A stretch of 64,000 bases of DNA from an uncultured Hyphomonas sp. (GTDB taxonomy: Bacteria; Pseudomonadota; Alphaproteobacteria; Caulobacterales; Hyphomonadaceae), in the NCBI RefSeq assembly GCF_963678195.1, contig NZ_OY782759.1:1488001-1552000 (forward strand), given 5' to 3'. A program made the translations under genes and the position numbers. The notes under the pieces were generated by a model that made no database searches, was not told the DNA's origin, and saw nothing but the letters and a program-made list of their open reading frames with translations. Within the stretch, counting starts at the first letter, position 1, and each line of letters opens with the position of its first letter. This document shows, piece by piece, positions 1-64,000 of this stretch.

Positions 1-239
1 TGAAAGCGCGCCTTATAAACTGAAGGTCCGCAAAATATTGGGCAGTCGTTCAACTCCGTCGTTGCCTAATTTTCAGTGTCCGGCGTGTATTCATTCTCAG
101 GCACTGTCTGATTAGTGCGTACTAAACGTTTTCGGGTGAAGCCCTGAAATAGCGGAAGAGGCAATTCGTTATATCCTGAGGCCAGACGTTAGGATGGGGC
201 ACCTCAAGGCAGTTTCGTTTGACATTCACATGGTGTTCT

Positions 240-2096
240 TTATCCGGCGACGTGCCGCCACCCTTTGTGGCTCGCCTCATAGACTTGGCCGCGCCCGGTG
301 CCGATGCAGCGCCCCTCTTGCAGGAAGCACAGCGCACAGACGTTGGCACCGACGCCGCCGCGCAAGATGGCGTCGATCATAAAGCGCATCGGTGCGAACG
401 GCTGACCGCATAGGTCACAATCGCTGATGTCGCCGCACCAGTACGTTTCCGCTGCTGGTGCAGCTTCACTCTCAAGCATCTCTGCGAGCTTGCGTTCTGC
501 GACATTGTGGTCGCTGTTGACAAAGGCCTGGATCGTCTCTGCAAAGCCTGGATCGGTCGTCATGAATATCTCGACGAGCTTGCCGATCTCTTCTGCGTGC
601 TCTCCGATCATGGCGTTTATCGAACGGATAGCGCCTTTGACCGGGACAATCGATGCACCCTGAACGCGGACCCGTTCGGGGCCGGATTCGCCTTCGCGGA
701 ACACCGAGTAGCGCAAACCTAGATCGGTCATGATGTCGTGGTTCATAGACCTTTGCTCGCCGAAGTGGCAGGCTATGAAATAGCCGAAGCTATCGCCAGA
801 AAAATGCTCGGTGATCACTTTGTCGAAATCTGGCGGCGAGACATCCCATTCGGGGAGACCTAAGAAACGCTCGACCGCGCCATTGCACTCGATGTCGAGC
901 CTAAACATCGGGACATAGCCGGGGAACCCAAATGCGGAAGCGGCGATCGCGCGCAGGATATCGTCTGGGCTATAGGCAACGAGCTCAATCCTCGCACACC
1001 CACCCTTGCGTTCAGCGTACCTAATGAGCTGCATGACTGCGCCAAGCCACTCCTCGTTGAAGAAGAAGACATTTTCGACCCGTTGACGCAATGCCGCCAT
1101 CTGCGGTGGCGAATCCGTTTGCGCCGAGAAACGCAGGCGGACGTCAGATTCGCCACCTTCACCGCGGATTTCATCGATGATGGTCTGGTCCTCAAGCCAA
1201 GGGTCAACGAACCGGCCAAAGCGATGGATGACGATATCCTCCTGCGCGCCATCCTCAAACCATTTACTCCCCTTTTCGGGATGAGCGATCTCGGCCGTGT
1301 CGGCGCCGATCTCGCGATAGGGCACCCCGCCATGGAGGTGCCACACTGCATCAGATGCCTCGGCCACCTGATCTTCAAGTTCGGAGAGATCTGCAATGTT
1401 CTCGCGAAACTCCTCGAGTTGTTCTTCACTGAAGCTGGCACTAATCAGTGTTAGGTATTCTTCGAAGCGTAACTCGCGCTGCGCGAAATAGAGGAAGGAG
1501 CGGCCGCCGAGGATCGGCTTGGTCGCGCGGCTCTGAATGAGCACGAAGTCGGTGAGACCGAAGCGCTGCACCCGATGCGCAATCACCGCCACCGCTTTGG
1601 CAGCAGTCGCTTCATCCGGGAACCCCCAGAGGAAATGTCGGACCCCCATCTTGCGCTCGCTTGGAAGCGTGGCCGACGTCATGGGCTCGATCGCGACCGG
1701 CGTGCCATTTACATCGAGAATGATTGCGCCGGCGGTCACCTCAAACGGAGCCATGGCAGCAAATTCGGCGTAGGGCGTGGCGAGTTCGTGCCACTCCACT
1801 GACAATAGGATCAGGCGGACATCTGTGTCCTTCACCAGGAATTTCTCGCGCAGCAGCGGAACATATTTGTAGAGTTCCTGGATCGCCTCGCGCGCCGCCG
1901 AGTCGGTCCGCTTAATCTCTATGATCACAAGCTTGCCCGCCGCGTCGCGCGCGAAGATGTCGAGAAAACCTGAAGCGCCTTGCTTGTTCGGCAGGCGGAA
2001 TTCAGTGTCGACCAGAGTCAGCCCCGGCTCGATCAAGTTGAGATGATCAGCAATGTAATCGCGGATACTGGCTTCAGTGATTTTTGCTTTGGCCAT
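240..2096 (-). CDS. NucS/DUF91-like PD-(D/E)XK nuclease with C-terminal zinc ribbon
   Basis: Product of 618 residues. Residues 43-75 carry a PD-(D/E)XK core like the C-terminal domain of NucS/DUF91 endonucleases: Asp46 in a GFLDIFAR strand, then Glu60 and Lys62 in VIIEIKR, then Gln73 in the following helix. The long middle is not recognised. The C-terminal 60 residues hold paired Cys-x2-Cys motifs (CDLC and CALC), a likely zinc ribbon. I chose the ATG at 2096 because GAGG lies about 7 nt upstream and the nuclease fold begins at once; an upstream in-frame extension to 2204 has no good ribosome site and odd composition. The gene is divergent from the PLD-like gene at 2322. A DNA-targeting or defence role is inference; the nuclease fold is the firm part. 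Confidence 0.75.
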   Translation of the reverse strand: MAKAKITEASIRDYIADHLNLIEPGLTLVDTEFRLPNKQGASGFLDIFARDAAGKLVIIEIKRTDSAAREAIQELYKYVPLLREKFLVKDTDVRLILLSVEWHELATPYAEFAAMAPFEVTAGAIILDVNGTPVAIEPMTSATLPSERKMGVRHFLWGFPDEATAAKAVAVIAHRVQRFGLTDFVLIQSRATKPILGGRSFLYFAQRELRFEEYLTLISASFSEEQLEEFRENIADLSELEDQVAEASDAVWHLHGGVPYREIGADTAEIAHPEKGSKWFEDGAQEDIVIHRFGRFVDPWLEDQTIIDEIRGEGGESDVRLRFSAQTDSPPQMAALRQRVENVFFFNEEWLGAVMQLIRYAERKGGCARIELVAYSPDDILRAIAASAFGFPGYVPMFRLDIECNGAVERFLGLPEWDVSPPDFDKVITEHFSGDSFGYFIACHFGEQRSMNHDIMTDLGLRYSVFREGESGPERVRVQGASIVPVKGAIRSINAMIGEHAEEIGKLVEIFMTTDPGFAETIQAFVNSDHNVAERKLAEMLESEAAPAAETYWCGDISDCDLCGQPFAPMRFMIDAILRGGVGANVCALCFLQEGRCIGTGRGQVYEASHKGWRHVAG

Positions 2097-2321
2097 GCGG
2101 GCCTCATTTCTCGCTATTGTTGTATCGACCGTCACCAGGCCCGACGCTGCTCGTGAGCTTGCGCCGCTCCAAGTATAAGACGCTATGCGACCATCACGCT
2201 TCACAACAGAGACCTTGCAATACGGCGTATACCGCAGTCACACTCTGCTAACTCATATCTAGCATTCTCGCGAGGGTTTAAAAAGTGCCCGGACCAGGCT
2301 GTTCAACGGAGGATTTGCAGG

Positions 2322-3533
2322 ATGGAAATTGCTCATCGGATGCTGGCGGCGATCTGCACGAAGCCCGGATGCGATCAGGCCATCCATATCTCCATCGGTC
2401 GTTACACCGGCGGCGTAAACGACCGAGGCGGTTTCGTGATCCAATGCGACAAGTGTCAGCATAGGTCCTACATCGCCGTCCTCAATCCTGACGACGCGTC
2501 GAGCGTCGCCCGCGGTGGTCGGGTTGTGGCGACCTGGGACGAAGGGATCCAAGATCGAGGTGCATTCCTAAAAGCACAAGGCCTCACTGGGACCGACGAG
2601 CTAAGTGAAACGATGTTGGTCATTCCTCCAGAGAGGCTTGATGGTCCGCCTTTTGTACTTAACGAATGCACGATTTACCAGTGCCTCAACTGCGGCGGAG
2701 ACCTCGAACGAGCTGCCTATGACAATCTGGGCAACGCGCTTGATGCCATCAATGACGCCCTCGTGACGCACAATATCCATCTATTGAAAGGACACTTCCG
2801 TGTGCCCGAGACGATCGAGGTGAAGCTTGACGCCTCTTGTGCCTGCGGAACCCGCGAAGTGAAATTCTATCGCGCCTTCTCGGAAACCAAACCTGTCGCG
2901 GAAGGCCCCACGGAGTTCATTCTCGTGGGTCCCGATGACCCAGCGATACTAACCAATATCGATGGCGTCTACAGCCGCGACGAGTGCGTCGAGATATTCA
3001 AGAAGCTGCTGCTGCGCTGGCGATTCCGCCATCAGGTTGTGCTGTTGGTCGTGCCTTTCATCGGCCTCGACTTTCCTGGCCGTGAAGAAAATCGAGTCGA
3101 CCTGTGGAATATTGTGCTCGGCCATACAGATCCCAGTCGGACGCTTCTGGTCACCCGGCGTGGAACCTACAATGGATTCCTCAAGGCGGCGAAGACCCAA
3201 GGCATCGACGTCGAGGAGCTGGGCAAGTTCAATCTCCTAACGCCAATGCTCAAAGAGCTCGGGGCGAAAGGGGCGCTTTTTAAGCAAGAATCGCATGCCA
3301 AATTTTATGCTGCGGTTGGACGCCAGACGACCGAAGTGCTGAGCGGCTCTTTCAACATCCACACGGGCAAATATGTAGAGAACCTGTTGTTTATGACCTA
3401 CGACACAAGCGCCTTCATCGAGCGCTACCTCGCGCCGCTCGGCGTGATATTCAATCCCGAGCTGTTAAAGGTCGAGCGCGAAGTGCTTTCGCTGGAGATC
3501 AAGGACAACAAGGTTCGTGTCGTGACGAATTGA
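2322..3533 (+). CDS. Phospholipase D-like domain protein with two zinc-ribbon-like Cys clusters
   Basis: Product of 403 residues. The C-terminal part has one HKD-like signature: His325-x-Lys327, then a GSFN motif at 342-345 and a conserved Glu-Asn near 353, as in PLD-superfamily nucleases and phosphodiesterases. Two cysteine clusters precede it: Cys12/Cys17 with Cys42/Cys45, and Cys121/Cys124 with Cys173/Cys175, both plausible zinc sites. Only one HKD half is present, so the active enzyme would need to dimerise. GGAGG sits 9 nt before the ATG. The gene diverges from the NucS-like gene across about 225 nt and converges on the NACHT gene. A nuclease effector is the likeliest reading, but the substrate cannot be told from sequence. 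Confidence 0.7.
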   Translation: MEIAHRMLAAICTKPGCDQAIHISIGRYTGGVNDRGGFVIQCDKCQHRSYIAVLNPDDASSVARGGRVVATWDEGIQDRGAFLKAQGLTGTDELSETMLVIPPERLDGPPFVLNECTIYQCLNCGGDLERAAYDNLGNALDAINDALVTHNIHLLKGHFRVPETIEVKLDASCACGTREVKFYRAFSETKPVAEGPTEFILVGPDDPAILTNIDGVYSRDECVEIFKKLLLRWRFRHQVVLLVVPFIGLDFPGREENRVDLWNIVLGHTDPSRTLLVTRRGTYNGFLKAAKTQGIDVEELGKFNLLTPMLKELGAKGALFKQESHAKFYAAVGRQTTEVLSGSFNIHTGKYVENLLFMTYDTSAFIERYLAPLGVIFNPELLKVEREVLSLEIKDNKVRVVTN

Positions 3534-3822
3534 AGCGCGGCGTCGTTTGACCGCGTGACCTGCTACTGCGGGAGAAACGCGGATATGTACTCTACGTACC
3601 CTTGCAGAAAGACGCAGGCCGCCTTTCAGGTGTTGAATCGCTGCAGAGGGTCAGATCGCATCTTCGAACTTTGCTGCTGTCTGGCCGGGTCTCGCCCGGA
3701 ATGCGATGCTCGCTGAGAATTTTCCAAAGGTTAGCCAAGGGGCAATTTCTGACATCCAGCTCACCACGAAGACCTGCTAAAGCGGAGGCAGCCATGCGAT
3801 CGGAGGCGGTGGTGCGCGCGAC

Positions 3823-6800
3823 TCAACGAGCGCTTGCTTCCGGATCAGGGGTCAAGATTGGCCATGGATTGCCTGACGCTAGATCTGGATGACGCGGTTC
3901 GTCCTCGGGAGCGCCGTAGTCGTCTCGGAAGTTCTGGATCGTGCGGAGCGTGCGAGCGGCAGCGTCGGTCTTTCCCCCATCGGTCGTCATGGCGAGTAGC
4001 TTAGCGCGTAGTTCGGTCGCCGACACCGGAATGACGTCGAATGCGCCCTTCCACTGCTCCGAAGGGACGTGATCGGTGATCGCGCGCTGAATGGTGCGCC
4101 ATGAAACGAATTTCTGCTCGAGCTTGTTCTCCAGCTCGATAAGCAACAGCAAGCCCTCGGGATCGACGGTTTCTGCTACGGCGCGGATCAAAACCTTCAG
4201 GCGAGGATGATCGCCCGCCTTGAGTGTTGCATAGGCTTCCGTGCGCAGCTCGGCGTGCGCGTTCAACAGATCGCCCAACACCTCCGCCATATGCCAACCG
4301 CCGTGCCCGTCGTTTTGGATCGTCCCGTTCAACACAAGATCGAGATAGCGCTTCGCGGCGCTGAGTGTCTTCCGGTGTAAGACGGCGTTGCGCCATGCAT
4401 AGTTGCCGTAAAATTTCGGGTTGTCCTCAGCGAGCGCGAAGAGCGCTTCCTCCGCTTCCGGAGCGGCGGTGAATTCCGTTGCCTTGACCATTTCCTCCAA
4501 GAATTCGGGATCACGCTGATGGCCGGTTAGGCCTCGGATAATGTCGAGCATGAGCGCAGGCCGGTCGGTGAACGGCAGCAGCTTGAGCCATGCCTTCAAC
4601 TGGTGACCTTCGGACAGTATCCACGGGCGCTTTTTCGCCTCTTCGAAGAGGTCTTCGATACCTTTCTTCACGATGTCGAAGGAGACCGTTTTGCCCGACA
4701 TTATCAGGTTGAAGACGAAAGTGGTTCGCGCCCGCTGGGGTGTCGCGGCCAACAAGTCGAATATCATTTCAGGCCTGTCGCCGTGCGGCAGGCGCGCGGC
4801 TTGAATCGCGAGCGCGAGCGCGTGCTTTCTCTGGTCCTCTGTTGCTCCGTCGGCGGTGAGCAAGTCGATCGTCTCAAACATCGCTTCGGCTTCATCGCAG
4901 GTGCTGGCGTGATTTTCGGCGTAGGCTGCGCGCTTGTCTTCGATACCCGCGAACTCGGGTGGGCCGAAGGGCGTGCCTTTCTCAGGCTTCGGCTCGTTTT
5001 CCTTGATCCACTGAACCTTCATTACGATGGCGGCAACCTCGCCGAAAAGCTCTTCAGGCAGATATTCGCGCATCATCGCCGTGGTTTCAGGAGCGACAAT
5101 CACCGTGAAGGCGTCTTTATAGGCAGTGTCGTATAGCATGCGCGATTCCTGCAGTGCTCGCTCATCCCGCTGTTCCGAAGCGCGCACTCGTTCGCGAAAA
5201 TGCTTTATGCGGCGCAGTTCTTCATCGAGTAGCCGTTTCAATACCGGTAGAAGCTCGACGGAGGGACATTTGGCCGCCAACCACGCCACTGACGCAAGGT
5301 GGTGGCGCTTCGCTAGGTCGCCCATCGACAAAAGGCGATCGGTCCAATCGCGGATGAGGTCGTTCATCGCCGCGTGTGCGGCGTTGTCGAAGGGCCTGCC
5401 GCGATCGATCTCGTCGTCCCTGCGCTTGAGGATGTTCGCCATTTCGGCGACGTGCTCCGGCGAGGCGTCCTTGGCACGAGCTTGTATCGCGCTGACCAAA
5501 CTCGATCCGGGCGTATGGCCGATTCGCATGCGCAGAACGCCGTGCCAGGTGCCCGCCGCCTTGTCGTACTTACCTCCGGGACGCAGGCAGTCATGGACTT
5601 CGAGATAAGCGTCGATCAGTTTTCCAACCGAAATCGGCCCGAGCACGGACGCTGCGGCTTCGGCGTGAGAGTTGGAGTGTCCACCTGGCTCAAGCGCGAT
5701 AGCAAGAAGCGCATCGTCTTCGACGACGATGCCCGACATGGCTAGTATGTCGTCCGCCCTGAAATAGATTTCCGATCCCTTGCGCACACGCTGGAGGAGC
5801 CCTTGTGCAACTGCGCGCGGATAGAGTTTGCCCGCTTCGAAGAGCAGCCCGCCGACGGATTGATATTCGTCGCGCTCCATTGGCATGGACGCGACGAGCG
5901 CTTCCACATCGTTGCTGCGATCGGCGGGGCTCTGGGCGTAGATCATTGCGCGCAGCCGGGCATATTCAGTCGAACCTTCGGCTTCCTGCCGCTCTCGCGC
6001 GTCCTGAAGATCTTGCTGTACCTGCGGGTCTTCCGCACTTTCAATGAAACCCTTGCTGACGACGAGATCAAAAGTCTTTGCGCTTGCGCCGCGTAGGACT
6101 TCCTCAACGTGCCGGTCCGCGCGGCGGAACGACAGCGCGTCGAGCACAGCAGCCTGCACTTCCGGATCGGGGTCCGACCTGGCGAGGGATGTTGCTAGAT
6201 CAAGGCCTTCGATGCCGCTGTTTGACGCGATTTCGTGCAGGAGGACCAAGCGGGGCTTGGAAGGCAAAGCCTTGATACGCCTGACTGCGTCCGAACCGAG
6301 TATAGAGGGGCGGAAGCTCCTGCAATGGCGGATCGCCTTGAGGCTGACCTGATCGTTTTCATCGACCAGCAGCGGCCAAACCTTGTCGAGGAATTCCGGG
6401 CGCCCGGTGGTGAGCATGAAGCGGAAAGCACCATCCACGGTGCCAGGCGCGTGCCAGCGCGCCACATAGCCCTCGATTGTGGGCGCGACGGATTTCCAAA
6501 CATCGTCAGTTGCGCGGAAGATCATGTCAGCGGCGAGGATGGGATCGACCTCGAACGCCGCGACAATCGCCTTGGCGCAGATCGCGCGTTGGTGCGCGTC
6601 TCCGCGCGATAAGCGTTCGACCGCGAACATGATCGCTTCCTCCCATGCAGGGAGATTGAAGACTTCCGATTTGAACCATTCGCGCGCCTCCGGATCGTCA
6701 AGTTCGGCGAGCATACGTTCTTCGACGGAGCGCGAGGCGAACCATTCTTGAATCTGCTGGTGCTGGAAGGATACCGCCTGCGCGTCGCCGGCGCGCATGA

Positions 6801-8169
6801 GAAGATGATCGCTGACCAGCACGTCGAGCACGTCGCTGGGCTCCGGCCTGACCATAATCTGTCCATTGTCCACGAGCATGGCGGATGTCGCGTTGATCTG
6901 CGCGCGAGCGTTGGTGTCTGTAATTGCGGTGTTCGCCGTCTGCGTGGCGAAGGTGGCGAGACGGTCCAGATAGTTCTCCGAGAAATCCCACATTACGGCA
7001 CGCAGCCTTTCCGCGTGCCGTGGGTCTTTCTGGTGTGCGGCAACGAAGCAGCGCAGCACTTCCTCTTTTGTGGTCGGGAAAGGAGCGTTGTCAGTCAGTG
7101 TCAAGAGCGCAGTTAGGTAGAGTGGATTGGAAACCAATTCGCGAACACCTGGCGTTCGCCACGCCTGATCTACCATTTTCCTACCAGGATCACCCCACAT
7201 GGCGCTTGCGATTTCCATCTGCTGAACGTCGGTGAGCGGAAGGAGATGGACCTGAGTGCCGCTGAGCGGCACGTCGAGCGCCTGCCTGCGCGTGGAGATC
7301 ATCAGAGCGAGTTCGGGCAATTGCGCCTTGAGTTCCTCGATTTGTATATGGGCGCGCTTGCGTCCCTCGATGTCCAGCTCATTCCAGCCGTCCAGCAGCA
7401 TCACGAAGCCGTTTCCGTCGGCGGCGGCGCGGAATTCCTGTTCGGAAATCCCGTTGAAGGCGGGGCGCGCGAGGATGGATTCGAGAATGGTCTGTGGCTG
7501 TGTTTGCCAGTCGCCCAAGAGCACGACCACGGGCGTGCCGCTGTGACCCGTAAGTACGCTCTCCGCAATCTGGAAGAGCGTCGTTGTTTTACCTGCTCCG
7601 GGAGGCGCGATGAGCATCAGGTCGCCTCGATGGATGACCGCCTCTGCAAGTGCGGCGGTTGTGATGGACTCAGCCACTCCCTCTACCTTGAGACGGAGAG
7701 GGACCGAGGTGGCCGGCCATTTCGCCATCCGGCGGAAAACTTTGAGGTCCGCTTCGGCGGCGGCCCGCAGGCGCGCCGCGAGTGTGGCAGCTACAGGACC
7801 GGCGGTGGGCGCAGGCGGAGAGATGTGGTGCAGCACATCCTGCAAGGATTGCAGTTCTGCTTGGCTTTTCCACCGGCGCAGTATCTCTACGGTGAATTGC
7901 GGATCGTTGGAGTCGATCGCGGCGCCGTGGTTGCGGCACATCCAGATTCCGTTCTGTTCGGAACGGCGTTCTTGCCGCGTCATATTTGGATCGTAGCGGG
8001 GGCCGCCGGGTGCCGCCGCGCAGATATGTGCCGCCGTACCGATGTTGACTTCACCGCCCACGGTCGGCTTGCGGCATTCCGGAAACGAGCACAGCCAGCC
8101 CGCTCGCTTGGCGATCTGGATCTTGGTCCTTTCGGTAAAATCGTCTCTGTTTGTTTTCTTGCTGGGCAC
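3823..8169 (-). CDS. HNH endonuclease-NACHT NTPase fusion, defence-type STAND protein
   Basis: Product of 1448 residues. The N-terminus (about 20-105) is an HNH-like nuclease: Cys27 and Cys32, then AAHIC (His48), Asn73 and Cys78-x2-His81. A NACHT-type NTPase follows: Walker A APPGAGKTTT near 188-197 and Walker B VMLLDGWNEL near 256-265. The remaining ~1000 residues are helical and repeat-like, as in sensor regions of STAND NTPases. Bacterial NACHT proteins are known antiphage effectors, with recognition through the C-terminal repeats and activation of the N-terminal effector. The start is GTG at 8169; no strong ribosome site is visible, but the HNH domain begins shortly after. The gene stands alone on its strand, divergent from the HEPN gene. 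Defence function is inferred from architecture. Confidence 0.8.
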   Translation of the reverse strand: MPSKKTNRDDFTERTKIQIAKRAGWLCSFPECRKPTVGGEVNIGTAAHICAAAPGGPRYDPNMTRQERRSEQNGIWMCRNHGAAIDSNDPQFTVEILRRWKSQAELQSLQDVLHHISPPAPTAGPVAATLAARLRAAAEADLKVFRRMAKWPATSVPLRLKVEGVAESITTAALAEAVIHRGDLMLIAPPGAGKTTTLFQIAESVLTGHSGTPVVVLLGDWQTQPQTILESILARPAFNGISEQEFRAAADGNGFVMLLDGWNELDIEGRKRAHIQIEELKAQLPELALMISTRRQALDVPLSGTQVHLLPLTDVQQMEIASAMWGDPGRKMVDQAWRTPGVRELVSNPLYLTALLTLTDNAPFPTTKEEVLRCFVAAHQKDPRHAERLRAVMWDFSENYLDRLATFATQTANTAITDTNARAQINATSAMLVDNGQIMVRPEPSDVLDVLVSDHLLMRAGDAQAVSFQHQQIQEWFASRSVEERMLAELDDPEAREWFKSEVFNLPAWEEAIMFAVERLSRGDAHQRAICAKAIVAAFEVDPILAADMIFRATDDVWKSVAPTIEGYVARWHAPGTVDGAFRFMLTTGRPEFLDKVWPLLVDENDQVSLKAIRHCRSFRPSILGSDAVRRIKALPSKPRLVLLHEIASNSGIEGLDLATSLARSDPDPEVQAAVLDALSFRRADRHVEEVLRGASAKTFDLVVSKGFIESAEDPQVQQDLQDARERQEAEGSTEYARLRAMIYAQSPADRSNDVEALVASMPMERDEYQSVGGLLFEAGKLYPRAVAQGLLQRVRKGSEIYFRADDILAMSGIVVEDDALLAIALEPGGHSNSHAEAAASVLGPISVGKLIDAYLEVHDCLRPGGKYDKAAGTWHGVLRMRIGHTPGSSLVSAIQARAKDASPEHVAEMANILKRRDDEIDRGRPFDNAAHAAMNDLIRDWTDRLLSMGDLAKRHHLASVAWLAAKCPSVELLPVLKRLLDEELRRIKHFRERVRASEQRDERALQESRMLYDTAYKDAFTVIVAPETTAMMREYLPEELFGEVAAIVMKVQWIKENEPKPEKGTPFGPPEFAGIEDKRAAYAENHASTCDEAEAMFETIDLLTADGATEDQRKHALALAIQAARLPHGDRPEMIFDLLAATPQRARTTFVFNLIMSGKTVSFDIVKKGIEDLFEEAKKRPWILSEGHQLKAWLKLLPFTDRPALMLDIIRGLTGHQRDPEFLEEMVKATEFTAAPEAEEALFALAEDNPKFYGNYAWRNAVLHRKTLSAAKRYLDLVLNGTIQNDGHGGWHMAEVLGDLLNAHAELRTEAYATLKAGDHPRLKVLIRAVAETVDPEGLLLLIELENKLEQKFVSWRTIQRAITDHVPSEQWKGAFDVIPVSATELRAKLLAMTTDGGKTDAAARTLRTIQNFRDDYGAPEDEPRHPDLASGNPWPILTPDPEASAR

Positions 8170-8414
8170 GGGCCAAACTGTTCTTCGTTCCCGCCCGCGA
8201 GGGGCGGCTCGGACGCTCTATAGCATTTTGTCCGGGCTCCCGAATACCCGAAAGGCGAATGCTTCCCGCAAGTTCCCACCATCGAAGTCGCTCTTAGTGA
8301 TTATCCGAGAACGATGCTCCGCAGTGATATGGTGAAGGCGGTTGTCAGCGACTCGGTTCAGATCAGAACCGTATCGACAGTTTCAGATGCTGGCACCACA
8401 CGCTACACAGGGGC

Positions 8415-9767
8415 ATGACTGAAGACGAAATCGAACAGGAACTTCACTCCTTCCTAGAGGAATGGGCTTCCACCCAATCCGACATCAAAAAGAGTATCGG
8501 ATCAAAAGACTTATCCCAGATTGATGGGAGCAGCCTGTCTGTTCAAATGGTCATGGGAAATACCCTCGTCAACAAAATTGGAATGAGCCATCTCGTGACC
8601 GCGGCTAAGGGGATACTGGAACGCGAACATCTCCAGCGGCAGATAACACTTTCCACAGCTGTCAAAGTTGTCGATCAGGTAATAACTGCTGAACGGGAAA
8701 GCTACCAAACCTCAGGTAAGTTCAACCTGAAGCATGTGATTAAGCAGTCTACAGCCAACATCAGGCATAGTCCTACTATGAGTGGCACTTTCGTGTTGCC
8801 AGCAAATATTGCGATGGGGGTGGACCATGATGAAACTGATCTCACTGTTGGCCCCATCAAGATCGTATCAAGGAGCGTGCTTGATAAGCTCTATCCTGCC
8901 ACCCCCGCTGAGCTGGACAACGCTGACAAATCGGAAATAAGGGGGTCATTCAGCCGGGAAGTTTGGACAGACTACACACAGAACTACGACCACTTCATCT
9001 TGGTGCCAATCAACAACCATGAAAGAGAGTTGGGAAAACGCTCTGCCGAGCTGGGCGCGGAATTCGTGCTTAATCTGCTTAGATTATTGGTTGGCTTTAG
9101 AGGTGGTCGCCGTATTTTGTTGGCTGGTGATGCTCCACCAAAGACGTGGACCGCTGAGCTGGTGGTGTCGGACATCAATGAGCGCGAATATTCAGCTTCA
9201 CGTGGGTCCTACGGAGCCCCCTTCGAGAAAGGTTGGCAGAAGTTTTTTACTTCTCATCTCAACTCCGTCATCTACATTACCACATCGTTGGTCCCTCAAT
9301 TGATCCGCGGCTGTGATCTTTCTGATCCAGTGATTGAAAGGCTGGTCTATTCTAACGATTTGATCTCCAACTCGTTCAAAGACACCTACGCCCCAATGCG
9401 ACTCGTAAGCATCACCTCGGCCCTAGAGGCCCTGACTATGCTATCGTCTGCCGACAATCTGAAAGCGGACGAACTGGCGAAACGATGCTCCATAGCGGGG
9501 GCTATGGGGGACCTACAGCGGAAATCAGACATCTACGATCAGGTCTACAATGCTTACAAAGTCCGAAACGAAATTGTGCATGGAGATAGTCCGAGCGAAA
9601 CGGACATCTACAAAGCGATGACGCCCTTGGAAGACAGCTTGTACTATGTGGTATTGAAGCTCATTGAATTCCTTGGGTGGCTACAAGCGAACTACAGCCC
9701 ACAATCTGCGCGGCCATTAAGGCGCAAATTCACGGAGCAATTCGAAAGCTATTTTGCCTCACCCTGA
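8415..9767 (+). CDS. Apea-like HEPN-domain protein, putative RNase
   Basis: Product of 450 residues. The C-terminal ~130 residues are helical and contain RNEIVH (Arg384 to His389), matching the R-x4-x-H catalytic signature of HEPN ribonucleases. It sits in a helix followed by GD, as in Apea-type HEPN proteins. The N-terminal ~320 residues are not recognised. AGGGG lies just upstream of the ATG at 8415. The gene diverges from the NACHT gene across about 245 nt. HEPN RNases often act in abortive infection or toxin-antitoxin systems, but the partner is not evident here, so the role is inferred. Base composition looks more AT-rich than the neighbouring nuclease genes, compatible with separate acquisition. 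Confidence 0.6.
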   Translation: MTEDEIEQELHSFLEEWASTQSDIKKSIGSKDLSQIDGSSLSVQMVMGNTLVNKIGMSHLVTAAKGILEREHLQRQITLSTAVKVVDQVITAERESYQTSGKFNLKHVIKQSTANIRHSPTMSGTFVLPANIAMGVDHDETDLTVGPIKIVSRSVLDKLYPATPAELDNADKSEIRGSFSREVWTDYTQNYDHFILVPINNHERELGKRSAELGAEFVLNLLRLLVGFRGGRRILLAGDAPPKTWTAELVVSDINEREYSASRGSYGAPFEKGWQKFFTSHLNSVIYITTSLVPQLIRGCDLSDPVIERLVYSNDLISNSFKDTYAPMRLVSITSALEALTMLSSADNLKADELAKRCSIAGAMGDLQRKSDIYDQVYNAYKVRNEIVHGDSPSETDIYKAMTPLEDSLYYVVLKLIEFLGWLQANYSPQSARPLRRKFTEQFESYFASP

Positions 9768-10037
9768 CAATAACAGGTTCCTCCTCGTTGTTCCCCAAAG
9801 CAACACTGGCTATTCCGCGCTTATCGCAACTCAGACGGTAGCCCATGGGCGATTTGGTGTGTGAGGGCTATGCAGCTGACAGGACCAAAACCCATATAAT
9901 GCGCTGAAATATCGACCGTCTTGCGAAGATCCAGGACAGCGAACGCATCTGGTTTGGGACTGATGTGCAACTAGCTGCACGTTGCGCTGGTATTTGTTCA
10001 AAGGGCATCCCGTTACCTGGGAATTGTTTGAGCAATG

Positions 10038-10280
10038 TCACGGTCCCACAGCACTCACGCGCTTCAGGATGTCTGGCCATGAAGCGCTCACTGCATCGAC
10101 GAGCTGGAGAAATTCGACCACATCGATGCGACGTTCCCCCAGTTCCACCTTGGCGACATAGGATTGGCGAACGCCGAGCACGTCAGCAACCTGCTGCTGA
10201 GAAAGACCAGCAGCGTGGCGCGCCTTCTTCAGCTCCTGAATGAGCACCTGGTGCGCTTCAGATCTTAGGGACTTAGCCAC
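10038..10280 (-). CDS. XRE-family helix-turn-helix regulator
   Basis: Product of 80 residues, almost entirely one Cro/CI-type helix-turn-helix: residues about 16-60 include GLSQQQVADVLGVRQSYVAK and the ELGERRIDVVEF third-helix pattern. I chose GTG at 10280 because GAGG lies 7 nt upstream and it gives the usual length for a single-domain XRE protein. A longer reading to 10382 would overlap the divergent gene and bury a palindrome that looks like an operator. Probably a DNA-binding repressor of itself and the membrane-protein gene upstream. Target specificity is unknown. Confidence 0.75.
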   Translation of the reverse strand: MAKSLRSEAHQVLIQELKKARHAAGLSQQQVADVLGVRQSYVAKVELGERRIDVVEFLQLVDAVSASWPDILKRVSAVGP

Positions 10281-10332
10281 AAACGCCTCGAGGACAAAAA
10301 AGGAGTTGCCCTCGTAATCCTGATTGGGGGTA

Positions 10333-10347
10333 ATCCCATTTTGGGAT
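10333..10347. promoter_or_regulatory. Inverted repeat in XRE/membrane-protein divergent promoter
   Basis: ATCCCA-TTT-TGGGAT is a perfect 6-bp inverted repeat with a 3-nt spacer. It lies between the GTG start of the XRE gene and the start of the divergent gene at 10382. A GATAAT sequence, close to a -10 element, overlaps its right edge. It is a natural operator candidate for the XRE protein. Confidence 0.45.
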
Positions 10348-10381
10348 AATGTGGATTGAGTGATGCGGCTGTTGTTTGCCA

Positions 10382-11356
10382 ATGAGCAGTGAAGTTGGCG
10401 CTGTCATTTCGCCCAGAATAGGGCTGGTACCTGGATTGATGCTGGGAGTGTCGGTTCTAGCAGTGGGCCCACTTGTGGCCATGTCTAGTCCATGGGGTGC
10501 CCGCCTGGGCGGGCCTGCGATATTTGCCTTGGGTATTGGGCTGGTGCTGACCGTCCGCCGAATTGGTTGGGGTAAGGCGGTGCTAGTGATTTGGCTGGGG
10601 CTCTTTACATTTTTAGCAGGCGTGTCCGTGCGCACGATCAGTGAGGAAAAGCACCACCTTGCTTCTCTTCGAAAAGCTGATGCTGCGGCTTACAAGGAAT
10701 ACGTTGAGGTCCACGCCACAGATAGCCGGGTGCGAGCGGCCCTAAAGGAGGTCGATGCTGCAGAGTACGAGAACCTCCTTAACCAGGAGGCCGCCACTGC
10801 CGCCGAGCAACAGCGCTTGAGGGATGATCAGCAGCTTGCGGAGGTGCTGCAGAAATCCCCTCACATGTGGCTGGCGAAGCTCCAGGAACTGCGGCCGGTC
10901 GAATACCAGCAGGTAATGACCGACAGGGCAGCTCGAATTGCTGATTTGGACAAGGAAGTGCGAGCCATACCAGCTGCTGACTTAGAGAAAAACCTTGATC
11001 TCTATCGTCAACTTGTGGCGCTCGATCCAAAGAACGAGCGGTATGTGAGTAAGTACTTGGACTATGAGCACAAGGTTGGTGTTCGCGAGTGGCAGCTAGC
11101 TGCATGTACCACCGGATATCCCGAGGACGAGGCGGGGCAAAATGCAAAGGAGTTGGTCAAGCAGACGCTCAAAGCTCCGAGCACGGCAAAGTTCCCATTC
11201 ATTTTGCGGGGCGAATACAAAGGGGATTGCCAGTTTGTCGTACGATCGTGGGTGGATGCTCAAAATGGCTTTGGAGCCCAGGTTCGAACTTACTATACTG
11301 TGACGATGATACGCTCGAAAAGTGGTTGGCATCTGGTAAGCATGGAGATCAGCTAG
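10382..11356 (+). CDS. Membrane-anchored coiled-coil protein of unknown function
   Basis: Product of 324 residues from the ATG at 10382; an in-frame TTG at 10376 is also possible. About three hydrophobic segments lie in residues 10-85. A long charged helical stretch (about 88-235), rich in Ala, Glu and Lys, follows and is probably coiled coil. The C-terminal ~85 residues include KQTLKAPSTAKFP and SWVDAQNGFGAQVR, a pattern seen at the C-termini of assorted uncharacterised membrane proteins, with one Cys pair that could be a disulfide. I do not know a function. The divergent XRE gene and shared palindrome suggest repression. Confidence 0.6.
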   Translation: MSSEVGAVISPRIGLVPGLMLGVSVLAVGPLVAMSSPWGARLGGPAIFALGIGLVLTVRRIGWGKAVLVIWLGLFTFLAGVSVRTISEEKHHLASLRKADAAAYKEYVEVHATDSRVRAALKEVDAAEYENLLNQEAATAAEQQRLRDDQQLAEVLQKSPHMWLAKLQELRPVEYQQVMTDRAARIADLDKEVRAIPAADLEKNLDLYRQLVALDPKNERYVSKYLDYEHKVGVREWQLAACTTGYPEDEAGQNAKELVKQTLKAPSTAKFPFILRGEYKGDCQFVVRSWVDAQNGFGAQVRTYYTVTMIRSKSGWHLVSMEIS

Positions 11357-11852
11357 TCCAAGTGATCGTCGGTGTCGGTAAATTGCCGATAGATACTTCG
11401 TCTGGTTCGCGGCTGGTCTTTTTCCCCAACGAATCGGTTTAAGTGATACTCTAGTGTAAGCTCCATTGCATGCGGTGGAGTTCGTAATTGTCAGCGCAGC
11501 TAGCTGCATCCTACGCGAGCTTAGAGTCTGTGCGGTAACACCCCCGCCGCAGAGTCAGACATCTAGTCCATTAGCACCTGCGTGACCACAAAGTGTCCAT
11601 CCGGCCTCAAGGTCAGCCCCGCAGTGTCCACGACGGTGGTCACATGTTGTACTTCTGCCTTCATTATCCAGCGACGTATCCCATGCAGTCCGGAGGACTG
11701 CGCCTGTCCATCAATTATACCTGCTAATATCAGCATTGGTCTTCCGGGCAGACTCAACCGAAAAACCGTGAATCAGTAGGAACCCCGACAGCTGCCACGG
11801 CGGGCAGATCGGGGCGCCCCGTGCTCACACATGCCACCAACGGAATGCTAAC
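11357..11852. other. Gene-poor interval before the replication-initiator-like gene
   Basis: About 500 nt without a convincing gene. A 64-codon minus-strand ORF at 11563-11757 reads with fairly natural composition but has no recognised domain or clear ribosome site, so I do not call it. The 14-mer GCAGCTAGCTGCAT occurs at 11496 and also inside the preceding gene at 11092. Confidence 0.4.
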
Positions 11853-12977
11853 ATGACGCTGTATTGGATAGTGAGTTCCGAAGATGAGCCCCAACAAAAG
11901 ATCAGCAACCACGATCTGGCCTATTGGATCACGGAAAATTCCAAGATGGTCGCCTTGCGGCCGATCGTGGACACAATAGCCCTTACCATTCGAGCGAAGG
12001 ATGCACACCAATGTCTAGCGGGTGGAGCGTTGAGCGTTGGCCTTCCAACGGTACTCTTGGACTACAATGAGTGTTGGAAGGAGGTTTGGAAGAGATTGCA
12101 CCTAGCTTCAGGTTCAGACCAGTTTCCGACACTGAGCGCGAGCAAAAGAAGGATTCCCGGATACCGGCACAACCTTGACGTGAGGCTCCCCGGCGTACCT
12201 GGGGTGCCGCTTATAAGTTATCCCACGCACCTCTCGGACAAGGCTCCACTCCGGTTGGAGTTCAATGCCAACAAACTGGGACAAAGCGGTCTGCTGCAAC
12301 TGGAGACGGTTTGGAATGAAGTGGTTGGTCCCTTGTTGCCATTCCGTGCGCTATTTGCCGATGCGCGGGTGACGCGTCTGGATGTGGCAATCGATCTGCT
12401 CAATCTCGATATTTGCGACCTGTTTGCGCATCACCAAAAACTCTGGAAGATCTGGACAGTTTATCATCCCGACACCGGGATTCAGACAATCCAGCATTAC
12501 ATCAAACACGGAAACAAGAAGTCCCCATATCTGAACCCCAAAAGCCGGGCTGACCTCCTCATATATGACAAACGGGAAGAGCAGGACGCTGTGGGTTTAA
12601 AACCGGAATACGGTGTCGTTCCTCACGTCAGAATAGAGCGGTCGAACGATACAAATTCCAAGCTGGTGAATCTGAAAAAGTGGAAGCCGAATTTTGACGG
12701 TTGGAGCTTTGTTCGCGTGGACAATGCCAGTGGGAAGACCAAGGCGGAATGGTCACGGTACGTGGACACGATTCGAGTGCGAGGCATCCAGCGAGCGCAT
12801 ATGCTTCATGAGGGGATGCCGTCGACTTTCATCGAGTTGGCGGAGCAACTTCCTCAAGACATAATCCAACCGGAGTTTTGGGAGCTATGGCAGAATGAAC
12901 TTTCCAGGGAGGCTGTTGGTCTGTTGACGGACTGGGCCATAGCTGGAGTGAAATCCGCATTCGAACCTGCTGACTAG
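11853..12977 (+). CDS. Rolling-circle replication initiator-like protein (Rep_trans type)
   Basis: Product of 374 residues. The pattern matches plasmid/phage replication initiation factors of the Rep_trans/RstA class: a short strand with LRLEFNANKLG (about 133-143), then VTRLDVAIDL (173-182), a QTIQHYIKHGNKKSPY stretch, LLIYDKREEQ (236-245) and HVRIERS (258-264). The catalytic Tyr cannot be assigned securely from sequence alone. An internal ATG at 11946 gives MVALRPIVDTIALTI, closer to the usual family N-terminus, so the first 31 residues may not be made. The gene is followed by a perfect 23-bp palindrome at 13135. It probably marks an integrated plasmid- or phage-like element. Confidence 0.6.
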   Translation: MTLYWIVSSEDEPQQKISNHDLAYWITENSKMVALRPIVDTIALTIRAKDAHQCLAGGALSVGLPTVLLDYNECWKEVWKRLHLASGSDQFPTLSASKRRIPGYRHNLDVRLPGVPGVPLISYPTHLSDKAPLRLEFNANKLGQSGLLQLETVWNEVVGPLLPFRALFADARVTRLDVAIDLLNLDICDLFAHHQKLWKIWTVYHPDTGIQTIQHYIKHGNKKSPYLNPKSRADLLIYDKREEQDAVGLKPEYGVVPHVRIERSNDTNSKLVNLKKWKPNFDGWSFVRVDNASGKTKAEWSRYVDTIRVRGIQRAHMLHEGMPSTFIELAEQLPQDIIQPEFWELWQNELSREAVGLLTDWAIAGVKSAFEPAD

Positions 12978-13501
12978 CCGCCGCCACTCATCTGAAAGAT
13001 CCAATTTCAGACGTGGACCCTGTGCACCTAGCATCACAATCCCAATGAATAGAACTTTGCTTGATCAAGGATGTTGGTTGGGCCCCCTAACTTGCTGCCA
13101 ACAATCGTGACAATTACGATCGACCAACCGAAAATGTCACACGGGCCCCGTGTGACAAAAATGCGGGCCTCGTGGTCGGAACTCTTTGGAGGATATGGCT
13201 TTTGTCCTGTATCGAAGGCGCCTTCTAGCTAAAGCAGGTTACAGGAAGTGCTGTTTGTGATTTTTCCGGAGGTGCAGTTTGTCCGTACTCGCGATGTTCC
13301 CCGTATAGCATGAATTGCGGCAGGTGGTTGGTGCAGTAGGCCTGCGCGCTCACCAGAAGCCGAGACTGGCTCGACTTTGTCTAAAGCACCCGCCTGATGG
13401 CCGCCAGAATTGAGGTTCCGGCTTGGCCCGGCCGCACAATTGTTGACATGGGGAAAGAAGACCGCCCTAATCAGTTATACTTTGGGTAGGGAAGTGCGAC
13501 G
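12978..13501. other. Intergenic region with palindrome between rep-like gene and YcaO cluster
   Basis: About 520 nt with no convincing gene. A small imperfect hairpin (CTGAAA/TTTCAG) follows the rep-like stop codon. The perfect palindrome at 13135-13157 is listed separately. TTGACA at 13443 and TATACT at 13476 resemble promoter elements, but their spacing (about 27 nt) is too long for one sigma-70 promoter. The segment must hold the promoter of the gene at 13502. Confidence 0.5.
13135..13157. repeat. Perfect 23-bp palindrome
   Basis: The arms TGTCACACGGG and CCCGTGTGACA are 11 bp, perfectly complementary, with a single central C. It lies 158 nt after the replication-initiator-like gene. A cruciform of this type is common at rolling-circle origins, resolution sites and dimeric operators. 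Only four T follow it on the minus strand and none on the plus strand, so a terminator is less likely. Confidence 0.8.
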
Positions 13502-14554
13502 ATGCCGCTTTCGGGCGCTCAGATTGATGCATCCAACGAGCTGCGCGACCTCCTTGAGCGCAAATTCCCCTCCGCAATGCTTGATGAAGACGTCCAGCAA
13601 GTAATGGACAGTTTGTTTTCGGAGGGAGATGGTAATGCCTTACTTTATGAGCCAATGCTTGAACTCGTTGGGAAATATGTCGACGCTACATTATTGACCG
13701 AAACCGACATGCCGGACTGCTGCACTTTCCACCGGCACACAGCCCAACGTGTCGCCGGTGCCTTCTGCGCTCCCCCGAATGCGTCCCCAGAAATTGAAAA
13801 ACGACTCTTTGTCGATCTAGTTTCGGTGGTTTGCGCTATCCTTGACCGCCATCAGGTTCATAAGGAACTCTACGAGCAAACGTCTGGGCGGCCCGAAATT
13901 GGGAATTATATTGGCAGGAACGTATCTACGCCAATCAAGGTATCGAGGCTTATTCCGTTGATGGCATTCGCTAGCAATTACTTGCCCCGCCGCCCGGAAG
14001 GGCTTGGACCAATATCTGCTGATGAAACCAGCCTTTCGCCTTTCGGCGAGTGGCTCGCATTTGCCATGGACTGCGGGCGTGATAGCAGTGAGCGTCAGGA
14101 GCTACTCTTTGGTGGCCGCTATGGTGCGCCACGAGGATACTGGGGAGCTCATATTGATACAGAAGCGTCACCAGGATTTGCGAGCTATTGCAGGCACGCC
14201 AGCGCATTTTGTGTTCTCTTCGGCAGCATCCAAAATTTGGATGCGTACCTTCGTCGGGACTTGCATGCCCTGTTTGATGAATTGGGTGTGCCAGGGGAGC
14301 AGAGGCGGGGGCACTATGTCGAGGCAACTTATCATGTCCCAATGTATGTTCCAGGCCAAAGATCCGGGCTGAGGACGCCAGGATTTTTGGATGCTGGCGG
14401 GTACCCGCAATGGCGCCCGAGAGGCCACACGCTTGCATTGAGGGGAGACGCAGTGCCCGGCGCAGGTTGCTTTGAGCTTGTTCACTCGCCGATCCGAATC
14501 TGTCGAGACCAGATCGATTTTCGATTTTGGCGCAACACGAGGACTCCCTCATGA
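13502..14554 (+). CDS. Unrecognised protein, first gene of the YcaO cluster
   Basis: Product of 350 residues with no domain I recognise. It is soluble by appearance, with no signal peptide or membrane segment. GGGAAG lies about 9 nt before the ATG. Residues in the second half are rich in Gly, Tyr, His and Trp (for example GGRYGAPRGYWGAHIDTEA), which could form a beta-rich or metal-binding domain, but this is a weak impression. It is 39 nt upstream of the next gene and on the same strand as the permease and YcaO genes, so it is likely co-transcribed. Its function should be sought with the YcaO protein. Confidence 0.6.
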   Translation: MPLSGAQIDASNELRDLLERKFPSAMLDEDVQQVMDSLFSEGDGNALLYEPMLELVGKYVDATLLTETDMPDCCTFHRHTAQRVAGAFCAPPNASPEIEKRLFVDLVSVVCAILDRHQVHKELYEQTSGRPEIGNYIGRNVSTPIKVSRLIPLMAFASNYLPRRPEGLGPISADETSLSPFGEWLAFAMDCGRDSSERQELLFGGRYGAPRGYWGAHIDTEASPGFASYCRHASAFCVLFGSIQNLDAYLRRDLHALFDELGVPGEQRRGHYVEATYHVPMYVPGQRSGLRTPGFLDAGGYPQWRPRGHTLALRGDAVPGAGCFELVHSPIRICRDQIDFRFWRNTRTPS

Positions 14555-14593
14555 TAGGCCCCGGAGTAATGAGGATAGCGGGAGGCGCGCGGC

Positions 14594-16261
14594 TTGACTG
14601 ATCCTGCGGCGCCTATTGCTGGGCCGGGCTTGCCTATTGCTGACCGGGAGCGGCTAGTTGAGGAGGAGCTTTTGGAGTGCCTTCAGAGCTGGCAGGGCAG
14701 GCTGGCATGCCGCCTCAGCATTCTCGATGTCCTTTGCCGCTTGATGGAAGAAGACCGCGCTATTGAGCTGGCGTTCGCACAAAGGCTTGTCGCGGAAGTG
14801 CGCCCTGACCTGTATTTCGTTATTGCGCGCCTTTTTGTTGAAGTCCGTTTGCTCGCGCTGCGCATGAATGCTGGGCAAGCAGATCAGCCCGCTGTCATTT
14901 GGGATGTGTCCAGCTGGTTCCTGGGCCAGACAGCCTATGTGATTCAGTATTTTGTCGATCAGGATGCGCGGGATCCTGCGGGTGGGAAAGCGGAATTCGC
15001 GATGCGGGATGTCCGTTCCATCCTGAGCCTTTTTGCCAATGCCTTGGGAGAAGACCATCACGGCTCGATTGACATGATTGAACATGTTCGGGATGCACTT
15101 GCATCGACCGAGTTGCCACCAGAAGCGGTGTTCAACATCGAGGACAAGTTGCACGCGATCGAATTCAAACGGCCGCGTCTTTGTGCTTTTGGTAGCCGGA
15201 AGTCTCCGGTTCGGTTTGTCTCAGCAACTGAGATTGCGGAACTGCTCGAAAGTCGGCGTGACGTCATCAACCACAAGTTCCACGACCTGACCAACAGGGA
15301 TCTTTTTGACGCCTTGGAGCAGTTGATCCGGCATGATCAAACCATCCTCGTGAATTGGATCCCTTTTGCGGAACAAACGCCGTTCTCGCTGTTTTTCGGA
15401 CTTATTCAATATTTGGCGCGGGCAAGGGGAAGAGCAAAAATAGCGGTAGAGTTCGTCCCTATGAAGATGGAGGAGGCCCGTCCCGCCCTGGCTAACGAAG
15501 ACCTGACCGTTGCAATTTCAAACAGCGAGCTTTGCGATCGCATTGACTATGTAGGGCGAAGCGCAAACGTGATTGCCCGGGATCCTTGCTTCGTCTCAAG
15601 CTCGCTCATCAAGTATTCTGGATACGGAGTTCTTGCGAAGCAGGAAACGGTGTTCGAGCTTGGGGGTGACCTCGGAGAGAGCGACCAAAAGCGAGCCTTG
15701 CTCGAAAGGCTCGGGAGACGAAACTCAACCACCGACGTCTATTTCAGCTCGCTCGAGTTCGCGAGGATGGCTCAGGGCGCAGGCTTGCGGCGCAGGCGAT
15801 TTAAAGACCTCGATGAAGTCGAAGATTCCCTTTCGGCGTTCTTAAATTCGGCTGACGCTGTCTATTTCGACGGCGCCGTGCAAATTCGCTACCTCGCACG
15901 GATTTTTTCTTCCAAGGTCGTTGCGTTCCCAAAACTGCTCGAAACTGCTCAGGTCCAGGCTTTCTTGCTCACCAGGTCCAGGCTTCCCGCCTCTCCAACG
16001 GCCCTCGGCGATTTTGCGGCGGGCTTCTTGCCGGAAAAGCTCAATGAGGTGATATTCAGGATTTGGGAAGTGGCACGCGAGCTGACTGCAGAAGTTTTTG
16101 ATACGGCAAGCAGCGCCCCTGATCCGCTCATAAAAAAAGTGCGCCGGGGATTCCGTCACGATATGAGCCTATACAGTACCGACTTGATCGTTTCGGACTT
16201 CGCCAGCGTGGCAAATGCCTTTAAAGAACATTCTAACATCCTAGCCGAGGGGCAAGCCTGA
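14594..16261 (+). CDS. Unrecognised protein, possibly with a periplasmic-binding-protein-like fold
   Basis: Product of 555 residues. The start is TTG at 14594, with GGGAGG 8 nt upstream. Residues ~1-200 are helical. Residues ~250-480 alternate strands and helices in a way that resembles a type 2 substrate-binding fold, with segments such as GRAKIAVEFVPMKMEEA and DADAVYFDG-like loops. There is no signal peptide, so any such domain would be cytoplasmic. The stop codon overlaps the start of the permease gene (TGATG), which implies translational coupling. I cannot name a function. The coupling suggests it works with the transporter, perhaps sensing or handing over its substrate. Confidence 0.55.
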   Translation: MTDPAAPIAGPGLPIADRERLVEEELLECLQSWQGRLACRLSILDVLCRLMEEDRAIELAFAQRLVAEVRPDLYFVIARLFVEVRLLALRMNAGQADQPAVIWDVSSWFLGQTAYVIQYFVDQDARDPAGGKAEFAMRDVRSILSLFANALGEDHHGSIDMIEHVRDALASTELPPEAVFNIEDKLHAIEFKRPRLCAFGSRKSPVRFVSATEIAELLESRRDVINHKFHDLTNRDLFDALEQLIRHDQTILVNWIPFAEQTPFSLFFGLIQYLARARGRAKIAVEFVPMKMEEARPALANEDLTVAISNSELCDRIDYVGRSANVIARDPCFVSSSLIKYSGYGVLAKQETVFELGGDLGESDQKRALLERLGRRNSTTDVYFSSLEFARMAQGAGLRRRRFKDLDEVEDSLSAFLNSADAVYFDGAVQIRYLARIFSSKVVAFPKLLETAQVQAFLLTRSRLPASPTALGDFAAGFLPEKLNEVIFRIWEVARELTAEVFDTASSAPDPLIKKVRRGFRHDMSLYSTDLIVSDFASVANAFKEHSNILAEGQA

Positions 16262-17472
16262 TGAAAGATGATGTCCACGTTATTTCGCCTGAAAACAGGA
16301 AACCTGCTTGGCTACTGCTCGGGGTTTGGATGGGGTTTATCGTCGTTGCCGGCACAATGGTCGCCGGCGGTTCCCTGACCCAGTCATTCAGTTTCGGGAA
16401 TATCGTCGTCCTGACCCTGGTGGCCAATGTCCTACTCGGGGGCATAGCGGCGGTCTTTGGTTATGTCGGTGCGACGACTGGGAGCTCCTTCGCCCATTTG
16501 AGCCGGCTGGCCTTTCCAGGCGTGTCTCACAGGTTGGTATCGCTCTATGTGCCGATCGTGTTGACGTTCTGGTTTGCTGTGCTCGCCTCGATCCTCGGAC
16601 AATACTTGGTGGGAACCTTTCATTGGAACGATAGCTACACGGTGCCGATATCCATGGCGCTGTGCTTCCTGCTTAGCGTAACTTCATATTTCGGAATCCA
16701 GCACCTCGGAATTTTAAGCGCGATTACCGTGCCATTGATCGTGATCCTGGGGAGTTATGCTGTCGCCGTCTCGCCAATTACGGGGCAAGAGGCTGCTTCG
16801 CAGATCGGCAGCATTTCCGCTGTGAACACTGGCCTTGGCGTGATTGTCAGTACCTGGATCATGGGTGCAACGCTGAACATCCCAGACATTACCCGCTTTG
16901 CAAGGAGCGGACGTGCCGGGGCGCTTATTGGCCTTGCGGGCATTGTCGTTGGTAACAGCTTCAACATCATTATCGGGGCGAGGGCAGCCCTTATCGGCGG
17001 GACTGCAGACCCGGGCCCATTGCTGCTCGCCTTGGGATTGCCGGCCCTCGGCTTCGTGTTCGTCGTCGCAAATCTCTGGACAACGAATGACAACAATATG
17101 TACTCGGCGTCCCTCGGGCTTTCGGAAGCGGGGCAGGTATCGAGGAGGCGGTCGGTCCTTATCCTAGCGAGCATCGCAGCCGTGCTTGTTCTCTTCAATG
17201 TCGGCAACCTCCAGACAATCATGTCTGGAATCCTGCTCATGGGGGCGACCGCGCCTGCCCTCGCGGCGGTTGTCTTGTCGAGCTACCTATCACGGAAAGT
17301 TGAGGCAGGTGCCAGTAGCGTCGGATTCCCGTGGCAAGCGTGGGTGGCGTGGTTTGGCGGGGCGGCCATCAGCTTGAATGTGGAGGGGATTTTGGGTCTA
17401 GTAGTTGGCACGATATCAGCATTTGCCATTCATCGAGGGTTAAGTTACGCAATGCAAGCTATACGAAATTGA
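16261..17472 (+). CDS. NCS1-family permease (cytosine/purine permease-like)
   Basis: Product of 403 residues with about 12 hydrophobic segments. The stretch WTTNDNNMYSASLGLS is the hallmark of CodB-type NCS1 permeases, which import nucleobases, hydantoins or thiamine precursors with H+ or Na+. The N-terminal AGTMVAGGSLTQSFSFGN loop also fits the family. The gene overlaps the upstream gene by 1 nt and ends 16 nt before the ribosome-site-bearing ORF at 17489. Placement in a YcaO cluster is unusual. Import of a small heterocycle for the cluster's product, or export of a product, are both possible readings. Confidence 0.8.
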   Translation: MKDDVHVISPENRKPAWLLLGVWMGFIVVAGTMVAGGSLTQSFSFGNIVVLTLVANVLLGGIAAVFGYVGATTGSSFAHLSRLAFPGVSHRLVSLYVPIVLTFWFAVLASILGQYLVGTFHWNDSYTVPISMALCFLLSVTSYFGIQHLGILSAITVPLIVILGSYAVAVSPITGQEAASQIGSISAVNTGLGVIVSTWIMGATLNIPDITRFARSGRAGALIGLAGIVVGNSFNIIIGARAALIGGTADPGPLLLALGLPALGFVFVVANLWTTNDNNMYSASLGLSEAGQVSRRRSVLILASIAAVLVLFNVGNLQTIMSGILLMGATAPALAAVVLSSYLSRKVEAGASSVGFPWQAWVAWFGGAAISLNVEGILGLVVGTISAFAIHRGLSYAMQAIRN

Positions 17473-17488
17473 GGAATTGGAGAGCAAC

Positions 17489-17617
17489 ATGGTTGCGATC
17501 GTAACGCTAGATGCCAAAAAGGTCCGCCGAGAGCGACCGAAAGTATACATCCTGGCGGCTGCGCAAGGGAAAAAGTTCGCATTCCGTTCCGTTTGCGGGA
17601 AGGCTGCGGTCTGTTAG
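17489..17617 (+). CDS. 42-residue ORF: candidate precursor peptide or displaced YcaO N-terminus
   Basis: The ATG at 17489 has a good ribosome site (GGAGAG, 5 nt upstream), better than anything before the long YcaO reading frame it overlaps. The peptide is basic in its first half (KKVRRERPK) and ends FRSVCGKAAVC, with Ser and two Cys in the last nine residues. This is a plausible core for YcaO-type heterocyclisation. Equally, it reads like the start of a folded domain (RPKVYILAAAQGKKFAF) that would join the YcaO frame after a single +1 shift near 17590-17615. In that case the true YcaO gene starts here and is frameshifted in this sequence. I cannot decide between the two. Confidence 0.4.
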   Translation: MVAIVTLDAKKVRRERPKVYILAAAQGKKFAFRSVCGKAAVC

Positions 17618-19115
17618 CCGGGGCGGTAGCGTGTATTTGAGCTTGGCGGCCAGCTGCGGAATCATTTTCCACGAGGGCGCAGAGGCAGAAAAGCTCATTG
17701 AGTTCCATGCAGACACTCACTCGCGGCGGCGAGTGTTATCGGCTGTTCTGAACGACACATTCTCTGACCTAACGCCTGAAGAACTGGCTTTAAGAGACGC
17801 TGTCGTTTCACAGCTTGGCCAGAGCATAATTTCTGAGCTCAGGAAGTCACCTTCTACACTGACGCTTCCATCCGCGCTCCTGAAGTTCGATTTTGATATC
17901 CCTCTTGATGTGATTTTGCAGCAGGCTGACGATCGGCTGCTCCGGGATAGCGCCGAAATTTGCCAGGCGTTGGAAATTCGATTTGAGCAGAGAGAAGATC
18001 GGTGCCTATCTGATGCCGGTGTCACTGTCCTGGAAGTCTTGCGCGACGATGATGCGGTTGTCGCTGAGGGCAAGGGGATGGGGCGGGAAGCATCAACGTT
18101 GTCCGCCTTGGGTGAGGCCATTGAACGCTTCTGTTTGGAGATGCCAGACCTTGCTGATTCCTTCTTCGGCAGTCAGACCCAGTTAGAGACGCAAGATGTA
18201 CTTGTACCATCTATGGACCTCGGCACCTATGACTGCTTCCATCGGGAATTGCCATTGCGCTGGTTGCCGGGCCGGACATCCCGCAATGAAGTAGTTGCAA
18301 TTCCTGCCGATTTGGTGAGCACATCGATCGAGCCGTTCGGCCCTGCAAAAGTGTTTGCATTTCAGAGTACCGCAGGGGTTGCTTGCGGACCGACGCCGGA
18401 ATTTGCGGCGTATCGAGCACTAGCGGAAGTGATCGAAACGGACGCCTACGCCCTGCACGTGCGGTTAGGCGTATACGACGAACAGCTGGAGATTGATGCG
18501 CTCGGGTTTGATAGTTCCCTGGGCGACCTCGTTGAATGTGTTCAGCGGCAGGGTATTGAGATAAAGGCATACCTAATTCAGTTCGACCACCTGTTTCCCG
18601 TGGTTCACTGCGTTCTTGTAAATAGGAATGGACGGTTACCGGCTCTGGCTCACGGGCTAGGTTCGGGATTTAGTATCAACGCTGCGATGAAAACGTCTCT
18701 AGTTGAGGCGCTCCAGGTTTTCTCAGATCTAACCAAGATTTCCAGCCTCTGTCTCGAGGAAAGTATTTTTCCTGCACAAACACAAAAGCACCCAGAATTG
18801 TATTGGATCGATCCTGCGAACCAGGAAGAGATACTGTCCGTTCTGCAATTCAAGAAGTCAGTCGGTATAAAGAGAAAAACCAGCCCGGTGACGGATGTAA
18901 GCCTGGCAAGCATGATTGACTTCGAAGAGAACGCTCTGGGGCAGATAAGTTTTTATCCGGTCGGATATCCACGCTTTGGCCAGCATGTCGTCAAGGCATA
19001 TGCAGAACGGCAGGTGTTGCTGCATGACCTTACCAAGAGTCCGCAGAGCCGGTTGCGGCTGTTTATGAAGCGCAACGGAATCGATCGTGAGAGCAAAATT
19101 CCGATTCTGACCTGA
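17511..19115 (+). CDS. YcaO-domain ATP-dependent amide-activating enzyme
   Basis: Product of up to 534 residues. YcaO ATP-binding motifs are clear (numbered from 17511): GKGMGREASTLSALGEAIER at 187-206, TAGVACGPTPEFAAYRALAE at 287-306 continuing into a VIETDA stretch, and GFSINAAMKTSLVEALQ at 386-402. Residues ~40-100 could be a small winged-helix recognition domain. The C-terminus ends KIPILT and lacks the PxPxP tail of azoline cyclodehydratases. YcaO enzymes phosphorylate backbone amides to make azolines, thioamides or amidines. The ATG at 17511 follows an in-frame stop and has no ribosome site. GTG at 17631, just after the overlapping ORF, is an alternative start, and so is a frameshifted start at 17489. 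No ThiF/E1 or TfuA partner is adjacent. Confidence 0.8.
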   Translation: MPKRSAESDRKYTSWRLRKGKSSHSVPFAGRLRSVSRGGSVYLSLAASCGIIFHEGAEAEKLIEFHADTHSRRRVLSAVLNDTFSDLTPEELALRDAVVSQLGQSIISELRKSPSTLTLPSALLKFDFDIPLDVILQQADDRLLRDSAEICQALEIRFEQREDRCLSDAGVTVLEVLRDDDAVVAEGKGMGREASTLSALGEAIERFCLEMPDLADSFFGSQTQLETQDVLVPSMDLGTYDCFHRELPLRWLPGRTSRNEVVAIPADLVSTSIEPFGPAKVFAFQSTAGVACGPTPEFAAYRALAEVIETDAYALHVRLGVYDEQLEIDALGFDSSLGDLVECVQRQGIEIKAYLIQFDHLFPVVHCVLVNRNGRLPALAHGLGSGFSINAAMKTSLVEALQVFSDLTKISSLCLEESIFPAQTQKHPELYWIDPANQEEILSVLQFKKSVGIKRKTSPVTDVSLASMIDFEENALGQISFYPVGYPRFGQHVVKAYAERQVLLHDLTKSPQSRLRLFMKRNGIDRESKIPILT

Positions 19116-19165
19116 TTGGCGGAACATGCGATTGTCTCGTGAGGAGACTGTCAACGGGAATCAAC

Positions 19166-19295
19166 TAGAGGATTGCAAATCCAGGCGTCTGGCGTCAGGA
19201 ACTGACGAAAATGCAGTTCCGCAATTTCAAAACTTCCCCAGAAATCACGCGACTTGCAGTGATGATGTAGGTCCGATCTCAGCTGTCTCGTTGTA
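19166..19295 (+). pseudogene. Decayed 5' fragment of an IS6-family transposase
   Basis: From ATG 19211 the reading is MQFRNFKTSPEITRLAVMM followed by a TAG at 19268. This corresponds to the start of the IS6-type transposase seen better at 59472 (NPFRYFKASLEIIQLAVMMY). The similarity fades after about 85 nt. AGAGGATTGCAAA near 19166 resembles the left ends of the other copies (GGATTGTCA). It is the most degraded of four copies, all in the same orientation. Confidence 0.6.
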
Positions 19296-19570
19296 AAGTA
19301 AAGGGTTTTCCCCAAGGGAGCGGCGTCGACAGGTGCAGTGATACAGAGCAGAAAATGCGGTGCAACTGGGTGCACGAGTGTCAATTCGGTGTTCTGTGGA
19401 TTACTCATCTGGAGGCTGACGTTCGGTTCGATGCAATGCGTCGAGACGATCTAAAGGTCCCTATATCATGTCCCGATTTGCATCGACATCTATGCCAAGC
19501 TGTGCCAAAAACTCAGTATAAACATAGAGTTGTCGAACAATAGACGATGGTCCCCGTCTCCCTCTCTCTC

Positions 19571-19895
19571 CGCCAGCCACACCCCGGAACAGAGAACACT
19601 ACACTCACCCCCGCGCAAAGCCCCGCACACCGCGGGCTTTGGCGCCAGGGCTGCGTCTCCGTTTCCGGAACAGGGGAGATTTTGCGCTCGAAATTTGCCG
19701 CCGTCTCCAATCGCCAAAAGCAACAGTACCCTCAGGCCGGATTTCCCTGATAACCCGCGATTTACAGGGATAATCGGCAAAATAACAGGGAAACGCCCCG
19801 CAGCGCACCTGGAAACACGCGTTACCGCCCACCATCCTTTTCAAGGCATTGTGGCTTTCCGCCGTGAATTCGGTCTGTAGACCGGCCCGCCGGTC
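19571..19895. repeat. Dispersed repeat, copy A (core 283 bp)
   Basis: The core 19613-19895 aligns along its whole length with copy B at 20757-21039, also 283 bp, with scattered substitutions. A 5' extension from about 19571 is shared with copy C at 60229. The core opens with a strong hairpin, CAAAGCCC...GGGCTTTG, followed by a conserved run ending GTTTCCGGAACAGG. No convincing protein is encoded. A minus-strand ORF across it is Arg/Ser-rich and of the type often mis-annotated in such repeats. Confidence 0.75.
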
Positions 19896-19896
19896 G

Positions 19897-20049
19897 CAGA
19901 CCGCCTTCCTGCTAACTGAAGAAGACTGGCCAGAGCTAGCTCCCGGCTTGGCAAAGGACCTTTATTCCGTGCCAAGGCAGTCGCTTGAGGCCAGGTGCAT
20001 TGAGAAAAATGCCAAACTGGTTATCGATGAGACCGGCATTGTCTTCTGA
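19897..20049 (+). pseudogene. Possible 3' gene fragment abutting repeat copy A
   Basis: Directly after the repeat, an open frame of about 50 codons reads naturally (LLTEEDWPELAPGLAKDLYS ... VIDETGIVF) and ends at 20049. It has no start of its own outside the repeat. It may be the end of a gene cut by the repeat. No family is recognised. Confidence 0.25.
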
Positions 20050-20082
20050 ACCTGGTCAATTTTGCTAGCGGAGTTTCATCCC

Positions 20083-20589
20083 ATGCCGAGTGGAAAACAG
20101 ATTCTCCTATCTCAGCTGACCGAATACTCGCAGCGCCGAACCGCTGGGGATGAGATTGAAACCGCCAGTGAACGGATCAGGGCCGGCCTGCTCCTGCACG
20201 GGTCTACCTCACACCAGATGTGGAAAACAGTTTCTCATCTCGCATGGGTCCAAAGTCACAATCATACGGAAGGCCGACCGCCCTACCTTGAAAGGCAAGG
20301 ATTGGGGCTTGGGAAGTCTGGCCTTCTTCTGAGTGATTTGTTCGAAGCCCTCACCGATAATCCGGCAATAGCCGAGGCGCTCGTAACCGATGACCCGAAA
20401 CTGTCGAAGGACAGCGTACAGGCGGGCTTGCATGTGATCTGGCTGCTCCTCAAGGCGCTGGAATGGTCGAAAGCCCATGAGGCGGTCGAGATGGATGGAA
20501 GTTTCAGTGAAAATCGCAAGACGCAGCTGATCGCGAGCTATGTCGACAAACTCAAGGCGTTCGAAGCAAATCCGGATGATTTTTCATGA
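20083..20589 (+). CDS. Small soluble protein of unknown function
   Basis: Product of 168 residues. The ATG at 20083 follows GGAG at 9 nt; an upstream TTG at 20062 has no ribosome site. The protein is mostly helical, with several Trp and a middle section with His and Gly (LAWVQSHNHTEGRPPYLERQ). No family is recognised. It lies between the two 283-bp repeat copies, so the pair could have mobilised it or amplified around it. Confidence 0.5.
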   Translation: MPSGKQILLSQLTEYSQRRTAGDEIETASERIRAGLLLHGSTSHQMWKTVSHLAWVQSHNHTEGRPPYLERQGLGLGKSGLLLSDLFEALTDNPAIAEALVTDDPKLSKDSVQAGLHVIWLLLKALEWSKAHEAVEMDGSFSENRKTQLIASYVDKLKAFEANPDDFS

Positions 20590-20756
20590 GATGGCGCTGA
20601 TAGGTCTGCAGCACCTCCCTGGCTTTCCTGCATTCATCCATGCGAATTCAGGGCCTCTTCCATAAAGCAATCGGGGGCGGGCTGGTCCGGTTTAACCCGG
20701 ATCTTCGCTTCGATATTCGAGCCTGTCGATGGCGGTCTTATGGCTCGTAATGCCTA

Positions 20757-21039
20757 GCGCAAAGCCCCATACACTGCGGGCTTTGGCGTCAGAGCTGCGT
20801 CTCCGTTTCCGGAACAGGGTAGATCTTGCGCCCGAAATCCGCCGCCGTCTCCAATCGCCAAATGCAACAGTACCCTCAATCCCGATTTCCCTGAGAATCC
20901 GAGGGATGCAGGGAAAATCGTCAAATTAGCAGGGAAACGATCCGTAGCGCGCCTGGAAACAAAAGTTACCGTCCACTATCCTTTTCTAGGCATTGTGGCT
21001 TTCCGCCGTGAATTCGGTCTGTAAATCAGCCCGCCGGTC
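20757..21039. repeat. Dispersed repeat, copy B (283 bp)
   Basis: This is in the same orientation as, and the same length as, the core of copy A. It opens with the hairpin CAAAGCCC...GGGCTTTG and ends GTGAATTCGGTCTGTA...GCCGGTC. The two copies bracket about 860 nt holding one small gene. The rest of the 20590-21126 interval holds nothing else that I can support. Confidence 0.75.
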
Positions 21040-21126
21040 TTGCATCTTAAAGCTGTGTAAGCACGTCTCGACTATTCCGAACATAATTATCTCGGATCAG
21101 CTGGATGGGGACGGGGGCAAGGTCAG

Positions 21127-21714
21127 GTGAGTTCGTATTCCTATTATAGCGTCATGCCGCACTGTGTGGCTGTCACGTGCCCCGAATGTGCAGGTGAAGC
21201 CGCTTTCGAATTCGCGGAACGCGTCAGGATCAAGACGAACGATGATCTTCATTGGTTTGAAAAATCGAAACACTTCGATTGCCTCAATGAGGCAGCTTCG
21301 GATGGGCAACATTATCATGCAGCGATCTATTACCATCGGCTTATGGGCAATACCCTCCCGATCATAAGCGATCTTCCGCGCGGCTATAAAATCGAGGATT
21401 GGGCACATTCCGAACATAAGTTCCGTCCCTTGAGCGACTGGCGGGGTACACTCGTCTGCGAGTCTTGTGGCAAACGCAGCAAGCACACTCTGGACTGGCC
21501 AAGGGAAGCCTATTTTCAAATTGAGTATCGGAATCATAATTTGTGGGCATTCGATCGCGCAAGCACCGCGGAGTTGATAGACTATATCTGCGCGTCGCAC
21601 CGGAGACCGGATGATTTTATTTATTGGCCGTTCCTGATGAAAATTCCTCACGTCTTCCTGACAAGGCAGGCCAGAGACGCGGTCGTGAAGCGTTTGAGAA
21701 AAAGACTGGCGTGA
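21127..21714 (+). CDS. Zinc-ribbon-containing hypothetical protein
   Basis: Product of 195 residues from GTG 21127, with AAGG upstream; ATG 21154 is an alternative start. Two Cys pairs, CPEC near residue 19 and CESC near 117, suggest a zinc site. The rest is rich in aromatic residues and His (HWFEKSKHFDCLN, HYHAAIYYHRLMG). No family is recognised. Only 1 nt separates it from the next gene, so the two are probably co-expressed. It belongs to a run of small accessory genes. Confidence 0.55.
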   Translation: MSSYSYYSVMPHCVAVTCPECAGEAAFEFAERVRIKTNDDLHWFEKSKHFDCLNEAASDGQHYHAAIYYHRLMGNTLPIISDLPRGYKIEDWAHSEHKFRPLSDWRGTLVCESCGKRSKHTLDWPREAYFQIEYRNHNLWAFDRASTAELIDYICASHRRPDDFIYWPFLMKIPHVFLTRQARDAVVKRLRKRLA

Positions 21715-21715
21715 A

Positions 21716-22162
21716 ATGAACATCGCAGCGAAATTCGTGGACGGCAATGAGATCAGCCTGATCTGCTGGCGGGATTGGTATGACGGTCCGGTGTCCGGGC
21801 TCGCGCAATGGGAAGGCAGTGATGTCTGGTTTCGTCTCAAGAGCGATGCAGGAGAAGAGAGCCGCACCTATGAGCTTTTTGCACTTGCACCGGAGCAGGT
21901 CGCGGAATGCCGGGCCTGGTTTGAAGAAAAGCGCGAATGGTTCGAAACCCGAGCGCCGCAAATCCGGAAGATAAGGCGCGACATTGCTGACACAGCAGAA
22001 CAGGAACGCCTGATCGCAATGCAAGGGTTGGCTTTACGGGAGTGGAATGGTCCCGAGACAGGCTCGCATGCCATTGCGCGGTTTACCGATGATCATGTGG
22101 GAGCTGGCTGGTTCGATGCCGAGCGGTGGTGCCCGCTGCAAGACGAACCAAATCCGACCTAG
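21716..22162 (+). CDS. Hypothetical protein
   Basis: Product of 148 residues, acidic and Trp-rich (ICWRDWYDGP, REWFETRAPQ), with no signal peptide. Its ATG is 1 nt after the preceding stop, implying coupling. No family is recognised. Size, composition and setting resemble immunity-type proteins, but no toxin is encoded nearby. Confidence 0.5.
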   Translation: MNIAAKFVDGNEISLICWRDWYDGPVSGLAQWEGSDVWFRLKSDAGEESRTYELFALAPEQVAECRAWFEEKREWFETRAPQIRKIRRDIADTAEQERLIAMQGLALREWNGPETGSHAIARFTDDHVGAGWFDAERWCPLQDEPNPT

Positions 22163-22233
22163 GAAAAGCCATTGTTTTACGTCGTGATGAGCCGGATCGA
22201 GCTTATCGAGCATTTTATCGGGGGACTATTTTT

Positions 22234-22971
22234 ATGAGATTTGCATTGGTTGCGGCATTGTCCATGTTCGCGCTGAGCAGTTACGCGGAAACCGCTTGCG
22301 ACTTACCGGAAGGCATGTGCGTGGCGCAGGAAGCGTTTGAAGCGGCCGACGCGCAAATGGAACAAACGCTTGAAGCTATCGAGGCCAAAATCGAGAACAA
22401 CGGGTTCGAGGATTTCATGGTCGAGCCTGATGACATCCGCGAAAGCCTGGAGCTGGGGCAGGCGGCCTGGACGAGCTATCAGGATGCGCATTGCGCGGCT
22501 GTTTATCGCTTGATGAGTGGCGGCACCTCCCGCCATGAGGATGAGCTGAACTGCCTCACAGTGCTGACCGAGGCGCGGACCGCGCAATTGCAGTCGCTTT
22601 ATGACGTAACTGCGGACACTGTGACGGACGATGATCTCAGCTGGCTACACGGCGCCTGGCATGAGAGCTGTTCTTCCAGCGGTTTCGTTTTCCATTTTTT
22701 CGTAAATAGCGACGGTGTCTTTGCCGATACGGCGCCGGAAGGCGGCTTTCCTGCCGATCCGAGCCAAATGCCCCCAGCAGATATTCTGCTGGGTTACGAC
22801 GGAGCCGTTGAGATTACGCCATCTGGTTGGGAGACTGGCTTTTTGCGGATCAAGTCAGGGGGGGAGGGTAACCTGATCGGGGAATGGTATGACACGGTTG
22901 AAGGTTCGACGATCCAGATCGAACAGTTCGAACTTTTTCAATGTCCAGAAAAAGAAAATGCGGGTGAATGA
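22234..22971 (+). CDS. Secreted protein with LprI/DUF1311-like domain
   Basis: Product of 245 residues from ATG 22234, which follows GGGGGA. Residues 1-18 form a signal peptide ending SSYA. Residues about 25-130 match the lysozyme-inhibitor LprI N-terminal (DUF1311) pattern: paired Cys, a LGQAAWTSYQDAHCAA segment, and NCLTVLTEARTAQLQSL. The C-terminal ~100 residues form a separate unrecognised domain with two Cys. Probably periplasmic. Lysozyme inhibition is known for some family members only. Its stop overlaps the next start by 4 nt. Confidence 0.65.
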   Translation: MRFALVAALSMFALSSYAETACDLPEGMCVAQEAFEAADAQMEQTLEAIEAKIENNGFEDFMVEPDDIRESLELGQAAWTSYQDAHCAAVYRLMSGGTSRHEDELNCLTVLTEARTAQLQSLYDVTADTVTDDDLSWLHGAWHESCSSSGFVFHFFVNSDGVFADTAPEGGFPADPSQMPPADILLGYDGAVEITPSGWETGFLRIKSGGEGNLIGEWYDTVEGSTIQIEQFELFQCPEKENAGE

Positions 22972-23987
22972 ACGTATCGGAAGATGATGTTTTAGGTGTT
23001 CTGAAACAGATCGAGGCGGGCGACATAACACTTGCGCCCGATTACGATCCGCAAGAGCGCATCAAGGGCGATATTCTATACCGCGCCAGCAATGGCTGGA
23101 CGATTGAAGTGTCCAATTGGAGCGGTGAGTTTTCCGGGATCGTGGAGATCAGCCTTCCGGATGGCAGCGTTCTGGATGTCGACCACCTTGATCGGCACAT
23201 GCCAAGGGTCGCCGAGTATTTTCCCGACAAAGACGTCGCCTGGCGCGCCTACCGCATGAGAGTGGCTGAGACAGGTTTCATCTATCTTTCCGATGACAAG
23301 CTTGGCCGGTTTGCGGATGCCAAAGAGGGGACGGTGGTGTCGAACCCGTCCAGCGAACCGCCATGGATCATTGTGGATCACAGCTTACGGGATGTGACGG
23401 TCGCCCGCTGGCCGGGCCGGCTTTGGCTGGCGCAGGTTCTGGACAGGCTGGAGCCGCAGGATCATCGTGGAAATTATACGCGATGCGTTTCGGTAAAGAT
23501 CGTCCGGGAGATGCCGACGCATAATCTGTTTGGTCCGTATGGAGAGCAGGTGGAGGAGGTCCTGCGTTTTGCAGGCAGCCTTGACTGCGAAGGTGCTGAA
23601 AGACTCGCGAGTCATCGTCACCCGGACGCAGCAGAACTCACCCCTCAAGGCTGGCATCGCTGGCAGGCATTGGTGGCGGAAAAGGACAGTACACCGGACC
23701 GGGACATGCGCGGGGTCGTGACAGCGGCGAATAATCTGAAGTCACCTGTCGGCCACGGACTGTCGCTTGCTCATCGCGCTGTCTCGGATGCGGCCGAGCG
23801 AATTGACGGTGATGCGGCGTTTGAGGAAGACGAGGACGAGCGCTGGCTGATCGGGCCGTGGGCTGCTGCCGGCAGTGCCATGCTTGAAACCGTCTGGGGG
23901 CTCGGCGCGCCGGAACTGTTTGACGAGGCGGAGCGGGAAAAACTTCTGCGGGCATGGCAGAACAGGCCGGGGCATGACGAAGTTTGA
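22968..23987 (+). CDS. Hypothetical protein, coupled to the LprI-like gene
   Basis: Product of 339 residues. The start overlaps the upstream stop (ATGA). The first ~100 residues look like a small alpha/beta domain with NGWTIEVSNWSGEFSG and PDGSVLDVDHLD. The C-terminal ~80 residues are acidic and helical. There is no signal peptide. No family is recognised with confidence. It converges with the minus-strand gene ending at 24007. Confidence 0.5.
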   Translation: MNVSEDDVLGVLKQIEAGDITLAPDYDPQERIKGDILYRASNGWTIEVSNWSGEFSGIVEISLPDGSVLDVDHLDRHMPRVAEYFPDKDVAWRAYRMRVAETGFIYLSDDKLGRFADAKEGTVVSNPSSEPPWIIVDHSLRDVTVARWPGRLWLAQVLDRLEPQDHRGNYTRCVSVKIVREMPTHNLFGPYGEQVEEVLRFAGSLDCEGAERLASHRHPDAAELTPQGWHRWQALVAEKDSTPDRDMRGVVTAANNLKSPVGHGLSLAHRAVSDAAERIDGDAAFEEDEDERWLIGPWAAAGSAMLETVWGLGAPELFDEAEREKLLRAWQNRPGHDEV

Positions 23988-24006
23988 ATGTTGACCTCAA
24001 AGTATT

Positions 24007-24468
24007 TTATCGACGGCTCCATTCTTCCCAGTACGACTTGCAAAGATTTTCCAAAAATTCGATTGAATAGTAGGTGTGGTTTACATCCCAAACGTTTGCG
24101 CTTTGTGTCCGGACAAAGAGGTCGCCTCCGATAAAGTCTGACGGAGAGGCATGTTGAGCACATGTGACTTTCACAGTGCCATCATCATCTTTTGCTTCGA
24201 GGATTTGCAGATCAGTGGACATAATAAATTCCAGATCCGTCAGCGTTCTCGACTCCTTTGTCTCATGGTCTGGCCAGGTCACGAATTTGATCGGGCCGGA
24301 AATTTCGAGTTCGACATGAAATCCCTTTAATTCCGGAGAAATCCTTTGAGCCAGATACAGGATGCCAACTTCAAGAATGAGCTTGTCCTGCTTCAGTTCG
24401 TATTGCTTAATTCCGCCGTCGTGAAAGAGTGAGAAAAGACGCGCTATGTCGCTGCTACCTGTTATCAT
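24007..24468 (-). CDS. Hypothetical protein, immunity-like size
   Basis: Product of 153 residues from ATG 24468, with mixed alpha/beta character and no signal or membrane segment. The segment HVELEISGPIKFVTW suggests a beta sheet, and the end is Trp/Tyr-rich (LCKSYWEEWSRR). No family is recognised. It stands about 160 nt downstream of the next minus-strand gene, so it may be a separate unit. Confidence 0.5.
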   Translation of the reverse strand: MITGSSDIARLFSLFHDGGIKQYELKQDKLILEVGILYLAQRISPELKGFHVELEISGPIKFVTWPDHETKESRTLTDLEFIMSTDLQILEAKDDDGTVKVTCAQHASPSDFIGGDLFVRTQSANVWDVNHTYYSIEFLENLCKSYWEEWSRR

Positions 24469-24625
24469 TTGAGGGTGACCTTTGTTCGGTGAGGCTTCAT
24501 CATCACGTTCAGAGATGAAAATCGATCCAGATTTCTTGAGAGTACGAACCGTGAAGACGCGGTAGAAGAGGCCTTAAACGTGACGGTGTTGCCCCAATAA
24601 TTCTTGAGAGTAGACACCGTAACTA

Positions 24626-24832
24626 TCAGCTGCCCACATACCATTTCGGGTCATGACTTTCGGCATAAGCGGTCAATGCGCGCTGGTGGATCTTCAGATC
24701 TTTGTGCTTCTTCCCATCCGGAAAATGAATGCAGAAACAGCCTTCGCCCACATGATCGATTGTGTACCGAACGTTTTGGTATTCGACATAGCCACCCCGA
24801 CCCTCATGCACGACTGTTATTTTATCAGACAT
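24626..24832 (-). CDS. Small hypothetical protein
   Basis: Product of 68 residues. ATG 24832 is preceded by GAGG at about 8 nt, and the reading begins MSDKITVVHEGRGGYVEYQN. It is probably a small beta-rich protein. It is the last gene of a minus-strand run that starts at 26563. No family is recognised. Confidence 0.5.
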   Translation of the reverse strand: MSDKITVVHEGRGGYVEYQNVRYTIDHVGEGCFCIHFPDGKKHKDLKIHQRALTAYAESHDPKWYVGS

Positions 24833-24843
24833 TGTCCGCCTCG

Positions 24844-25344
24844 TTATTCCAATACCTGCCACTCGGTGATCGAAGTCGCCGGGCGGACCTCCCAGTTCTC
24901 ACCGTCGCTGCTGCGGTAAGCCGCATAGGTCGTGCAGCATCCGCCTGCGCCCAATGCCTGGGTGCCGATTTCGATCTGGATATATTTCCCATCAAATTCG
25001 AGGCGTTCTCTGACGCATTGTTGCGGTAAGGGGTAGGGTGCGGGCTCGAACAGGAGCGTCCAGATTTCCGGTGCGCCGGCGGAGGGCGCAGATCTGTACA
25101 CCTTGCAGGATTTGATTCCGAAAAGAACGGGCTCGCCAGTTGCTAATGGAAGCTCGACGGTTGGTGTCGTGAACACCGGCTCAGCCGAAGGCGAGCTGTC
25201 AGGGGTCTGATTCGTTGGAGACGCGGGTTCAGAGCATGCTGTCACGGCCGCTGCCATGCCGATGGAGGTGATGAGGACTTTTATGGTTTTCCATGGGTGC
25301 GTCGAGAATGTGGAATCGCTCGCGATCTGGATATAGCGGTACAT
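24844..25344 (-). CDS. Putative lipoprotein
   Basis: Product of 166 residues. A hydrophobic stretch (KVLITSIGMAAAVTAC) ends in a VTAC lipobox at about residue 37, followed by a Ser/Pro/Thr-rich linker. The N-terminal region before the hydrophobic stretch is longer than usual, so the start at 25344 (AAGG 5 nt upstream) may be too early, or the gene was fused at its 5' end. Four further Cys follow, including a CC pair. It lies 6 nt after the upstream gene of the minus-strand operon. Function unknown. Confidence 0.5.
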   Translation of the reverse strand: MYRYIQIASDSTFSTHPWKTIKVLITSIGMAAAVTACSEPASPTNQTPDSSPSAEPVFTTPTVELPLATGEPVLFGIKSCKVYRSAPSAGAPEIWTLLFEPAPYPLPQQCVRERLEFDGKYIQIEIGTQALGAGGCCTTYAAYRSSDGENWEVRPATSITEWQVLE

Positions 25345-25350
25345 GACCTT

Positions 25351-25845
25351 CTACATATCCTTTCTGGCGTTTTCATGGGTGACGGAGATATCCGCCGGAT
25401 TGTCGATGTTGATGTGGGCGATAAAGCCTGTCTCGCCATGGGCAATGATGGTGCGACCTTGCATTTCGGCGCGCATGATCGGGTTGGAATTGGTGAAGAA
25501 CAGGCTCCAGTTGAGATCATTGTCCGGTGTCACGGAGGCGATGTAGCCTTCATTGCCCATGCCGCCATCACCGAAGACGATCTTCTGGCCTTCAAACTCA
25601 AAGGGATGACGGAAGATATCGACCTCGGTCCAGACATCGTCATTGTACTTCAGGATCGAGGCGAGTGTCGTATCGCAGAGAGGCGACCAGTAGAGTGTCG
25701 TTTCGTGCGTGTTCGGATCGTAGAGACTGTAAGCATTTGCGAAGACGATGTGCCCGTCGCCATGAGCGATGCAGTCATAGCCGACCACGAAGCCTTCGCG
25801 CCATTTCTGGTTTATGGTTTTGGAATCGTTCATGCGTGCAATCAT
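25351..25845 (-). CDS. Hypothetical beta-rich protein
   Basis: Product of 164 residues. ATG 25845 has GGAGG 8 nt upstream and overlaps the upstream stop (ATGA). The sequence repeats a motif of the type IAHGDGHIVFAN / VFGDGGMGNEGYIAS / IIAHGETGFIAHI, which suggests stacked beta blades or hairpins. No signal peptide. No family is recognised. It is part of a coupled three-gene set with the two genes upstream. Confidence 0.5.
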   Translation of the reverse strand: MIARMNDSKTINQKWREGFVVGYDCIAHGDGHIVFANAYSLYDPNTHETTLYWSPLCDTTLASILKYNDDVWTEVDIFRHPFEFEGQKIVFGDGGMGNEGYIASVTPDNDLNWSLFFTNSNPIMRAEMQGRTIIAHGETGFIAHINIDNPADISVTHENARKDM

Positions 25846-26255
25846 TCTTCATCCTCCCAAATGAAGGCGCAGTCTTCGTCTTCCAGGAAACGTTTCAGAC
25901 GTGCTTTGTCGCCCGCAAATACATAAGTCTTGTCCGGCATGGGGACGGCATCATTCAAGACATCTCCAATAAAGCCTTTGATTGCCGAATTCATGACGGC
26001 TTTGGAGCTGTATGGCAGACCGGCTTCCAGATAAGTCGAGCGTTCCACATATTTTTTAAGGCTAGCAATAACGGCATCATCATGTGCGCCTACACGCTTA
26101 AAGCTAAAGCTGACATGATCGTTGAGAATGATCCTGAAGATGATCTCCACATGGTCTTGGTAAACATAAATATCTCGCGACATACCATAATAGGATTTGA
26201 GATAGGCACAGTCCTCAAAGTGCGTGATCAGTTTGCTCGATTTTGACATGATCAC
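25842..26255 (-). CDS. Hypothetical protein, middle of coupled minus-strand set
   Basis: Product of 137 residues from GTG 26255; ATG 26249 is also possible. Both ends overlap their neighbours by 4 nt, a sign of translational coupling. It contains EIIFRIILNDHVSFSFKRVG, which looks beta-rich. No family is recognised. Size and setting resemble immunity proteins. Confidence 0.5.
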   Translation of the reverse strand: MIMSKSSKLITHFEDCAYLKSYYGMSRDIYVYQDHVEIIFRIILNDHVSFSFKRVGAHDDAVIASLKKYVERSTYLEAGLPYSSKAVMNSAIKGFIGDVLNDAVPMPDKTYVFAGDKARLKRFLEDEDCAFIWEDEE

Positions 26256-26563
26256 CCGGCAAACACATGGCTGAAGGCAATGATGAGTTTTGTGGTCATC
26301 TGTATTGTGAGGCCTTCCGGGCGGCTGACTTTCCAGTGGCTCGCGCTGGCCGACAGCGTGTCGCGGAACGACATCACCCGATAGGCCATCTGCTTCTCGA
26401 CATGCGTTTGTCCTTCATAGTGTTCAGAGAGGACGGTCAGTGCCTTCAGGAAGTGTTCGAGCCGCTCAGTCTCCACATCGTCGCTCATCCGGAATTTCGT
26501 GAGGAGGCCATCATCGGCGTCATACTCGTGTTCGAACAATGCGAATGCGTCTTCCGTCTTCAT
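26252..26563 (-). CDS. Hypothetical protein, first of coupled minus-strand set
   Basis: Product of 103 residues from ATG 26563, helical and acidic in its first half. Its stop overlaps the next start (GTGA). No family is recognised. The promoter for the set of five minus-strand genes (26563 down to 24626) should lie between 26563 and 26688, shared with the divergent gene. Confidence 0.45.
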   Translation of the reverse strand: MKTEDAFALFEHEYDADDGLLTKFRMSDDVETERLEHFLKALTVLSEHYEGQTHVEKQMAYRVMSFRDTLSASASHWKVSRPEGLTIQMTTKLIIAFSHVFAG

Positions 26564-26687
26564 GGTGTCTTGAATCGCTTTCCTGACTTCGTCGTGGAGT
26601 TAGCTCGGAAAAGTTGACGAGATAAAGGCGCAGATCGCCATAATTTGTTACCTTTCAAGCGTGTATGAACGCTCGCAGGAGGGATGC

Positions 26688-27014
26688 ATGTTCAGGCATT
26701 TTGATATAAATCCGGAAGCCTCTTGGAGTGACTATGCCCGTAATGGCGTTCTGGCGGACCATATCTATAATCTAGCCCTGTCCAGGGTGAACGAACAGGA
26801 TTGGGCTTATATCAATCCGGCGAGCGGGATTGGCATATTTGAAGATGCCGCAGGAAATTACCTGTGCCTTGAGACAGCGGACGAGAGGGCAACGAATGTC
26901 ATACAGTCCATGCATTGCGGACTGGAAGACGAGGCGCCTTCGGAGATGAAACATTTTATTGATCAGTTCGTGACGGATTTCGATCTGATCGTCGCACTTA
27001 AAGAAGAGACGTAA
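26688..27014 (+). CDS. Small hypothetical protein
   Basis: Product of 108 residues. ATG 26688 follows AGGAGG closely, which decides it over the GTG at 26661. It contains IGIFEDAAGNYLCLETADERATNV, shortened here as a strand-turn-strand pattern, and ends acidic. No family is recognised. It is divergent from the coupled minus-strand set. Confidence 0.5.
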   Translation: MFRHFDINPEASWSDYARNGVLADHIYNLALSRVNEQDWAYINPASGIGIFEDAAGNYLCLETADERATNVIQSMHCGLEDEAPSEMKHFIDQFVTDFDLIVALKEET

Positions 27015-27137
27015 CGCAACGCCGAGTTCGATTGAGCAGCAAGGCGTCAGATCACCGGCTTGGGTGATAGAAGAGGGGGGATTCGTTGAGCTTCAAAGCA
27101 TTTGTCACAGCCACATTACTTTTCTTGGGGACCGAGC

Positions 27138-27536
27138 GTGAAGGATAATCTGGACAAAGCGTCGCCCGAGCACGCTGTCGCTTATTTAAAGCGATGCGGG
27201 GTCGAAGCGGTGCAGACTGACTATGGATTTCGGGTTTTGCATCCGGAGTTCAGTGATCGCACTTTTGCCGATTGCGGCATGGACAATGACAGCTCCATTT
27301 CGCTGTCCGTGAATTCGGATGAGTCGCCGCCAATCATTTGGTTTTTTCGCGTGGACTTCATGGAAATGGCGAACTTCATCGCGCAGGCCTATGGGCATTG
27401 TGGCGATGTAGCTCGCACACCAGCCGCAATAGTAAGTGCTATGCGCGCGCTTGAAAAAACTTATGACGATACAGCTCTACGCGAAATGACCGCAGCGTTT
27501 CTCGGTGAATTAGAGGACGATCAAGGGTCGGCGTGA
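27138..27536 (+). CDS. Hypothetical protein
   Basis: Product of 132 residues from GTG 27138, with GGGGAC upstream; a TTG at 27102 extends it by 12 residues. No family is recognised. Just upstream, a TTG at 27086 with a strong GAGGGGGG site opens another frame reading MSFKAFVTATLLFLG and stops at 27148. This looks like a signal-peptide start shifted out of frame, so the gene may once have encoded a longer secreted protein. Confidence 0.45.
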   Translation: MKDNLDKASPEHAVAYLKRCGVEAVQTDYGFRVLHPEFSDRTFADCGMDNDSSISLSVNSDESPPIIWFFRVDFMEMANFIAQAYGHCGDVARTPAAIVSAMRALEKTYDDTALREMTAAFLGELEDDQGSA

Positions 27537-27559
27537 AGCCATTGCGCTAACCGACATTT

Positions 27560-28030
27560 TTGAAGGACGAACGGAATTTGAAGGACCCAAAAACACAACT
27601 TCACAATAGAGCGGTCAATACGACTAAAGTACACTCAACGTCATCCTTATTCCGGCGCCTTTGGCCAGCGGCTGTGGCGACGGCCGCCTTCGCTGCACTG
27701 GCGCATGCCGCGCTTGTCGCCGTCGCTGCGAGGTCGTTCGGTCTGGAGCTCGCCTATATCGCAGTCCTCAGCTTTGTTGTGGCGCTGGTTGTTGCTTTGA
27801 TCGGTGGGGCAGTTTTGCTCGCAATAGTCAAAGTATTGAGGTTGGGGCTCATCTCGTCCTTGCTATTGTTTCTAATTGTTATTCAGGCGGTCGCTATCTG
27901 GCTGGAGTTCTATTTCTTCGAGTTCCAGAATGGCTGGGCCGATATATCCTGGCAATACGGGCTGATCTCTGTTCCCGCCTCGTTGGTCGCGTGGCACCAG
28001 TCAGTGTTTTACAATCACAAGCGCACTTGA
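27560..28030 (+). CDS. Small integral membrane protein
   Basis: Product of 156 residues from TTG 27560; a second TTG at 27578 is possible. Three or four hydrophobic segments occupy residues about 34-150 (for example AVLSFVVALVVALIGGAVLL and ISSLLLFLIVIQAVAIWLEF). The N-terminus is basic. It lies 10 nt before the lipoprotein gene and is probably co-transcribed with it. Function unknown. Confidence 0.5.
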   Translation: MKDERNLKDPKTQLHNRAVNTTKVHSTSSLFRRLWPAAVATAAFAALAHAALVAVAARSFGLELAYIAVLSFVVALVVALIGGAVLLAIVKVLRLGLISSLLLFLIVIQAVAIWLEFYFFEFQNGWADISWQYGLISVPASLVAWHQSVFYNHKRT

Positions 28031-28040
28031 GGAGCAGCCC

Positions 28041-28673
28041 ATGTCGAGATTTTGGATACTTGCAGCGACTGCCACATTCGGTGTTTGCCTCGCCGGCTGC
28101 GCAAAGGCTGAGCCGCCGGAAGCGATGGAAAAGGCGGCGACGGTGCAACCTGGAACAATAGAAGAAGCGGCGGTGGTGCAAGACAGCGTAGAATCTGACC
28201 CGTCCTTCGCAGAACTGTCACCGGACGATTTTGATGACCCCGGTATGTATGACCGGCTGGTCTTCATAAACACCTTCACAGAACGCCTGAGAGACGGTGC
28301 TGCGGTGGCGGACATGATGGCGCCGACTTTCTTCTTCGTATACGCGGAACAACATGAATGTGCGGGCTACACGACAGGGTTTGAGCCTTCGATGCCCGCC
28401 AGTAATATCGACACTCGTTTCATGTTTCCGGCGACCTTTGCGTGGGATGGAGGCGATTGCGACGTCCCACCCGACACCAACATGGTTCTGCCGTTTCATC
28501 TATCCGATACGGTTTCGAGCTGGGATCGGATAGATGTGGAGGCCGTAGATGCCAACTACACCGTGTTCAGCCTGATGGACCCAGGCCGCCATGATTATGT
28601 GTTGTTGAATACGGAGCCTTCTGGTGACACCTACGAGATCACCCAGATCGATTACCGTTGGGAGTACAGGTGA
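28041..28673 (+). CDS. Putative lipoprotein
   Basis: Product of 210 residues. The signal segment ends in LAGC at residues 17-20, a clean lipobox, followed by an acidic Glu/Pro-rich linker. ATG 28041 has AGGAG about 8 nt upstream. The mature domain has two Cys (HECAGY and GGDCDVP) that may pair. No family is recognised. Likely outer-membrane or periplasmic anchored. Confidence 0.55.
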   Translation: MSRFWILAATATFGVCLAGCAKAEPPEAMEKAATVQPGTIEEAAVVQDSVESDPSFAELSPDDFDDPGMYDRLVFINTFTERLRDGAAVADMMAPTFFFVYAEQHECAGYTTGFEPSMPASNIDTRFMFPATFAWDGGDCDVPPDTNMVLPFHLSDTVSSWDRIDVEAVDANYTVFSLMDPGRHDYVLLNTEPSGDTYEITQIDYRWEYR

Positions 28674-28807
28674 TGCACAGAACTTGTGACGGAAGAAGTC
28701 TCATGCCTAAAAAAGAAGTACACAGATGAGGTTGTTCGCGCGGCCAATTCGATCTGGCGCCAGCCCGGTATCGATAATCCTTTTCCGAATTTAGAAGCAG
28801 GTCAGTT

Positions 28808-29197
28808 TTGAGGCAGCAGCCGCCAGAGCAAGACCGCCGTGCAGCACGCAAAATATTGCGGGCAAAGACTGCGTATATGAGCAACGCCAAGTGGCGAAAA
28901 CTTTTTTCCGCTTTGCACGATTTACCAGGTGGTTGCGCCGCGGTGGAGATCAAACTTGTTGCTCACTCGAATGTCGTGAGCGTCCCCACGCCTGGTCCAA
29001 ATTTTGAGTTTGAAGATCATTTCGGCGAATGCGGCAGTATCTCCTTCGTGCCATTCTCGCATATCGAATTTGTAAGAGTTTTAAATGCTCTCATCACGAG
29101 TTCAGAGCTGATCCAGCATCTTAACTCGTTTGGAAAGTGGCCAATCACCGAGCTTGACGAAGCTATCCTCATTCACGGTTATGACTGGGGAGAGTAG
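28808..29197 (+). CDS. DUF6678-like small protein
   Basis: Product of 129 residues from TTG 28808; ATG 28877 is an alternative start. The segment TAYMSNAKWRKLFSALHDL and the later FGECGSISFVPFSHIEFVR resemble DUF6678 proteins, which open with a conserved Asn-x-KW motif and are found near immunity-type genes. Function unknown. It ends 2 nt before the next start. Confidence 0.45.
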   Translation: MRQQPPEQDRRAARKILRAKTAYMSNAKWRKLFSALHDLPGGCAAVEIKLVAHSNVVSVPTPGPNFEFEDHFGECGSISFVPFSHIEFVRVLNALITSSELIQHLNSFGKWPITELDEAILIHGYDWGE

Positions 29198-29199
29198 CG

Positions 29200-29472
29200 A
29201 TGGCACTGGATGTTCATGAATATAAATGCGGAAAATTGGGGCGGCTTTTGTTCCAGATAGACGACAAAGCCTATGGCGATCTGCAACCGGCATTCGGGCT
29301 ATTCCAACAACGCACAGGCCTCTTCATCGACCCCTATAGGGACGTCGTCGTGGATTCAGCGCTTCCGGCAATTACCTCGGCCATGAGGGAAGCCCAGACA
29401 TCTTTATCCTTGCTTGGAATATTGGAAGAATGTGAGCGAACGGGGCGGTCTGTAATCTTTGTCGGTGACTGA
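29200..29472 (+). CDS. Small hypothetical protein, immunity-like
   Basis: Product of 90 residues. ATG 29200 is preceded by GGGGAGAG. It contains YGDLQPAFGLFQQRTGLFID and a C-terminal helix ending RTGRSVIFVGD. No family is certain. It is adjacent to and probably co-expressed with the DUF6678-like gene. Confidence 0.5.
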   Translation: MALDVHEYKCGKLGRLLFQIDDKAYGDLQPAFGLFQQRTGLFIDPYRDVVVDSALPAITSAMREAQTSLSLLGILEECERTGRSVIFVGD

Positions 29473-29517
29473 GATGAAATCCGTTGATGATCTCGAGATT
29501 ACTCCGAATGGAACGAT

Positions 29518-29945
29518 GTGAAGGAATTACGTGTGACTATCGAGCTGGACGAGAAGTTTCACCGTCACTGGATGGTTGCGTTGGGGGGGGGGGGGAGGAC
29601 CTGAAATCAAGGGTGTCTGAACTTGAAAACGCGCTGAACCGGATCCTCCATGATGCGCGGAGAGACCAGGAAGTGGATCTGTTTGGCGCGGGTATGGACC
29701 GGCAACTGGTAGACGCACTCAAACGCAGCGGGCATGCGCTTTGGAGTTGGGACTATGATGGCGGGAATGTCGAGCGGTGGAGTTACGATTACACCACGGA
29801 TGAAACTCGTTCCCTTGTTCTGGACATCCATCGGGATTGGAAAGTCAGATGCGACTGGGTCGAAAGGGATCTGCGCTCGGGGGAGAGTAATTTCATCATC
29901 GGCGTTTGCGACCCAGGTTTTGATCAGGATCAGTGGTCGGAATAG
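29518..29945 (+). pseudogene. Gene frameshifted (or phase-variable) at a 13-G tract
   Basis: GTG 29518, with GGA upstream, opens VKELRVTIELDEKFHRHWMV and runs into 13 consecutive G at 29583-29595. At this length the frame then stops almost at once. The frame that continues past the tract (EDLKSRVSELENALNRILHD) stays open to 29945, with natural composition throughout. A tract of 11 or 14 G would join them into a protein of about 142 residues. This may be a phase-variable switch, a fixed frameshift or a sequencing error. The downstream half is coiled-coil-like, then a Trp/Asp-rich domain. No family is recognised. Confidence 0.5.
29583..29595. repeat. Homopolymeric G13 tract
   Basis: Thirteen G in a row inside a coding region. 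Tracts of this length slip easily during replication and are typical switches in contingency genes. The tract decides whether the gene at 29518-29945 is read through. Confidence 0.9.
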
Positions 29946-30032
29946 CACCCGCGAGGTCGACCGCTCCTTGCGCGCCGCTCTCGTGGGGCTGTGGGCAATT
30001 TTATCGAGACGTCATTTCTGCGGAGAAACAGT

Positions 30033-30392
30033 ATGAAAACAATCTATGATCTTGCCGTCTCACTGGCCCGAGACCCGGAGCAGGTGGCTGACGCGCAGGC
30101 TCTGACCCAGGATAAAAACCGGCCGCATATGGGCTTGAAAGGCGCCTATGGTCTCTTCGGCAGTGCGGAATGGTGGGTAAATTTGAAGTCAGGCAAGATG
30201 CCCACAAATCTCTATGAGGGCGAAATCGAAAGACTTCAGTTTGAGGGCATGCACAAGGAGGGGCGCTCATTCACACTCCGGCTCACGGATGGCGGAAACT
30301 ACAAGTACAGCTGCGTGGCCAACGAAAAATCCGACATGGGAGCCTATGCGGTAGGGCGCAAAGTGCGCGTGACGACCTATTCGGGCCCATGA
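30033..30392 (+). CDS. Small hypothetical protein
   Basis: Product of 119 residues. ATG 30033 follows GGAG at about 8 nt, deciding it over an upstream TTG. The second half (GEIERLQFEGMHKEGRSFTL ... VGRKVRVTTYS) looks like a small beta-barrel. No signal peptide. No family is recognised. It is the last gene of the small-gene block before the IS6 remnant. Confidence 0.5.
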   Translation: MKTIYDLAVSLARDPEQVADAQALTQDKNRPHMGLKGAYGLFGSAEWWVNLKSGKMPTNLYEGEIERLQFEGMHKEGRSFTLRLTDGGNYKYSCVANEKSDMGAYAVGRKVRVTTYSGP

Positions 30393-30559
30393 AAAGCGGA
30401 TCGGAGTTTGAGTTCGTCTGGATGGTGGAAATCGACTGTGACTGACGCTTGCGTCTTGCGCTTATGCGTCCAATTCTATCCTCCGAGCCAGGGCGGCCGG
30501 ATAGCCTTGCCGGACCTCTCTGGCGGCGTATACCGCCCGCACCTGGCTTTAGACGAAGA

Positions 30560-31122
30560 GGATTGTCAGGGGAACTGGCCTTGAGACGACGCATTCTGGA
30601 GCTTTGGTTCCGGAAATGAGCCAGAATCCATTTCGATACTTCAAGACTTCGCCCGAGATCATCCAACTTGCGGTTATGATGTACGTTCGATTTCCGCTCT
30701 CGCTGCGCAACGTCGAAGACCTACTTCACGAACGCGGGATTGATATTTGCCACAAAACGGTTCGTCACTCAGGTCGTCGTGACCGACAGGTGCCATTCCT
30801 ACCGCGCGGCCATGAAAGAGATTGGAAATGCGGGACGCCAGGAATGTGGCCGACATCTGAACAATCGGGCTGAAAATTCCCACCTTCCATTTCGCCGACG
30901 AGAGCGAGCGATGTCGCGGTTCTGGCGCATGCGGAGTTTTCAGAAATTCGCTTTGATCCATTCGTCTGTATACAACCACTTCAATCATTAAAGGAATATC
31001 GAGAGCAGGGCCGGGCTCAAATCGCTACGTGACGTCGCTCTTCTCGAATGGCGCGAGTTAGTCGCTGCCTAAGACCTGCTGGTCCGCAAATAATGGAGAC
31101 TGGTTCGAGTTACTCTGACAAC
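30560..31122 (+). mobile_element. IS6-family insertion sequence remnant with internal deletion
   Basis: The left end (GGATTGTCAGGGG) and the right end (GAGACTGGTTCGAGTTACTCTGACA) match the other copies. The transposase (ATG 30616) reads SQNPFRYFKTSPEIIQLAVM... up to TVRH, then jumps to QVVVTDRCHSYRAAMK. About 248 nt that are present in the 59-kb copy are missing here, which removes the first catalytic Asp and shifts the frame. A further stop lies in the HFNH region. It cannot be active. It marks the left border of the sulfatase/TonB module. Confidence 0.8.
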
Positions 31123-31128
31123 TCCACT

Positions 31129-31161
31129 TGACTCAATAGTCATATTGGACTAGGTATCCAA
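31129..31161. promoter_or_regulatory. Two palindromes upstream of the VOC fragment/sulfatase region
   Basis: TGACT-CAAT-AGTCA (31129-31142) is followed by TTGGACTAGGTATCCAA (31145-31161). The second closely matches the perfect palindrome TGGACTAGTAGTCCA at 34193, next to the TetR gene. A shared operator for that TetR regulator is the simplest reading. Confidence 0.5.
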
Positions 31162-31195
31162 AATACAAATATTGGCGCTGGGAGGATAAGGTCAG

Positions 31196-31432
31196 ATGCC
31201 GGTAATAAAAATTGAAGACATTGCCCATGTGAGATTTTCTGACCCGGACTTGGTTGAAATGCGCGCATTTCTGGAAGAATTCGGCTTCTCCTGTTCGGTG
31301 CACGGGGGGCGTTTGTATGGGCGGGGCAGAGATGGCCGTCCATTTTTGCATGCGACTGAGCCTGGAGACCCGGGCTTCAGGGCGCAGGGTTTGCGGGCGT
31401 GTGCGTTACCAATCCGGACACAGATTAATTGA
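31196..31432 (+). pseudogene. N-terminal fragment of a VOC-family (extradiol dioxygenase-like) protein
   Basis: A 78-codon frame reads IEDIAHVRFSDPDLVEMRAF ... GRLYGRGRDGRPFLHATEPG. This is the typical first repeat of a VOC/extradiol dioxygenase, where such proteins are normally about 300 residues. The frame ends early, and the next ~170 nt before the sulfatase show no continuation. It is a truncated gene, still downstream of the operator-like palindromes. Confidence 0.6.
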
Positions 31433-31607
31433 CGGCATATGCCGGATGCAACCGTAACTGGTTGAATGAACACCAGGCGGAAGCCGTCCTCGTCAAGCCG
31501 GATAGATATATTTTTTGGGACCGGGGCGCCGGATCGTCTGGCCAAAGCATGGCGGGACAGCGTGCTCCTGCCGTGCGGTATTTTGGCCGAAGTGTGAGGA
31601 ACAGGAC

Positions 31608-33353
31608 ATGAAAGATATGGAAGATAGTAACACGCTAACAAGAAAAACGTTTCTCATGGGGGCTGGCGCATTTCTTGGAGCGACTCCTGCGTGCGCATCT
31701 ACGCCCGGCACGCAAGGAATCGGCGCTGCCCCTGCGCACGTCCGGCGGCAACGCCCGAATATTCTCCTTATCATGTCTGACCAGCAGTTCGGCTTGCCTG
31801 ATCTGCCAAGCAGCCTCGATCTGCCGGGGCATGAGGCCCTGCTGAAGGCAGGCGCTTCCTTCACCAATTTCCACGTCCACTTGACGCCATGCGGACCTTC
31901 CCGATCAACCTTGTATACTGGGCGACACATTCAGCAGACCAAGGTGATCGCCAATCCGAGTAATCCGCCATATCCGGAGCTGTCGCCTGATATAGCCACT
32001 GTAGGAACCTATCTGAAGGCGCGCGGCTACCAGACGCGCTATAAGGGCAAGTGGCATCTCAGCCTGTTGGGGGACTCATCCGAGAAAGCGCTTATCTCGG
32101 CGTCAAAGAGTCGGGCGCTTGAACCTTATGGTTTCTCGCAATTCAACGAGTATGGTGACCCGACCGGCTATACTTGGGGCGGGCTACGCTATGATCCCGG
32201 TATCGCTTCAGACGCGATCAGCATGATCGAAGACATGCGCGCTGATGCTGATGACGGGACCCCCTGGTTCCTGGCGGTCAACTTCGTGAACCCGCATGAC
32301 ATCATGTTCTATGACGCGACCGGCGAGCAGGAGCAAACCCGCCTGGCACAGGGCTTTATTAGTCCGCTCAAAGGTGACCCGGAAATTGGCCCATACAAGG
32401 ATTTTTTAGACGCTCCCTTGCCAGCGAGTCTGATGGGCGACGATCTGTCGACCAAACCCCAATCGCACCGCGACCAGCTTGTTGGGCTTGACTATATTTT
32501 TGGCGTGATGGAGCGGAAGGACGAGGAAGCCTGGCGTCGGTATCGCAATTATTATTTCAATTGTGTGCGCGACCTCGACAGGAGTGTCGATGTCCTGCTG
32601 CGAGGGCTCAAGGCTTCAGGTCAGGCCGACAATACAATTGTTGTCTTCTGTGCGGACCATGGAGAAATGGCTGGTGCGCATGGTTTGCGGCAAAAGTTGT
32701 CGACAATCTACAAGGAGAATCTTCGTGTACCATTCATTGTTCGCCATCCGGATGTGAATGGCGGCTATGAAACGAAGGCGCTGGCCTCGGCGGTGGACGT
32801 TGTCCCGACACTTCTTTCGCTGGCGGGCAATGGAGAGACCGGCGAGGATGATGCGGTCACGTTGCCGGGTCTGGATGTGTCTGGTGCAATCGGGTCGGCC
32901 TCGGGGCGGACCCGCCGGGACGAAGAAGGAATTCTGTTCAACAATGCCACTGTATATGGATGGGATAATGAATTCCTCAAACAGCAGCTCAATGCGTTCG
33001 CCAATCGCGATACCGAAACGCTCAACTCACTGCAGAAGGCCGGGCCAAGCCTGAAAAACCGAGTGCTGATCAGAGGTGTCCACGACGGGCGCTACAAGTT
33101 TGCGCGCTACTTTGCTCCGGCGCAGCACCACATGCCAGACACTTGGGACAGCTTGCTCCAGTATAATGACCTTGAGCTTTACGACACGCTCAATGACCCC
33201 GATGAAATGGTCAATCTGGCTGCCGATCCGGGGTTGTATAAGGAGGAAATTGAGCGCTTGAATGGCATGACGAATGCCCTGATCCGGCGCGAAGTGGGGG
33301 ATGATACAGGGGCAGAATATCCTGGTCCGCCAGAGCGTTACAACACGGTCTGA
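31608..33353 (+). CDS. Type I sulfatase, exported
   Basis: Product of 581 residues. ATG 31608 has GAGGAACAGG upstream; a longer upstream extension has no support. The N-terminus carries a Tat-like signal (TRKTFLMGAGAFLGA) ending near ACAS. The sulfatase signature CGPSRSTLYTG has Cys95 as the residue to be converted to formylglycine. Other metal and sulfate ligands appear as MSDQQ (56-60), NPHD near 229 and CADHGEMAGAHG near 347. Family members hydrolyse sulfate esters in the periplasm and need a formylglycine-generating enzyme, which is not in this window. Its neighbours suggest a sulfated aromatic or alcohol substrate, but this is inference. Confidence 0.85.
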   Translation: MKDMEDSNTLTRKTFLMGAGAFLGATPACASTPGTQGIGAAPAHVRRQRPNILLIMSDQQFGLPDLPSSLDLPGHEALLKAGASFTNFHVHLTPCGPSRSTLYTGRHIQQTKVIANPSNPPYPELSPDIATVGTYLKARGYQTRYKGKWHLSLLGDSSEKALISASKSRALEPYGFSQFNEYGDPTGYTWGGLRYDPGIASDAISMIEDMRADADDGTPWFLAVNFVNPHDIMFYDATGEQEQTRLAQGFISPLKGDPEIGPYKDFLDAPLPASLMGDDLSTKPQSHRDQLVGLDYIFGVMERKDEEAWRRYRNYYFNCVRDLDRSVDVLLRGLKASGQADNTIVVFCADHGEMAGAHGLRQKLSTIYKENLRVPFIVRHPDVNGGYETKALASAVDVVPTLLSLAGNGETGEDDAVTLPGLDVSGAIGSASGRTRRDEEGILFNNATVYGWDNEFLKQQLNAFANRDTETLNSLQKAGPSLKNRVLIRGVHDGRYKFARYFAPAQHHMPDTWDSLLQYNDLELYDTLNDPDEMVNLAADPGLYKEEIERLNGMTNALIRREVGDDTGAEYPGPPERYNTV

Positions 33354-33475
33354 AGGAGGCGATGACGCCTATGTCAGAGGCTTTACCATACGGCTTGTAG
33401 CCTGTGCGACGACAGAAACAGATCCGGAGACGGATAATCCAGAAGCTCCACGTCTAAAGGTTCAAAGACGAAAAC

Positions 33476-34117
33476 TCAGAGGTCGGCTTGTCCTGCGAGT
33501 TTGGCGGCTTCCGTCGCCCGCGCCTCTGGAGTACCGAGAGCCAGCAAAATGCACTTTACCATATGGTAAGCGTGATCGGGCTCTGTTCGGCCGGCGAGCG
33601 TTGAGTGCATCGCCTGGGTGACAGTGCCGACTATGATGTTAATCGCGACTTCGTCGACCTCTAATGTGAACAGGCCCTGATCGCGTCCGGCTTGCATATC
33701 GCGGGCAATATTCGTCTTGGTCGTCCCTCCAATTGGAAGCGGGGAGTCCTTTGCGGCGATATGCAAAAGGACTCGCGCCCAAACAGGGTCGGCTTTCGTA
33801 CGATGTAGGAACCTGCCAAACGTCCAGGCCAAGCGCTCAGGCGCGCCTTCAATGTCCTTTGTGTCGCTATCGATCTGATCGTTCAACTGGTCGACTAACT
33901 CGTCAGCCACAGTTTTTAAAAGATCTTCCTTGGTTTCGAAATAATTATAGAATGTGCCGCGCGAAACGCCTGCTTCGTTGAAAACCTCAGCACTCGTCGC
34001 AGCCTCTAAGCCTTTCTCTGCAAAAACGCGCATTGCGGCATCGACGAGAATAGCGCGTGTCTTTCGGCGCTTTCTCCGACCGATTTCTGATCTTTCCATG
34101 ATCGTGGGAGAGTTCAT
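33476..34117 (-). CDS. TetR-family transcriptional regulator
   Basis: Product of 213 residues. A basic N-terminus (GRRKRRKTRAILVDAAMRVF) leads into the HTH with GVSRGTFYNYFETKEDLL at about 50-67. The ligand-binding C-terminal part is variable, as usual. The gene is divergent from the TonB-receptor gene, and the perfect palindrome at 34193 lies in the shared promoter. Probably represses the receptor and the sulfatase region until a substrate-derived ligand binds. Confidence 0.85.
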   Translation of the reverse strand: MNSPTIMERSEIGRRKRRKTRAILVDAAMRVFAEKGLEAATSAEVFNEAGVSRGTFYNYFETKEDLLKTVADELVDQLNDQIDSDTKDIEGAPERLAWTFGRFLHRTKADPVWARVLLHIAAKDSPLPIGGTTKTNIARDMQAGRDQGLFTLEVDEVAINIIVGTVTQAMHSTLAGRTEPDHAYHMVKCILLALGTPEARATEAAKLAGQADL

Positions 34118-34192
34118 GCGGCTGACTTCGATTAATTTTCAGAGACTCTAAACCAGATACCGCAAATCATCAAATTGACTCAAACTCCAAAA

Positions 34193-34207
34193 TGGACTAG
34201 TAGTCCA
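34193..34207. promoter_or_regulatory. Perfect palindromic operator candidate for the adjacent TetR
   Basis: TGGACTA-G-TAGTCCA has 7-bp arms around one G. It lies about 75 nt before the TetR start and 42 nt before the TonB-receptor start. A near match occurs at 31145-31161. This is typical in size and position for a TetR dimer site. Confidence 0.6.
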
Positions 34208-34248
34208 AATTATACCTGCTACTAGATAGGCGGGACAGGGAGGAAGTC

Positions 34249-36585
34249 TTGAAGAAAAATCTATGGTCACTCACGTCTACAATCGCCTTGCTGTTGGGGG
34301 GCGCGGCGCTTGCGGGTGGGGCTGCCTCCGCTCAGGATGCAGACAGCGCGGACACGGAAGTCCGGCAACTCGATACCGTAACGGTAACTGCTCAGAAGCG
34401 AGAGCAAAGCGCCCAGGACGTTCCCATCTCCATCACCGCAGTGTCGGGTGACCAGATCGTGGAGGCCGGAGCTGGCAATTTGGAGGACCTCAAAGACTAT
34501 CTTCCGAATGTGGAAATCGTTGACGCGCCGGGAGCGACCCGCGTCGTGATCCGGGGGTTGGGCAGCGGCGCGGGAAATATCGCGTTTGAGCAATCTGTTG
34601 GTATGTACGTTGATGGGATCTATGCTTCGCGGGCTGCCTTGTTCCAGGCTCCATTCCTGGATCTGGAACGTGTTGAAGTTCTGAAGGGCCCGCAGGGTGT
34701 GCTGTTTGGAAAGAACAGTATTGCTGGGGCGTTAAGTGTTATCACCAACAAGCCAACCTCTGAATTTGAGGCGGAAATCTCCGGCTCCTACGAATTTGAG
34801 CACGAGAGTTATGAGGTGACCGGAATCCTTTCAGGGGAAATTGCGGAGGGTCTCTACGGGAGAATTGCTGCGAAAACCTCTGATGAGGGAGCGTTCATGG
34901 ACAACCCGGTCGTTGGGGGCGGCGTGCCAAAGTCAAATACAAACGTCGTGCGCGGCACGCTTGTCTGGGAGGCTGATCCCGACACGGAACTTATGCTCAA
35001 GGCCGAAGGTAGCAGGTTCAGAAATGATGGTTCGCCCTGGCAGGTCTTCGCTGATTACTCGCCTGGTACGCTTCCATACATTGCGGAGAACGATCCTGCG
35101 TCCCTTCCGCCAGGATTGTTTGCGCCTGTCTATTTTGGTTCACGCGCACTCGGTGAAGACTACATCTTTGACAATACTTCATTCATCAATGAAGAGGAGG
35201 CGCTCGAGCAGGAGTCGTTCACGACAACCTTTCAGGCGAAACATGATTTCGGTTCGCATGAACTGACGTACCTGTTCGGATATGGTGAATTTGATCGGAG
35301 TCAGTTTACCGATCAGGATTTTTCGGCCGCTTCTGTTCTGAACCTCGATCGTGGAGAGGATTTTAGTCAGTTCTCTCACGAGCTGAGACTCGCCTCTACC
35401 GGCGGTGGGCCATTGGAATATCTTGTTGGACTCTATTATCTCGACCGGGAATTCACCCTCGCAGAGTACCAGAATCTCTTGGGGAATCTTCCGCCGGCAG
35501 CGGCCTTCAGCCTAAGCGGAACGTATACGGAGAATACGAGCTCATTCTCAACGTTTGGTCAGGTGACCTGGCATGTGAACGAAGTGTTGCGTCTTACCGG
35601 AGGTCTGCGCTACTCCGCGGAAGACAAGGATGCGTCCAAGGAGAATTTCACATATGAGTTTGGATCCACAAGTGTCCTAAAACCTCAGCCTACCAACCCT
35701 GCGCGTCCGAACTTCTCTATCGATGACAGCCGTAGTGAGAGCGGTATTGATCCGGCAATTAGCGTTCAATGGGATTTCGTTCCTAGCGCTATGCTGTACG
35801 CCAGCTGGACACGCGCCAGCAAGGCAGGCGGCTTTAATTCTCAGGATGTGACGGGAACCCTGGAGAATTTCAGCTATGGTGAGGAAACCGCTGAGGCATG
35901 GGAGCTTGGTGTAAAAGCCGAACTTCTCGACCGTCGTCTAAGAGCAAATGCAGCGATTTTCCGGACAAATTTCGATGACCTGCAGGTTGGTGCATTTGAC
36001 CCAAGGATCAGCGCTTTTGCTGTGACGAATGCCTCCAAGGCGCTTTCACAGGGCGCCGAACTTGAAGCACTGTTCGCCGTGTCGGACTCCATAACCATTG
36101 GCAGCAATATTGCCTATCTTAATGCGGAATATCAGGACTTCCTGGTCAGTTGCCCTGATAATCCTGTCGCAGCAGCCAGGCTCGATTGCTTCATTGGCGG
36201 CACGCCTGCTCGTCCGGTTCTGGATCTGGAGGGTGTCGCGTTGGAGAACGCGCCGGAGATTACGTCGTCTTCGTTCATCGAATTCAATCAATCGATTGGA
36301 AAATCCCTTGAACTCACCACGAAGCTGGATGCCAGCTTCAAGGACGAAACGACCCTGAACTTCTCGCAGGACTACAATCTTGTATCAGACCCGGTCTGGA
36401 CATTTAATCTGCGTGCGGCGCTTGCGGATACGAACAATGGCTGGGAACTGGCCGCTTCGGCTTACAATCTCACGGACGAACAGCCGATAACGTTCGCTGG
36501 GCAGGCATTCTCACAGCCTGGTGTATATTGGGCGACAAGGGACAGAGGGCGCGAGGTGCGAGTGTCAGCCAGGTACAGGTTTTAG
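34249..36585 (+). CDS. TonB-dependent outer-membrane receptor
   Basis: Product of 778 residues. The TTG start at 34249 is preceded by GGGAGGAAG. A signal peptide ends at ASA near residue 28, and a TonB-box-like DTVTVTAQKR follows at 42-51. The plug domain includes QDVPISITAV, the VVIRGLGSG motif and VEVLKGPQGVLFGKNSIAGA. The rest is beta-barrel, closing with an aromatic C-terminus (RVSARYRF). Imports a large or scarce substrate through the outer membrane with TonB energy. As the first gene after the operator, it heads the catabolic operon. Substrate not determinable. Confidence 0.9.
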   Translation: MKKNLWSLTSTIALLLGGAALAGGAASAQDADSADTEVRQLDTVTVTAQKREQSAQDVPISITAVSGDQIVEAGAGNLEDLKDYLPNVEIVDAPGATRVVIRGLGSGAGNIAFEQSVGMYVDGIYASRAALFQAPFLDLERVEVLKGPQGVLFGKNSIAGALSVITNKPTSEFEAEISGSYEFEHESYEVTGILSGEIAEGLYGRIAAKTSDEGAFMDNPVVGGGVPKSNTNVVRGTLVWEADPDTELMLKAEGSRFRNDGSPWQVFADYSPGTLPYIAENDPASLPPGLFAPVYFGSRALGEDYIFDNTSFINEEEALEQESFTTTFQAKHDFGSHELTYLFGYGEFDRSQFTDQDFSAASVLNLDRGEDFSQFSHELRLASTGGGPLEYLVGLYYLDREFTLAEYQNLLGNLPPAAAFSLSGTYTENTSSFSTFGQVTWHVNEVLRLTGGLRYSAEDKDASKENFTYEFGSTSVLKPQPTNPARPNFSIDDSRSESGIDPAISVQWDFVPSAMLYASWTRASKAGGFNSQDVTGTLENFSYGEETAEAWELGVKAELLDRRLRANAAIFRTNFDDLQVGAFDPRISAFAVTNASKALSQGAELEALFAVSDSITIGSNIAYLNAEYQDFLVSCPDNPVAAARLDCFIGGTPARPVLDLEGVALENAPEITSSSFIEFNQSIGKSLELTTKLDASFKDETTLNFSQDYNLVSDPVWTFNLRAALADTNNGWELAASAYNLTDEQPITFAGQAFSQPGVYWATRDRGREVRVSARYRF

Positions 36586-36699
36586 CTGTGGTCATTTGAG
36601 AATTGCCTCGCTCAAGCGTCAACATGGCGCGGTCGGCCTGGCGAACTCAATACCAGCGAAGCAATCGATCCCTCCCAACAAAGTGCTTCGCAAGGACTG

Positions 36700-36743
36700 G
36701 GAGAACACAAATGGGATGCCGTTGAGTGTTCTCCGCATTTTTT
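36700..36743 (+). terminator. Rho-independent terminator after the TonB receptor
   Basis: GGAGAACAC and GTGTTCTCC form a 9-bp stem around a 17-nt loop and are followed by GCATTTTTT. It lies about 115 nt after the receptor stop and about 60 nt before the FAH gene. It may terminate or attenuate the transcript between receptor and enzymes. Confidence 0.6.
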
Positions 36744-36801
36744 CTGAAGGAGCGAACCCATGCCAGAACAGAAAATGACGTTCTAGTCACAGGACAGACC
36801 T

Positions 36802-37662
36802 ATGAAGCTTGCGACCATCAACAATTGCACACATCTGATCACCGAAGCTGGAGGCGTCGATATTGCGCGCGCCTCTGGTGGGCGGTTCTCAGCAGATATG
36901 AAAGCGCTGCTCGCCCAGTTAAGCGATTTGCGTGCCTGGGCTGACGACGCAGACATTGCGTTTGACCCAGGTCTCGCCGAAGCGCGCTTACTGGAAGACC
37001 TTAGCCCGCTCGATGCACCCATCAGCAATCCAGATCAGTTGTTTGCAATTGGCTTGAACTACCGCGCCCATAGCGAGGAGACGGGGTTGGACGTTCCGGA
37101 CGAACCGATGGTCTTCACCAAATTCGCATCATCGATTGGCAAGCCTGGCGCGGATATTGTTTTGCCGACTTTGACCTGTGACTGGGAAGTGGAACTCGTC
37201 GCCGTGATCGGCAAAGGCGGGCGAAACATCTCGGAGGCGGAAGCGCTCGACCATATTGCGGGTTATTGTGTGGGGCAGGACGTCTCCGAACGCACGCTGC
37301 AATTTGCAAATACACCGGCGCAATTCAGTTTCGCGAAGAGCTACCCGAATTTCGCCCCGATAGGTCCGTGGATTACGACGCCAGACGAATTGTCCGTGGA
37401 TCAGCTGAAGATCGGATGCCGTCATCAAGCTGCAATATTGCAAGACGGTAACACGGCGCAGATGATTTTCAGTGTCGCGATGCTTGTCAGTTATTTGTCC
37501 AAAGTGTGCGAACTAAGAACAGGTGATCTTATTTTTACCGGGACGCCTGATGGCGTTGGTCTGGGCTACAAGCCACCAAGGTACATTGAGCCGGGCTGGG
37601 TGATTGAGTCAGAAATCGAAGGTCTTGGTCGGATTTCGAACCGTTTTGAGGCGGCGTCGTGA
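36802..37662 (+). CDS. Fumarylacetoacetate hydrolase-family enzyme
   Basis: Product of 286 residues. The FAH fold is clear: LFAIGLNYRAH (80-90), the metal-binding DWEVELVAVIG (Glu129 and Glu131), GQDVSER (Asp160) and FAKSYPNFAPIGPW. The family hydrolyses or decarboxylates acylpyruvates and 2-hydroxydienoates at the end of aromatic catabolism. Its stop overlaps the next gene by 4 nt (GTGA). Likely cytoplasmic and part of the 36.8-41.3 kb operon. The exact substrate is unknown. Confidence 0.85.
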   Translation: MKLATINNCTHLITEAGGVDIARASGGRFSADMKALLAQLSDLRAWADDADIAFDPGLAEARLLEDLSPLDAPISNPDQLFAIGLNYRAHSEETGLDVPDEPMVFTKFASSIGKPGADIVLPTLTCDWEVELVAVIGKGGRNISEAEALDHIAGYCVGQDVSERTLQFANTPAQFSFAKSYPNFAPIGPWITTPDELSVDQLKIGCRHQAAILQDGNTAQMIFSVAMLVSYLSKVCELRTGDLIFTGTPDGVGLGYKPPRYIEPGWVIESEIEGLGRISNRFEAAS

Positions 37663-38510
37663 CCGAACCCTCTGCGCATATCATTAGTTTGACCTTTGAC
37701 AATTTTGGCGAGGCGTTTGATCTGCAGAATGATCGGCATCCGGATGGTGTCTCCTTGGGTATGCATGCGTCTGCGAAAGTGCTGCCTGAAATCCTGGACC
37801 ATCTCGAGGAGGTGGGACTCAAGGCGACGTTCTTTGTAGAAGGCTGGAATGCGGAACACTATGGTGGCTCGCTCGCTCTGATGGCGGAGCGAGGACATGA
37901 AGTTTCCCTTCACGGATGGCGGCACGAACATTGGTCAAATCAATCCGAGAGCGATCGAAGATCCGTTCTCGAAAGCTGCATTACGGCCTTTGACGCAATT
38001 GGTTTGACGCCAGCAGGATTGCGACCACCCGGCGGCGTGAGCACTCCCGATACAGCAGCTTTGCTGAACGAGTTCGGACTGCTCTACGAGTCGTCACTCG
38101 GCGACACCGTCACAGTCAGCCCAGAAATTGTCACGCTTCCTTTTTTGTGGCCGCATGTTGATGCGCTCTATTTCGAGCCGCTGCTTGCGAATGGGCGCGC
38201 GCGACTTTTAGGGCAGCCGGATGTCGCAGATGTCTCTGTATGGGAAGCCGCGCTTTGGTCGCTTTTCCATTCTGACACCAGCGGAGCTTCCTATCGCGCG
38301 GTGATCTTTCATCCTTACTTGCTCGCGTCTGACCCGTGCCAGATGCAGGTCTTCAAAGCTTTCACCGAATGTCTGTCTGACTGGACTCATGGGTCATGGC
38401 TGCCGTGCCGCGCCGTGGCGGACTTTGCGCGTACCAATCCGCATTGGGTGTCCGACCTGCGCCATTCGCAAAAGACGCCGGACCGCGCCGACCTTCTCTC
38501 AGCCTTTTAA
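37659..38510 (+). CDS. Polysaccharide-deacetylase-fold (NodB-like) protein
   Basis: Product of 283 residues from GTG 37659, translationally coupled to the FAH gene. NodB-type motifs: LTFDN (Asp14), ATFFVEGW (56-63), EVSLHGWRHEHW (His85 and His89) and RPPGG near 121-125. It has no signal peptide, so it is cytoplasmic and not a cell-wall enzyme. Some members of the superfamily hydrolyse amides or allantoin- and imide-like substrates. In this operon it is more likely a catabolic C-N or ester hydrolase than a true polysaccharide deacetylase. Confidence 0.75.
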   Translation: MTEPSAHIISLTFDNFGEAFDLQNDRHPDGVSLGMHASAKVLPEILDHLEEVGLKATFFVEGWNAEHYGGSLALMAERGHEVSLHGWRHEHWSNQSESDRRSVLESCITAFDAIGLTPAGLRPPGGVSTPDTAALLNEFGLLYESSLGDTVTVSPEIVTLPFLWPHVDALYFEPLLANGRARLLGQPDVADVSVWEAALWSLFHSDTSGASYRAVIFHPYLLASDPCQMQVFKAFTECLSDWTHGSWLPCRAVADFARTNPHWVSDLRHSQKTPDRADLLSAF

Positions 38511-38527
38511 ATCCCCAGGAGCCGATC

Positions 38528-39349
38528 ATGCGTCTTGAAACCCATATTCTCAATGAATTGCACAGTTTCAGATATTGTGGCGAGGACGCCAAATATGCGC
38601 TGGTCATCTCCCATGGCATCGGTGGGCACGGCGGCATCTACGATGATTTTTGCGAGCATCACGCCGCCAAGGGCGTTGATATCTGGACCTATGATGCGCC
38701 AGGACACGGACGATCGACCACCAATCGCCCGAAAGGACAATGGCGGTTTTCTGAATGGGCGCAGGCCAGCATGGATTATGCGAGCTATGTCAAAAACCTG
38801 ACCGGCTTGCCTGTCTTTACAATGGGGTCGAGTCTGGGTGTCGGCGCCGCCATCTCCGCGATCAGCCATGAAGATGTTACCGGCTCGGTATTGATGGGCT
38901 CAATCGTTGTGCCAGGCCATCCGATATTCAATGAAGTTGGCAAACCATTTCGCACAGAAGGCTGGTCTGAAGGCGTGAAACTGCTTCAGGGCGCAGGCGT
39001 CCTGGATATTCGCCGCTTTTTCAATTTCGACGTAGATTATGGCTATAAAGGCGCGCAGGCGCAGAAGGAATTGGATCCATACAATACGTGGACTTATGAA
39101 TTAGAAAGCTGGGCAAGTCTGTGGCAATACGAGCCGCCCAAGCCGCTCTCTGAAAACGACAAACCGATCCTGTACACGGTCGGCGATAGCGACCCGACTT
39201 TCCCGGTCGATCTCGTCCGATCTGTCGCCGAAAGCATCGGCGGGCCTGTAGATTTCGTGCCATTCGAAAATGCGGGGCACCAGCTGATGCTCTTCCAGAC
39301 TGAAAAGTTCTCAACCACCGTCCACGATTGGGCGCTGAAGCAAATTTAA
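38528..39349 (+). CDS. Alpha/beta hydrolase (monoacylglycerol-lipase-like)
   Basis: Product of 273 residues. ATG 38528 has AGGAG about 8 nt upstream; the open frame extends further 5' but overlaps the previous gene. Oxyanion region HGIGGHGG (29-36), nucleophile elbow GSSLG with Ser102, acid near 219 in GDSDPTFP and base His near 251 in AGHQLML. Cytoplasmic. It could hydrolyse an ester or a ring-cleavage product. The neighbours point to catabolism, not lipid remodelling. Confidence 0.8.
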   Translation: MRLETHILNELHSFRYCGEDAKYALVISHGIGGHGGIYDDFCEHHAAKGVDIWTYDAPGHGRSTTNRPKGQWRFSEWAQASMDYASYVKNLTGLPVFTMGSSLGVGAAISAISHEDVTGSVLMGSIVVPGHPIFNEVGKPFRTEGWSEGVKLLQGAGVLDIRRFFNFDVDYGYKGAQAQKELDPYNTWTYELESWASLWQYEPPKPLSENDKPILYTVGDSDPTFPVDLVRSVAESIGGPVDFVPFENAGHQLMLFQTEKFSTTVHDWALKQI

Positions 39350-39376
39350 TCCGCAACGCCAACTTAGGAGGCCGTT

Positions 39377-40087
39377 ATGCCTGCCAACATCAGAGCCAAT
39401 GGAATTAATCACCTGGCGCTTTCAACAAACAGCATGAAGGAGCAGATCGAGTTCTTTTCTGATGTGCTAGGGATGGAACTGATCGCGCTTTACTGGATGC
39501 ATGGCACCGAAGGTTGCTGGCATGGCTTCCTCCGCTTGAACGATAAAAGCGCGCTGGCTTTTGTCTTCAATCCGGCAAATGCTGAGGCTCAAACGCTATA
39601 TGGTGTCACGCAACCGGGACATATGACGGGACCGTCTGCACCAGGCACCATGCAGCATGTGGCGCTAAACGTAGATGGGATGGAGGCGCTGTTGAACATG
39701 CGTGACCGTATTCGGTCGCGGGGCGTGAATGTGACGGGCCCAATCAATCACGGCTTTGCCAACAGCATTTATTTCCAGGGGCCGGAAGACATCAGTCTTG
39801 AAGTCTGCACTTTTGAAGAATGTGAGACGCCGGTTGGGCCAAAAGATTGGATAGACCCTGAAGTCGTGGAAATTGCCGGCATCTCTCAGGAAGAACTCGC
39901 CCGATATATCAAGCCTGCGGAATACGCCGGTAAAGCAGGCGCCGTCGCGCAACCCCCCTTCAATCCGAATGGGTACAATCCGAAAATGCCGGAAGAAATG
40001 CTGAAAGGCATACTTGCAATGCCAGACGAGCAGGTCACGCAAATGCTCAGCGAACCGACGCCGCCGTCTCAGATGCACAAGACCTAA
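39377..40087 (+). CDS. VOC-family protein, possible ring-cleavage dioxygenase or isomerase
   Basis: Product of 236 residues. Two beta-alpha-beta-beta-beta repeats are visible, with candidate metal ligands His12 (NHLAL), His near 94 (MQHVAL) and Glu near 141 (SLEVCTF). The pattern fits extradiol-type dioxygenases, glyoxalases or epimerases of the vicinal oxygen chelate superfamily. The C-terminal ~70 residues form an extension. AGGAGG lies about 8 nt before the ATG. With FAH and hydrolase neighbours, a meta-cleavage role is the best inference. Confidence 0.75.
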   Translation: MPANIRANGINHLALSTNSMKEQIEFFSDVLGMELIALYWMHGTEGCWHGFLRLNDKSALAFVFNPANAEAQTLYGVTQPGHMTGPSAPGTMQHVALNVDGMEALLNMRDRIRSRGVNVTGPINHGFANSIYFQGPEDISLEVCTFEECETPVGPKDWIDPEVVEIAGISQEELARYIKPAEYAGKAGAVAQPPFNPNGYNPKMPEEMLKGILAMPDEQVTQMLSEPTPPSQMHKT

Positions 40088-40197
40088 AGCCCAAATACCA
40101 AACAAGGTACAAACCCCATTTTATACTAGGGATAATTTCAATACCCGGCCTTCCCGTGCAGGGCGAGGCCAGGTTGAATGTGCGCAGGGAGCCGAAT

Positions 40198-41277
40198 TTG
40201 AGGAAAAGGATCGTTATCGTCGGTGGCGGCTATGCTGGCGTGCGCATGGCGCATGGCCTGGACGAACTCGCCGATGTGACCTTGATCGAACCGCGTGAAG
40301 CGTTTTTCCACTGCGTGGCCGCGATTCGGGCTGTGGTCCAGCCGGCGCTTCTTGATCGGTTGATCATTCCTTATGACCGTCTGCTGAAGAATGGCAGGAT
40401 CATCAAGGCGCGTGCCGAACAGATAAGTGAAGGTTGTGTGGTCTTGGGAAATGGCCAGACAGTTGAAGGCGATTTCATTATCGCAGCGACCGGTTCCAAC
40501 TATGCCCGGCCCTTCAAGGCGCGATCCGATTCGATCGCCGACTTTCGCTCACATCAGGCCGCGGCGCACGCCGCAGTCGAGGCCGCGCAGACCATCATTG
40601 TCGTCGGTGCCGGACCCGTGGGTGTGGAACTCGCAGCAGAAATCAAGTTTGCCCATCCTGGAAAGTCGATCTCGATCTTGGCGGCTTCGGATGAAGTGGT
40701 GCCCAGCATTGCCTCGAAACTCTCAAAGGCGTTGCAGCTGCAGATTGCAGACATGGGAATTGATGTTCAGCTTGGAGCATTTGTCGATGGGGTGGATAGG
40801 ACGGACGCCCCCTTCGCCGGGAGCCTTCATGCCGGAGGGAAGACCTACGAGGCCGATCTGATCGTTCCTGCATTTGGTGCAAAACCTGTACTTCCGCCTG
40901 TTGAGTGTGTTGCCGCATCGGCTTCCGGGCGCTTGGAAGTCGATCAGTGGATGCGTCCGTGTGGGTATCAAGCGGTCTTTGCTCTGGGAGACGCTGCCGA
41001 TAATGGTGATCCGATGACTATTGTTGCTGTGCGTCGGCAGGTCAGTTGGCTTCTCAAGACAGTGAAAAAGCTGATTGAGGGTACATCTGTCGAAACACTG
41101 CCTGCCTATACACGGGCAACAAAACCCTTGCTGCTGGTTCCATTGGGCCAGAAAAAGGGAGCTAGCATTTTGCCCATCAGCCGCTCAGGCTGCCTGGTCG
41201 GGCCGTGGCTGACGCAAAAGGTCAAAGGCAAGGACCTCTTCTTGACGGATACTCGCAAGGAACTCGGATACACGTGA
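40198..41277 (+). CDS. FAD-dependent pyridine-nucleotide-disulfide-type oxidoreductase (AIF/NDH-2-like)
   Basis: Product of 359 residues. TTG 40198, with AGGGAG 6 nt upstream, gives LRKRIVIVGGGYAGV at the N-terminus; a GTG at 40156 is possible but adds an unlikely leader. The first Rossmann motif GGGYAG binds FAD. The second, VGAGPVGVELAAEI near 133-146, binds NAD(P)H, and ALGDAAD closes the FAD site. No redox-active Cys pair is seen. Resembles AIFM2-like quinone reductases or ferredoxin reductases. It may feed electrons to an oxygenase. Confidence 0.75.
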   Translation: MRKRIVIVGGGYAGVRMAHGLDELADVTLIEPREAFFHCVAAIRAVVQPALLDRLIIPYDRLLKNGRIIKARAEQISEGCVVLGNGQTVEGDFIIAATGSNYARPFKARSDSIADFRSHQAAAHAAVEAAQTIIVVGAGPVGVELAAEIKFAHPGKSISILAASDEVVPSIASKLSKALQLQIADMGIDVQLGAFVDGVDRTDAPFAGSLHAGGKTYEADLIVPAFGAKPVLPPVECVAASASGRLEVDQWMRPCGYQAVFALGDAADNGDPMTIVAVRRQVSWLLKTVKKLIEGTSVETLPAYTRATKPLLLVPLGQKKGASILPISRSGCLVGPWLTQKVKGKDLFLTDTRKELGYT

Positions 41278-41280
41278 TGG

Positions 41281-41711
41281 TGTTGTCAGAGCAAAAGCCC
41301 TTGAGGCGACCGATCCTGCATCTTAGCTTGGGGGGGCATTGTCAGAGGAAATCGGTTTGGTCTGATATTGACGCCGGTTGTTTCTCGTCGCTCACCTCCG
41401 CAATGTAGCTGCATCAAGCTCGTTCGCCCGAAATTAGGGTGACAAGGCGGGAAGAGACAGCCAGATCTCTTTCCTCTGATAATGCCCGAGAGCGGGCTAT
41501 GTCGCGATTTCGGCGCATGCGAAGTCTGCAGAAGTTTGCCTCCGTTCATTCATCAGTGTACAATCACTTCAATCATCAAAGGAATATTGAGAGCGGGGCC
41601 AGGTTCAAATCGCTACGTGACGGCGCTCTTATCGAATGGCGCGAGTTGATCGCTGCCTGACCTCTACTGGTTCGCGATATACAGAGACTGGTTCGAGTTA
41701 GTTTTACACCA
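41281..41711 (+). mobile_element. IS6-family remnant, C-terminal transposase fragment
   Basis: The left-end-like TTGTCAGAGCAAAAGCCCTT starts 4 nt after the preceding gene. The right end matches the other copies (GAGACTGGTTCGAGTTAG). Only the last ~57 codons of the transposase survive (RERAMSRFRRMRSLQKFAS ... EWRELIAA), ending at 41660. The catalytic core is missing. It separates the sulfatase/TonB module from the beta-oxidation module. A second left-end-like CATTGTCAGAGGAA lies inside at 41338. Confidence 0.75.
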
Positions 41712-41815
41712 CCTACCTCATAATTGTCAGTTATCTACCACGCACGTCGGCGAGTGCACTCAGGGTTCGATTGTGACTCTCACCGACAGTGGCCTCCAAC
41801 CCTTTCAGAAATAAA

Positions 41816-41831
41816 TCGACTAGACAGTCGA
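41816..41831. promoter_or_regulatory. Palindromic operator candidate upstream of the thiolase operon
   Basis: TCGACT-AGAC-AGTCGA is a perfect 6-bp inverted repeat with a 4-nt spacer. A further half-site TTCGACTA follows at 41847. The same core (TTCGACTA...TAGTC) lies upstream of the SDR gene at 48190, suggesting control by one TetR regulator, most likely the one at 47387-47995. Confidence 0.55.
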
Positions 41832-41960
41832 AAAATTGTTTATTATTCGACTAAAAAGTAAAATAAACTCGGAAGGACCGTAGACTTCGCTTCCGATGGA
41901 ATGAAGATCTGTCGCAATGACAATTCTGGGTTGTCGAAGAAAAGTTCAGGGAGAACGAAA

Positions 41961-43142
41961 TTGTTGAACAATGTTGTCGTTGCCGGAGTTGGCATGATCC
42001 CATTTGCGAAGCCGGGGGGGAGCGAGCCGTATTATGTCATGGCATCGAAGGCCATCAGGCGGGCGCTTGAGAATGCCGGGATCGGGCTTGAAAAGGTCCA
42101 ACAGGCCTATGCTGGCTATGTTTATGGCGACTCCACTGCCGGGCAGCGAGGGCTGTACGAAGTTGGCATGACGGGCATCCCGCTGGTCAACGTGAACAAT
42201 AACTGCACGACCGGATCAAGCGCCCTCTTCCTAGCGCGTCAGGCTGTAGAGTCCGGAGCTGTCGACTGTGCGATTGCCTTCGGCTTCGAGGAAATGGAGC
42301 GCGGTGCGCTGGGAACATATTTCCGCCACCTCGAGAGCCCGATGAGCAAGTTCGAGGAGGTTACTTCGGAGCTTACGACTGAAGACCTTCCGTCAGCCCT
42401 TCGCATGTTTGGCGGTGCAGGCGAGGCGCATATGCGCGAGTTCGGTACGAAGATGGAAACCTTCGCAAAGATCCGTGCCAAAGCCAGCCGTCACGCTACG
42501 AACAACCCGCTCGCGATTTTCCGCGATGAAGTCACAGAGGAGGATGTCATGAACTCTCCGCTCATGTGGCCGGGTGTCATGACGCGGCTGATGGCCTGCC
42601 CACCGACCTGCGGAGCGGCTGCGGCTATCGTTACCTCCGAAACTTTCGCTAAAAAGCATGGGCTGGACACCTCCGTGCGCATCCGCGCGCAGGCCATGAC
42701 GACCGACGTGCCGGCGGCATTTGACGCACGCGACATGCGTGAGGTCGTCGGCTTCAGTATGGCGAAGAATGCAGCAAATCAGGTGTACGAGGCCGCTGGT
42801 ATCGGTCCGCAGGATATCAGGGTCGCCGAGCTGCATGACTGCTTCGCGCACAATGAACTCGTGACCTATGAAGCGATCGGCCTATGCCCGGTTGGTGGTG
42901 CAGAGAAGTTCGTCGAGGACGGAGACAACACTTATGGCGGGCAGGTCGTGACCAATCCGTCGGGCGGTCTGCTCTCCAAAGGCCATCCCTTGGGTGCAAC
43001 AGGGTTGGCACAATGCACTGAGCTTGTTGAGCAACTACGCGGGAAGGCTGAGAAGCGCCAGGTGGAAGGCGCCAAACTGGCCCTTCAGCACAATCTCGGT
43101 CTCGGTGGCGCGTGCGTCGTGACGCTGTACGAGAAAGTCTGA
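41961..43142 (+). CDS. Thiolase-family enzyme (SCPx/lipid-transfer type)
   Basis: Product of 393 residues. TTG 41961, with AGGGAG upstream, gives the usual thiolase start (VVVAGVGMIPFAKPGG); the ATG at 41901 has no ribosome site. Active-site residues: Cys82 in NNNCTTGSS, His in SKGHPLGATG and the C-terminal Cys in LGLGGACVVTLY. It resembles the thiolase half of SCPx, which cleaves branched or sterol-side-chain 3-ketoacyl-CoA. First gene of an operon that continues with two MaoC hydratases, an SDR, an acyl-CoA synthetase and a hydratase. Confidence 0.85.
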   Translation: MLNNVVVAGVGMIPFAKPGGSEPYYVMASKAIRRALENAGIGLEKVQQAYAGYVYGDSTAGQRGLYEVGMTGIPLVNVNNNCTTGSSALFLARQAVESGAVDCAIAFGFEEMERGALGTYFRHLESPMSKFEEVTSELTTEDLPSALRMFGGAGEAHMREFGTKMETFAKIRAKASRHATNNPLAIFRDEVTEEDVMNSPLMWPGVMTRLMACPPTCGAAAAIVTSETFAKKHGLDTSVRIRAQAMTTDVPAAFDARDMREVVGFSMAKNAANQVYEAAGIGPQDIRVAELHDCFAHNELVTYEAIGLCPVGGAEKFVEDGDNTYGGQVVTNPSGGLLSKGHPLGATGLAQCTELVEQLRGKAEKRQVEGAKLALQHNLGLGGACVVTLYEKV

Positions 43143-43144
43143 AC

Positions 43145-43588
43145 ATGCTCGATAAAAGTCTGATCGGGCACGAATTCGAACCGGTTACCGTCGAGGTCGA
43201 AAAGGGCCAGCTGAAATTTTTCGCCAAGGCGACCGGCGAGACCAATGCAGTCTATTTCGACGAGGATGCGGCACACGCCGCTGGGCATCCGTCCTTGCCG
43301 GCACCCCCGACCTTCGCATTCAGCCTGTCATTGCTGAGCCCTGAGCCGTTTTCCACCCTGACGTTGTTCAATGTCGATATCGGTCGGGTTCTGCACGGTG
43401 AGCAGCGGTTTTCATATTCCGGCCAGATCTATGCCGGAGACCGCATTACGCTGAAGCAGCGAATTCGCGATGTCTACGACAAGAAAGGCGGTGCGCTCGA
43501 ATTCATCGTCCAGGAAACCGAAGCGACGAACCAGCATGCGGAAGTGGTTGGGCTCTCAACCACAGTCACAGTGGTTCGCAACGGGTAA
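43145..43588 (+). CDS. MaoC-type hydratase, N-terminal-domain (FAS1-like) subunit
   Basis: Product of 147 residues from ATG 43145, 2 nt after the thiolase stop. Matches the MaoC_dehydratase N family: LIGHEFEPVTVEVEKGQLKF and FAKATGETNAVYFDEDAA, a hotdog fold lacking the catalytic hydratase motif. Such proteins pair with a catalytic MaoC partner to form a heteromeric enoyl-CoA hydratase for bulky substrates. The partner is the next gene. Confidence 0.8.
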   Translation: MLDKSLIGHEFEPVTVEVEKGQLKFFAKATGETNAVYFDEDAAHAAGHPSLPAPPTFAFSLSLLSPEPFSTLTLFNVDIGRVLHGEQRFSYSGQIYAGDRITLKQRIRDVYDKKGGALEFIVQETEATNQHAEVVGLSTTVTVVRNG

Positions 43589-43589
43589 G

Positions 43590-44012
43590 ATGATTATGAC
43601 GATTGAATTTGATAGTGTTGAAGTGGGCGACGAGCTTCCTGAACATGTGAGCCCCGAAATTACCCGCCACGTGCTCGCCCTGTTTTGCGGCAGCTCGGGA
43701 GACCACAACCCGATGCATGTGGACATCGATTTTGCGAAATCGTCCGGCATGCCTGACGTTTTCGCGCACGGCATGCTTTCCATGGCTTACCTGGCACAGC
43801 TGCTGACACACTGGGTGCCGCAGTCACAGCTAAGGGAATGGAATGTCCGGTTCCTCGCAATCACGCCCGTTCATGTGCGCGTGAAATGCACCGGGAAAAT
43901 CATAGAGAAATTTACGTCAGACGGCGAAAATCTGGTTCGCCTCGACATCAATGCGCACACCGACGCTGGCAGCCATACGCTGGCCGGTGAGGCCGTGATT
44001 GCACTCAACTAG
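43590..44012 (+). CDS. MaoC-type (R)-enoyl-CoA hydratase, catalytic subunit
   Basis: Product of 140 residues from ATG 43590; ATG 43596 is also possible. The hydratase-2 motif is intact: SGDHNPMHVDIDFAKSSG with its Asp and His, then FAHGMLSMAYLA. It starts 1 nt after the preceding MaoC-N gene, so the two are coupled. Together they should hydrate a 2-enoyl-CoA ahead of the SDR dehydrogenase. This is the arrangement seen with bulky substrates such as sterol side chains. Confidence 0.85.
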   Translation: MIMTIEFDSVEVGDELPEHVSPEITRHVLALFCGSSGDHNPMHVDIDFAKSSGMPDVFAHGMLSMAYLAQLLTHWVPQSQLREWNVRFLAITPVHVRVKCTGKIIEKFTSDGENLVRLDINAHTDAGSHTLAGEAVIALN

Positions 44013-44038
44013 AAACTATCAAAGCAGGCAGGATAGAC

Positions 44039-44866
44039 ATGTCGAAACTCGAAGGAAAAGTCGCACTTATCTCGGGCTCGGGGCGCGGTATCGGCCGGGA
44101 GCTGGCCCTCCGTCTCGCCAGCGAAGGCGCGCAAGTTGTGGTCAACGATCTCGACGAGGCGCCCGCGGCTGAAGTCGTCAGCACGATCAAGGAAATGGGC
44201 GGCAACGCGGTCGCCTGTGTCGGCAATGTCACGGCGCCGGACTTCGGCGATCGTTTTGTTCAGGCGGCTCTGGAGTCCTTCAATGGCATCGACATCATCG
44301 TCAACAATGCCGGATATACTTGGGACTCGGTGATCCAGAAAATGACCGATGAGCAATTCCAGGCCATGCTGGATGTTCACCTGATTGCACCGTTTCGCAT
44401 CCTGCGCGCGGCCTCCGAACCGATCCGCGTTTTTTCGAAACAGGAAGCCGCACGCGGTGAAGAAGTGTTCCGCAAGGTCGTCAACATCTCGTCGATGGCA
44501 GGTACAGGCGGCAATCCGGGGCAGGCGAACTATTCGTCTGCAAAGGCCGCGCTGGTCGGCCTCACCAAGACGCTGTCGAAGGAGTGGGGACGCTACAAGG
44601 TGAATGTCAATTGTGTCGCATATGGTGTGATTGATACGCGCCTGACTCAGTCAATTGAAAAGTCCGGCGGGACTGTTGAAATTGACGGCAAGCAACTCGC
44701 CGTGGGTGTGCCGGAGGCGATGCGCGCTTCATTGAAGACGATGGTGCCGATTGGCCGCGCCGGAACAACAGAAGAGGCCGCAGGCGCGATCCATTTCTTC
44801 TGCAGCCCTGACAGCAACTATGTCAGTGGTCAGGTCCTGCTCGTTGGAGGTGGTTTCAGCATCTGA
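44039..44866 (+). CDS. SDR-family 3-hydroxyacyl-CoA dehydrogenase-like protein
   Basis: Product of 275 residues. Cofactor motif SGSGRGIG (13-20), NNAG near 90, catalytic Ser in NISSMAG and YSSAK with Tyr/Lys. An insertion before the Ser (SKQEAARGEEVFRK) resembles the 17-beta-HSD4/peroxisomal type dehydrogenases. Likely oxidises the 3-hydroxyacyl-CoA made by the MaoC pair. The fold is certain, the substrate inferred from position. Confidence 0.85.
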   Translation: MSKLEGKVALISGSGRGIGRELALRLASEGAQVVVNDLDEAPAAEVVSTIKEMGGNAVACVGNVTAPDFGDRFVQAALESFNGIDIIVNNAGYTWDSVIQKMTDEQFQAMLDVHLIAPFRILRAASEPIRVFSKQEAARGEEVFRKVVNISSMAGTGGNPGQANYSSAKAALVGLTKTLSKEWGRYKVNVNCVAYGVIDTRLTQSIEKSGGTVEIDGKQLAVGVPEAMRASLKTMVPIGRAGTTEEAAGAIHFFCSPDSNYVSGQVLLVGGGFSI

Positions 44867-44908
44867 CATCTACCCCGCGCAAAATAAACATAGAGGGAGG
44901 GCGCGAAC

Positions 44909-46471
44909 ATGATGAATCTCACGAATGGACTTCAAAGGTCGGCGTTTCTTTTTCCCGACCGGGTCGCGACAATATTTGGTGAGCGCAGACGAAGCTGGAA
45001 AGATGTACACGAGCGCGTTACGCGACTGGCCGGAGCGATGGTCAGGCGGGGGATCAAACCCGGCGATCGTGTGGCCTCAGTCGCGGTAAACAGCGATCGA
45101 TTCTTCGAATTGTATTTTGCGGTGGCCTGGGCCGGTGCTGTCATCGTTCCAGGGAATTTCCGCTGGAGCGCTCCGGAACATGTCTACGCCTTGAATGACA
45201 GCGGGGCCAAGCTGGTTTTCCTGGATGGACAGTTCACTGGCATGGCCGGTCGCCTGCTTGAGGAATGTCCTTCGCTGGAGGCGGCCATTTATATGGATGA
45301 CGGACAGGCACCGGACGGCCTGCTTGATTTCGAACAGCTCATTGCCCAGTCAGACCCGATCGAGGATCGCTGTGGTCATGGAAGCGAACTCTGCGGGCTT
45401 TTCTATACAGGTGGCACGACGGGGCGTTCCAAAGGGGTTATGCTGTCGCATGAGAGCCTCATCGGAAACTATATGTGCCGGAACCTGACCGTTCCCCGTA
45501 CTGAGGAACAGATCTACATTCATTCCGCCCCGATGTTTCATCTTGCAGATGCGGCCGCAGTTTACGGTCTGACCTTCACCGGTGGGACCCACGTGATCAT
45601 TTCGAGCTTTACGCCCGAGAACTTCGTAAAAGCAGTTACAGCAGAAAGATGCACTGATGCCACGCTTGTTCCGAGTATGCTCGGAATGCTTCAGGAATAC
45701 CTGACCGCAAATGGGGGCGATCTTTCATCGGTCACCTCGCTTGTTTACGGAGCTTCAGCGATTTCCGAGACACTTGTGCGGCAGGTGATGGAGCTCTTTC
45801 CCAATGCATCGCTAACGCAAGCCTATGGACAAACAGAATTGTCCCCCTGCGCGACCTTGCTGACGCCGGAACATCACCGTGCCGCCTTGAAGGGAAAGCC
45901 ATGGCTGCGCTCGGCGGGGCAACCGATGTGCGGTATACAGATCAACATTGTAGACGAAAACATGACATCGCTTCCATTAGGCGCTGTGGGTGAGATTGCG
46001 GTCAGCGGGCCTGGCGTGATGTTGGGATACTGGAATCAGCCTGAGCTGACATCAGAAACACTGGTCGATGGATGGGTGCGAACGGGTGATGCGGGCTATA
46101 TGGATGAGGAAGGCTTTGTATATGTCGTTGATCGCGTCAAGGACATGATCATCTCCGGCGGGGAGAACGTGTACTCTGCGGAGGTCGAAAACGCGCTGTC
46201 CTCCCATTCCGCGATACAGGAATGCGCTGTTATCGGTGTGCCGGACGAAAAGTGGGGCGAGCGGATTCATGCCATCGTGCGCCTGAAGGCGGGAGAGAAA
46301 GCGACTGAGGAAGAGATCGCAGCTCACTGTAGAGATTCCATTGCCGGCTACAAATGCCCCCGGTCCATCGAGTTTCGCGAAGAGCCTCTGCCGCTGTCCG
46401 CGCAAGGCAAGATTCTCAAGGTCGAGCTTCGCAAACCCTATTGGCAAGATACTGAGCGCAATATCGGCTAA
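44909..46471 (+). CDS. AMP-forming acyl-CoA synthetase
   Basis: Product of 520 residues. AMP-binding signature FYTGGTTGRSKGVMLSH, the YGQTELSPC motif, GWVRTGDAGYMDEEGFVYVV and the C-terminal catalytic Lys in SAQGKILKVELR. Activates a carboxylate to its CoA thioester using ATP. Start ATG 44909 has GGGAGG upstream. The operon (thiolase, MaoC pair, SDR, synthetase, hydratase) lacks only an acyl-CoA dehydrogenase for a full beta-oxidation round. Confidence 0.88.
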   Translation: MMNLTNGLQRSAFLFPDRVATIFGERRRSWKDVHERVTRLAGAMVRRGIKPGDRVASVAVNSDRFFELYFAVAWAGAVIVPGNFRWSAPEHVYALNDSGAKLVFLDGQFTGMAGRLLEECPSLEAAIYMDDGQAPDGLLDFEQLIAQSDPIEDRCGHGSELCGLFYTGGTTGRSKGVMLSHESLIGNYMCRNLTVPRTEEQIYIHSAPMFHLADAAAVYGLTFTGGTHVIISSFTPENFVKAVTAERCTDATLVPSMLGMLQEYLTANGGDLSSVTSLVYGASAISETLVRQVMELFPNASLTQAYGQTELSPCATLLTPEHHRAALKGKPWLRSAGQPMCGIQINIVDENMTSLPLGAVGEIAVSGPGVMLGYWNQPELTSETLVDGWVRTGDAGYMDEEGFVYVVDRVKDMIISGGENVYSAEVENALSSHSAIQECAVIGVPDEKWGERIHAIVRLKAGEKATEEEIAAHCRDSIAGYKCPRSIEFREEPLPLSAQGKILKVELRKPYWQDTERNIG

Positions 46472-46485
46472 AAGGAATAAGTGAC

Positions 46486-47340
46486 ATGAACACGACGCAG
46501 GATTTCAGCTTCATTCGCTTTGATACGCCACGTGATCATGTCGCCCGCATCACGCTAGCGCGCGCCGACAAGCACAACGCGCAGAATTATGACATGTTGT
46601 ATGAAATCAACGATGCGCTGGATGCGGCCATGTATGATGATGATATCAAGGTCGTCATCATCGCGGCTGATGGAAAGAACTTTTCATCCGGACACGACCT
46701 TCAGGACCTCGGTGCCGATCATAAACCGCTTTTGGGCATTGGGGGCCATGAACATCCTGGCCCGCAAGGATATATGGCCAGGGAGCAGGAGGTCTATCTC
46801 GGCCTTTGCTGGCGGTGGAGAAATCTGCCCAAGCCAATCATCGCCCAGGTTCAGGGCAAGGCGATTGCCGGTGGACTCATGCTGATCTGGCCTTTCGACA
46901 TCATCATTGCCAGCGAGGACGCAGAATTTTCTGACCCTGTCGTCGCGTTCGACATGAATGGGCATGAGTATTTCGTCCACGTATGGGAAGTGGGCCATCG
47001 CAAGGCCAAGCAAATGCTGTTCACGGGTGATGCGATTGGCGCTGCGGAAGCCAAGACCCTTGGCATGGTCAACGAAGTTGTGCCTCGCGAAAAGCTGGAA
47101 GACGTCACGCTCGATATGGCGTCAAAGATCGCACTGCGTCCTGCAGCGGGCCTGAAGATGGCAAAAATGAGTGTCAATCAGTCACTTGATGCGCAAGGCA
47201 TGTGGACGGCACTGCAATCGGCTTTCAACCTTCATCATTTCGGCCACGCCAACAATCTCGCCAATCATGGCAAACTTGTCGATCCTCGCGGTACGGACGT
47301 GATCCGGGCTGGCGCCCGGTCGAAAGCGAAGCCCACATAG
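46486..47340 (+). CDS. Enoyl-CoA hydratase/isomerase family protein
   Basis: Product of 284 residues. Crotonase fold: KNFSSGHDLQDLG oxyanion loop and QGKAIAGGLMLIWPFDIIIA. A 30-residue Gly/Pro/His-rich insertion (GIGGHEHPGPQGYMARE) lies between the two, longer than in ordinary hydratases. The usual catalytic Glu pair is not obvious, and AFDMNGHEYF occupies that position, so it may be a specialised hydratase, aldolase or hydrolase. Last gene of the operon, converging with the TetR gene. Confidence 0.8.
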   Translation: MNTTQDFSFIRFDTPRDHVARITLARADKHNAQNYDMLYEINDALDAAMYDDDIKVVIIAADGKNFSSGHDLQDLGADHKPLLGIGGHEHPGPQGYMAREQEVYLGLCWRWRNLPKPIIAQVQGKAIAGGLMLIWPFDIIIASEDAEFSDPVVAFDMNGHEYFVHVWEVGHRKAKQMLFTGDAIGAAEAKTLGMVNEVVPREKLEDVTLDMASKIALRPAAGLKMAKMSVNQSLDAQGMWTALQSAFNLHHFGHANNLANHGKLVDPRGTDVIRAGARSKAKPT

Positions 47341-47370
47341 GGAAAGCATCGCCCCGTGTTTTCGCACCGG

Positions 47371-47397
47371 CGAAGCCATCAAGGATCTATGGCTTCG
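47371..47397. terminator. Inverted repeat between convergent genes
   Basis: CGAAGCCAT and ATGGCTTCG form a 9-bp stem around a 9-nt loop, between the hydratase stop and the TetR stop and overlapping the latter. No T-run follows on either strand, so any terminator activity is uncertain. Position favours a bidirectional role. Confidence 0.4.
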
Positions 47398-47995
47398 GCA
47401 GCAATCCGTTAATGATGAAATTGAACAGATTCTGTCCCATCTCGTCGGGTGGAGGTCCCTTATGCTTATAGAGTTTGGGTAGCGAGTTGAATGCGCCGAA
47501 AAGCACAATCAGGGCGTACTTCCGGTCGCATTGGGCCAGAGATCCATCAGCAATGCCCTGATCTATCAGGCCACCAACGATCCTGTTTACTTCGGACACT
47601 CGTTTAGCCGCTTCTTTCTGGCTCTCAGGGGTGAGAAAATGATTCTCGGATGCGAGGAAGCAGCGGGATGCGTCATCGCATACAGCCTCGCTGTAAATCT
47701 GAAAGAACCGGGCGAGCCGTTCCCGTCCCGTGCCGTCGCCAAGTTCCGCATTCACGCGGTCCGTGAGCTTCTTGAAGCTCCATGCATAACACTGGTTCAG
47801 CAGGTCATCCTTGCTCTTCGCATAATAGTACAAGCCGGGGCGCGTGAGTCCCAGTTCGGCCCCAATGTCTTCCAGGGTCGTGGCAGCATATCCTCGCGAA
47901 CTGAACATCGCTGCCGCGCACGTCAGGACCTCCTCATGACGCCGGTCAAGTCTGGGTCTGCCGCGAGGGCGTTTGGACTGAGCAGTCTGAGACAA
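47387..47995 (-). CDS. TetR-family transcriptional regulator
   Basis: Product of 202 residues. The TTG start at 47995 has GAAGGAG upstream. HTH: TLEDIGAELGLTRPGLYYYAKSKDDLL, shown here only in part (GLTRPGLYYYAKSKDDLL). The basic N-terminal arm is KRPRGRPRLDRR. It resembles FadR/PsrA-like acyl-CoA-responsive regulators in length and context. The palindromes at 48190 and 41816 flank its operons and are the likely binding sites. Confidence 0.85.
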   Translation of the reverse strand: MSQTAQSKRPRGRPRLDRRHEEVLTCAAAMFSSRGYAATTLEDIGAELGLTRPGLYYYAKSKDDLLNQCYAWSFKKLTDRVNAELGDGTGRERLARFFQIYSEAVCDDASRCFLASENHFLTPESQKEAAKRVSEVNRIVGGLIDQGIADGSLAQCDRKYALIVLFGAFNSLPKLYKHKGPPPDEMGQNLFNFIINGLLPKP

Positions 47996-48189
47996 GTTCG
48001 CTCCTTCGGTTCAAGGTCAGAATTGCACTGGAGAGTTGGTGTGAAAGCCTCTCGCTCTCAATCCTAATGGCAACAGCCACAGATCGCCAGCAGTGTGACT
48101 GCATACCGTAAGTACTACCGGGACCGTATTTGGGCAGGATCTCGCACTCAGCCTTTCTTAACAGCAGAAATCTGTGCTACGGATAATTC

Positions 48190-48201
48190 GACTATATAGT
48201 C
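48190..48201. promoter_or_regulatory. Palindromic operator candidate between TetR and SDR genes
   Basis: GACTATATAGTC is a perfect 12-bp palindrome inside TTCGACTATATAGTCAA. It lies about 30 nt before the SDR start at 48231 and about 195 nt before the divergent TetR start. It shares TCGACTA with the site at 41816. Such overlap with the promoter fits repression. Confidence 0.55.
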
Positions 48202-48230
48202 AAAAAAAGAATAACGTTGAAGGTAAAAGC

Positions 48231-49028
48231 ATGCTGGCGACGGATCTGAAAGGGAAGAGCGTTCTCATCACGGGCGCAGGCCGTGGCATTGGGGCCGGCA
48301 TCGCTGAACTGTTTGTCGCGGCGGGTGCTCATGTGGCGCTTAATGACATCAAGGTGCCGCCGGCCGGTTTTCCCGCTGTCTCCGAAGGCGGTGACACCCT
48401 TTGGGTAGCGGGTGATGTCAGCAAGCTGGAATCGGTCGAAGACATCGTCGATCAGGTAGAAGCCTGGCGGAAGATCGATGTGCTGGTGAATTGTGCGGGT
48501 GTCGCTGGTGAGCTCACCGCGCTTCACAACCAGTCGGTCGATGACTGGCAGAACGTCATCGACGTCAATCTCAAAGGCACTTACCTCATGAGCCAGGCCG
48601 TTGCCCGGTATATGAAGCAGAGACAATCAGGTGTCATTTTGAATATTGCTTCCCTCGCCGGCCTGACCGGCTTTCCGGCATCTAATTCTTATGGCGTCTC
48701 GAAGGCTGCCGTCGTGATGCTGACGAAAACGCTCGCAACCGAGCTGGCGCGGTACCAGATCAGAGTCAACGCGATCGCTCCGGGAGTGATTGAGGCCCCC
48801 ATGCTTGGCCACATGACCGGGGGTAAGGAAGGCTTAAGTGCCGTTGTCAGGCGGGTACCCCTTGGCAGGCTGGGCTTGCCACAGGATATCGCAAATGCCG
48901 CCATGTTTCTTGCGAGCAATGCTGCATCCTATATCACAGGCGTTACCTTGCCTGTCGATGGCGGTTGGCTTGCTTTCGGCGGCGCAGGTGATGCTTCCCG
49001 TGAACAGGGAGTAGTCAGCGCGTATTGA
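48231..49028 (+). CDS. SDR-family oxidoreductase
   Basis: Product of 265 residues. ATG 48231 has GAAGG about 7 nt upstream. TGAGRGIGAG cofactor motif, NCAG near 86, and the catalytic YGVSK. FabG-like C-terminal with GVTLPVDGGWLAFGG. Classical SDR of unknown substrate, probably an alcohol or hydroxyacyl-CoA dehydrogenase. Divergent from the TetR gene and followed by a collapsed thiolase pseudogene, so its operon has lost at least one enzyme. Confidence 0.85.
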   Translation: MLATDLKGKSVLITGAGRGIGAGIAELFVAAGAHVALNDIKVPPAGFPAVSEGGDTLWVAGDVSKLESVEDIVDQVEAWRKIDVLVNCAGVAGELTALHNQSVDDWQNVIDVNLKGTYLMSQAVARYMKQRQSGVILNIASLAGLTGFPASNSYGVSKAAVVMLTKTLATELARYQIRVNAIAPGVIEAPMLGHMTGGKEGLSAVVRRVPLGRLGLPQDIANAAMFLASNAASYITGVTLPVDGGWLAFGGAGDASREQGVVSAY

Positions 49029-49249
49029 GCATTGTCAAAGGAGTCGGGCCCGAAGTGATCGATACTGGGTTTAGTCTCCGGGAACGACCAAAACGTCTTT
49101 GGTCTTCCAGGATGCTGCCCGAATTCATGAGGTTCGCGATGATGGTTCAGAATAGGTGTGGGGTAAATTCCGTATAACGGCGATCGACAAAACGCAGGGG
49201 TTTGGGAATGTTTCATGAAAGCCGCTCCAACAGTGAATGGATGTGAATA

Positions 49250-49481
49250 ATGCCCAGGGGGATCAAGGACAAAGTCGTCGTCTTGGGTATAGGCTGTACG
49301 GAGGCCAAAGAGCGCTGATCGGCTAATGTCGATGATCTACGAGAACTACCTGCAGCTGCTGGCGCGCGCCGGTGCGCAGCAACGAAGCGAACCGCCGACT
49401 CTCGGTCTCTCGCATAATCTTGGCGATGCGCCGTCGCGGAATGTTTCCGCAATTGCCATTGTGGGATTGCACGAGGCCTGA
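49250..49481 (+). pseudogene. Collapsed SCPx/lipid-transfer-type thiolase gene
   Basis: ATG 49250 reads MPRGIKDKVVVLGIGCTEA and stops at 49318; this is the conserved N-terminus of lipid-transfer-protein thiolases. A few bases on, a second frame from 49326 reads MSMIYENYLQLLARAGAQQR then LGLSHNLGDAP and AIAIVGLHEA, the conserved C-terminus. About 330 residues between them are gone. The gene followed the SDR and lost its catalytic core by one large deletion. The remainder of 49029-49552 shows no other gene. Confidence 0.7.
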
Positions 49482-49552
49482 TTGTGCGAAAGGCGATTGT
49501 TTTGGCCGCACTTTCTAAACAGGGCGCGACGTATGAAGTTCAGGTCGCAGTC

Positions 49553-51109
49553 CTATTCCATCAGCATGGCGTCGAGATGCATCTGTCGTAGTCGTTTCTT
49601 GTCGATCTTGCCATACCGCGTAAGCGGCAAAGCATCGACGCGGTGAACGGTTTTCGGAATCTTGTACGCTGACAAGATGCCTGCAAGGTGCTGTTTGAGC
49701 TCCTTATGCTCGATGACGTCATCACTTACGATAACTGCAATGACGGCTTCGCCCCAGTCCGGATCCGGCGCGCCGATAACCGCCGCATCGGATACGCGCG
49801 CATGTTGACGAATGGCGTTCTCGACCTCGACGGAATAGACATTCATGCCGCCGGTGATGATCATGTCCTTGGTCCGGTCAACAAGGAATATGTAGCCGTC
49901 ATCATTCTGATAGGCGAGGTCCCCCGTCCGCAACCGTCCGTCCACAATTGTGTTCGCAGTCTGTTCGGGGGCGTTGTGGTACTCTACAAGAAGATAGGGG
50001 GAGGCTGTTGTCAGCTCACCGATGTCGCCAACCGGAACAGTTTTTCCATCCTCTCCGAGAAGTGTGACATCGCAGAAAGGCACCGCCTTTCCGCAGGAAG
50101 ATAGCAGATCTGTATTGAGATGATCCTCCTTGCTGAGTGTGCAGATGTAGTTCGGGCACTCTGTCTGACCATATAGCTGAATGAATACCGGACCAAACAG
50201 TTCGAGCCCCTGCTTCAGGCGGTCTTCGCTCATGGGTGCTGCGCCGTAGACGACGGTGCGGAGCGACGGTGCCATCTGTCGGCCGGCGTTGACGGCATCG
50301 AGAAGCCGATAGAGCATCGTCGGCACCGCGAACATCCAGGTCACATTTATACTCTCGCATATCTTCAGAACGCGGTCTGGTGAGAATTTGTCTTCCAGAA
50401 TCGTATGACCACCCGCAAAGAGGCAGGCCTGCATATGATATCCTGCGGAATGCGGAAGCGGTGTTGTCAGCAACATGACTTCATCGTTGCGCACATCGCC
50501 ACACAGGACCTGGGCCAGAAGGTTGATTCCCATGCGCTCCTGGTTGTGCACAACGCATTTGGGCTGGCCGGTGGTGCCACCGGTGTAGGCCATTATCGCA
50601 CGGCTTGATGGGGGGACCGGCTCCGGGACGAATGTGTCTCCGGACTGATCTTCGGCGGCGAGCGCCGCATCCCAGTCAGCACCCGTATCATTGTCATCTG
50701 TGCCGGGGGCGTCAGAAACGACGATGCAGGTTGGCGTCAGGTCGGCAACATTGTCCGGGGCAGGAAGGGACGCATGGCGGATCAGCAGTTTGACGCCGGC
50801 GTGGTTCAGGCAGTAGCCCAACTCTGCGGGCGACATGAGTTCGTTAAGCGGGCATTTGGCTGCGCCGAGTTTCAGGATGGCAAGATCAGCGACGATATAT
50901 TCAATCGAGTTGCGCATATGCAGCGCCACGACATCATTGTTCTGTACGCCGCGCCGGCGCAGCGCCAGGGCCAGAATGTTCGACAGTCTGTCGAGTTCGG
51001 CGTAGGAGACCGTCTGGCCATTGCAGGTAACGGCGGGGCGTTGCCCGTGCCGGCGAATTGCCGCAACAATGAGTGCAGACAGGGTTGTGCAAGAGTAATG
51101 GGTCTGCAT
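49553..51109 (-). CDS. AMP-forming acyl-CoA synthetase
   Basis: Product of 518 residues. AMP-binding loop MAYTGGTTGQPKCVVHNQ, YGQTECPNY, GRLRTGDLAYQNDDGY and the C-terminal catalytic Lys in TRYGKIDKKRLRQ. Start ATG 51109. Divergent from a TetR regulator with a shared promoter containing TCGTACCGT. Probably activates a carboxylic substrate or intermediate for the catabolic module. Distinct from the synthetase at 44909, so the two may act on different acids. Confidence 0.87.
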   Translation of the reverse strand: MQTHYSCTTLSALIVAAIRRHGQRPAVTCNGQTVSYAELDRLSNILALALRRRGVQNNDVVALHMRNSIEYIVADLAILKLGAAKCPLNELMSPAELGYCLNHAGVKLLIRHASLPAPDNVADLTPTCIVVSDAPGTDDNDTGADWDAALAAEDQSGDTFVPEPVPPSSRAIMAYTGGTTGQPKCVVHNQERMGINLLAQVLCGDVRNDEVMLLTTPLPHSAGYHMQACLFAGGHTILEDKFSPDRVLKICESINVTWMFAVPTMLYRLLDAVNAGRQMAPSLRTVVYGAAPMSEDRLKQGLELFGPVFIQLYGQTECPNYICTLSKEDHLNTDLLSSCGKAVPFCDVTLLGEDGKTVPVGDIGELTTASPYLLVEYHNAPEQTANTIVDGRLRTGDLAYQNDDGYIFLVDRTKDMIITGGMNVYSVEVENAIRQHARVSDAAVIGAPDPDWGEAVIAVIVSDDVIEHKELKQHLAGILSAYKIPKTVHRVDALPLTRYGKIDKKRLRQMHLDAMLME

Positions 51110-51142
51110 AATTTCAATTTATGGATACGATTATTGCGATAT

Positions 51143-51151
51143 TCGTACCGT
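51143..51151 (-). promoter_or_regulatory. Operator-like motif ACGGTACGA in the synthetase/TetR divergent promoter
   Basis: On the minus strand this reads ACGGTACGA. The same 9-mer is found on the plus strand at 51981 in front of the FAH-cupin gene. It lies about 35 nt before the synthetase start and about 70 nt before the TetR start at 51223. Confidence 0.4.
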
Positions 51152-51222
51152 AATCCAGCAAACGACTCTGAGTCAATGAGAGCGTTTATATGCGTCGGGG
51201 GAGGCTCCAAATCGCTGAGGAC

Positions 51223-51816
51223 ATGAATCTTGAGGCACGAGAGAGCGGCGGGACAAGGAAGTCACGCCGCCGCGAGGCCTTGCTTGCTGAGATGGAGTCG
51301 ATCTTCCTTGAAGAGGGGTTTGCTGCGGTCACAGTGGACGGCCTCGCGAAGCAGTTAAAGTGCTCCAAAAGAACGCTGTATGAGATAGCGCCAACCAAAC
51401 AGGACATCGTTCTGTTGGTGGTCGAAAGATGGCTGGCGCGCGTGCGCCGAATGGGCCGTATTGCTGCGCTCGGTCAGGACGGACCGCAGCGGCGCATCTT
51501 TGCCTATGTCAGGCCCGGTGTTACGGAAACGAAGAAGGCGAGCAGGAAATTTCTTGAGGATATTCAGTCGTTTGAACCCGCATTGCTGGCGCTGAAGGAT
51601 CACCAGAAGCAGCGGATGGAGATGCTCGAGGAGATTATCGAGGACGGTATATCCAAAGGCCGGTTCCGGAAGTGCCATGCGCACCTGTTCGCAGAAATCC
51701 TCCTGGCAGCGGTCAATCGGATCAATGAGCCGGATTGCCTCGATGCTGCCGGCGTAGGCTTCAGCGAAGCGTTCGACGAACTCTACGATATTATTCTCAA
51801 CGGCGTTCTCGTGTAA
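51223..51816 (+). CDS. TetR-family transcriptional regulator
   Basis: Product of 197 residues from ATG 51223; an upstream in-frame start at 51190 is possible. HTH: FAAVTVDGLAKQLKCSKRTL followed by YEIAPTK. The C-terminal domain resembles the TetR_C types that bind aromatic or lipid ligands. It sits between the divergent synthetase and the FAH-cupin operon. The shared motif ACGGTACGA on both sides suggests it controls both. Confidence 0.82.
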   Translation: MNLEARESGGTRKSRRREALLAEMESIFLEEGFAAVTVDGLAKQLKCSKRTLYEIAPTKQDIVLLVVERWLARVRRMGRIAALGQDGPQRRIFAYVRPGVTETKKASRKFLEDIQSFEPALLALKDHQKQRMEMLEEIIEDGISKGRFRKCHAHLFAEILLAAVNRINEPDCLDAAGVGFSEAFDELYDIILNGVLV

Positions 51817-51968
51817 GGGCGGGGGCAGAGGAACATTGCCATTGTGGTAAGCTCTCTCTGAGTACCCGGCTAACCGCGATTGGCGCCGCCCCTCGACCCT
51901 CACATTCCTGAGTTTCTGATCCTCACTGCGGCGCCGTGTGGCATTTTTTTGATTGTTGAAAACTTTTG

Positions 51969-52015
51969 TTGACGTACGGAACGGTACGATATTAACATCA
52001 TTGGTACCGATATGG
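51969..52015 (+). promoter_or_regulatory. Promoter/operator region of the FAH-cupin operon
   Basis: TTGACG at 51969 with TTAACA 17 nt downstream is a plausible sigma-70 promoter. Overlapping it are ACGGTACGATAT (51981) and, 20 bp on, TGGTACCGATAT (52004), a direct repeat on one face of the helix. The first matches the site near the divergent synthetase. The rest of 51817-52143 holds no gene. Confidence 0.45.
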
Positions 52016-52143
52016 ATCAGAATAAGATCCGGCATAATTATGGGGAGTGACATGAATTATCAGCAGCGATCACGAATATGCTCAATACGGATAGCGCCCG
52101 TCCGCGTCCGGCAGGCCGTTGTGGCTCAGAATCGGGGCGTGTC

Positions 52144-54204
52144 GTGAAGCTCGTCACCTACAGACTGTTGTCAGGGCAACCTGAAGAGAAGCTCGGCGCC
52201 CTCTCGTCCGACGAATCCGAAATCATCGATCTCCAGGCAGCCTGCCAGGCACTGAATGGCGAGCCGTCGGCGTATTTTGAAGACATGATCGCGTTCGTTT
52301 CCGGCGGAAGCGCGGCGCGGGAACAAGCGGCTGAACTCGTCTCCAAGGCCGGACCTGACGCAAAACTTGCCGTCTCGGATGCCAAGCTGCTCGCTCCGCT
52401 TCGGCCGCGCGTCATGCGCGACACGATGTGCTTCGAAGGCCATCTGGTAAATTGCCGGAAAACGTCAATGCGGATGCAGGGACAGGATCCCGATTCGGTT
52501 GATCCCGAGGAGCTGAAGCCGGGAGAGCTGTGGTACACCCGGCCGCTGTATTACAAGGTCAACGTGAATTCCATCATCGGGACGGATGAAGAAGTGACCT
52601 ATCCCGAAGGCGAGCAGTTCAAGGACTATGAGCTCGAGCTTGCTGTCGTGATCGGCAAGGAAGGCAAGAATATCAATGCCCGCGACGCGATGGACTATGT
52701 CGCCGGGTACACGATTTTCAACGACTTCTCGGCGCGCACGACACAGGTTCTGGATATGGGTGATCCGAAGCTCAATCTCGGGCCGGGCGTCTCCAAGGAT
52801 TTTGCCAACGGACTCGGTCCCTGCATGGTGACGGCCGACGCCTTTGATTTCCGCGATGCAAGGGCAATCGTGCGGGTGAACGGCGAGGTCCGCAGCGAAG
52901 GTAATCATGGAACGATCGATCATGATTTCGGTGATGTCATCGCGCACGCCTCTAACAATGTGACGCTCTATCCCGGTGATGTAATCTGTACCGGCACCAT
53001 TACGAATTGTAGCGGGTTCGACATTGGGCGGCCAGTGCGCGTCGATGATGTGATCGAGCTTGAAATTGAGGGCATCGGCGTTCTTCGTCACAAGGTCGTC
53101 GCGCCCAAGGCGCAGAAGATGCGTAACAGGCACGGAACCTACAAGCGATCGGTGTGCGCGGTGGGGCCGTCCGGATCACACTTTGCAATCAAGGACGATT
53201 ATCCTGATGTGTGGCGCATGTCGGAGCAGATCGCTGACACATGGCGTGTGGATGAGATTCCGGCAACCGCGTCGGCAACGATGGCCCGGGATATGGGCAA
53301 TCTGCCCGTCGAGCATGAGCCACCCAAAGGGGGGAGTATCCTCCGGCACGTCGGTGTAGATCAGAGCTCAATGCCGGTGCTGAAGGATGTTCCGGAAGCG
53401 ATGCGTCCGGAGGTGATCGCCCGGATTACCGAGATGCACAAGATTATCGGCACCCATTCATTGCCGACGCCGGAAGAGCTTGAAAAGCATCCCACCATGC
53501 ATAAGACGGACACACTGAATCTGTTCTTCTGCAGCCAGTCGGATGGCTTCGTCTCGCTCAACGAACGAGAGGACATTCCGCTGGAACCCGGCGACACGCT
53601 GATCCAAGCGGGTTGCATGCATGGTTGGCGCGGAAAGGGTGTCATCAGTGGCATCCTTGTGTCAGCCGACATGTCGACGCTGGCGCAGCTGACTGAGAAG
53701 CCAGCATCGGCATCGGCATCGTCTTCGGGCCTGAAGAAATTCAGGCGCTATGTCGCGGGAACGATGAAGAGCGACCGCAAGGAAAGCGGAGAGTCTGATG
53801 TTCTGATCAATGATTACTCTCCGAATGCTGCAGAGCTGCGGGATGCGGATGGCGATCTGCTTGGCTATGCAGGGGATATCTGGAAAACATCAAGTCCGCA
53901 GGCTGATATTTCCTGCAAAGAAGACGTGAACACAGAGCCTATGGCAGACAGGCCTGCCAAAGGCGGTGTTACCTTCAGGATGATCGAGCTGCTGCCCGGC
54001 AAGAGGCTGAACACCAACCCGGACATTCTCAACTACTATTGCGTCGTGTCAGGCGAACTGAGTGCGCACAGCGAAAATGGCTCCGCAATCGCTCGGGATA
54101 TGGAAGACATCATTCAGCTGCCGGGAGCGGTACTAACGCTCGAGAATACGGGAAGTATTCCGCTGACAATGGCACATTTTATGACCGACGCAGACAAAAC
54201 ATAG
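52144..54204 (+). CDS. Fumarylacetoacetate hydrolase-cupin-cupin fusion protein
   Basis: Product of 686 residues from GTG 52144 (VKLVTYRLLSG, the typical FAH start), with GGGG upstream; ATG 52078 is less likely. Residues 1-330 are an FAH domain: DYELELAVVIGKEG with metal ligands near 163-165 and NDFSART near 195. Residues about 340-520 are a cupin with HKTDTLN, LEPGDTLIQAGCMHGWRGKG. After a Ser/Ala linker (SASASSSG), residues 530-686 repeat the same cupin family, but the motif is degenerate (NTNPDILNYYCVVSGELSAH). Single-chain fusion of these three domains is unusual. It suggests sequential steps, such as ring opening and hydrolysis, or a sensing cupin. Confidence 0.8.
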   Translation: MKLVTYRLLSGQPEEKLGALSSDESEIIDLQAACQALNGEPSAYFEDMIAFVSGGSAAREQAAELVSKAGPDAKLAVSDAKLLAPLRPRVMRDTMCFEGHLVNCRKTSMRMQGQDPDSVDPEELKPGELWYTRPLYYKVNVNSIIGTDEEVTYPEGEQFKDYELELAVVIGKEGKNINARDAMDYVAGYTIFNDFSARTTQVLDMGDPKLNLGPGVSKDFANGLGPCMVTADAFDFRDARAIVRVNGEVRSEGNHGTIDHDFGDVIAHASNNVTLYPGDVICTGTITNCSGFDIGRPVRVDDVIELEIEGIGVLRHKVVAPKAQKMRNRHGTYKRSVCAVGPSGSHFAIKDDYPDVWRMSEQIADTWRVDEIPATASATMARDMGNLPVEHEPPKGGSILRHVGVDQSSMPVLKDVPEAMRPEVIARITEMHKIIGTHSLPTPEELEKHPTMHKTDTLNLFFCSQSDGFVSLNEREDIPLEPGDTLIQAGCMHGWRGKGVISGILVSADMSTLAQLTEKPASASASSSGLKKFRRYVAGTMKSDRKESGESDVLINDYSPNAAELRDADGDLLGYAGDIWKTSSPQADISCKEDVNTEPMADRPAKGGVTFRMIELLPGKRLNTNPDILNYYCVVSGELSAHSENGSAIARDMEDIIQLPGAVLTLENTGSIPLTMAHFMTDADKT

Positions 54205-54285
54205 CGGACAGCGAAGGCGAACGGGGTGGAACAAACTTCGGCCTGGGAGACAGCAAAGTATAATTTCTGTTCTGGGAGGAACACG

Positions 54286-56532
54286 ATGACCAAAATAAAT
54301 CTTGGGGTCTTAAAACTGTGCACAGCGTGCTCGATTATTGCGCTCACTGCGGCCCCGGCCGTAGCACAGAATGCGGACACCACTGATGCAGACGAAGTGG
54401 CGTCGGCGTCCGAGGCGGCGCCAACCGAATCCAGAAGGCTGGCGCCTGTGACGGTTACCTCGCGGAAGCGCGAGGAATCGCTTCAGGACGTACCAATGTC
54501 GATTACCGCAGTCGATGCGGGGTTGATGGAGGACTCGGGCTATATTGATCTCTCGCAGGTGCAGAGGGTTTCGACCAACGTCGTCATCGCCAATATCGGC
54601 ACGTACATTCCCCGTATCTATATTCGCGGCATCGGGACACGCAATTTCGACCTCGGAAGCGAACAGTCGGTTGGCGTGTTTGTCGACGGTGTGTACCAGG
54701 CTCGGCCCTCAAACCTGGACCTCGGTCTGTTGGACCTGGAGCGCGTTGAGGTGCTGAAAGGCCCGCAGGGAACGCTTTACGGCCGCAACACGATTGCAGG
54801 CGCACTTTCGGTTGTCACACGGGCTCCGTCAGAAGTCTTTGAAGGTCATATCTCGGCTGAGCTGGGTTCGAGCGTCATCAGCGGTGATGATTTCTACAAC
54901 CTGTCCGGGCGCATTTCGGGTCCTCTGACGGAAAGCGGTGTCCGCGGTACGCTGGCGGTCGCCTATCGCAACAGGGAGGGCTACCTGCCGGTTCAGAACT
55001 CCAGTATTCGAGGCGGCGCAAACGAGGATACGGTCGCGGCAAGGGCGAAGCTGCTCATTCCGCTTTCCAACGCAGCTGACCTGACGCTCATTGGCGACTA
55101 CATGACCCAGGAAGGCCCCGCTTATGTGCTGAAATCCGTGCCCGTCCTGGATGGCAGCGGCAACGTTATTCCGCTTGATAAGGACGATCTCTATAAGCCT
55201 GAGGCCAACCGTGATGATATTGGACTCGATAGAGATACTTGGGGGTTGTCGGCGACACTTGATTGGGATCTCGGCGCTTTCGATCTGACATCGATAACAG
55301 CCTACCGTGAACTCAGCTTCTATGATCGCTTCGACAATGATGCGACCGCTGTTGATGCAACAGAGCGCGACACGACTGAAGACTCCAGTCAGTTCTCGCA
55401 GGAAATCAGGCTTAACCGATCCACCGATGCCTACAATCTGCTGCTGGGCGCCTATTACGGGCACGATGAAGGTGATCGGCTGTTTTCGCTGAACTGGACC
55501 TTGCCGGTTCCGACGTGGCAGCTCGACGCCAAGACGTCCCTCGATTCCAAGAACTATGCGGTTTTCGGTCAGCTCGAATACTTTGTGACGGATGCACTCA
55601 GCCTCACTGTCGGCGCGCGCTACGGTGAGGATGAGAAGGAGTTTGTATATAATACGGTCTCCAGCATGCCGGCCTTCGCAAACTTCACGCAGCCGCTGAA
55701 CAAGAAGTGGGACTCCTTCGATCCGATGGTGTCGCTTGCCTACGACTTCAACGAGAACAATATGGCGTATGTGTCATACGCTTCCGGTTACAAATCGGGA
55801 GCCTTCCAGTGGCTGGCGCGCAACGCGATTGCTGCCAGCGAGGTTGCTGCGCCGGAAGACGTCGATTCATACGAGATCGGATACAAGGGTTTTCTGGCGG
55901 ATGGTCGCCTTGAGTTGAACGCCTCCGCGTTCCACATGAAATATAAAGATCTTCAGCTGTTGCTGTACCGGAATATCTCGCCGCCAAGTCTGCCTGAGCA
56001 GTTTATTCCTCTGACAGTAAACGCCGCAGATAGCACGATCGACGGACTGGAGATCGAGACAAAGACGATCCTCACCGATCAGTGGTCGCTGGATTTCAGT
56101 TATGCCTATCTTGATGGCACCTATGACGAGTTTGTCCGCGAATTGCCGACTGGTGAAATCCAGGACTTTTCAGGCAATCCCCTTGTGAGAGCTCCGAAAA
56201 ATACCGTGAACGTCGCTCTGAATTATTTCGAGGATTACAGCTTCGGTACTGTGGGTGCCCGGATCGGTTATTTCTGGCGGGACGAGTGGAACCATGAAGA
56301 AGACGCAAACGCGATCAACCCGCGGTCGACGGTTCCGGCAACGGGCCTGCTGGACGCGTCGGTTTCACTGGGTTTCGATAATGGATGGGAATTATCTGTC
56401 TGGGGACGAAACCTTACTGACGAGCGATACCAGCAGGGTCTTATTAACACGACTGGTTCGCCTCAGCAGATCTTCCCGAACGAGCCCAGAACGTATGGCG
56501 TGCGTGTGAAAAAGTCCTTCGGCGGCAACTAG
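54286..56532 (+). CDS. TonB-dependent outer-membrane receptor
   Basis: Product of 748 residues. ATG 54286 is preceded by GGGAGG, deciding it over the upstream frame extension. Signal peptide to AVA near residue 27, then a TonB-box-like APVTVTSRKREESLQDVPMS. Plug motifs IYIRGIGTRNFDLGSEQSVG and VEVLKGPQGTLYGRNTIAGA. Beta-barrel to the C-terminus. It follows the FAH-cupin gene by 81 nt and is probably in one operon with it and the MFS gene. Likely imports the substrate of the second module. Confidence 0.9.
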   Translation: MTKINLGVLKLCTACSIIALTAAPAVAQNADTTDADEVASASEAAPTESRRLAPVTVTSRKREESLQDVPMSITAVDAGLMEDSGYIDLSQVQRVSTNVVIANIGTYIPRIYIRGIGTRNFDLGSEQSVGVFVDGVYQARPSNLDLGLLDLERVEVLKGPQGTLYGRNTIAGALSVVTRAPSEVFEGHISAELGSSVISGDDFYNLSGRISGPLTESGVRGTLAVAYRNREGYLPVQNSSIRGGANEDTVAARAKLLIPLSNAADLTLIGDYMTQEGPAYVLKSVPVLDGSGNVIPLDKDDLYKPEANRDDIGLDRDTWGLSATLDWDLGAFDLTSITAYRELSFYDRFDNDATAVDATERDTTEDSSQFSQEIRLNRSTDAYNLLLGAYYGHDEGDRLFSLNWTLPVPTWQLDAKTSLDSKNYAVFGQLEYFVTDALSLTVGARYGEDEKEFVYNTVSSMPAFANFTQPLNKKWDSFDPMVSLAYDFNENNMAYVSYASGYKSGAFQWLARNAIAASEVAAPEDVDSYEIGYKGFLADGRLELNASAFHMKYKDLQLLLYRNISPPSLPEQFIPLTVNAADSTIDGLEIETKTILTDQWSLDFSYAYLDGTYDEFVRELPTGEIQDFSGNPLVRAPKNTVNVALNYFEDYSFGTVGARIGYFWRDEWNHEEDANAINPRSTVPATGLLDASVSLGFDNGWELSVWGRNLTDERYQQGLINTTGSPQQIFPNEPRTYGVRVKKSFGGN

Positions 56533-56657
56533 CTTGCTCTGTCAGTTTCCTCCCAAGGCTGCACCTGTCGGTAGCGGCCCACTTCGGTTGGCAGCTGCTC
56601 GGCATGGTATTGGCCGTCAGCTAGGCTCGTCTGGCGTTTCCCAGAAGCTGAACCCAG

Positions 56658-58010
56658 ATGAGTTGGGAAGTTAATTGTGTGATGGCTGACGGAAAAGCAA
56701 AACGACTTTCCTTCCTGGCTCTATTTGGACTGGGTGCCCCGGCATTTCCCATGTTCGCGCTTATGATGCCACTCGTCGTATTCATTCCCGCTTTTTATGC
56801 TGACAATATGGGGCTGGGTATGGCCACGGTAGGGACCATTTTCCTGGTGGCGCGGATATTCGACGCGGTGACGGATCCCCTGGTCGGCTCTATCATGGAC
56901 AAGACGCAAACGGTGATTTCCCGCAAGGGCTGGGTGGTCATCGGGGCCATTCCGCTTTTTCTCGCGACGTGGCAGATATTTCTGACGCCCGGCAGCAAGG
57001 GGGCTGTCGAGTTTACGGTCTGGCTGCTGGTCCTCTATGCCGGATGGACACTGATGAGCGTCGGCCTCTACAGCTGGGCCGGCGAGGCCGGCAGCAACTA
57101 TAACGAACGCTCGCGCATCATGGGCGCCATCCAGATCGCCAACAGTCTTGGCACGATCGGTGTTCTGCTGCTTCCCGTGGTTCTTGAGATATCGGGCGAC
57201 AGCGAGAATGTCGCGCAAACGCGCATCTGGGTCATGGGTGCCTTCATCCTCATTGCGCTGCCGGTCGTGCTGCTCCTCGCCTGGTTTCTGGCCCCGAACG
57301 GTCAGGTTGCAAAGAAGCCGGGCAGGGTCGTTCCCGCTCTAAAGCAGGCATTGAAAAACCCGGCCATGTTGCGTCTGCTGGCGGCCGATTTCATCGTTGG
57401 GTGCAAGGCCGGTATCGCGACGGCACTCGGAATCTTCTTCATAGAGATCGTATCTGGCCTACCGGGCCGGGCCGGCACGCTCCAGCTTTTGTCGCTCGTC
57501 GCATCTCTGCTAGCCATTCCGGTCTTTGTGCGGCTGTCTGAACACTTCGAGAAACATCATGTGCTCGTCCTGAACGCGCTTGCGGCGGCAATCGCCGGCG
57601 CGATTGCACTGATCGCTCCTGTCGGAACGCTCTGGATCGTCGCGATGATCTATTTTCTGTTTGGCGTCGCGAACGGATCGACCCAGTTGCTGATCCGATC
57701 GATCATGGCGGACATTGTGGACGAGGAATATGCGCTCTCGGGGAACAGCAATTCCGGGCTGTACTTCTCCTTCCTGACCACAACTCTCAAGCTCAGTCTC
57801 AGCATCGGGGTGACAGCCAGTTTCTGGACTGCCGCCGCATTGGGCTTTGATCCATCACTGGCGCGCTTGGATGACAGTGCGCACTGGGTTATCCGCACCT
57901 TGCTCGGCGTCGGGCCCATTGTTGCCGTGGCGCTCCTGGCGGCAGTCATGTGGCGGTTTCCGATGCGGCGGGAAGATTTATCCGCAGCCCCGGCCGACGC
58001 CGCATCCTGA
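56658..58010 (+). CDS. MFS transporter of the GPH (MelB-like) family
   Basis: Product of 450 residues with 12 hydrophobic segments. RIFDAVTDPLVGSIMDKTQT is the family motif between TM2 and TM3 of glycoside-pentoside-hexuronide symporters. Acid pairs and SWAGEAGSNYNERSRIMG also fit. ATG 56658 and ATG 56682 are both possible; neither has an ideal ribosome site. Probably moves the substrate across the inner membrane after TonB import. In similar catabolic clusters, GPH proteins are found with TonB receptors. Substrate unknown. Confidence 0.82.
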   Translation: MSWEVNCVMADGKAKRLSFLALFGLGAPAFPMFALMMPLVVFIPAFYADNMGLGMATVGTIFLVARIFDAVTDPLVGSIMDKTQTVISRKGWVVIGAIPLFLATWQIFLTPGSKGAVEFTVWLLVLYAGWTLMSVGLYSWAGEAGSNYNERSRIMGAIQIANSLGTIGVLLLPVVLEISGDSENVAQTRIWVMGAFILIALPVVLLLAWFLAPNGQVAKKPGRVVPALKQALKNPAMLRLLAADFIVGCKAGIATALGIFFIEIVSGLPGRAGTLQLLSLVASLLAIPVFVRLSEHFEKHHVLVLNALAAAIAGAIALIAPVGTLWIVAMIYFLFGVANGSTQLLIRSIMADIVDEEYALSGNSNSGLYFSFLTTTLKLSLSIGVTASFWTAAALGFDPSLARLDDSAHWVIRTLLGVGPIVAVALLAAVMWRFPMRREDLSAAPADAAS

Positions 58011-58031
58011 TGTCTCGGAAGGAAGCCGATC

Positions 58032-58277
58032 ATGACAGATGCGACGCTGTATTATTTCCCGTGGGCCTGCTCGCGCGTGACAATGACCACGCTCGATCAG
58101 GCGGGACGGCCTGTCCAAGCTGGCGACGGATAGCGCCCGGATCGCCGACCGGGTAGGGGCGGCTAGTGGTATGGCGCGCAATGGGGCATCATCGATTCCT
58201 ATATCTGGTGGGCCGATGCATTGGCAGAGGGAAAGGCCTCCGGTTACGGACTACTACAGCCTGGCGGAATGCCTTGA
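58032..58277 (+). pseudogene. Collapsed glutathione S-transferase gene
   Basis: ATG 58032 reads MTDATLYYFPWACSRVTMTT, a GST thioredoxin-fold N-terminus, and stops at 58131. From 58167 another frame reads WYGAQWGIIDSYIWWADALA, the GST C-terminal helix pattern, and stops at 58275. The middle is missing. A real GST in this place would have used glutathione chemistry in the module. The rest of 58011-58470 shows nothing else. Confidence 0.6.
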
Positions 58278-58470
58278 GTGATCCGCATTGTGGCCTGCTT
58301 ATCCGCAGGCGTTGACGCTCGAAACAAGCGGGTGATGTTATTTCTGTTCTTCGGCCGGAACCGTGTCGGTCTGAACGAGCTTGAAATAGTCCGTCCTGAC
58401 GCTTCGTCTCGGCGAGATGTGCGTGAATATCGGTGAGGCAAATCCCTGCCTATGGTGCCCTGAGAAGAAC

Positions 58471-59277
58471 TCACTTATCCGATCCAAAGTTAGGAGGGCG
58501 TTTTTCAAGGAATGCCTTCACAGCCTCAGAGAAATCTTTGGACACGAGGAGCTCGGGTTGCACTCTTGCTTCCATATCGAGGTGTTCGTGTAGAGACTGG
58601 CTGGTCGCCTTATCCATGGCGCGGCGTGTTTCGACGTAGGCGCAAGTTGGGCCGAGAGCGAGGATTTGGGCCGTTGCCTCTACCTCCTGATGCAGGTCTT
58701 CGTCCGGAACGGCCTTCCAAATCAGACCATGCTCGACCGCTTCTGTCGAAGTCATTGGTTCACCGAAGAAAGCGCTGGCAATGGCTCGCGCCCTGCCCAT
58801 GCTCCTAGGCGGATGCCAGCTGGCGCCCATATCAGGTATGAGGCCGAGTTGGCCTGTGAACACGAGAACGAATTTGGCACTTTTAGCCGCAATCACCAGG
58901 TCGCATGCCAATGCAAGCCCATAGCCCCCTCCCGCCGCGACGCCATTGACGGCGGCGATCGTCGGGACCGGCATGTCCAGCAGCTTCTTTATGATGGCAT
59001 TAAATTCCTCATCCATTCGCCGTTGATGTGCCATCTTCCGCTGGCTCTCGTCCCCTTCGAGGGGAACGCGCTCACTCAAATCTGCTCCGGCACAAAATCC
59101 CCGGCCGGCGCCCGTCAGTATCAGTACACGCATGGCTGGGTCTGCGGCGCACGCGTCCAGTGCCTCATTGAGATCATGACGCAGTTGCGTTCCGAGCGCG
59201 TTCAGCTTTTCAGGCACATCAAGCCTGAGTGTGAATACTGAGCCCCTCTTGCTGAGTTCAATGGTCTTAGTCCCCAA
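58471..59277 (-). CDS. Enoyl-CoA hydratase/isomerase family protein
   Basis: Product of 268 residues. TTG 59277 has AGGAG upstream and starts MGTKTIELSKRGSVFTL. Crotonase motifs GRGFCAGADLSER and AAVNGVAAGGGYGLALACDL. Asp in LGLIPDMGASW replaces the common Glu, so isomerase or atypical hydratase activity is possible. Faces the rest of the module on the opposite strand. Last gene before the IS6 remnant. Confidence 0.85.
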   Translation of the reverse strand: MGTKTIELSKRGSVFTLRLDVPEKLNALGTQLRHDLNEALDACAADPAMRVLILTGAGRGFCAGADLSERVPLEGDESQRKMAHQRRMDEEFNAIIKKLLDMPVPTIAAVNGVAAGGGYGLALACDLVIAAKSAKFVLVFTGQLGLIPDMGASWHPPRSMGRARAIASAFFGEPMTSTEAVEHGLIWKAVPDEDLHQEVEATAQILALGPTCAYVETRRAMDKATSQSLHEHLDMEARVQPELLVSKDFSEAVKAFLEKRPPNFGSDK

Positions 59278-59413
59278 TTCCTGCTCCTTTTACACCTGAA
59301 GTGCGATCTGCCTTCTGGCCATCAATTTGGCATGCAAATCGACCTGCGTCACACAGAAAATCTGTCCGAGGGTCATTGTCAAAACAACCAAGCTTGAGGC
59401 GGTGCAATCTGGA

Positions 59414-60226
59414 GGGGATTGTCAAAGGAAGCTGCCTTGAGATGGTCAATCCTAGCGTCTGACCTCATAAAATGAGGCAGAACCCGTTCCGCTACTTCAA
59501 GGCCTCGCTCGAGATCATCCAGCTTGCGGTGATGATGTATCTCCGTTTCCCGTTATCTCTGTGCAATGTCGAAGACCTGCTTCACGCGCGCGGGATCGAT
59601 GTTTTCCATGAAACGGTGCGGCATTGGGTGGACCGCTTCGGGACTCACTTTGCATACAAGATCCGGAAACATAGATCTGAACGAATGAGACAGTCGCCGC
59701 AATGGCAGTGGCACCTGGACGAGGTGTTTGTAAAGATCCGTGGGAAGACTCACTACCTATGGCGGGCGGTCGATCACTAAGGTGAAGTTCTGGAGTCCTT
59801 CGTCACGAAGACTTGGGACAAAGCTCCCGCATTGAAATTCCTCAAGAAAGCGATGAAGCAATATGGCAATCCTCAGGTCGTGGTGACTGACAGGTGCCAC
59901 TCATATCGCGCGGCCATGAAAGAGATCGGAAACGCTAGGCGCCAGGAGTGCGGCCGGCATCTCAACAATCGGGCTAAAAATTCCCATCTTCCTTTCCGCC
60001 GACGCGAGCGGGCGATGTCTCGCTTCCGGCGTATGCGAAGTTTGCAAAAGTTCGTTTCAATCCATTCGTCTGTATACAATCACTTCAATCATCAAAGGAA
60101 CATCGAGAGTAGGGTCAGGTTTAAAGCATTCCGTGACGCCGCTCTTCTCGAATGGCGCGAGCTTCTCGCTGCCTGAGACCGGCTCGTCCGCCAAAAACGG
60201 AGACTGGTTCGAGTTTGTCTGACACC
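59414..60226 (+). mobile_element. IS6-family insertion sequence, nearly full length
   Basis: The left end GGGGATTGTCAAAGGAAGC and right end GAGACTGGTTCGAGTTTGTCTGACACC enclose a transposase-length frame. It is the least damaged of four copies, all on the plus strand. It marks the right border of the beta-oxidation module and abuts the repeat copy C. Confidence 0.8.
59472..60176 (+). pseudogene. IS6-family DDE transposase with nonsense and catalytic mutations
   Basis: One frame of 234 codons, the usual IS6/IS26-type length, interrupted at codon 103 by TAA (59778) where homologues have a Glu codon after RAVDH. HTH region and NPFRYFKASLEIIQLAV are intact, as are WHLDE (first Asp) and VVVTDR (second Asp). 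The third catalytic residue, Glu in NNRAENSH of the 30-kb copy, is Lys here (AAA at 59976). It is therefore dead twice over. Confidence 0.85.
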
Positions 60227-60228
60227 AC

Positions 60229-60334
60229 AGCCAGCCACACCCCCAAACAGAGAAAAGTACCGCCACCTCTGCGCAAAGCCTCACACACCGCGGGCTTTGG
60301 CGCCAGGGCTGCGTCTCCGTTTCCGGAACAGGGT
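60229..60334. repeat. Dispersed repeat, copy C (partial)
   Basis: Matches the 5' extension and first part of copy A: CCAGCCACACCC, AACAGAGAA, the hairpin CAAAGCC...GGGCTTTG and GCTGCGTCTCCGTTTCCGGA. The match ends at about 60334, where the frame of the acyltransferase opens. It starts directly at the right end of the IS6 element. Confidence 0.7.
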
Positions 60335-60474
60335 AGGCCGGCCCTACAGGCGCCTCGTCCAACGGCGAGGCACAGAAGGGTACGCCAGGAGCGGATGCGA
60401 CCAGTCGGCCCCCCCTGGCTTCCGGCACTGCAACGGGCCCTGCCCAGGCGCCAAGGAAGACGGTTTCGCAGGTC

Positions 60475-60867
60475 TTGGGGGAAGTGACTTGGTTGCTGTC
60501 CCAGTCGCCCGTCCACAAGCAGCTCTTTATCGGCGACCTGGAATGGTTCGTCATGCCGCCCCTCCTGTTGGAGCAGTTCCGGATCTTTCATGGCCAGCAG
60601 CATCCGGTTGGCGTTGCCTTTTGGGCCCGGGTTTCGGAAGAGACCGATGCAAGGCTGAGGGATGGTGCCTTCAAGCTCCGCGTCGATGAGTGGAAAGGAG
60701 GAAATATTCCCTGGCTTATCGAACTTATTGCGCCATTCGGCGGACAAGAGGAAATGATGGCGGACCTGTCGGCAGCCATCTTCCCGAAAGAGCCTTACAA
60801 TTTTCACCAGGTGAATGCCGACGGGAAGCGTGAAGTGTCCAAATTCTCGCCAGCTGAAAAGAATTGA
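60475..60867 (+). CDS. RTX toxin-activating lysine acyltransferase (HlyC family), 5' end probably truncated
   Basis: Product of at least 130 residues from TTG 60475. HlyC-family motifs: LSQSPVHKQLFIGDLEW with His14, PVGVAFWARVSEE (45-57), DEWKGGNIPW (Asp71) and LIAPFGGQEEMMADL. The family transfers fatty acyl groups from ACP to lysines of RTX toxins. The frame is open upstream to 60337, with natural-looking residues (APRKTVSQVLGEVTW) but no good start. The repeat copy C ends at 60334, so the original 5' end was probably replaced. No RTX toxin gene is in the window. Confidence 0.7.
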   Translation: MGEVTWLLSQSPVHKQLFIGDLEWFVMPPLLLEQFRIFHGQQHPVGVAFWARVSEETDARLRDGAFKLRVDEWKGGNIPWLIELIAPFGGQEEMMADLSAAIFPKEPYNFHQVNADGKREVSKFSPAEKN

Positions 60868-60875
60868 TACAGGTA

Positions 60876-61433
60876 ATGCGATCTCTGTTCCTAGCAGGAC
60901 TACTCGTCCTGCTTTCCGGGTGTTCAACTCACTTGCCCCCTGTGCCGGCCGGTCAATCACTGGAGAACTCCGGTGAATGGGTACCGAGTAAGAAAGAAAC
61001 AAAAGCATGGCGCTCGCTCTTGTTTTCGACGAGTTCGAAACAGGTGGAGGCGGATCGTCTCCTGATCGAGGCTTGGGGGAACCCTGGCGCGGGGACTGAT
61101 AAGATTGAAATGCGTATCCTTGCTCGTGCAGCCGCCGAAGCCATGGACCTTGGATACCCGAATTTCGCGATTGTTCATGTCAGCGACAGGAACCTGCCTA
61201 TGTCGGGAGGGCTGGGGCCCCCGCCTGTTTTCGGGGCAGAGCCCGTTTGGATCGGCGATTATGAATCGCTTGTCTATAACAGGTATGAACGTGATCATGC
61301 GGCTGCTCCCAAAGGCTGGATCGTGCCGGGATTAAGGGCCGTGATTGTCCTGCTCCCGGAGGGTGACCGGCGTATTTCCAGGAGCTTTGAAGCGAGCGAA
61401 GTATTTGACTACCTCGGGCGCAAGCCCCTCTGA
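60876..61433 (+). CDS. Putative lipoprotein
   Basis: Product of 185 residues. ATG 60876 with AGG upstream; an upstream TTG at 60864 overlaps the previous stop. Signal segment with LSGC lipobox at about 15-18. Middle region includes a Gly-rich loop (PMSGGLGPPPVFGAEPVWIG). No family is recognised. It starts 8 nt after the acyltransferase stop, so they may be co-transcribed. Probably anchored in the outer membrane. Confidence 0.6.
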   Translation: MRSLFLAGLLVLLSGCSTHLPPVPAGQSLENSGEWVPSKKETKAWRSLLFSTSSKQVEADRLLIEAWGNPGAGTDKIEMRILARAAAEAMDLGYPNFAIVHVSDRNLPMSGGLGPPPVFGAEPVWIGDYESLVYNRYERDHAAAPKGWIVPGLRAVIVLLPEGDRRISRSFEASEVFDYLGRKPL

Positions 61434-61592
61434 GGCGGTAGCCGGAATCCTCCAAGATCGTTGAATGCACGTCCGGCGCAGGCACGGATCGTGAAAGTGG
61501 AAACGCTCACTGGTCCCTGATTGTCCGGTGCTGGCACAGATATTCCAATTTGTGGCATTCACATCGTCCCAGGACTGCAGGAGCGTTCCAGT

Positions 61593-63272
61593 ATGAGATC
61601 AACCCGTTTGATGCCTGTGGTTGCGAGAATTGTGTCTGGTCCTGCCCGGCGGCCCGGCTTGTTCCTGCTGCTTGGCCTGGCCGCGCTCCTATACCTGAGT
61701 TCGGTGATGTATGGATTACCGCAGGAGCTCGACGCGGATGAGCGCTTGTTCTTTAATAGCGCTGTTGACCTGCTCCAGAACAAGACGCTGGATCCGGCGT
61801 GGTACGGTCCGCCGGCCCAGCCCTTGATTTACCTGCTAGCGATGATCATTGCGGGCATTGCGGTGATAGGAACACTGCTGGGCCAATTCGGGTCTATTGC
61901 AGATGTTGGCCCCTATTTCCTGAATGATGTTTCACTGTTTTATGCATCTGGCCGGGTTCTCAATGTCGTCTTCGCCCTTGCTTGTGTCTGGTTGACGGAC
62001 CGTCTCATCCGACAGGTTGGCATCAAGGGGCATTGGCGCTGGATCGCATTGGGAATGCTGTGCCTGTCTCCCCTCTGGGGGCGCTATGCGAGCATCGTTC
62101 GCATGGACATGATGCAGGTATTTTTCATGCTGGCCGCGCTCCTCTTCAGCAGCGAGGCTGTCCAGCGTATCACGCCAGTCCGCAACCTGGTCCTTGCGGG
62201 TGCGTGTGTTGGTATTGCCGTCACCAGCAAGTTTCCAGGTATTGTATCGGCTGTCCCGGTCGTCGTCTGTGCCGGATTGCTGCTGAAGGACAAAGTTTGG
62301 ACCGTGAGAAAGAGTTTCACGGTGCTGATGCTTTCAGGAATCGCCAGCATCGTTACCGCATTCCTCACAGGGCCTTATCTGTTCCTCAATTTCAGCGGCA
62401 TGCTGAATGATGTCCTGTTTGAGGCGAGGGGCACGCATCTCGGCCACACGGGGGCAGGATTCCCGGAGCAAATAGTTTTCTATATGACAAGCGCACTTCC
62501 CGAAGCGATATCCATCATCAGTGTTATTGTTGGCTTGGTCGGACTTATTACTGTTCTTCCCCGTTCAAATGCAGGAAAGCTGGTTAGTATTCTGGCGCTG
62601 ATCTATCTCGTGTTTATATCCTGTCTTTCGCTCCAATGGGCACGTTGGACGTTGCCATTGTTACCGCTGCTGGCGATCGGCATCGCTGCTGGGGGAGATA
62701 CAATCGAGAGTCTCGTGAAGCGGAAGTTCGCGGATCCGCGCTCCGGCGCGCTCTTTACCGGTGCCTGCATACTCTTGTTTGTGCCCATTCTGGCAACCCA
62801 AACTTTTCCGGCTGCAATGGCGCGAGCGACTAATAGCAACACTCGTGTGCAGGCGCTTGCCTGGGTGGAACGGGAGGTCCCTGCCGGAACACGCATTCTG
62901 ACGGAGACGTATGCGCCGGCGCTTCGTACCGACATGTACGACCTTTATGTGCCTGGCAATGAAGGAGGGTTCCAGCATTGGAGTGACCGGTCCAAGCGCG
63001 TCCGCCCAAGTGGTTATTATGGCCGTCTCCACGAAGGCTGGAACGGCGACCTGGAGGGTTTCAGAAGCGCTCTGGCCGATCTTGATATTGAATACGTGAT
63101 GCTGAGCGACTCCTTCTACAATCGCTACAAAGCGGATGAGACTGAAGGGCCGTCTGTGCTCCCGTTCTATGAAGCAGTTTTTGAAGACTATGATGTCATT
63201 AAGGAATTTGACAGTTCGCTTTTCACTCTCGGACAAAATGTCTTCATTCTGAAACGAAAAGAAGGTGCCTGA
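61593..63272 (+). CDS. GT-C-fold integral membrane glycosyltransferase (GT39/ArnT-like)
   Basis: Product of 559 residues. ATG 61593 has AGGAG about 10 nt upstream. About ten hydrophobic segments, with the acidic motif QELDADERLFFNSA in the first periplasmic loop where GT-C enzymes hold their metal/catalytic Asp. The C-terminal ~150 residues are soluble (FEDYDVIKEFDSSLF). Uses a polyprenol-phosphate sugar donor to modify a lipid, glycan or protein in the periplasm. The GT2 gene 107 nt downstream would make that donor. Confidence 0.7.
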   Translation: MRSTRLMPVVARIVSGPARRPGLFLLLGLAALLYLSSVMYGLPQELDADERLFFNSAVDLLQNKTLDPAWYGPPAQPLIYLLAMIIAGIAVIGTLLGQFGSIADVGPYFLNDVSLFYASGRVLNVVFALACVWLTDRLIRQVGIKGHWRWIALGMLCLSPLWGRYASIVRMDMMQVFFMLAALLFSSEAVQRITPVRNLVLAGACVGIAVTSKFPGIVSAVPVVVCAGLLLKDKVWTVRKSFTVLMLSGIASIVTAFLTGPYLFLNFSGMLNDVLFEARGTHLGHTGAGFPEQIVFYMTSALPEAISIISVIVGLVGLITVLPRSNAGKLVSILALIYLVFISCLSLQWARWTLPLLPLLAIGIAAGGDTIESLVKRKFADPRSGALFTGACILLFVPILATQTFPAAMARATNSNTRVQALAWVEREVPAGTRILTETYAPALRTDMYDLYVPGNEGGFQHWSDRSKRVRPSGYYGRLHEGWNGDLEGFRSALADLDIEYVMLSDSFYNRYKADETEGPSVLPFYEAVFEDYDVIKEFDSSLFTLGQNVFILKRKEGA

Positions 63273-63378
63273 TGTGATCAGGCAGACTGATTGCCGTGCT
63301 ACCTTACAATCTGGTACGTAAATTGCTCTCCCGGGAGATGAGTATCTGTATCGGGATTCAATCCTCAGGAGGCATGGA

Positions 63379-64000
63379 ATGGTAGAGCTCTCTCTGATCG
63401 TACCAATGTACAACGAGGAAGAGGTCTGCGCGGAGTTTTTCCGTGTTGTCGTTCCGATCATTGAGGACATAGCTGACAGTTATGAAATCCTGTGCGTTGA
63501 TGACGGAAGCTCTGACGGCACGGTCGAAGCGCTGGACAAGTTACGGAAGAGCAATCCCTCCATAAAAATACTTTGCTTGTCGCGGAATTTCGGCAAGGAA
63601 GCCGCGCTGACGGCAGGACTCGATTTCGCCACTGGCAAGGCGGTGATCCCAATCGATGCTGATCTGCAAGATCCGCCGGAGCTCATCCGGGAAATGGTCG
63701 AGAAGTGGCGCAACGGGGCAGAAGTGGTCCTGGCCCGGCGCGCTGATCGTGCCAGTGACAGCATTATGAAGCGAACCACGTCTCATCTGTTTTATCGCCT
63801 GATATCCAAGATTTCGAAACCAGATATCCCCGAAAATGTGGGGGATTTCCGACTGATGGACCGCATGGTTGTCGAGGCGCTGAAACAATTACCGGAGCGG
63901 GCCCGCTTCATGAAGGGCCTGTTTGCTTGGGTGGGCTACAAGACAGAGATCATTGATTATGTCCGTGTGCCCCGGACAGCTGGGGATACGAAGTTCAACT
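63379..64000 (+). CDS. GT2-family polyprenol-phosphate glycosyltransferase (GtrB/DPM-like), 3' end outside window
   Basis: ATG 63379, with AGGAGG upstream, opens a frame that is still open at the window end (207 codons seen). GT-A motifs: LIVPMYNEEE, DDGSSDGT, NFGKEAALTAG and the DXD-like IDADLQDPPEL. VGDFRLMDR and an Arg-rich RARFMKGLF segment also fit GtrB. The membrane helices of the family would follow beyond the edge. Transfers a sugar from a nucleotide donor to polyprenol phosphate for the GT-C enzyme upstream. Confidence 0.85.
   Translation, partial: MVELSLIVPMYNEEEVCAEFFRVVVPIIEDIADSYEILCVDDGSSDGTVEALDKLRKSNPSIKILCLSRNFGKEAALTAGLDFATGKAVIPIDADLQDPPELIREMVEKWRNGAEVVLARRADRASDSIMKRTTSHLFYRLISKISKPDIPENVGDFRLMDRMVVEALKQLPERARFMKGLFAWVGYKTEIIDYVRVPRTAGDTKFN

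Follow-up and report, generated by a model that had tools for sequence, protein, structure and literature searches.

A YcaO gene beside an NCS1-type permease gene in an uncultured Hyphomonas sp., a candidate accessory module with one recurrence in a distant alphaproteobacterium

The settings in which YcaO enzymes are known are few and are defined, in each case, by the partner of the enzyme, and the question raised by the locus described here is what such an enzyme does next to an NCS1-type permease. The locus lies in a window of 64,000 nucleotides (G000:C1:1488001-1552000, contig NZ_OY782759.1) of the genome of an uncultured Hyphomonas sp., which consists of a single contig of 3.67 Mb, and all positions of its features are those of the window. 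Four consecutive genes on the same strand, with short gaps or overlaps, had been described by the first-pass annotation, and this layout was borne out by the coordinates of the ORFs, all of which are on the plus strand and open along their whole length. These were an ORF of 350 aa whose family was not recognised (P1, 13502..14554), an ORF of 555 aa with a TTG start (P2, 14594..16261), an NCS1 permease of 403 aa distant from CodB (16261..17472) and a YcaO protein originally called as an ORF of 534 aa (17511-19115). P1 and P2 are separated by 39 nt, P2 and the permease overlap by 1 nt, and a gap of 38 nt lies between the permease and the YcaO ORF when the latter is taken from 17511. The reported absence of ThiF/E1, TfuA, dehydrogenase and protease genes beside the cluster agreed with Pfam scans of neighbour proteins (3 others in one scan and 9 in a second one), none of which belonged to these families, while the neighbour ORF at 3823-8169 was covered by the PADLOC scan only. 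Furthermore, no Rfam match was found at the gathering threshold between 12900 and 20200. An inverted repeat of 10 pairs with a T-rich tail on the minus strand was observed at 13135-13157, around 345 nt before P1, and may be a terminator or an operator.

Regarding the recurrence of the cluster, PF02624 was found in 53 of 385 genomes of the class (own genome included), at a total of 61 YcaO places. Forty YcaO regions were fetched with wide flanks (up to 19 kb, some shortened by contig ends), and 18 of the 61 places were outside this wide set, 15 of which were viewed with 1.5-kb flanks. Among the 40 wide regions and 30 short loci, only one, named L044, had an NCS1 match at E<0.1. It is located on contig JANQMY010000336.1 of the metagenome-assembled genome PL25b_bin.64, from a distant member of the Alphaproteobacteria, for which a completeness of 97% and a contamination of 10% are listed. 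As the contig of L080 is that of L044, the two count as one independent recurrence. Its permease was 43% identical to that of the window over the whole length (3.5e-98), and its YcaO was 29% identical, with an E-value of 9.8e-32 that was by far the best, followed by 1.6e-10. Moreover, the order and strand of the permease and YcaO genes were identical in both loci. A third gene of L044 (8121-9500), divergent from the permease, encodes a protein of 459 aa without family, and an integrase gene and an FRG-domain gene adjoin the cluster on the same contig. The taxonomic order of this genome was represented by two genomes in the set, the other one being without a match. A YcaO profile yielded matches in 52 of 398 genomes of the phylum (own included), with 67.7 bits for the best other one, and no third member was found among them. 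Contigs were also searched with short exact patterns, which miss distant members; those from the YcaO sequence alone gave 27 pattern matches and no relative, and those from a C-terminal alignment gave 32 pattern matches and only L044's own contig.

The permease matched PF02133 (5.5e-14, 52.3 bits against a cut-off of 23.5) and had CodB as a solved relative (7qoa, 5.2e-24), which, together with the residues of the Na2 site, supported the NCS1 assignment initially made. The roles of the sodium-site and aromatic-sandwich residues were assigned after PMC9379551 and mapped on 7qoa, with the sodium-site residues G25, N271, T274 and T275 and the sandwich positions W104 and W199 being kept. Thus, the window permease resembles CodB in its family, its sodium site and the Trp of TM3 (CodB Trp108), while it differs from it in scoring 156.7 bits against the CodB cut-off of 326, in having Phe204 replaced by Trp, as in Mhp1, and in having Leu (L101) at the position of Gln105, as also found in the L044 permease. 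In CodB, Gln105 contacts cytosine and its loss sharply lowers cytosine transport (PMC9379551). Since the sodium site and the sandwich are kept and Gln105 is Leu, the permease is predicted to be sodium-coupled and to take up a flat ring compound, though not cytosine. Carriers of the NCS1 family can transport unusual compounds such as metformin (PMC13390362). A profile built from the window and L044 permeases matched 10 of 318 genomes of the class at 1e-20, scoring 763.8 bits in the own genome and 871.3 bits in L044, two matches that add no new case as both sequences built the profile. The next score was 141.3 bits (L144), in a region where a comparison with the window YcaO gave nothing at E 0.1. 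Neither a third member nor a close permease relative lacking a YcaO was found by this profile in the 318 genomes, and no plasmid matched the permease at 1e-20.

P1 and P2 had been described as two unrecognised proteins, and nothing meaningful was indeed found for them in Pfam, NCBIfam, PHROGs or PADLOC. In particular, P1 had no Pfam match better than E 0.24, no NCBIfam match better than 0.092 and no PHROGs match, while P2 had no Pfam match at E 1, no NCBIfam match and a best PHROGs match of 0.09. Homologues of P1 were not found in plasmids, in the PDB or in the fetched YcaO loci, nor was a counterpart found in L044. Its codon signal decreased from 0.18 at the 5′ end to -0.10 at 14352, and because of this fading towards the 3′ end it is the least certain gene of the cluster. 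A relationship of P1 to P2 or to the third protein of L044 was rejected over the whole proteins, as 36 of 1000 shuffles were as good (127 of 1000 with other gap costs), and it is not claimed for the N-terminus, where 5 and 10 of 1000 shuffles were as good in local alignments but 662 of 1000 in the end-free global one. P2 was found only in its own genome among 385 genomes of the class, in its own genome together with one chance match among 299 genomes of the phylum, in no plasmid and, by pattern, in no viral contig. A local alignment of P2 with the third protein of L044 scored 66, compared with a mean of 37 for shuffled sequences, of which 1 in 1000 did as well; this likeness was not detected by BLASTP. 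The co-occurrence of four genes considered by the first-pass annotation held for the permease and the YcaO in one distant genome, with P2 being only weakly matched and no counterpart being found for P1. The C-terminal half of P2 and the 459-aa protein of L044 showed, as judged by eye, the same two-lobed layout of binding proteins. When a profile of both was compared with the PDB, PhnD phosphonate-binding chains were the top two of three matches, with non-significant E-values (0.27 and 0.28) and a doubtful register. In hhalign comparisons with 13 solute-binding proteins (from 13 of 19 loci, kept by length), the P2 half reached a probability of 0.9% (E 0.06) and the L044 half one of 3.8% (E 0.011), each above its own 20 shuffles and at different places of the profile. 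As a weak hypothesis, the C-terminal half of P2 might adopt the fold of type 2 periplasmic-binding proteins.

The YcaO matched PF02624 with an E-value of 4.8e-35 (121.9 bits against a curated cut-off of 25.7, covering profile positions 2-270 of 325) and was the sole YcaO found in the host genome. It ends in SKIPILT, so the earlier description as a YcaO without a PxPxP tail was correct. All seven columns invariant in 53 other YcaOs, a count that left out four fragment rows, were kept (G187, E202, E205, P265, G289, E306 and E399); these columns are linked to ATP binding. E309 was also kept. Two positions deviated in the window protein, which had T at position 310, where 50 of the 53 others had R, and F at position 298, where E was the commonest residue (34 of 53), with L044 having R and E, respectively. 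Moreover, the P-G pair at 505-506 was absent from both the window and L044 YcaOs, with P being present in 49 and G in 44 of 52 others. The YcaO is predicted to use ATP, though less certainly in the case of the window copy.

Its start is most likely GTG 17631 (codon 41) rather than ATG 17511, given the L044 start, the codon scores and the ORF that fits in the freed space. The ATG of the L044 YcaO corresponded to window codon 40, within one codon of GTG 17631, when counted back manually from the first well-aligned block, as MAFFT spread the first four residues of L044 upstream across a gap. The codon-usage score was -0.06 for the 39 codons of 17511-17628 and +0.10 for 17631-17760, the reference for 42-codon stretches of P2, the permease and the YcaO being 0.135 on average in frame (sd 0.08) and around -0.12 off frame. 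The GTG is preceded by GGGG. With the YcaO revised to 17631..19115, a candidate small ORF of 42 aa, possibly a precursor peptide, is found at 17489..17617 on the plus strand, with GGAG located 6 nt before its ATG; its codon score (+0.018) was the best of the three frames, yet intermediate. Thus, the earlier count of four genes stood for the four ORFs, whereas the YcaO start at 17511 did not, and the total could be five.

Taken together, the permease and the YcaO are probably part of a real yet uncharacterised pathway, the pair having one independent recurrence. The reading that we prefer, tentatively and with somewhat less than even confidence, is that of a rare, horizontally mobile accessory module in which the import of a heterocycle by a distinct NCS1 carrier would be coupled to the reaction of a divergent YcaO. 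In this mechanism, the permease would import the flat ring compound, one that is not cytosine, along with sodium, and cytosolic P2 would hold or deliver it by means of its solute-binding-protein-like half, and the YcaO would spend ATP on activating an amide, most plausibly in the small peptide encoded upstream, with the imported compound serving as the other reactant, an effector or a signal. The YcaO could have the small peptide as its target, or else the compound that is imported. Against this reading, there was one recurrence only, in an assembly with 10% contamination, the small ORFs were unlike each other and had intermediate codon scores, the window YcaO had T310 and F298 and lacked the P-G pair, the fold of P2 was not statistically established, and P1 had no counterpart in L044. 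Furthermore, NCS1 carriers are not known to belong to RiPP clusters.

The first alternative is a plain RiPP cluster, in which the 42-aa peptide (62-aa in L044) would be the precursor, the YcaO would make an azoline, a thioamide or an amidine, and the permease would be an accessory for self-protection or uptake. We consider it possible, if on the unlikely side. In its favour, a small ORF was found directly before the YcaO in both loci, that of L044 (6398-6586, 62 aa) occupying the same slot after the permease and having a codon score of 0.071, compared with 0.122 (sd 0.038) for the L044 genes in frame and around 0 off frame. The window peptide ends in SVCGKAAVC, with two Cys, and the substrates of the YcaOs characterised so far are peptides or proteins. 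However, the L044 peptide contains no Cys, and the similarity of the two peptides on visual inspection was not upheld by the alignment (score of 19, with 4496 of 10000 shuffles being as good). Regarding the conserved small ORF that was to be sought in homologous clusters, the slot was shared and the peptides were not detectably alike, and a new RiPP-type pathway, as initially proposed, is one possible reading. In addition, no RRE-type profile appeared among the NCBIfam matches, and neither a C/E1 partner nor the TfuA, dehydrogenase or protease of such clusters was found beside the window cluster.

The best NCBIfam match of the window YcaO was that of the SagD-type TOMM cyclodehydratases (TIGR03604), the score of 84.3 bits being below the cut-off of 219.25, and it differs from them in ending in ILT and in having neither the C/E1 partner nor the dehydrogenase found next to it, a PxPxP end being the mark of TOMM azoline cyclodehydratases. 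For the S12/uL16-type YcaO (NF040716), 17.5 bits were obtained against a cut-off of 700. The window and L044 YcaOs joined as a clade of their own with a support of 100/97 in a careful tree of 59 YcaOs and with an SH-aLRT of 99 in a quick tree of 64 rows, four fragment rows having been dropped before both trees and five long-branch rows before the careful one; the deeper placement is unsure because the branches are long. Placing the window row alone among 26 TfuA-side rows was rejected (p-AU of 0.0099), although this group was named after the tree was seen and L044 was not moved along, so part of the force of the test comes from the window-L044 join itself. TfuA was confirmed beside all seven checked rows of that side. 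Hence, the tight grouping with TfuA-type or ribosomal-protein-type enzymes that would have spoken against the first-pass annotation was not observed. The OsmC-YcaO rows (L057 and L058) were also separate from the window YcaO in the trees. In L062 (6969-8798), a fusion of TfuA and a clostripain-family peptidase (PF07812 and PF03415) adjoins a YcaO, and L145 (5654-11965) harbours three YcaO ORFs in around 6.3 kb of one genome (G543).

The next nearest tree row to the window-L044 clade was the YcaO of a Levilactobacillus brevis plasmid (NZ_CP113122.1), with a bootstrap of 95 but an SH-aLRT of 46 for the join. This plasmid had the best E-value (2e-16) among the 36 plasmid records matching the window YcaO and was the only one matched by the L044 YcaO at 1e-8, while its partners differ from those of the window, being an arginase-family protein and an MFS carrier. 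The three genes overlap (L077, 5332-9508) and are flanked on both sides by IS30-type transposase genes.

A second alternative is a small-molecule pathway, in which the YcaO would activate an amide or lactam of the imported heterocycle itself. Of the proteins present in both loci, the importer was the most conserved (43% vs. 29%), the aromatic sandwich is kept and half of P2 may have a ligand-binding fold, while the presence of a small ORF in both loci argues against it, and we know of no YcaO acting on a free small molecule; this pathway is regarded as improbable. With equally little probability, the preferred module might represent a new class of YcaO, the second reactant of which would be neither sulfide nor an internal side chain, and would rather be a flat heterocycle that a dedicated NCS1 importer supplies and that P2, as a cytosolic partner resembling a binding protein, passes on in a TfuA-like role, with the YcaO joining it to the small peptide or modifying it directly. 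In thioamide RiPP systems, TfuA serves the second reactant of the YcaO. The likeness proposed here is thus that of a YcaO with a partner for this reactant, the difference being that TfuA lies beside the YcaO in those systems, which were common in the class sample, and was not found among the scanned neighbours here.

With respect to mobility, the window was compared with six regions of the same genus, and the cluster itself had no DNA match in any of them. The DNA shared with one of them (G041) starts at 19820, while the rightward block of the other five starts at 20965 or 20983, one of which has 19893-20731 elsewhere. In G041, this break is located within a tRNA-Val(TAC), at its 3′ end, and the last 15 nt of this tRNA are retained in the window (19820..19834, plus strand, an exact match to the same-genus tRNA-Val), so that the cluster ends on its right at a tRNA-Val island boundary. 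An intact tRNA-Val was not found in the window or in the 60 kb to its left, and a frame of the integrase type (PF00589) was observed immediately outside the left edge of the window (G000:C1:1487490).

The third alternative, also with a low probability, is that the cluster is decaying or was assembled by chance within a variable island, with a YcaO that is losing its function and genes that are neighbours by accident. The island boundary favours this reading, as do T310 and F298 of the YcaO and the orphan P1 with its fading codon signal. Moreover, only the own genome had a YcaO match among 150 genomes (own included), two further weak matches (L003 and L004) being due to chance; these and L006, as a P2 relative, were discarded, their ORFs being neither YcaO nor P2. 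On the other hand, the ORFs are open throughout, and chance adjacency is hardly likely because the permease-YcaO pair, its order and its strand recur at a great sequence distance.

Two defence-like genes were observed on the left side of the cluster, one coding for a protein with a NucS-type endonuclease domain (240-2204) and the other for a protein of 1448 aa (3823-8169) with a match to HNH-type PADLOC models at its N-terminus, and the C-terminus of a 326-aa protein (10376-11356) matches phage families of unknown function (best of 8e-12). Despite these defence-like genes, a defence system was rejected for the cluster, as no PADLOC match (0.01) was obtained for P1, P2, the window YcaO, the L044 YcaO or the third protein of L044.

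The combination had been presented as one not previously known, in agreement with the literature searched, where no paper dealing with both YcaO and NCS1 was found; subscription papers were mostly outside its scope, so this is no proof of novelty. In the literature covered, YcaO together with 'cytosine permease' led only to an apparently unrelated paper on stress in E. coli, and the word 'permease' occurs 0 times in the accessible text of each of PMC4603692 and PMC8120280. If the preferred reading is true, a heterocycle importer with a binding-protein-like partner would point either to a second reactant of novel origin or to a YcaO that would be the first with a small molecule as substrate, and the locus offers a compact gene set for experimental tests.
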